Shown: in pieces, positions 1-23,502 of the stretch
Layout of the letters: each line of letters begins with the position of its first letter
Numbering within the stretch: the stretch's first letter is position 1
Virus record (IMG/VR): IMGVR_UViG_3300001352_000077
Span: 1,027-24,528 of that record
DNA: 23,502 bases
Source of the DNA: a virus
Strand: one strand, 5' to 3'
Translations under genes and position numbers: made by a program
The notes under the pieces: generated by a model
Seen by the model: the letters and a program-made list of their open reading frames with translations, nothing else
What the model was told of the DNA's origin: nothing
Database searches by the model: none

Positions 1-3000
1 GCACCGGGTAGTCCCCAACAATTAATCGCCACAGGATTGATAAATCCTGATAATTTTCCTTATTATTTCGAAACAACCAATTTTTCGGGCACTTCAGGTT
101 CGACATGTATCACATATGAATTAATAGATACCGTAACAAGTTGTTCTTGTACTGGTAGTGTTAATTTAGTTACTCCGACACCGACACTGTCATTTACACC
201 GACACCAACTCCTACGTTAACCCCTATATCCGGTGTCATACCTCGTTTAACCGTAAATAATGTTTTTGAAGCGGGACCGGGTGGAGGAACAACCACCACT
301 TACGTTAATATAATTTCTAATATATTAGTTAATGTCAACACTACAATCTCTTTTGATTTAAAATTAAAAGATGATGTGGGGACGACTGTCACTCAAAGTG
401 GTTCAGTATCTATCACCGTCAGAGAGTCGTTAGGTTCAACTGAATTAACCTTTAGTATACCTTTTTCCGATTTACAACAAGGTTATTATGAGTTTGAAAA
501 CATTGTATGTTCAGACGCTAATGCGATAATTAACGTAAATTCTGATTCACAATATTTAAATAATACTTTTCCACCTCCCCAATACACTACACATGAATGG
601 ATTAATTGTTGTAATCCTAAGGATACTATATTAGCCAGAGTTTTATTAACGGAAACTCAAACGGGGGGTTGGGTATTTAATGGTAATGCGGTCACTCATA
701 ATGGTACTTGTTGGGTTAGTAATGGACAGGTAACAGGTCAACAAACACAATTAATTTTTAACGGACCATCAGCTCAAAGCTGTCAAAGCTCGATATGTAC
801 TAGTTTATGTTCAGACCAACCAGAGGATAAATTTGCCGCATATGCAAAATCTTGTTGTCCCCCATATGATGTTACTGTAGTGACTTTTGCTATGGACTAT
901 TTACCTGAAAATGGAACTATAGTATTTTTTGATGGGATAATGTATGATGGAAACGCTCAGATTGAGCCTGGTTGTTATACTTTATTTGGGGTGAATGGTT
1001 TAGACGCAAGTGATGTAATACACTCAGTATCGAGTACTCATCTATCATGTCTACAATGTTTTAATTATAATCAAAATAACTTTGACCCATGTGAACAAAC
1101 AAACAGTTTATTTAGAGCTGAAAATTGTTGCAATAGCGGAGACCAAATAACGGTACAATTACTTTTAAATTCTACACCTATATTATCCCTTAACCCTGGA
1201 TTTTTCTATAACGGTAACTGTTATAGACTTCTCTACATGGAACAAAATCAAAATAATCCCTCAATTATAATTAGTCAAAACAGTTTTGTGTTTAATAACA
1301 TTTGTGGTGAACAGTTATGTCCTGATTGTCCAACGCCAACACCTACACCCACACCAAGTACAACTCCCGACTCATGGACTATCGTAACTAACCTATTGAC
1401 ACTGGAAGGTTGTTGTGATGGAATTACCTATACTGCAAATACCACATTAAACGTATCTGCAAACGTTAATGACTACGTTTATTTTATTAATAATAACTCA
1501 TCTTATAGTAGTAGTTTTACTTCTGGATGTTACAAAATACTTTCATCGTCGGCACAAACAGGGCCTTCACAAGGGACTATTACCGAAAATTATGGGTCAG
1601 TAAGTTGTACTTCATGTACAAATAATCATCCTTGTTTACAAAAATATACAGGTTGTTCCGAACAATGTACCGTAGTTTCATATCCTTACGACACAGTACC
1701 GTATACAAACGCAGATGGTGTGACATACAATATACCTACAGTAATTCAAGAACCATCACATTTGGCACCTTTAGCGGATGAAAATGGTGTTATAACTGAC
1801 GCCGCAATGTTTGCGTGTTTCATTTTTTATCTTAATAGTCCATGTACTAATATTGAATATTTTTGTGATACGTTTGGTGGAGTTGACGGGGTCCTTACTA
1901 CTTTGGACCTACTTGTAATGTTGTCAATATATGGAGAATTACAATCATATATTCAAGAACAAATAACATGTCCTTCGGTGTATACTCAAGGTCTTAATCC
2001 AACACTAAATGGTATTTACTACGTCACTCAAGAAGAAAATTGCTATGAGTATGTGGGAGATGTTAACAGTATAGACCAACCTGTCATTAATTTTAGTATT
2101 GATACTGTATACTCAGGATGTACAGAATGTATTGAAGATGAGATTCCTACACCAACACCTACACCTTCAATGACACCAACACCATCTATAACACCAACTA
2201 TAACACCATCTATAACACCAACTAATACGGTTACCCCCACAGTCACTCCAAGTTCGACACCTACACAATTTGTATATAAAGTATTATTAAGTGGGTGTTG
2301 CGATAATGAAACATATTTGGAGCATGTTCAGTTTACTAATCAAATAACTCAATCAAATGACACTTTCTATTTTGGTGGTGACGGGACTCAAAACATATTA
2401 CCACAATGTTATACTGTGATAAACTTTGTATTAGACAATACTTTAACACCTTCTTTTACAATAGACAATAGTACCGGATTTGATAACTGTTCTTCGTGTT
2501 TAGCGTCAAACCCATGTACTTCATTATATCGAGCGGAGTCTTGTTGTACAAGTGGAGTTGAAGATTTGTTTGTTACAGTAGTGGGAGACCAACCTATTTT
2601 AGGATTTCATGGATTCTCATATTCAGGAAATTGTTTTGTATTCATTGAAGGTCAAGGTAGTGGAAGCGGTAGTATTACAATAAATTCAGACAACTTTTTA
2701 GAAAATATATGTACTGACTTAATATTAAACCCTCAACTATGTGAACCATGTCCAACAGTTACACCTAGTGTGACACCATCAGTAACTGTGACACCATCAG
2801 TAACTATGACACCATCAGTAACTATGACACCATCGGTAACTATGACCGTAACACCTTCAGTGACTCCAAGTTCTTCACCACCACTACCCATTGTTTATTA
2901 CGAAGTGATTCCGTGTTGTTCAGCAGTTAGTGATGATACTGATGGGTATGTTTTGGGTGTTATTTTTAATGGTACCATCACATCTCTTAATAATGGTGAC

Positions 3001-4257
3001 GTATTTGTTTGGAATTATTCCAACCCTGGAGACCCCTTATCGTGGAGGGTAATCGGAACTTCACCTTCGGAAGATGTTGCATATTTTTATTTAGACGACG
3101 AAGATATATTTCAGGGAGGAGTAAATAATTGTTTCGATGCCGCTAATGCATTCGATATAGAGTGTACAGTGACGGGTTATTTTACCGGATGTACAACAGG
3201 AAACGGATATTTTATATGGGATTCGAGTGGCGACTTAACGGGACCAGATTTTAGCTACATACCCCAATACGGCGCATCGGCCACTTATTATTTTGTGGAC
3301 TTTCAAGACGAGTTATCAGTAAATGGGGATTGTTATCTTAGCTTTGTTCCTAGTGAATTAGCAATCCCGTGGTCTGGCGTAACACAGTTAGGTCCCGTTG
3401 TAGGACAGGTTTTAACTTACCCCTTAGGATGTGAAAGTTGTGCATCAAATACACCGACACCAACACCTACCATCACACCTACTATCACACCATCAATCAC
3501 ACCTACCATTACTCCAACACCTTCGGTAACGTCATCACCTATACCTGAAGCTATACAGTGTGCTGATAATTTTACTATTAGTACTTCAAACTTTAATAAT
3601 GTTTTAAACCCCGATGGGACTATACAATCATATTCTACATCAAAGACCGTTATAAATGCGACACTTAATTTATCGTCTTGTGCGGGTACGGTAAAATTCG
3701 CATTATACGCACAGAGTGCTCATGACCGGTTTGTTGTTAAAAATAACTCAGATGAGGTTGTTATCGATAGTTTACTGTTAGGTCAACCATCTAATGAGTC
3801 TTTGGTTGATAGTAGAGTTGAGAATAGTCCGTATATATGTAATGTATTTACGTGGAATAACGACACTGACCAGTTAGAGTTCACCAGCACCCAATCGGTA
3901 CCTGTTACGGTAACCGACTTCCCTTACCATTCGGATGCTGGTAATTACACATATCCATTATATGATAATGTATGGGACGATAATGGTGTTTCTAGATATG
4001 GTGCAAAAGGTCAAATTGGAGGTACTTTAGAATATTTTAATCTTAATAGTAATGTTTATGTATCTCCTGGCTCATGCGGCTTGACCCCTTCAATCCCCCT
4101 AGATACTTATGCGGGTTGTGGAGGATATTCAAATGGCTCACGAGTATTCTCTTTTGAAAAACCTCAGGGAGAATCAATTTATACTTTAACAGTTTACGGA
4201 GGGTTATTTAACAGTACCGCTTACGGGTTCAAAATTATAGAATGTCCGTCTTGTTAA
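1..4257 (+). CDS. Cys-rich, Thr-Pro-linker fibre/adhesin-like protein (5' end outside window)
   Basis: The reading frame is open from base 1, so the gene starts outside the window; the TTG at 37 need not be the start. At least 1,418 codons are visible. Cys-rich segments alternate with five low-complexity Thr-Pro linkers (near nt 175-231, 1330-1371, 2146-2268, 2752-2883 and 3451-3540). The segments share a loose pattern: a Cys-Cys doublet, then about 30-40 residues later Gly-x-Cys-Tyr/Phe, then Cys-x-x-Cys. Doublets lie at nt 607, 853, 1126, 1411, 2296, 2542 and 2914. The last ~240 residues lack linkers and look like a beta-rich terminal domain. A long modular beta protein with flexible linkers in a phage structural region suggests a fibre or host-contact protein. 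That role is inferred; I recognise no named family. The next gene starts one base after its stop, so the two are probably co-transcribed. Confidence 0.7.
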   Translation, partial: APGSPQQLIATGLINPDNFPYYFETTNFSGTSGSTCITYELIDTVTSCSCTGSVNLVTPTPTLSFTPTPTPTLTPISGVIPRLTVNNVFEAGPGGGTTTTYVNIISNILVNVNTTISFDLKLKDDVGTTVTQSGSVSITVRESLGSTELTFSIPFSDLQQGYYEFENIVCSDANAIINVNSDSQYLNNTFPPPQYTTHEWINCCNPKDTILARVLLTETQTGGWVFNGNAVTHNGTCWVSNGQVTGQQTQLIFNGPSAQSCQSSICTSLCSDQPEDKFAAYAKSCCPPYDVTVVTFAMDYLPENGTIVFFDGIMYDGNAQIEPGCYTLFGVNGLDASDVIHSVSSTHLSCLQCFNYNQNNFDPCEQTNSLFRAENCCNSGDQITVQLLLNSTPILSLNPGFFYNGNCYRLLYMEQNQNNPSIIISQNSFVFNNICGEQLCPDCPTPTPTPTPSTTPDSWTIVTNLLTLEGCCDGITYTANTTLNVSANVNDYVYFINNNSSYSSSFTSGCYKILSSSAQTGPSQGTITENYGSVSCTSCTNNHPCLQKYTGCSEQCTVVSYPYDTVPYTNADGVTYNIPTVIQEPSHLAPLADENGVITDAAMFACFIFYLNSPCTNIEYFCDTFGGVDGVLTTLDLLVMLSIYGELQSYIQEQITCPSVYTQGLNPTLNGIYYVTQEENCYEYVGDVNSIDQPVINFSIDTVYSGCTECIEDEIPTPTPTPSMTPTPSITPTITPSITPTNTVTPTVTPSSTPTQFVYKVLLSGCCDNETYLEHVQFTNQITQSNDTFYFGGDGTQNILPQCYTVINFVLDNTLTPSFTIDNSTGFDNCSSCLASNPCTSLYRAESCCTSGVEDLFVTVVGDQPILGFHGFSYSGNCFVFIEGQGSGSGSITINSDNFLENICTDLILNPQLCEPCPTVTPSVTPSVTVTPSVTMTPSVTMTPSVTMTVTPSVTPSSSPPLPIVYYEVIPCCSAVSDDTDGYVLGVIFNGTITSLNNGDVFVWNYSNPGDPLSWRVIGTSPSEDVAYFYLDDEDIFQGGVNNCFDAANAFDIECTVTGYFTGCTTGNGYFIWDSSGDLTGPDFSYIPQYGASATYYFVDFQDELSVNGDCYLSFVPSELAIPWSGVTQLGPVVGQVLTYPLGCESCASNTPTPTPTITPTITPSITPTITPTPSVTSSPIPEAIQCADNFTISTSNFNNVLNPDGTIQSYSTSKTVINATLNLSSCAGTVKFALYAQSAHDRFVVKNNSDEVVIDSLLLGQPSNESLVDSRVENSPYICNVFTWNNDTDQLEFTSTQSVPVTVTDFPYHSDAGNYTYPLYDNVWDDNGVSRYGAKGQIGGTLEYFNLNSNVYVSPGSCGLTPSIPLDTYAGCGGYSNGSRVFSFEKPQGESIYTLTVYGGLFNSTAYGFKIIECPSC
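2146..2268 (+). repeat. Thr-Pro linker with 24-bp tandem repeat
   Basis: Low-complexity DNA encodes a chain of T-P-T/S-I/V-T-P units. A 24-bp unit at 2179-2202 is repeated almost exactly at 2203-2224. It lies in frame, so changes in copy number would only lengthen or shorten the linker. Confidence 0.8.
2773..2844 (+). repeat. Four in-frame 18-bp tandem repeats (TPSVT[V/M])
   Basis: Four consecutive 18-bp units (2773-2790, 2791-2808, 2809-2826, 2827-2844) differ at only one or two bases. Each encodes Thr-Pro-Ser-Val-Thr followed by Val or Met. They form the core of the fourth linker of the fibre-like protein and look like recent slippage or unequal-recombination products. Confidence 0.9.
3451..3540 (+). 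repeat. Fifth Thr-Pro linker repeat
   Basis: Degenerate 12-bp-class repeats encode alternating T-P-T-I-T-P and T-P-S-I-T-P units between the last Cys-rich segment and the C-terminal domain of the fibre-like protein. Confidence 0.75.
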
Positions 4258-4258
4258 T

Positions 4259-4612
4259 ATGGAATTTTTTATAAATAAAAATAGTGAGTCTCCCATCCTA
4301 ATTATGGAAATAGTTCAGGATGGGAGAACTGACTCATATCAGAAATTTAATGAAGAACTTGTAAACTCAGTTATAAGGTTTTCAATGAAAAGAGAGTCGG
4401 ATGGTTTGGAAAAAATTATTATGAATAACGCATACATAACTGAAAAGTTATTAATAAATCCTGACACACCACGAGAGTATTACATATATTATAAATGGAC
4501 TTCGAGAGATACAAACCAAAAAGGTCGTTTTATCGGAGAGTTCTCAATTACAACCAAAGACGGGATTTTAATAGCGCCAATCAGGGAGCCTTTATTTATT
4601 AATATTATTTGA
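4259..4612 (+). CDS. Small baseplate/fibre-associated protein, hypothetical
   Basis: This 117-residue protein has no signal peptide or membrane segment. Its pattern is beta-rich: a strand with F-S-M-K-R near residue 42, a middle Y-Y-I-Y-Y-K-W segment near 94, then a D-T-x-x-K-G-R-F-x-G-E-F segment followed by a terminal strand. That layout resembles the N-terminal beta domain of phage baseplate upper proteins (BppU type), where a similar dt-x-x-G-x-y-x-a-e-f segment occurs. The match is by eye and weak. The ATG lies one base after the stop of the long fibre-like gene, so it probably belongs to the same transcript and may encode a partner or adaptor. Its stop codon overlaps the -33 box of the DNA polymerase promoter. 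Confidence 0.6.
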   Translation: MEFFINKNSESPILIMEIVQDGRTDSYQKFNEELVNSVIRFSMKRESDGLEKIIMNNAYITEKLLINPDTPREYYIYYKWTSRDTNQKGRFIGEFSITTKDGILIAPIREPLFINII

Positions 4613-4639
4613 CAAACTTTAAATTGTAGATTATCTTTG
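4609..4639 (+). promoter_or_regulatory. Bacteroidetes-type sigma promoter for DNA polymerase
   Basis: TTG (4609-4611, in the context TTGAC) is followed after 20 nt by TATCTTTG (4632-4639). This fits the known Bacteroidetes primary-sigma consensus of TTG near -33 and TAnnTTTG near -7. Transcription would start near 4646, giving a leader of about 60 nt. It implies that the polymerase gene is read early by unmodified host RNA polymerase. Confidence 0.7.
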
Positions 4640-4674
4640 TAACAAATACCAAGAGAAATCACGTCAAAACGATG

Positions 4675-4690
4675 TGAGAATAATATCTCA
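4675..4690 (+). promoter_or_regulatory. Leader hairpin upstream of DNA polymerase (possible translational operator)
   Basis: A 5-bp perfect inverted repeat, TGAGA and TCTCA, is separated by 6 nt (ATAATA), or is a 4-bp stem with an 8-nt AT-rich loop. It lies 18 nt before the polymerase ATG. T4 and RB69 DNA polymerases repress their own translation by binding a small leader hairpin with an 8-nt loop. The position and size here are reminiscent, but the stem is short and function is only inferred. Confidence 0.35.
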
Positions 4691-4708
4691 GGTGAAAAGT
4701 TAAAAAGT

Positions 4709-7468
4709 ATGGTCTCACAAGAAGAAATTGAAAAGTTCCTCCACGGAGAGGATGAAGAAAAATATATTGTAGCCTTAGAATATGACTATAGGTCTAATAA
4801 GATTTTTAAGGTTATTCAACACCCTACAAACGGGAAACAAATTAAAACAGACTCTTTTATACCGTTCGCATGGGTCGGCGATTTAAAGGGTAAGAATTTT
4901 TATAACGGTTCTAAACATGCACAAAAACAAGCCATGTCAGAACACGGTATTCTAATCGAAACGTTAGATACTCATGGCGATGTAAGAATGGAACAAGGTC
5001 TGAAGTATATGGTAAAGACAACCAAGACCTACTCAAACTTAGTTAACTTTTTTAAAAATGGAGGATTAAATCCTTGGGATAGAGAGAATACAAATGCGAT
5101 TGCGATACTATCTCCAGTAGAACAGTATCTTTGTCAGAAACAAAAAAGATTGTTTAAGGGATTTGATGAGTATGATGAAGTACATCGTTTTGTGTTTGAC
5201 ATCGAGACCACAGGTTTGGATGCAAATACTGAAAAAATATTCCTAATCGGCATGAAAGATAATAGAGGTTATGAAAAGGTGATATCGGCACAAAATGAAG
5301 AGGAGGAAAAGGAGATGATTGTCGAATTTTTTAATGCCATTAATTATCTAAAACCGACATTAGTTGGTGGATATAACTCAGCGTTTTTCGATTTTCCTTT
5401 TATTTTAACAAGAGCGGAAATGTTGGGTTTGGATATAGGAAAAATAGCTAAGACCCTTAACCCCGAAAAAAAACTTAGACAAAAACAAGGGATGTTGAAG
5501 CTTGCAAATGAGATGGAAGATTATACTCAGACCATGATGTGGGGGTATAATATTGTAGACATTGCACATGCCGTTAGGAGAGCTCAAGCAATTAACTCAG
5601 ACATAAAAAGTTGGGGTCTTAAGTATATTACTCAATTTATCGGAGCGGAAAAGGAAAATCGTGTATACGTCAAAGGTGATAAGATTGGAAAAATATATTT
5701 TGATAATAAAGATTATTATTTCAACCCTAAGACTGGCGGTTATAAAGAGGTGGGCTCTCCCGGTACAGAAAATCTTATGGAAAGGTTCCCTGGTCACTAT
5801 GAAGAAGTAAACGGTGAGTACCTCATCGAGAGATATCTGTATGATGATATTTGGGAAACTATGGTGGTTGACGAAGAGTTCAACCAAGCCAACTTCCTTC
5901 TCGCTAAACTTGTACCTACAACATATGAGAGATTGTCTACAATGGGTACTGCAACACTATGGAAAATGATTATGATGTCATGGTCGTATAAACATGGGCT
6001 CGCAATACCTAAGAAAGGGGACAAGCGTTCATTTACAGGGGGTCTGTCTCGACTATTACAGGTCGGGTACTCCACTGACGTGTTGAAGCTCGACTACTCG
6101 TCTCTATACCCCTCTATTCAACTCGTGCACGATGTATTTCCTAAGTGTGATGTTACGGGGGCAATGAAGAGTATGTTGAAGTATTTCCGTGATACCCGTA
6201 TTAAATATAAGAAGTTAGCATCCGACCATTACCTTTCGGACCCTAAATTGTCTTCACAGTACAATCGAAAACAACTTCCGATTAAGATTTTTATTAACGC
6301 ATTCTTTGGTTCTCTGTCCGCTCCTCACGTATTTCCATGGGGTGATATGGATATGGGTGAACAAATTACTTGTACGGGTAGACAATACCTAAGGCAAATG
6401 ATTATGTGGTTTATGGAGCGTGGGTACGAACCATTAGTTATGGACACTGATGGTGTTAACTTTGCGGTTCCTGATGGTAGAGAAGACCACAAATACGTAG
6501 GTAAAGGTTTGAATGGTCTTGTAGAAGAAGGTAAAGAATATTCGGGCTCAGAAGCAGATGTTGCAGAATATAATGATATATTTATGAGAGGAGAAATGGG
6601 TCTCGACACTGACGGTCAATGGCCAGCAACTATTAATGTAGCACGTAAAAACTACGCACTACTTACAGATAAGGGTAAGGTTAAACTTACAGGAAACTCG
6701 ATTAAGTCTAAAAAACTTCAGACGTATGTTGCGGAGTTCTTAGATTCAGGATTGAATATGTTGTTGGACGGTAAAGGTCAAGAATTCTTAGACTCATACT
6801 ATGAATATCTAGGTAAATTATATAACAGAGAAATACCTATTTCTAAAATAGCGAACAAAGCTCGTGTAAAACAGTCTCTTGACGATTACAAAGTTCATAT
6901 TACAAAAAGAACTAAGTCAGGTTCTTTTATGTCTCGACAAGCACATATGGAATTAGCATTGGCAAATAACTTAAGTGTCGGGTTAGGAGATACAATTTAC
7001 TACGTAAATAACGGAACCCGTAAATCTCATGGAGATGTACAAAAGAAAAAAGATGAGGTGGTAATTAACTGTTATCATGTAAAAGAAAAAGATATCGAAG
7101 ATACACCAGATAAGTTAGGAGATTATAATGTTCCTCGTTATGTAACTGCGTTTAATAAGAGAATTGAACCTCTATTAGTTGTATTTTCTCCTGAAATACG
7201 AGATGAAATATTAATTGAAAATCCTGAAGATAGACCGTTTTTTACAAAAACTCAAACTAAATTAGTTAGAGGATACCCAAGAAAAGAAGGTGACCAAGAT
7301 ACTTTAGATGAGGTACTTACCCTATCTGACACTGAAAAAGTGTTTTGGAAAAGTGTTGGAATTAACCCTTTCTACATGTATTTAGAAGGAACCGAAGAAT
7401 TAGTTAACACTAATTATGTTGAGAAAAATAAAATTCTTATGAATTCTTTAGACCATCAGACGACATAA
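4709..7468 (+). CDS. 43: Family B DNA polymerase (T4 gp43-like)
   Basis: Replicative DNA polymerase with 3'-5' proofreading; at 919 residues it is close to T4 gp43 (898). Visible motifs in order: Exo I D-I-E-T-T-G from D164; Exo II Y-N-S-A-F-F-D with N223 and D228; an Exo III-like Y-L-Y-D-D segment; motif A D-Y-S-S-L-Y-P-S from D462; motif B K-x-x-x-N-A-F-F-G with K526 and N530; motif C D579-T-D581. All catalytic carboxylates are present, so both activities should be intact. The ATG follows a host-type promoter and a leader hairpin with no Shine-Dalgarno sequence. It is the only replication gene on the plus strand here. Its 3' end overlaps the last minus-strand gene by 32 bp, so the two transcripts converge. 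Confidence 0.97.
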   Translation: MVSQEEIEKFLHGEDEEKYIVALEYDYRSNKIFKVIQHPTNGKQIKTDSFIPFAWVGDLKGKNFYNGSKHAQKQAMSEHGILIETLDTHGDVRMEQGLKYMVKTTKTYSNLVNFFKNGGLNPWDRENTNAIAILSPVEQYLCQKQKRLFKGFDEYDEVHRFVFDIETTGLDANTEKIFLIGMKDNRGYEKVISAQNEEEEKEMIVEFFNAINYLKPTLVGGYNSAFFDFPFILTRAEMLGLDIGKIAKTLNPEKKLRQKQGMLKLANEMEDYTQTMMWGYNIVDIAHAVRRAQAINSDIKSWGLKYITQFIGAEKENRVYVKGDKIGKIYFDNKDYYFNPKTGGYKEVGSPGTENLMERFPGHYEEVNGEYLIERYLYDDIWETMVVDEEFNQANFLLAKLVPTTYERLSTMGTATLWKMIMMSWSYKHGLAIPKKGDKRSFTGGLSRLLQVGYSTDVLKLDYSSLYPSIQLVHDVFPKCDVTGAMKSMLKYFRDTRIKYKKLASDHYLSDPKLSSQYNRKQLPIKIFINAFFGSLSAPHVFPWGDMDMGEQITCTGRQYLRQMIMWFMERGYEPLVMDTDGVNFAVPDGREDHKYVGKGLNGLVEEGKEYSGSEADVAEYNDIFMRGEMGLDTDGQWPATINVARKNYALLTDKGKVKLTGNSIKSKKLQTYVAEFLDSGLNMLLDGKGQEFLDSYYEYLGKLYNREIPISKIANKARVKQSLDDYKVHITKRTKSGSFMSRQAHMELALANNLSVGLGDTIYYVNNGTRKSHGDVQKKKDEVVINCYHVKEKDIEDTPDKLGDYNVPRYVTAFNKRIEPLLVVFSPEIRDEILIENPEDRPFFTKTQTKLVRGYPRKEGDQDTLDEVLTLSDTEKVFWKSVGINPFYMYLEGTEELVNTNYVEKNKILMNSLDHQTT

Positions 7469-7769
7469 TAAACCAACCATCTCTTATAAATCTAAGTTCT
7501 ACAGACGCACCATTCTGTAATTCTATTTCATCGAATTCCTCATCAATCGAATAATCTCCGACCACTAAAACATCGGTTAACGCTTTAATTGTTACGTGTT
7601 CAGTCGTATTTGAATCTAATTGTAATTTACAGACTTTAACATCTTTAATAATAATCGCAGCCTCTCCGCTTGTGGTATACGATTCACTACTTAAAAGTGT
7701 TGATTCTGAAGTTTTAATGGTTAGACCATTAATAATTTTTGTAATTGGTGTTGATTTAAAAATTGCCAT
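7437..7769 (-). CDS. Small hypothetical, probably virion-associated protein
   Basis: This 110-residue protein has alternating short polar and hydrophobic stretches typical of a beta-rich fold. It ends with a V-E-L-R-F-I-R-D-G-W-F-I-M segment, a kind of 'dG-W-x-I' ending often seen at the C-terminus of small phage fibre or decoration proteins. No named family is recognised. Its ATG comes one base after the stop of the neck-like gene, so it is co-transcribed with it and probably serves the same structure. Its last 32 bp overlap the end of the DNA polymerase gene on the opposite strand. Confidence 0.65.
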   Translation of the reverse strand: MAIFKSTPITKIINGLTIKTSESTLLSSESYTTSGEAAIIIKDVKVCKLQLDSNTTEHVTIKALTDVLVVGDYSIDEEFDEIELQNGASVELRFIRDGWFIMSSDGLKNS

Positions 7770-7770
7770 A

Positions 7771-8883
7771 TTATATTGAATAAAATTGTCTTGGGAATGC
7801 CCGATATTGTAATGATTTATTTAAATTTTCCGCTTCATTAGCTTGTCTTTCCATCATTTTATCAGGCCTTAATCTTTCTAACCTTTGAGTTAACTCTTCT
7901 ATTAGTTTTGATTTTTCGTCTTTTGATTCTGTTAAAAGTGAGTCATACTCCATTTGTATTTCGGAGTCAGGTGTTTTTAGATTTCCTAGGTACTTACCTC
8001 TTACCCTCCCTAAAGATTCTTTTACATAAGCAGTAAACCATCTCCTAACCCATGTTTGGGCTGGATTATTTAACTCATCCCATAACATTTCATCTATCGG
8101 GATATCTGAAGGTAATCTTACTATGTCAGGATTTTCAGCTAAACAGGTCTCACGGTCATCAGTTTCATAATACCAATACCACACAACGTATTGATTATAT
8201 TGAATATTACCAAAATCAAATTTACCTCCAGGTACATTCATTAGATGAACCGCCTTTTTACCTTCAGGTAGTGCAGTAATTCTATAAGTTAAATCTCCTG
8301 AAATTATTCTTCTCTTAATGTTAATATCTTGCATTCTAAGTAACATATCAAAGGCCGGTGTTATAAAATAATTTCCCTGAGAACCCATTTGAGAGAATCC
8401 CGCTCCTCCACCTAAACCTACACCACCAAAACCACCAAAACCACCCATAAATGGGTCAAAAAATGCCGCATCTAACTCTGCCCTACTAAACCATAATAAC
8501 TCATTAATTTCTCTTCCTGCAGGTACCTCATAAATTTGTTGTCCAGGAACTAAAGTAATAAAATCTTTTTTTAATACTGAGTCACCTCCAGCCTGTAAAC
8601 CGACAATTTTTGAGTAAGCGTATGTATACTGTGTTTCCCAATCTAAACTACGAGTTATAAAAGCTCTAGTTACCGACTGTTCATCTAAATTTAGCCCGTA
8701 CAATGATGTCCATTGAGCCTCAATTAACCAATCGTTAACATATTGTGCGTAGTCTTGAATTGATAATTCCATTAGTGAATCCATCATTTCATCGGTAATT
8801 TCTACACCACGTAAGGGAGCACCTAATAGATGTTTTATACGAGTATATAGCTTACTTCTTTGTGGTTCGTTAATTGCTGACAT
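7771..8883 (-). CDS. 13: Neck protein, T4 gp13-like
   Basis: This 370-residue protein is a probable head-tail connector or head-completion protein. It starts with a helical segment (T-D-E-M-M-D-S-L-M-E-L, residues 30-40) that resembles the opening of gp13-type neck proteins. A beta segment follows with G-Q-Q-I-Y-E-V-P (114-121) leading into I-N-E-L-L-W. In the last third, W-V-R-R-W-F-T-A-Y-V-K-E-S-L-G-R-V-R-G-K-Y is the usual helix of the neck family, then a charged helical tail. T4 gp13 is 309 residues; the extra length includes a Gly-rich loop at 145-170 and the tail. Identification is by pattern, not alignment. A TATTTAT-type promoter candidate precedes the ATG, and the small gene at 7437-7769 follows immediately. 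The other neck and tail-completion genes lie on the opposite strand from 12328. Confidence 0.6.
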   Translation of the reverse strand: MSAINEPQRSKLYTRIKHLLGAPLRGVEITDEMMDSLMELSIQDYAQYVNDWLIEAQWTSLYGLNLDEQSVTRAFITRSLDWETQYTYAYSKIVGLQAGGDSVLKKDFITLVPGQQIYEVPAGREINELLWFSRAELDAAFFDPFMGGFGGFGGVGLGGGAGFSQMGSQGNYFITPAFDMLLRMQDINIKRRIISGDLTYRITALPEGKKAVHLMNVPGGKFDFGNIQYNQYVVWYWYYETDDRETCLAENPDIVRLPSDIPIDEMLWDELNNPAQTWVRRWFTAYVKESLGRVRGKYLGNLKTPDSEIQMEYDSLLTESKDEKSKLIEELTQRLERLRPDKMMERQANEAENLNKSLQYRAFPRQFYSI

Positions 8884-8897
8884 GATATATTTTATAT

Positions 8898-8904
8898 ATA
8901 AATA
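8898..8904 (-). promoter_or_regulatory. TATTTAT element upstream of neck gene
   Basis: On the minus strand TATTTAT is followed by ATATAAAATATATC and the ATG, with 21 nt from the element's first base to the start codon. It belongs to the recurrent set described in the findings. Confidence 0.45.
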
Positions 8905-8922
8905 TTTAGAAATCTTTATTTA

Positions 8923-10482
8923 TCAAGACTTATATTGAGACTCTTTATCAAAAACATATTTCCCGTTTTTAATTTGGGTGTTGTTATTATCAAATACCAC
9001 TATTCCTTTATTTTTATTATGAAATACTAACATATCGGTTTTATACTGTTTTATAACACCTGTTCCGACCATAGTTATTTTCCCATCTTCAATAATATAA
9101 TCTCTAAATGGTTTTATTTGTACAGTTTTATCTCCATTATCTGTCCTTATAATCGCATCAACACCACCGATAGCATCTATAACACTACCTAATTCACCAA
9201 CTTTTTTTACGTTAGAAACTCCGAACACTTTTTGTAATTCTTTAACCGCTAAATTTTCAGTTTTATCACCTTGTTTATTTTTTCTATTAACCGCGGTATA
9301 CATAGAGTCAAAAGTGTTTGATGTATTTTTAAATAGACTATCTTTCCAATGGATGATATATTTTAAAAATCGATATAATTCCTTTATTTGTTCATTTTTA
9401 TTTTTTCCGTAAAAACTAATCGGAGGGTGTCCATAATGTTTTAAAGTAATATTAATGTCATTTTTTAAAATACAAAATGTAGTTGCGTTTGTATTGATTT
9501 TATTTAATACCGACCGACCTCCTTCAACACTCCCTTTATATTCAAAGTCATATATACCCGATAACTGCTCTCCTTCTTTTTCTCTCCAATAATCTTTAAA
9601 GATTTCTTTAAAAACCTTATCAATTACGGTACGATATTTCCACTTTATTTGAGGATTGGTGTTAAATAATTCTATGGTCTGTTTAACTTGTCTTGAATTA
9701 CACCCCTGACTCTCAATTTCAACAATAAGATTTTTTTTATTAAACGACTCCTTTATTGAGGATTTAGGGTTAGATGTATATAAGTTGTTCACAAAATCCC
9801 AATTCACTACTGACCAAAAGTTTTTTATATAATCGTCTTTTTTATTTCTATATTTTAAATAATAAGAGTGTTCCCATAAATCCAAACCTAATAATGGAAG
9901 TCCACCGTCTTTAATGGTATTCATAAGAGGGTTGTCTTGATTTGCAGTAGTCATTATTTTTAACCTATTATTTTTTGTTAAAACAAGCCATACCCACCCT
10001 GAACCAAATCTTTTTTGAGCTGCGGACTCAAATAACTTTTTAAAGTTATTAAACGTTTTATACTCTTTAATAATTTTCTCATAGATTTCTCCTGAACATC
10101 TTTGCCTTTTAGGACTTAACATTTTCCAAAACAATGCGTGGTTGAACGCTCCGCCAGCATTATTTTTTACAGTTCTGTCGTACATTGATATTGTTTTCAC
10201 AATATCTTTTAATTTTTTGTCCTTACCCTTTTTATCTTTTATCGCATCATTAAGTTTATTAACATAACCTTTATAATGTTTATTGTAGTGTACGTTCATA
10301 GTTTCTTTATCTATAAAACGTTCTAAGGCTGAATAAGAGTAAGGTAATCTTTCGATACCTATTTTTTTCATTTCTTTTAAAATTTCTTTTGGGACGTTCG
10401 GTGATACTTTTCTTTTTATCCCTTCACTTATAATCTGATTTTCTATATCAGTTATTTTATTTAATGCCCTTTTAGTACCCAT
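8923..10482 (-). CDS. Mn-type superoxide dismutase fused to a PD-(D/E)XK nuclease-like domain
   Basis: This 519-residue protein has three parts. Residues 1-43 are a basic helical leader containing I-I-S-E-G-I (17-22). Residues ~44-240 are a full Fe/Mn superoxide dismutase domain, converting superoxide to oxygen and peroxide. Predicted metal ligands are H65 (N-V-H-Y), H115 (N-N-A-G-G-A-F-N-H-A-L-F-W), D201 and H205 (G-L-D-L-W-E-H-S-Y-Y). Second-sphere H69, Y73 and Q182 (A-N-Q-D-N-P-L) and dimer-bridging E204 are present. Gln in the C-terminal half with Gly-Gly near H115 favours Mn. Residues ~400-519 carry E409, G-V-D442-A-I-I and Q455-I-K457, the E...D...QxK pattern of PD-(D/E)XK nucleases; this call is weaker. 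The segment ~240-400 is unassigned. It lies between helicase and neck genes with its own TATTTAT element. The leader may be a capsid-targeting peptide. Confidence 0.9.
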   Translation of the reverse strand: MGTKRALNKITDIENQIISEGIKRKVSPNVPKEILKEMKKIGIERLPYSYSALERFIDKETMNVHYNKHYKGYVNKLNDAIKDKKGKDKKLKDIVKTISMYDRTVKNNAGGAFNHALFWKMLSPKRQRCSGEIYEKIIKEYKTFNNFKKLFESAAQKRFGSGWVWLVLTKNNRLKIMTTANQDNPLMNTIKDGGLPLLGLDLWEHSYYLKYRNKKDDYIKNFWSVVNWDFVNNLYTSNPKSSIKESFNKKNLIVEIESQGCNSRQVKQTIELFNTNPQIKWKYRTVIDKVFKEIFKDYWREKEGEQLSGIYDFEYKGSVEGGRSVLNKINTNATTFCILKNDINITLKHYGHPPISFYGKNKNEQIKELYRFLKYIIHWKDSLFKNTSNTFDSMYTAVNRKNKQGDKTENLAVKELQKVFGVSNVKKVGELGSVIDAIGGVDAIIRTDNGDKTVQIKPFRDYIIEDGKITMVGTGVIKQYKTDMLVFHNKNKGIVVFDNNNTQIKNGKYVFDKESQYKS

Positions 10483-10493
10483 TATTTTTATAT

Positions 10494-10500
10494 ATAAATA
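10494..10500 (-). promoter_or_regulatory. TATTTAT element upstream of the superoxide dismutase fusion
   Basis: On the minus strand TATTTAT is followed by ATATAAAAATA and the ATG, 18 nt from the element's first base to the start codon. It is nearly identical in layout to the element before the neck gene. Confidence 0.45.
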
Positions 10501-10521
10501 ATGCGAAATATAAAAACAAAC

Positions 10522-12306
10522 TCACCTTTCTTGTGAAATCATATTTAATATTTCTTCCATTACGTCACCTTTACCTTCATTATCACCCATAACTGTTTCA
10601 AAAATATTTTTCTTTTTAGTTAGTATATTATATATAATACCTTCTATTGTATTTTCTAATATCGGGTAATAAACTGAAACTGAGAACTTTTGTCCATATC
10701 TATACGCCCTATCTTCGGCTTGTGAATGGTCAGCAGGAACAAAAGATAGGTCATTCATTATAACCGCCTCTGCAGCTGTTAGGGTTATTCCTACTCCCGC
10801 AGCTTTTAGATTACCTACAAAAACTTTGATGTCATCATTGTTTTGAAACTCGTCTACAGATTCCTGTCTTTTAGGTTTGGTCATTTTACCATCTAACTTA
10901 ACTGACTCTTTACCAAAATGTTCGTTTATTTTATTTAGTGTATCTGTAAAATTTGTAAATATTATTACTTTTTTACCTTGGTCTATTATGTTCTGAGCAA
11001 TTTCTATTGTGTCTTTTATTTTTTCTTCAGCAATAACTTGTCGGACTTTCATTAACTTAGAAAATTGTATTGTCAGTGAATTCGAGTCTTCAGATGAATT
11101 ATACCAATCATAGTATTCACCCATCAATTTTTTATATTCTTTAGACTTGGTTCTTAAATAAACTGGAGTTATTATTTTTTCAGGTAAGTCCAAGATGTCT
11201 TCCTTTAGTCTTCTTAATACTTGTGGTTTTGTCCTGTCTCTTAACTCTTCTAGATTAGACGCTCCCGAAACATTCCAAACTCTTTTACTACCAACACTAA
11301 ATTGATAACCTGCACAGTACCTTATAGCGTAGGCCATCCAATTTTCTGCGACTGGAGAGTCTACTAAGTCTAAAAGATTATAATAATTCATCGGCCTTGA
11401 GGTCATCGGAGTTCCCGTTAGTAACCATACCTTACCTATTTTGTTAGCGATGTCATTTACAATTTTTGTTCTTTGAGCTTTTTTATTTTGAACGTAGTGA
11501 GCTTCGTCCATTACAATCAAATCAAAACCATAATTTAAAATCTCTGATTTATCGGGGTATTTTGGGTCGTGAAAGTTTTTTAATATATCATAATTTATAA
11601 TGGTATACTCGGAAGGTTCCCACTTTTTACCCTCAATAATTGAAATAGATTTTTCCGTATAATTTTGTATTTCTCTCTCCCAGTTAATTTTTAAAGATGC
11701 GGGGCATATAATTAATACTTTTTCTATCCCCATCTCTATCGACGCAATAACTGTTGAGGTTGTTTTTCCGAGACCCATATCATCTGCCAATATATATTTG
11801 TCATTACCAACAAGTTTTTCTATAGATTCTTTTTGGTGTGAAAGCGGAGGTCTATGTGAGTACTTACTATAGTCGATTTTTACTTCCCTTTGTTTGTTTT
11901 TTGTTAACGCAACTTTAGGTAACCATATGTCTGTAAGTTCCTCACTTTCAAATAACTTACCCCATATGTGGTACGACTTTTCTTTCTCCACTAATAATTT
12001 TTCCACATAAATTTTTTCAGGTCTCTTTGGTAGTAACTTGTCATTCATTAGTTTTTGACCAAAGTAACTATCAAGTTCCACCCACCTTCTAGCTATTTTG
12101 GGTACAGTATCTTTAAATTTAATTATGTAATCCGCTTGGGCACGAGTAAGTTTAAAATGATTAAATTTTTTCATCTTATCCTGTAACCGGATAATGTAAT
12201 TATTATACCCCTCGTATTTCTCTAAAATACGAAGAGCCCTCACTTCAGGCAAGCTATTTAATGTTTTATTTTCCAAAAGTCGACTAAATACACTTAAATA
12301 TAACAA
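10522..12306 (-). CDS. SNF2-type DEAH helicase/translocase (UvsW-like role)
   Basis: Superfamily 2 ATPase of 594 residues acting on duplex or branched DNA. Motifs: Walker A D-D-M-G-L-G-K-T (175-182), C-P-A-S-L (201-205), DEAH (267-270), L-T-G-T-P (296-300), a helicase C region with A-A-G-V-G-I-T-L-T (502-510), and Q-A-E-D-R-A-Y-R-Y-G-Q (529-539). The last motif is characteristic of SNF2/Rad54/SMARCAL1 proteins rather than classic T4 UvsW. In phages such proteins are thought to help fork remodelling or recombination; the exact role is not visible. Residues 1-140 form an unassigned helical domain. No ATG is available: the frame's upstream stop is at 12319-12321 and the first Met is residue 45, so translation probably starts at the TTG at 12306 or the TTG ten codons later. 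Confidence 0.93.
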   Translation of the reverse strand: MLYLSVFSRLLENKTLNSLPEVRALRILEKYEGYNNYIIRLQDKMKKFNHFKLTRAQADYIIKFKDTVPKIARRWVELDSYFGQKLMNDKLLPKRPEKIYVEKLLVEKEKSYHIWGKLFESEELTDIWLPKVALTKNKQREVKIDYSKYSHRPPLSHQKESIEKLVGNDKYILADDMGLGKTTSTVIASIEMGIEKVLIICPASLKINWEREIQNYTEKSISIIEGKKWEPSEYTIINYDILKNFHDPKYPDKSEILNYGFDLIVMDEAHYVQNKKAQRTKIVNDIANKIGKVWLLTGTPMTSRPMNYYNLLDLVDSPVAENWMAYAIRYCAGYQFSVGSKRVWNVSGASNLEELRDRTKPQVLRRLKEDILDLPEKIITPVYLRTKSKEYKKLMGEYYDWYNSSEDSNSLTIQFSKLMKVRQVIAEEKIKDTIEIAQNIIDQGKKVIIFTNFTDTLNKINEHFGKESVKLDGKMTKPKRQESVDEFQNNDDIKVFVGNLKAAGVGITLTAAEAVIMNDLSFVPADHSQAEDRAYRYGQKFSVSVYYPILENTIEGIIYNILTKKKNIFETVMGDNEGKGDVMEEILNMISQER

Positions 12307-12312
12307 ATAACT

Positions 12313-12328
12313 TAATATTTATCAATAA
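12313..12328 (+). promoter_or_regulatory. TATTTAT element in a 21-bp divergent intergenic region
   Basis: TATTTATC (12316-12323) lies five bases before the ATG at 12328. The 16-bp sequence TAATATTTATCAATAA recurs exactly at 14609-14624 before the tail sheath gene. Read on the minus strand it is GATAAATA, similar to the T4 late promoter box TATAAATA, and points at the helicase gene. Confidence 0.45.
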
Positions 12329-12843
12329 TGAGTAATAGAAAGGTTCCAATTACAAGATTAGAAAAGTTTTTCGGGTCGGAAGACTTTGAGTTAGATATCG
12401 CAATGGGTCGAGAATGGCTTGAGGGTGATATGAATTTTAGGTTAGTTTTATATAGAATCGACCAACAAAAAACAGTAACTGATGATGTTTACGGTGAAAC
12501 CGTAGAAGACGGAGTAAAGTTCCATCCTCCCGTTGAATTTAGGGGGTACGTCCAAATAGAACAACCTGAAAATCAAAATTACGGTAATAGTAACATGACA
12601 CAAATGGAGCCGGGTAACTTAAAGGTTGGCGTATATCAAACGACTTTAGATGAGTTAGAAATAGATATTAATTATGGTGATTATATAGGTTACTATGAGA
12701 CTGAATCTCGTGTTAGATACTACTCGGTATCTAATGACGGAAGAGTCACGAGTGATAATAAACATACTTATGGTGGTTACAAACCTTATTATAGGTCAAT
12801 TACTGCATCACCTGTTAGTGAAAATGAATTTAGAGGATTATGA
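12328..12843 (+). CDS. Neck/head-completion protein, possibly T4 gp14-like
   Basis: This 171-residue protein contains D-D-V-Y-G-E-T followed by K-F-H-P-P-V-E-F and a later N-Y-G-D-Y-I-G-Y-Y segment. Gp14-type neck and stopper proteins have a similar arrangement: a [LV]-[YF]-G-E turn, an aromatic/proline stretch, then a beta barrel. Its place directly before a gp15-like gene supports a neck or head-tail joining role. T4 gp14 is longer (256 residues), so the assignment is tentative. The ATG has no Shine-Dalgarno sequence and lies only five bases after the TATTTATC element. Its stop overlaps the next start as ATGA, so the two are translationally coupled. Confidence 0.6.
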   Translation: MSNRKVPITRLEKFFGSEDFELDIAMGREWLEGDMNFRLVLYRIDQQKTVTDDVYGETVEDGVKFHPPVEFRGYVQIEQPENQNYGNSNMTQMEPGNLKVGVYQTTLDELEIDINYGDYIGYYETESRVRYYSVSNDGRVTSDNKHTYGGYKPYYRSITASPVSENEFRGL

Positions 12844-13313
12844 ATAGATATCTATTAAAAGAAATTAATAAAATGAAGACTCATATGGGTTTAATTATTG
12901 AACAGGAGGAAGAATTAACTCCTGAGGATTTAACTGGTTTGAGGGTTATGGTATATTATAACTTACATAAACATACATTTTCAGTGACTTATGGGGGTAG
13001 GGTAATTTTGTATGCCGACTACGTTAAATTAAGAAATGTAGAGTTTAGGGTAAGAAAGGGGGGAAAAGACAAAGTAAGACAAGAAATGAGAAAGAACGTA
13101 CACGCATTTGTTATTGGTGATTTAGTTGACTATTGTCAGTTCCCTTGTGAAGAAATGCCTGCAGAAACTAATGATAACGTAATCACATATAACCCATACA
13201 AATACGATTCATTTGTTAAAAAAGATAGCGAAGAACCAATTTATAACGCAAATGAGATTGATATGATTAATACTCGAAATAAAATCTTCCATATAAATGA
13301 AATAGTAATCTAA
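12840..13313 (+). CDS. Conserved-looking phage protein of unknown function
   Basis: This 157-residue protein is not assigned to a named family. After an N-terminal helix (Y-L-L-K-E-I-N-K-M-K-T-H-M-G) and an acidic stretch, it has a compact region with Y-Y-N-L-H-K-H-T-F-S-V near residues 38-48. A V-R-K-G-G-K-D-K-V-R segment, then M-R-K-N-V-H-A-F-V-I-G, lie at about 72-95. The basic patch could contact nucleic acid, but nothing catalytic is evident. The N-terminal helix ends in L-I-I-E, a possible [LI]-x-E prohead-protease site. It overlaps the preceding gene by four bases (ATGA), and its TAA shares one base with the next ATG, so it is expressed with the neck and tail-completion genes. Confidence 0.75.
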   Translation: MNRYLLKEINKMKTHMGLIIEQEEELTPEDLTGLRVMVYYNLHKHTFSVTYGGRVILYADYVKLRNVEFRVRKGGKDKVRQEMRKNVHAFVIGDLVDYCQFPCEEMPAETNDNVITYNPYKYDSFVKKDSEEPIYNANEIDMINTRNKIFHINEIVI

Positions 13314-14362
13314 TGTCATTTCCTAAAAAAATAAAAAAACATCTACCTTTAACTCCTGATAAAATTTTATTAGAGAGGAGGGAGCAACTACTGGAATATA
13401 TTCAAAAAGATGGTACATATTTACCTAAGAGTGTTTTACATGCTGACTTAGATAGGGGTATGTTAGATTTTGTTAAGAACGATTTAGAGATGACTGCAGA
13501 GGGTAAAAAAGTTAACCCTGTTGATATTATTATTACAACTCAAAACTGGTCTCAGTTTGCTGAGACTTGGGATTTTCAGAACTTAGATAAAAACATCAAA
13601 CCCCCATTTATTGCAACTGTAAGAAATCCAGACGTTAAGTACGGTACCAACCCTTCACTACAGTACACCATACCAAACAGAAAACAATTTTACTACGCTA
13701 AGGTTCCAACGTGGGACGGTCAAAGAAAAGGAATGGATATTTATAAAATCCCTCAACCCGTACCTGTAGATATTACGTATAATATAAAAATATTTTGTAC
13801 TAAAATGCGACACTTGAATGAGTTTAACAAATTAGTTTTACAGAAATTTTCTTCAAGACAAGCTTATACATTTGTTAAGGGTCATTACGTTCCTATAATT
13901 TTAAATGGTATATCTGATGAGTCAGTATTGGATATTGAAAAAAGGAAGTACTACGTTCAAAACTATGAGTTCTTAATGATGGGTTTTTTAATTGACGAGG
14001 AAGAGTTCCAAGTTTCTCCGGCAATTAGTAGGGCATTAACATTATATGAAGTGGAGACGGGGACACAATCAAGAAGGGCTAGAAAAAACCCACCTAATCC
14101 TCAGAACTTCGACATAGATATTTTATTTATGTCGGGAATTAATAGTTTATCTGAAAAATATCCATATACCATAGACCTAACTTTTTTGTCGACAGATAAC
14201 GTCGATGAGTTTTCAGTATATATTAACGACAATTATATGGGAGATGATTTAAGTAATATACAGGTTAACACCAATGACATCATTAAGTTCGATGTCGTTA
14301 AAATAGATGACAGTAAGGATTCCACTATTAAGACAAAAGCACACATACCCTATAGTAATTAA
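13313..14362 (+). CDS. 15: Tail completion/sheath stabiliser protein, T4 gp15-like
   Basis: At 349 residues this is a probable tail terminator joining the tail to the neck. The middle of the protein reads P-V-P-V-D-I-T-Y-N-I-K-I-F-C-T-K-M, then a helix (N-E-F-N-K-L-V-L-Q-K-F) and a later I-E-K-R-K-Y-Y-V-Q-N-Y-E-F segment. T4 gp15 has the same order: a P-x-x-x-x-Y-E-L-x-I-F-T-R strand, a helix ending before a Phe-Gln-Pro region, and an R-R-x-x-W-x-L-x-F strand. The ~100 C-terminal residues beyond about 245 are extra relative to T4 gp15 (272 residues) and look like a separate beta domain. Identification is by pattern only. It is the last gene of a three-gene overlapping set, upstream of the sheath. 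Its stop abuts the stop of the convergent small gene at 14363. Confidence 0.65.
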   Translation: MSFPKKIKKHLPLTPDKILLERREQLLEYIQKDGTYLPKSVLHADLDRGMLDFVKNDLEMTAEGKKVNPVDIIITTQNWSQFAETWDFQNLDKNIKPPFIATVRNPDVKYGTNPSLQYTIPNRKQFYYAKVPTWDGQRKGMDIYKIPQPVPVDITYNIKIFCTKMRHLNEFNKLVLQKFSSRQAYTFVKGHYVPIILNGISDESVLDIEKRKYYVQNYEFLMMGFLIDEEEFQVSPAISRALTLYEVETGTQSRRARKNPPNPQNFDIDILFMSGINSLSEKYPYTIDLTFLSTDNVDEFSVYINDNYMGDDLSNIQVNTNDIIKFDVVKIDDSKDSTIKTKAHIPYSN

Positions 14363-14512
14363 TTATTCACCATAGATGTCGATTTCTTCTTTACAGTTTT
14401 CTTCAATAAGTTTTTCAATAAACTTAAACATTTTTAATCCGTTTTTTTGACAGTGTTTTTTCAACATATCATGTGATTCTTCAGATATTTTTAAATTCTT
14501 TATTTTTATCAT
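14363..14512 (-). CDS. 49-residue protein, possible ribbon-helix-helix type
   Basis: A short minus-strand gene (ATG at 14512-14510, TAA at 14365-14363) encodes 49 residues with no internal stop. It begins with a short strand (I-K-I-K-N-L-K-I), followed by S-E-E-S-H-D-M-L-K-K-H-C and then N-G-L-K-M-F-K-F-I-E-K-L-I. A strand plus two helices separated by N-G-L-K is typical of small ribbon-helix-helix DNA-binding proteins common in T4-like phages. The length, codon pattern and exact abutment with the gp15-like stop support a real gene. It could be a small regulator; target unknown. A TATTTAT element lies upstream at 14574-14568 on the same strand. Confidence 0.7.
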   Translation of the reverse strand: MIKIKNLKISEESHDMLKKHCQKNGLKMFKFIEKLIEENCKEEIDIYGE

Positions 14513-14567
14513 TTAAGAAAGGTTTTTAAAAAGGTAGAAAAAAGTAAGAAATTTTTCATACTTGTAA

Positions 14568-14574
14568 ATAAATA
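14568..14574 (-). promoter_or_regulatory. TATTTAT element upstream of the 49-residue gene
   Basis: TATTTAT on the minus strand begins 62 nt before the ATG at 14512. The distance is larger than for the other copies, and the surrounding DNA is AT-rich, so chance is possible. Confidence 0.25.
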
Positions 14575-14608
14575 TAACGCCATAACATTTGTCGTTTGGT
14601 TTTTTCTA

Positions 14609-14630
14609 TAATATTTATCAATAAAATAAA
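14609..14630 (+). promoter_or_regulatory. TATTTAT element upstream of tail sheath
   Basis: TATTTATC followed by AATAAAATAAA begins 39 nt before the sheath ATG. It shares 16 exact bases with the element at 12313-12328. It also matches the tail tube leader (18984 onward) apart from one inserted base. Confidence 0.5.
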
Positions 14631-14650
14631 TAAAAAGAAAAATAATTAAT

Positions 14651-17600
14651 ATGGCAGCAGAAAAAGTATTCGTATCTCCAGGTGTATATACATCAGAAAG
14701 AGATTTAAGTTTTGTGGCTCAAAGTGTCGGTGTAACGACTTTAGGTGTCGTCGGTGAAACCTTATCAGGTCCGGCGTTCGAACCTATCTTCATTACAAAC
14801 TTTGATGAGTTTACCTCATTTTTTGGGGGGACAGAACCAACTAAATTTGTAAACACACAGATTCCAAAATATGAGGCGGCATATATTGCCAAAGCCTACT
14901 TACAACAATCCAATCAACTTTTTGTGACTCGTGTCTTAGGTTTATCAGGATACGATGCTGGACCATCATGGTCAATATCAACGGTGGGTAACGTAAATAA
15001 ATCATTAATTACTCCTAAAGATTCTGACGGAATTGCTTATACAATAACTTTTAGTGGTGTATCAGGTAATAGTAGTTCAACTGAAATTACTGATTTTAGT
15101 AACTTACCTTCATCTATAGAAAGTGTGTTCGGATTACCTTATACAACATTTTCAGGTAATATATCAACATTACAGGGCAACTTTGAATCTGCGGTTTATC
15201 AAAGTATTGTTAACCCCGTCAGTTCAGGAGCCACATCATTTATGTTTGGTACTGTTAGTGGCGAAACTTATGACGCAATAACTGGAGCTTCGGGAACATG
15301 GACAGGTACAACTAACGTATTGGGTGTGGATGGTCTTACCATTGATACCGCAGATTTTGAAGCGTCTGAAAATGATTCATGGTATTACGCTTTATTCCCA
15401 TATAATAGTGGTACAGGTGAATACAGTGGTGTCGGTTTTGGATTGTCTATCACAGGATTAACAAATACTGTAGGTAACAATTATACAGGTGTGGGTGTTG
15501 TATATACTACCACATATACAGGAACACCAATCACTGATTACCATAATATGGTTGTTAGTACACTAAGGTCAAGAGGGATATCAACAACTAGTAATTCTAA
15601 TAATCCCGATTACGAAGTTTCAGGATTAACCAATGTAACAATTAACTCTACAGGAGTATATTCAGGAATAACTAATAATCCATTCTCTAATTTCCAAATT
15701 TCAGGTATAACAAACGACTCAGAGATATTTACGTTCAACACATCACTTTCTTTAAGTGACCCTAACTTTATAAGTAAAGTGTTAGGTCAAAGTAATTTTT
15801 CTAAACCAAGTAATGAAATTCCATTATTTGTCGAGGAAATTTATTATAACTTATTAAATACAGGATACAAAGAAGGTAAGATTAGAGGATTAAATACTAC
15901 TTTATTAGGATTACAAAGTGCGAGAGAAGATGTTGATAATACAGGTATCGGATGGTACTTAGATAGGTATCAAACCCCCTCTACACCATATTTAGTTTCA
16001 GAATTAAGAGGTAATGAAGTTTCCGACTTATTTAAAGTTATTTCAATCTCAGACGGTAACTCGGCGAACAGAGAGATTAAAGTCTCTATAATGAATATAT
16101 CATTTAATAACCTAACCTTTGACGTTGTTGTTAGAAGTTTTTATGATACCGATTCTAACCCAATCGTATTAGAAAAATTCACAAACTGTACCATGGATAT
16201 AAATCTTAATAGTTATGTGGCTAAAAAAATCGGTACAGCTAATGGAGATTTTGAGTTAAAGTCAAGATATATTATGTTAGAAGTAAATGAAGAGGCTCCG
16301 TCCGATTCATTACCTTGTGGTTTTAAAGGTTACCAAACTCGACAGTACAGTAGTTATAAATCACCACACCTACTTTATAAGACTAAGTATGATACTCCAG
16401 GTGAGGTGTTATTTAACCCTCCTTTTGGGTCTTCTAATGGAGATAACTTAACAAGAAGTGCGGGCGATAACCCAAGAAGAGTTTTCTTAGGTGTATCGAA
16501 TACTGTCGGTATTGATGTCGACTTTACCTCTTATAAGGGTAAACAAAATCCGACTAACTTATCTACCGCTACTGAGTCATCTCCGTGGGCGGAATTAACA
16601 AAAGGATATCATATGGACTCAGGAGCGACTGTAGTTCTAATCCCATCTCAGTATGTAACTTCGGGTGAAACTGCGTTTGAGGTTGGTGACGCATCATTCG
16701 ATAGTGAACCTAACGAAGATAGTCCATATTACAGATTAAATTCTCGTAAATTTACATTAGTTCCTACTGGAGGATTTGATGGATGGGATATCTATCGAGA
16801 GTCTCGTACTAATGGAGATACATTTATATTAGGTAATAATGGATATCTACGTGGAGCGGCACCATCAGTTAGATTCCCAAGTGCAACAGGATGGGGGGCG
16901 TTTAAAACAATTGTTGGTCCAGATAAACAAGATTGGGGTAATACTGACTATTATGCTTACTTATGGGGTCAGTGGACTTTTGTTAACCCTGAAGCTGTAA
17001 ATATTAATGTGTTTACTACTTCAGGTATAGATTATGTTAATAACTCAAACTTAGTAGAGGAGGCGATTGATATGATTGAAACGGATAGAGCGGACTCAAT
17101 TTATATCTGTACCACACCTGACTATAACATGTTTGTTAATACTACGTCTAATTTTACAACTGACTTTATTTACCCACAAGAAGCGACCGAAAACTTAGAA
17201 GATACTGGAATTGACTCTAACTATACTGCAACTTATTACCCATGGATTCTTACAAGAGATACTGTTAATAACACACAGATTTACTTACCACCTACCGCTG
17301 AAGTTGTTAGAAACTTAGCGTTAACAGATAATATATCATTCCCATGGTTCGCATCCGCGGGTTATACAAGAGGTTTAGTAAATGGTATTAAAGCTCGTAA
17401 GAAGTTAACTCAAGATGATAGAGACATTCTATATAAAGGTAGAATCAACCCAATCGCAACTTTCTCAGATGTTGGTACAGTAATATGGGGTAATAAAACT
17501 ACTCAAGTTAAACAGTCAGCACTCGACAGAATCAATGTTAGAAGATTGTTATTACAAGCTCGTAAGTTGATTTCAGCAGTAGCGGTAAGACTATTGTTCG

Positions 17601-17836
17601 AACAGAATGATGACCAAGTAAGACAAGAATTCTTGGACTCAGTAAACCCAATCTTAGATTCTATCAGAAGAGATAGAGGTTTGATTGACTTTAGAGTTGT
17701 CGTTCAGAACACTCCTGAAGATTTAGATAATAACACCTTAGTAGGTAAAATATATCTAAAACCAACAAGAGCGTTAGAATTCATCGATATAGAATTCTTA
17801 ATTACTCCGACAGGTGCATCATTTGAGGATATCTGA
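14651..17836 (+). CDS. 18: Tail sheath protein (T4 gp18-like), enlarged
   Basis: This protein forms the contractile sheath around the tail tube. The N-terminus has the typical sheath opening (F-V-S-P-G-V-Y-T-S-E-R, residues 6-16) and T-N-F-D-E-F-T-S-F-F-G. The C-terminal domain (about 950-1061) has the family's conserved pattern: N-V-R-R-L-L-L, a helix pair, F-L-D-S-V-N-P-I-L-D, L-I-D-F-R-V-V and a last strand region with A-L-E-F-I-D-I-E-F. At 1,061 residues it is much longer than T4 gp18 (659). Most of the extra length is a Gly/Ser/Thr-rich, beta-type region at roughly 110-400 that would sit on the outer surface; other insertions are possible. The ATG is preceded by a TATTTAT element and an A-rich leader without Shine-Dalgarno. 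A strong terminator follows the TGA. Confidence 0.96.
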   Translation: MAAEKVFVSPGVYTSERDLSFVAQSVGVTTLGVVGETLSGPAFEPIFITNFDEFTSFFGGTEPTKFVNTQIPKYEAAYIAKAYLQQSNQLFVTRVLGLSGYDAGPSWSISTVGNVNKSLITPKDSDGIAYTITFSGVSGNSSSTEITDFSNLPSSIESVFGLPYTTFSGNISTLQGNFESAVYQSIVNPVSSGATSFMFGTVSGETYDAITGASGTWTGTTNVLGVDGLTIDTADFEASENDSWYYALFPYNSGTGEYSGVGFGLSITGLTNTVGNNYTGVGVVYTTTYTGTPITDYHNMVVSTLRSRGISTTSNSNNPDYEVSGLTNVTINSTGVYSGITNNPFSNFQISGITNDSEIFTFNTSLSLSDPNFISKVLGQSNFSKPSNEIPLFVEEIYYNLLNTGYKEGKIRGLNTTLLGLQSAREDVDNTGIGWYLDRYQTPSTPYLVSELRGNEVSDLFKVISISDGNSANREIKVSIMNISFNNLTFDVVVRSFYDTDSNPIVLEKFTNCTMDINLNSYVAKKIGTANGDFELKSRYIMLEVNEEAPSDSLPCGFKGYQTRQYSSYKSPHLLYKTKYDTPGEVLFNPPFGSSNGDNLTRSAGDNPRRVFLGVSNTVGIDVDFTSYKGKQNPTNLSTATESSPWAELTKGYHMDSGATVVLIPSQYVTSGETAFEVGDASFDSEPNEDSPYYRLNSRKFTLVPTGGFDGWDIYRESRTNGDTFILGNNGYLRGAAPSVRFPSATGWGAFKTIVGPDKQDWGNTDYYAYLWGQWTFVNPEAVNINVFTTSGIDYVNNSNLVEEAIDMIETDRADSIYICTTPDYNMFVNTTSNFTTDFIYPQEATENLEDTGIDSNYTATYYPWILTRDTVNNTQIYLPPTAEVVRNLALTDNISFPWFASAGYTRGLVNGIKARKKLTQDDRDILYKGRINPIATFSDVGTVIWGNKTTQVKQSALDRINVRRLLLQARKLISAVAVRLLFEQNDDQVRQEFLDSVNPILDSIRRDRGLIDFRVVVQNTPEDLDNNTLVGKIYLKPTRALEFIDIEFLITPTGASFEDI

Positions 17837-17846
17837 TATTTATTAA
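17837..17846 (+). promoter_or_regulatory. TATTTAT element directly after the sheath stop
   Basis: TATTTATTAA starts right behind the sheath TGA and just before the terminator hairpin. If active it would drive the 45-residue gene, with the hairpin near the 5' end of that RNA. This is the least convincing member of the set. Confidence 0.25.
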
Positions 17847-17876
17847 ATGGGGGGTACAAAAGTATCCCCCATTTTT
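17847..17876 (+). terminator. Intrinsic terminator after tail sheath
   Basis: An 11-bp stem (17847-17857 with 17862-17872, including one G-U pair) contains a run of G-C pairs. It is closed by an AAAA loop and followed by a T run (17872-17876). It starts 11 bases after the sheath stop codon. Confidence 0.85.
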
Positions 17877-17885
17877 AGCCATATA

Positions 17886-17899
17886 ATTAAACGTTTAAT
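17886..17899. promoter_or_regulatory. 14-bp perfect palindrome ATTAAACGTTTAAT
   Basis: A perfect 14-bp palindrome lies between the sheath terminator and the 45-residue gene, 12 bases before its ATG. It could be a repressor operator, but a chance AT-rich palindrome is possible. Confidence 0.3.
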
Positions 17900-17910
17900 A
17901 AAATAAAAAA

Positions 17911-18048
17911 ATGGAATTTAAAAAAAAATTACTAAGAGAGTCATTACAAATTAATGGTAATGGAGTTAAGACCTATTCTGAAAAACCTCAAAATATTGTT
18001 TTGACGGAATCACAATTAGAGAGATTAATTGAAAATCTAAATAATTAA
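17911..18048 (+). CDS. 45-residue peptide of unknown function
   Basis: This short gene (ATG 17911, TAA 18046-18048) encodes a basic amphipathic start (F-K-K-K-L-L-R-E-S-L), a middle with no clear structure, and a C-terminal helix V-L-T-E-S-Q-L-E-R-L-I-E-N-L. The L-T-E-S stretch fits the [LI]-x-E cleavage rule of T4-type prohead proteases. It has an A-rich leader, and the HAD-like gene starts six bases after its stop, so the two are probably co-transcribed. I recognise no named family. The protein could be an internal capsid peptide or a small regulator. Confidence 0.6.
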   Translation: MEFKKKLLRESLQINGNGVKTYSEKPQNIVLTESQLERLIENLNN

Positions 18049-18053
18049 AATAC

Positions 18054-18905
18054 ATGAGTCTAAGAAGTATTATACATCAAAGTCTTAATAAATTATTTAT
18101 AAGTGAAGGTATCGAAGACGGTCAACCTGACTTAAAGTATTATGCTTTTGACTGGGATGATAATATTGTCGTTATGCCGACTCGAATAATTTTAAAAACT
18201 GATGAAGGTAATGAGATAGGTATGTCTACTGAAGATTTTGCCGAATATCGACAAAAGATTGGTGTGGAGCCTTTTGAATATAATAATGAGACTGTTGTAG
18301 GTTATTCCGAAAATCCCTATCGTAATTTTGGAGTAGATGGTGATAAGAAATTTATAGTGGACTCTTTATTAGCTTCTCCAGGTCCTTCATGGAATGATTT
18401 TGTGGAATGTATTAACGGAGGTTCTATATTTGCAATTATTACTGCTAGAGGTCACACTCCGTCAGTGTTAAGAGACTCTATTTATAACCTTATTGTTACA
18501 AACCACAATGGAATAGACTCAAGTAAGTTAGTAGAAAACTTAAAAAAATATCGGGATTTATCAGGAGAACTTATGAAAGACGACCAACTTTTAATAAAAG
18601 AATATTTAGATATGAATAAATATTATCCTGTTACTTATGGTGAGGGGTCGGCCTCTAATCCGGAGGAAGGTAAGATAAAAGCGTTAAGAGAGTTTATTAA
18701 TTACGTTAAATACCAAAGTAAAAAATTAGGTCAAAAAGTATCATTTACTAATGATGTGAGTAATAACTTTGTACCTCAAATAGGATTTTCTGATGACGAC
18801 CCAGGAAATATAGAATCTATAAAAACATTTTTAGATAAAGAATATAAAGATGAAAGCCCAGTAAAAACTTATTTAACTAAAGGAGGAGAAAAAAAAGAAG
18901 TTTAA
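18054..18905 (+). CDS. HAD-superfamily phosphatase-like protein with capsid-targeting-like N-terminus
   Basis: This 283-residue protein carries all four HAD motifs: F-D33-W-D35-D-N (nucleophile and acid/base Asp), I-I-T130-A-R-G (motif II), K207 in E-E-G-K-I-K (motif III, tentative), and S-D247-D-D-P-G-N (motif IV, Mg2+ binding). It should therefore be an active phosphohydrolase; the substrate (nucleotide, polynucleotide end or protein) cannot be read from sequence. The first 18 residues form a short amphipathic helix ending in F-I-S-E-G-I, nearly the same as in the superoxide dismutase fusion. This suggests the protein is cleaved and carried in the virion. The gene sits between the sheath and tube genes, which are normally neighbours in T4-like phages, so it looks like an inserted accessory gene. 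It follows the 45-residue gene by five bases. Confidence 0.85.
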   Translation: MSLRSIIHQSLNKLFISEGIEDGQPDLKYYAFDWDDNIVVMPTRIILKTDEGNEIGMSTEDFAEYRQKIGVEPFEYNNETVVGYSENPYRNFGVDGDKKFIVDSLLASPGPSWNDFVECINGGSIFAIITARGHTPSVLRDSIYNLIVTNHNGIDSSKLVENLKKYRDLSGELMKDDQLLIKEYLDMNKYYPVTYGEGSASNPEEGKIKALREFINYVKYQSKKLGQKVSFTNDVSNNFVPQIGFSDDDPGNIESIKTFLDKEYKDESPVKTYLTKGGEKKEV

Positions 18906-19026
18906 AAATTCTAGTTTCTAATCTCTAGTTAAGGATTTTACAATTAAAAAAGTAAAAGTAAAGAGAAAAAAGTTTAACACTGATATTTATAATAAAATAA
19001 ACAACGAAATTTAAAACCAAAATACA
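18906..19026 (+). promoter_or_regulatory. Intergenic leader with TATTTAT element before tail tube
   Basis: In this 121-bp gap TATTTAT at 18984-18990 is followed by AATAAAATAAA and lies 43 nt before the tube ATG. Apart from one base it matches the sheath leader at 14612. The rest is A-rich with no strong hairpin, gene or terminator visible. Confidence 0.45.
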
Positions 19027-19515
19027 ATGGCTGATTTATTAATGAAAATGCCCGTACCGTATGAACCGAAAAGAAAAAATAGATTTGTTCTAAGTTTTCC
19101 TTCATCATTGGGTATTAACTCTTGGTATGTTGAGTCCACATCTAGACCTAACGTCCAAATTAACGCAACTGAGATTCCTTTCTTAAACACATCTACTTAT
19201 GTTGCTGGTAGATTTACTTGGAATACGATAAACGTGACGTTTAGAGACCCCATAGGACCATCGGCAGCACAAGCCTTAATGGAATGGGTAAGATTAACCT
19301 CAGAGTCCGTTACAGGTCGTATGGGATACGCAGCTGGTTATAAGAAAGACCTAGACCTTGAAATGTTAGACCCTACAGGAGTTGCGGTTGAAAAATGGAT
19401 TCTACAGGGTACTTTCTTAACTGATGTTAATTTTGATAGTTTGGGATATAGTGATGACGCATTGGCAACAATTACAGCGACATTACGTCCTGATAGATGT
19501 ATTTTGGTTTACTAA
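19027..19515 (+). CDS. 19: Tail tube protein (T4 gp19-like)
   Basis: This is the major subunit of the inner tail tube. Its 162 residues match T4 gp19 (163). Family pattern: a Pro-rich start (M-P-V-P-Y-E-P-K-R-K-N-R-F), a strand with W-Y-V-E-S-T-S-R-P, W-N-T-I-N-V-T-F-R-D-P-I-G, and a C-terminal segment with W-x-L-Q-G-T-F-L-T-D-V-N-F-D-S-L-G-Y. It has its own TATTTAT element and is followed by a strong terminator, fitting high-level late expression as a separate unit. There is no Shine-Dalgarno sequence; the leader is A-rich. Confidence 0.95.
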   Translation: MADLLMKMPVPYEPKRKNRFVLSFPSSLGINSWYVESTSRPNVQINATEIPFLNTSTYVAGRFTWNTINVTFRDPIGPSAAQALMEWVRLTSESVTGRMGYAAGYKKDLDLEMLDPTGVAVEKWILQGTFLTDVNFDSLGYSDDALATITATLRPDRCILVY

Positions 19516-19549
19516 TACTATTGAAAAAAAAATAATAGTTTATATAATT

Positions 19550-19582
19550 AACCATAGGGTTTATTCCCTATGGTTTTTTTTT
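19550..19582 (+). terminator. Intrinsic terminator after tail tube
   Basis: A perfect 10-bp stem (AACCATAGGG at 19550-19559 with CCCTATGGTT at 19566-19575) and a TTTATT loop are followed by a run of nine T. It ends ten bases before the next ATG. Confidence 0.9.
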
Positions 19583-19592
19583 ACACAAAAAT

Positions 19593-20348
19593 ATGGACGA
19601 AGCGAAACAATATGGACAACAAGACTTTAATTTACCACATGACGTGGTAACACTTCCCTCGCAGGGTAAGTTTTATAAAAACAAAAAAAAGAGTCTTAAA
19701 ATTGGATATCTGACAGCTCAGGATGAAAATATTTTGGTATCTGCCGGAAACGGTAAAAATCCAAACATTATAAATGATTTAGTTAAAAATAAGATATATG
19801 AACCAGACGTTAAGGTTAATGACTTATTAGAAGGTGATTTAGAGGCTATTTTAATATTTTTGAGAAACACAGCGTTTGGTCCCGATTATAATTTTACATT
19901 AAGAGACCCTAAAACTAATAATTCATTTGAACATACGGTTCGTCTCGATGAGCTAAATTTCAAAAAACTTGAAAAAGAACCCGAAGAAGACGGGACATTT
20001 ACATTTAAACTACCTAAGTCAGGAAATATGGTAAAATGTAAACTACTTACGGTAGGAGAAGTACAGGAACTTAACGATATGTTAGAGAAGTACCCAAACA
20101 ATGTTACGGCCCCCATAGTAACCAATAGGTTATCAAAACAAATAGTAAGTGTAGACAACAACACCGATAGAGAGTTTATAACAAGCTTCGTCATAAAATT
20201 ACCAATTATGGATTCTAAATTCATAAGAAATAGCCTTTCTAATTCGGAACCAAAATTAGACTTAGAAAGGAGTTTAAACGCCCCGTCAGGAGAAGAGTTG
20301 ACAGTTAGAGTCACCTTTGGGGTGGAGTTTTTTCGGCCTTTCTTCTGA
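19593..20348 (+). CDS. 26: T4 gp26-like baseplate/tail assembly protein
   Basis: The 251-residue protein fits the T4 gp26 baseplate family pattern. It has L-P-S-Q-G-K-F-Y near residue 21, I-G-Y-L-T-A-Q-D-E-N-I-L (about 37-48), an I-I-N-D-L-V segment, and L-L-E-G-D-L-E-A-I-L-I-F-L-R-N-T-A-F-G-P-D-Y. The first two segments and the last are hallmarks of that family. It lies between the tail tube and tape measure genes, the place where other phages encode tail assembly chaperones, and its end overlaps another frame by 32 bp, as chaperone pairs do. It may therefore chaperone the tape measure protein. Transcription is unclear: a terminator ends just upstream and no TATTTAT element is seen, so readthrough from the tube promoter is likely. 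Confidence 0.8.
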   Translation: MDEAKQYGQQDFNLPHDVVTLPSQGKFYKNKKKSLKIGYLTAQDENILVSAGNGKNPNIINDLVKNKIYEPDVKVNDLLEGDLEAILIFLRNTAFGPDYNFTLRDPKTNNSFEHTVRLDELNFKKLEKEPEEDGTFTFKLPKSGNMVKCKLLTVGEVQELNDMLEKYPNNVTAPIVTNRLSKQIVSVDNNTDREFITSFVIKLPIMDSKFIRNSLSNSEPKLDLERSLNAPSGEELTVRVTFGVEFFRPFF

Positions 20349-20520
20349 ATCTAGGGTATCTGTGCTTGATGAAATATATTACTTAACTCGTCATGCAAAT
20401 TTTTCTTATAACGACTTAATTAATATGCCTACATACGAAAGAAAATACTTTATAGGAAAGTTAGTTGAGGAATTTGATAAACGAAAACAACAGTCCGAAA
20501 AAGTAAAATCTAAAAGATAA
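20317..20520 (+). CDS. Second-frame tail assembly protein, probably a +1 frameshift extension
   Basis: This frame opens at 20302 and ends at 20520. The conserved-looking core (L-D-E-I-Y-Y-L-T, then M-P-T-Y-E-R-K-Y-F and a charged C-terminal helix) resembles small helical proteins that follow gp26-like genes. No ATG exists before the core; only a TTG at 20317 or a GTG at 20362 could start it. The frame is +1 relative to the gp26-like gene, and the overlap contains TTT-TTT-CGG at 20328-20336. There a Phe tRNA on UUU could slip to UUC before a probably slow CGG codon. Slippage would give a fusion of about 308 residues, analogous to the lambda G/GT chaperone pair. Independent TTG initiation is the alternative. 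Confidence 0.65.
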   Translation: MGWSFFGLSSESRVSVLDEIYYLTRHANFSYNDLINMPTYERKYFIGKLVEEFDKRKQQSEKVKSKR

Positions 20521-20521
20521 G

Positions 20522-20540
20522 TATTTATAATATAATACTT
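20522..20540 (+). promoter_or_regulatory. TATTTAT element upstream of tape measure
   Basis: TATTTAT followed by AATATAATACTTAATA starts right after the preceding stop codon and 23 nt before the tape measure ATG. Confidence 0.45.
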
Positions 20541-20544
20541 AATA

Positions 20545-22638
20545 ATGGCTAACAAAATTGGAGAAGCGGCAGATAACGCTAAAAACGCGATAAACGATAT
20601 TAGTAAAGGTATGGACGGCTTAAATAAAGCCGCCGGACTTTTAGATACAACGGTATTAAATATAACCTCAAGTTTAGCGAGGATGATTATGCCGACATCA
20701 GTAATAGAAGATACTGCTAAATTACAAGAACTAACATTTAATCTAACTACTAAGTCCATGGGACAAACTAGTGCGATTGGTAATGCGTTAATGACCACTA
20801 TGGCTGAAGCCACATTTGAAACTACTAAATTTGGAGTTGGATTAGAAGAGAACTTAATTTTAATACAACAAATAAATGATGTAATGGGGGTTAATACTTT
20901 ACTATCTTCTGAGCAAGTTGAAAATATGCAACTCTTAGCACGTAACGCTGGACTTACATCTGCTGAGATAGTCCCAATTGTTGAAGGATTTAGAAATATT
21001 GGTGTAGGTACATCAGATGCAATCTCAAAAATTAGTGACATGCAAAAACAAGCCAGGGATTATGGTATTAATGTTGGTAAGTTTATGAAAGATATAGGTA
21101 GTAACATAAAAATGTTATCTAGTTACAATTTTAAAGATGGTGTAGAAGGATTTTCTCGTATGGTGGCGAAGGCACAAGCGTTAAGGATGGACGTATCCCA
21201 AACGTTTTCACTTTCTGAAAAGTTACTTGACCCTGAAACGGCAATAGAAACTGCAGCCGGATTTCAGATGTTGGGAGGTGCTGTAGGAGATTTAGGTGAC
21301 CCATTTAAATTACTACATTTAGCTCAGACAGACACTGAAGGATTGATGGATGCGGTTGTTGGTATGGCTGAAAGTGCTGCAGTATTTAATGAGGAAACTG
21401 GTGAGTTTGATATACCTGTTACGGAAATGTATCGACTAAGAGAGGCGGCTAATTTAGCTGGAATGTCCTACCAAGATATGACTCAAACCGCATTTAAAGC
21501 CGCTGAAAGAACAAAAAAATTAGATATGTTGGGAACGGCCACAGTTCCTGAAGAGTTTAAAGAACTAGTTGCAAATATGAGTACAATTGAGGGAGGTGAC
21601 TTAAAAGTGTCCATACCTACTTTTGATGAGGCGACTAAAAAGATGATTCCCGCAATTAAATCGGCAGCAGATTTAAATCAAGATGATTTTAAGGCGTTAA
21701 AAGAGCAACAAAGTAAGAATGAAATGAGCGATAGAGAAATCGCTATGGAACAACTTACAGCACTTCAAGAAATTGCGGGGGCCAATCAAAGCGCTAAGTC
21801 GGCAACTACTTTAGTGGGTGTAAAAACTGATGGAGTGATTGATGCTTTAGGTGGTTTAGATGCTTACGCTGAAGTTGTTAGGGAAGGTTTAGACGCCTCT
21901 ATTAATGAAGAAAATTTAAAAATTTATGGAAACGCGTTAACTCAGAATATCGCTGAAGGATTTCAAGATGAAGAAGCAAGAAAACATTTTAAAAATGCCG
22001 CATTTAACATTTCATCTACATTTGGAACCGCGATTGAGACGTCACTTATAGATATGAATGATAAGTTACCCGAAACTAACTTAATGAAAGATTCTGGTCT
22101 TAGTGTTGAGAATTTTATAACCGCAGCATATCAATCAACTGAGAGTGGACTTACAGAATTTAAAACTAAAATGGAAGGTTTAATACCTGATAGTGTTTTA
22201 TCTCAACTTACTACAGCCAAAACACTATTTGGTAATTTTAGTGATATAGTTGGTGATTTAGCTACAAATGCTGCTATGTTTTTGGGTGAAAATATAGACG
22301 ATGCGGCTGCCGGAACACCTGACACATCTGCAGACACAACCTCACCTGTGAATCAGGATTTTATTTCTAGACCTGGAATGCCCGTTCAAAGATTCTTGAA
22401 AGATGATATAATAATTGGTGGAACTAGTTTATTAGAAAATATGGACGACACCGGCAATAATGTTAATGGTGAAATTAATCTAAATGTGGGTGGTAAAATA
22501 GATTTATCGGTTGACGGAAGAAATCTCCCACAAAACATATCATCTGAACAATTGGCAAATGAAATTGTTAATAACCCTACTTTTACAAGTAAACTAATGA
22601 CAATACTTACCGATTCTAATAATACATATTCCGCTTAA
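20545..22638 (+). CDS. Tail tape measure protein
   Basis: This protein should set tail length and occupy the tube lumen. Its 697 residues are mostly helical and rich in Ala, Glu and Lys; hydrophobic helical stretches occur at about 27-48 and 75-90. The C-terminal region has D-F-I-S-R-P-G-M-P-V-Q-R-F followed by D-D-I-I-I-G-G-T, a pattern often found near the end of tape measure proteins in large myoviruses, and then a short beta domain. The position directly after the gp26/chaperone-like pair is the canonical one. T4's equivalent, gp29, is 590 residues, so a slightly longer tail is possible. The identification rests on context, composition and the C-terminal motif. Confidence 0.78.
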   Translation: MANKIGEAADNAKNAINDISKGMDGLNKAAGLLDTTVLNITSSLARMIMPTSVIEDTAKLQELTFNLTTKSMGQTSAIGNALMTTMAEATFETTKFGVGLEENLILIQQINDVMGVNTLLSSEQVENMQLLARNAGLTSAEIVPIVEGFRNIGVGTSDAISKISDMQKQARDYGINVGKFMKDIGSNIKMLSSYNFKDGVEGFSRMVAKAQALRMDVSQTFSLSEKLLDPETAIETAAGFQMLGGAVGDLGDPFKLLHLAQTDTEGLMDAVVGMAESAAVFNEETGEFDIPVTEMYRLREAANLAGMSYQDMTQTAFKAAERTKKLDMLGTATVPEEFKELVANMSTIEGGDLKVSIPTFDEATKKMIPAIKSAADLNQDDFKALKEQQSKNEMSDREIAMEQLTALQEIAGANQSAKSATTLVGVKTDGVIDALGGLDAYAEVVREGLDASINEENLKIYGNALTQNIAEGFQDEEARKHFKNAAFNISSTFGTAIETSLIDMNDKLPETNLMKDSGLSVENFITAAYQSTESGLTEFKTKMEGLIPDSVLSQLTTAKTLFGNFSDIVGDLATNAAMFLGENIDDAAAGTPDTSADTTSPVNQDFISRPGMPVQRFLKDDIIIGGTSLLENMDDTGNNVNGEINLNVGGKIDLSVDGRNLPQNISSEQLANEIVNNPTFTSKLMTILTDSNNTYSA

Positions 22639-22650
22639 AAATGAATATCT

Positions 22651-22674
22651 AATCTATTTATATAAAAATAGATT
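22651..22674 (+). promoter_or_regulatory. 9-bp inverted repeat containing a TATTTAT element
   Basis: AATCTATTT (22651-22659) and AAATAGATT (22666-22674) form a perfect 9-bp inverted repeat around ATATAA. The TATTTAT element at 22655-22661 lies inside it, 23 nt before the next ATG. No T run follows, so it looks more like an operator or leader structure than a terminator. Confidence 0.4.
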
Positions 22675-22677
22675 CGT

Positions 22678-23502
22678 ATGGCGAACCAATCAAATAGTCA
22701 ATTAACGTTTAGCGCTACTGAAGGTTTTAGAAAAAAACTTTTAGTAAGGAATTTAGAACCATATGCTGAAGGTTATAAAGGTAATGATTCACCGGGTAAT
22801 TCGGAGTTCTCAATTAACGATGTCGCAGTTTTAGATGCCATTAGAATCGAAGAGTCTCAAGTAACTGACCAAGCACAAAAAAGAGCGTTTATACAAAATC
22901 AATATGGACCTGAAGGTGGATTCAATGATTTAATAAACATTAGAGATATAGAAAGAAAAATAGAACAACGAGAGACGTACTATACGTTTGTTGCTTCAAC
23001 GTACAACTCACTTACTCTACTGACAACTTTAGACCCTATGGGTTCCAACGGAAGACTAGCACAAGATTCTACATTAGCTCAAATAGCAGGAAACCAACTA
23101 AAAACACAATTTCAATTTAGAGTTGCGGAAGAAACCTATCAACAAACACTTGGTAGGGTAAATATACTTGATGCGTTAGGAGACCCTTTTGATGTGTTAG
23201 CCATTGCGACTGGAAATGAACAATTAATTGAAAGTGACTGGAAAATTTCTGTTCCAAATAACATAGTAGGTAAAGGTTTAGATTTTATAAGTAGAATTTC
23301 TGGAATATACTCACCATACTCATGGATACCAGGAAGTTATTTTGGTGAAGTGGCTCAACAATCTAGTATTAATCAGGCTTCAGGTAATAAAGGTGAATTC
23401 AGTAGTAGAGGTACATTACTTCCACAAGCCAATAAAAAGTCGTCTGACACATTCATATCAAATACAGGTAGGGGACAAACTAAAAGATTATTTAAGAGTA
23501 TA
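22678..23502 (+). CDS. Probable structural/baseplate protein (3' end outside window)
   Basis: An ATG at 22678 opens a frame of 275 codons that runs to the window's last base without a stop, so the gene is partial. The start is soluble and polar (A-N-Q-S-N-S-Q-L-T-F). It continues with a long helical segment (about 85-110, N-D-L-I-N-I-R-D-I-E-R-K-I-E-Q-R-E) and a Gln/Thr-rich middle. The segment W-I-P-G-S-Y-F-G-E-V falls near residue 220, and there is no membrane segment. I do not recognise a family. In T4-like tail clusters the genes after the tape measure encode baseplate hub or tube-initiator proteins, so a baseplate role is the likeliest inference. A TATTTAT element and inverted repeat precede the ATG. 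Confidence 0.7.
   Translation, partial: MANQSNSQLTFSATEGFRKKLLVRNLEPYAEGYKGNDSPGNSEFSINDVAVLDAIRIEESQVTDQAQKRAFIQNQYGPEGGFNDLINIRDIERKIEQRETYYTFVASTYNSLTLLTTLDPMGSNGRLAQDSTLAQIAGNQLKTQFQFRVAEETYQQTLGRVNILDALGDPFDVLAIATGNEQLIESDWKISVPNNIVGKGLDFISRISGIYSPYSWIPGSYFGEVAQQSSINQASGNKGEFSSRGTLLPQANKKSSDTFISNTGRGQTKRLFKSI

Follow-up and report, generated by a model that had tools for sequence, protein, structure and literature searches.

A superoxide dismutase fused to a predicted PD-(D/E)XK nuclease in a conserved operon of uncultured giant phages

The window, a stretch of 23,502 nucleotides from the IMG/VR virus record IMGVR_UViG_3300001352_000077, is a piece of the genome of a large myovirus-type phage. 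The minus strand at 8923–10482 encodes a 519-residue protein, which begins with an ATG at 10482 and ends with a stop codon at 8923–8925; an ORF reading of the plus strand across the same interval is full of stops. An earlier note on this DNA had described the frame as a superoxide dismutase (SOD) joined to a nuclease-like domain. The frame is present as claimed, with the minus strand as its coding strand, and translation places H65, H115, D201, H205, E409, D442, Q455, and K457 at the positions given to them in that note. Directly upstream, in the same operon direction, lies a gene for an SNF2-family DNA helicase (10522–12306, minus). The fusion gene is followed on the same strand by a gene for a neck or head-tail adaptor (Ad2-like) protein (7771–8883) and by g4, a small conserved gene (7437–7769, minus), which is the last of the operon. 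The window also encodes a tail sheath (14651–17836), a tail tube (19027–19515), a T4-like baseplate protein (19593–20348), and a family B polymerase (PolB, 4709–7468). The sheath, tube, baseplate, and neck genes bear out the claim that the fusion lies within a cluster of phage virion genes. A 270-kb IMG/VR contig, G001 (L014), carries the fusion gene at 100% identity.

Three other features of the window were observed. A long open frame at 1–4257, in which TPTPTPSITPT threonine/proline linkers repeat between Cys-rich modules, probably encodes a surface or adhesion protein. Positions 12840–13313, within the structural cluster, match the mycobacteriophage L5 gp82 family of function-unknown proteins (PF25735, E 1.6e-31). 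The top PADLOC match of the SNF2 helicase is ZorD (E 7.5e-49), chiefly over the generic helicase core; PADLOC describes ZorD together with an Mrr-like nuclease, and the pairing of a helicase with a nuclease in the window is suggestive.

Relatives of the protein are encoded by at least 600 stretches in IMG/VR, from which 79 loci were kept as the comparison set. In these loci, which belong to independent contigs from many metagenomes, the SOD and the nuclease share one frame of about 510–531 residues with 48–100% identity. The protein of locus L015 has 484 residues when read from an ATG, and a GTG start gives it the usual length. Searches with the C-terminal half alone again recovered fused genes, save for L160, the SOD half of which is broken, probably by a sequencing frameshift. 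Each of the seven relatives searched has one SOD per contig. A fused entry in UniProt, A0A6J5L953 from an uncultured Caudovirales phage, has 501 residues, is 43% identical over its full length, and is named “superoxide dismutase”; A0A8D9CCA0, with 1113 residues, matches with an E-value of 3e-16. The search of phage databases for the same fusion, which the earlier note had proposed, has thus returned the fusion many times over. A misassembly, a frameshift, or a chance read-through of two genes, of which no case was found apart from the broken SOD half of L160, has next to no probability and is ruled out by the same-length frame in the 79 full-length orthologues, by the UniProt homologue, and by the conserved linker region; the frame is not the pair of misjoined genes that the earlier note had allowed for. 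The fusion is real, and uncultured giant phages of a large group have widely kept it.

None of the isolate phages in INPHARED has the fusion, and several jumbo phages among them have a separate, distant SOD. SOD matches in INPHARED records named as Staphylococcus, Enterococcus, Listeria, and Salmonella phages were set aside as bacterial-looking, the records being probably contaminated or mislabelled. The “phage” records OR850395, OR846594, OR846937, OR845917, and AFYI01000005 carry bacterial-looking SODs; they probably stem from contaminating host DNA or are bacterial contigs under a wrong label. SODs have already been reported among the oxidative-stress genes of freshwater phages (PMC6802176). 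A description of the fusion was not found in open-licence papers, and it appears that the domains are known and their lineage-wide fusion is undescribed.

Judged by its sequence, the segment comprising residues 44–235 (9778–10353, minus) is a complete SOD of the predicted Mn type. Residues 44–123 match the Pfam family Sod_Fe_N (E 3.8e-24, 85.4 bits against a cut-off of 27), residues 130–233 match Sod_Fe_C (E 8.6e-38, 128.9 bits against a cut-off of 20.9), and a profile of the SOD family matches MnSODs from the PDB with an E-value of 4e-74. The metal ligands H65, H115, D201, and H205 are invariant in 38 relatives, as are H69, Y73, G110, W163, W165, Q182, W203, and E204. The pair Gly110 and Gln182 is the Mn-type arrangement. 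The [Mn] model of NCBIfam scores higher than the [Fe] model (189.5 and 169.7 bits), with both scores under the equivalog cut-off. With two Pfam domains above their gathering scores, four ligands, and the Mn-type residues, the complete Mn-type domain of the earlier note is confirmed. The dN/dS of the SOD half in close pairs is 0.02–0.06. The full-length structure model is poor across this half, with pLDDT often below 60, because the alignment was shallow; therefore, the identity of the SOD rests on sequence and not on that model.

The phage SODs form a clade of their own, with support of 100/100, apart from bacterial SODs; one long-branch bacterial row falls inside the clade, probably as an artefact. 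The nearest bacterial relatives are mostly from Bacteroidota. We infer a single capture of a Bacteroidota-like SOD, which would have been joined to a nuclease that the phages already had. The host of the phage is probably a Bacteroidota bacterium.

The remainder of the protein comprises a helical middle domain (residues 236–400; 9283–9777, minus) with a conserved GRSxxNKxNTN motif, one portion of which domain is also present in stand-alone phage homologues, and a predicted PD-(D/E)XK nuclease-fold domain (residues 401–519; 8926–9282, minus). Residues 236–519 matched no family in Pfam, PHROGs, NCBIfam, or PADLOC, and a profile search of PDB chains was also empty. The whole protein has no match to phrog_218, the T4 gp4 family, in PHROGs. 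The controls of a search for a TnsA-like family gave no match. An AlphaFold model of residues 236–519 alone, built with 30 relatives, has a pLDDT of 86.5 and a pTM of 0.82. The twelve best PDB matches of this model in Foldseek are archaeal Hjc resolvases and the homing nuclease I-Ssp6803I (2ost), all of which are PD-(D/E)XK proteins. The top match, Hjc 4tkd, has an E-value of 0.007 and a probability of 0.98, and no E-value is below 0.001. The structure matches are individually weak, yet there is no competing fold, and lower-ranked viral matches include PD(D/E)XK and Holliday-resolvase proteins. The nuclease assignment of the earlier note is therefore upheld by the structure search and not by sequence profiles; in so divergent a superfamily, a match to a described sequence family would help but does not define membership.

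Conservation is a stronger argument for a nuclease than the statistics of the structure matches. The pattern E409...D442...Q455-x-K457 is invariant in the 38 relatives and goes beyond what chance would give. In an alignment of five fused and four SOD-less homologues, which are 18–26% identical, the only invariant columns are G405, E409, G440, D442, Q455, and K457, and these six positions correspond to the catalytic pattern of the PD-(D/E)XK superfamily in its Q-x-K form. The nuclease half has a dN/dS of 0.04–0.20 in close pairs. The catalytic sites that had been described as intact and under selection are invariant, and both halves evolve under purifying selection. Structure and conservation together support the prediction that residues 401–519 are a PD-(D/E)XK nuclease.

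Profile searches of named records identified SOD-less homologues of the nuclease in a 735-kb phage (LR756501, 290 residues) and a 635-kb phage (LR745206, 251 residues). A second, SOD-less copy is present in G001 (304 residues, L260:1375-2289) and in the 322-kb relative G002 (318 residues, L259:1204-2160). The stand-alone copy of G002 adjoins a prohead-protease-like gene, which was named by eye, and the G001 homologue of this protease-like gene sits among capsid-position genes; the placing of the G002 copy beside the protease suggests a role in head assembly. The LR756501 protein used as a query found no SOD-less homologue in IMG/VR, and a pattern scan of bacterial genomes for the C-terminal half gave no confirmed case.

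The order SNF2 helicase, SOD-nuclease, neck protein, and g4 on one strand is found in the 79 loci wherever the contig end permits, with a wider gap ahead of the neck gene in a few of them. A promoter-like element, TATTTATA, is positioned at 10493–10500 on the minus strand, 18 nucleotides before the start codon of the fusion gene. The neck gene has its own copy at 8897–8904, and further copies in the window lie upstream of 20545 and 22678, before virion genes. The element precedes the fusion gene in most orthologues; when 57 different upstream regions of orthologues are compared, 53 contain TATTTAT. In G001, TATTTATA stands before 46 of 285 ORFs, mostly 10–25 nucleotides ahead of the start, against an expectation of about 3 from genome frequency to 7 from shuffled sequence. 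The genes that it marks there include those of the tape measure, the tube, the neck, the scaffold position, and the prohead protease; PolB and the helicase of G001 have no TATTTATA upstream. From its position and company, the element is a candidate late promoter-like element of the phage lineage. The fixed operon order, the purifying selection, and the element shared with virion genes therefore give the SOD-nuclease the appearance of a late core gene.

The explanation favoured here, which is put forward tentatively, is that the gene encodes a late core protein in which a nuclease fused to a captured SOD combines DNA processing at packaging with the removal of superoxide. The starting point would have been a phage PD-(D/E)XK nuclease that carries a helical domain; proteins of this kind also occur in SOD-less form, both in these phages and in related ones. 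It would have gained the Bacteroidota-like Mn SOD and further a short N-terminal extension. The SOD half would dimerise as MnSODs do and remove superoxide, and its dimer would hold two nuclease domains together. The paired nuclease halves could then cut branched or overhanging phage DNA in packaging and head completion. Their partner would be the neighbouring SNF2 helicase, and they would act at the portal or neck or ahead of it. The SOD activity may shield DNA, packaged or naked, or it may shield the infected cell.

The proposed job is that of T4 gp4, a REase-fold nuclease required for packaging and head completion (PMC7824862), and of T4 gp49, a portal-bound resolvase that clears branched DNA (PMC9958956). 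Family profiles of gp4 (phrog_218) and RuvC found neither in five related contigs of unproven completeness, and endonuclease VII had no match above the cut-off in these contigs, with a sub-threshold match in G002 (E 1.6e-4). T4 served as the positive control for the gp4 and endonuclease VII profiles; the resolvases and nucleases covered by the search were gp4, endonuclease VII, and RuvC. The Hjc-like nuclease linked to the helicase and neck genes is a natural candidate for the job of gp4 and gp49. DNA processing could, however, already fall to the stand-alone paralogues that G001 and G002 have.

Residues 1–43 (10354–10482, minus) form a helical and fast-evolving extension, the dN/dS of which reaches 0.57. 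An extension of 35–56 residues is present in nearly every orthologue examined. It contains [IL]-x-E sites resembling those of prohead proteases, ISE|G at 23–26 and LKE|M at E37, and hints faintly at a capsid-targeting sequence. E37 is found in 36 of 38 rows, and the next residue is M in 35 of 38. Met38, which is the first residue of a conserved MKKIGIE(K/R)LPY stretch, may be a relic of the SOD's own start. It is conceivable, at a rather low probability, that the extension is a T4-type capsid-targeting sequence cut by the prohead protease, so that the SOD-nuclease would be packaged and delivered at the next entry. An [IL]-x-E site shortly before the SOD is present in 21 of the 23 sequence clusters; shuffling gives 12.8, and the clusters share ancestry. 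Among the genes of the genome is one for a T4-like prohead protease; next to it in G001 (112195), a protein that resembles a capsid protein in size and place carries a LINE|A site of the same kind. However, [IL]-x-E is common in helices, the extension is unlike the other N-terminal tags of the genome, and E is mostly followed by M, possibly the relic start, and not by the A, G, or S that is usual in T4 prohead-protease sites. T4 heads use capsid-targeting sequences of 10–20 residues (PMC5694885). The extended version, in which the SOD-nuclease is packed into the head by a cleavable signal and ejected with the genome as a DNA-processing enzyme and antioxidant at entry, as a core trait of the lineage, is slightly less probable again.

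The G001 gene near the prohead protease (112195–113991, minus; L261-L274) encodes a protein of 598 residues, in which ASHLINE|ASSS at about residue 60 resembles the cleavage site of the T4 capsid protein. Unrelated G001 proteins (L261-L274) have common short N-terminal tags, MKIKLTETQLNKVI..IKEQ, MKKIIKLKESDLENIVKRVLAEQ, and MKELIRKILRE. Examples are the ORFs at 155334, 156292, 184811, 185059, 187064, 188685, 193336, 208494, 211524, and 212477. A loose form of the tag pattern is found in 20 of 285 G001 ORFs, against 8.4 in shuffled sequences, and several tagged ORFs come after the TATTTATA element. The tags could be head-targeting signals.

Host-takeover nucleases are usually early genes. The SOD-nuclease gene, in contrast, sits in a fixed late operon with helicase and neck genes and has an upstream element of the type found before virion genes, and the protein matches none of the defence families of PADLOC. 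These points bear on the “dual-function effector” of the earlier note, here read as a protein that would remove host superoxide and degrade the DNA of the host or of competitor phages during infection. In favour of such an effector, the active sites of both halves are intact; for freshwater phages, a protective role of SODs for the infected host and the phage has been proposed (PMC6802176), and REase-fold domains of phages have been proposed to attack the DNA of the host or of superinfecting phages (PMC7824862). The present analysis shows no sign that host DNA is attacked, and the effector is considered improbable. Given the place in the operon, the late promoter-like element, and the stand-alone homologues, a core gene of DNA processing or morphogenesis fits better. 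DNA processing at packaging together with oxidative protection would be the preferred function.

MnSODs are dimers or tetramers, and PD-(D/E)XK nucleases are commonly dimers in action. The SOD half might serve the nuclease structurally, as a dimerisation module, with its enzyme activity incidental. This is more doubtful than the effector, since the four ligands and H69, Y73, W163, W165, Q182, W203, and E204 are invariant in the 38 relatives and the dN/dS of the SOD half is low, whereas a mere scaffold would have no need of the second-sphere residues.

Phage SODs are treated as auxiliary metabolic genes (AMGs), that is, as optional cargo. A SOD welded to a nuclease in a core operon that is fixed across 79 loci implies a function in phage DNA or assembly rather than in host metabolism. 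The UniProt label has led to the nuclease half being overlooked, and AMG counts that include the gene would mislead. The analysis also identifies a divergent family of predicted phage nucleases with stand-alone members, which profile libraries miss.

The SOD half shares with the MnSODs of Bacteroidota and Bacillota (PF00081/PF02777) the two-domain organization, the ligands, and the Gly110/Gln182 pair, and is 45–52% identical to those of Bacteroidota. It differs from them in being embedded in a 519-residue protein with N- and C-terminal additions and in forming a separate clade. Stand-alone SODs of jumbo phages, such as Pseudomonas phage PA5oct and Vibrio phage 2.275.O, and SODs of freshwater phages are likewise phage-encoded Fe/Mn enzymes; however, the matches in isolate jumbo phages span about 175–185 codons with 26–27% identity and leave the nuclease part unmatched. 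A0A6J5L953 is the same fusion named only for its SOD, its nuclease half being unremarked as far as could be found. The predicted nuclease resembles archaeal Hjc and I-Ssp6803I in its predicted fold and its E...D...QxK site; by contrast, it has no detectable sequence homology to them, has an extra helical domain, and is fused to SOD. Although there is no sequence match to T4 gp4 or gp49, and the place beside the neck and helicase genes is unlike that of T4 gene 4, the proposed job of phage DNA processing near packaging is the same, and gp4 is also a REase-type nuclease.
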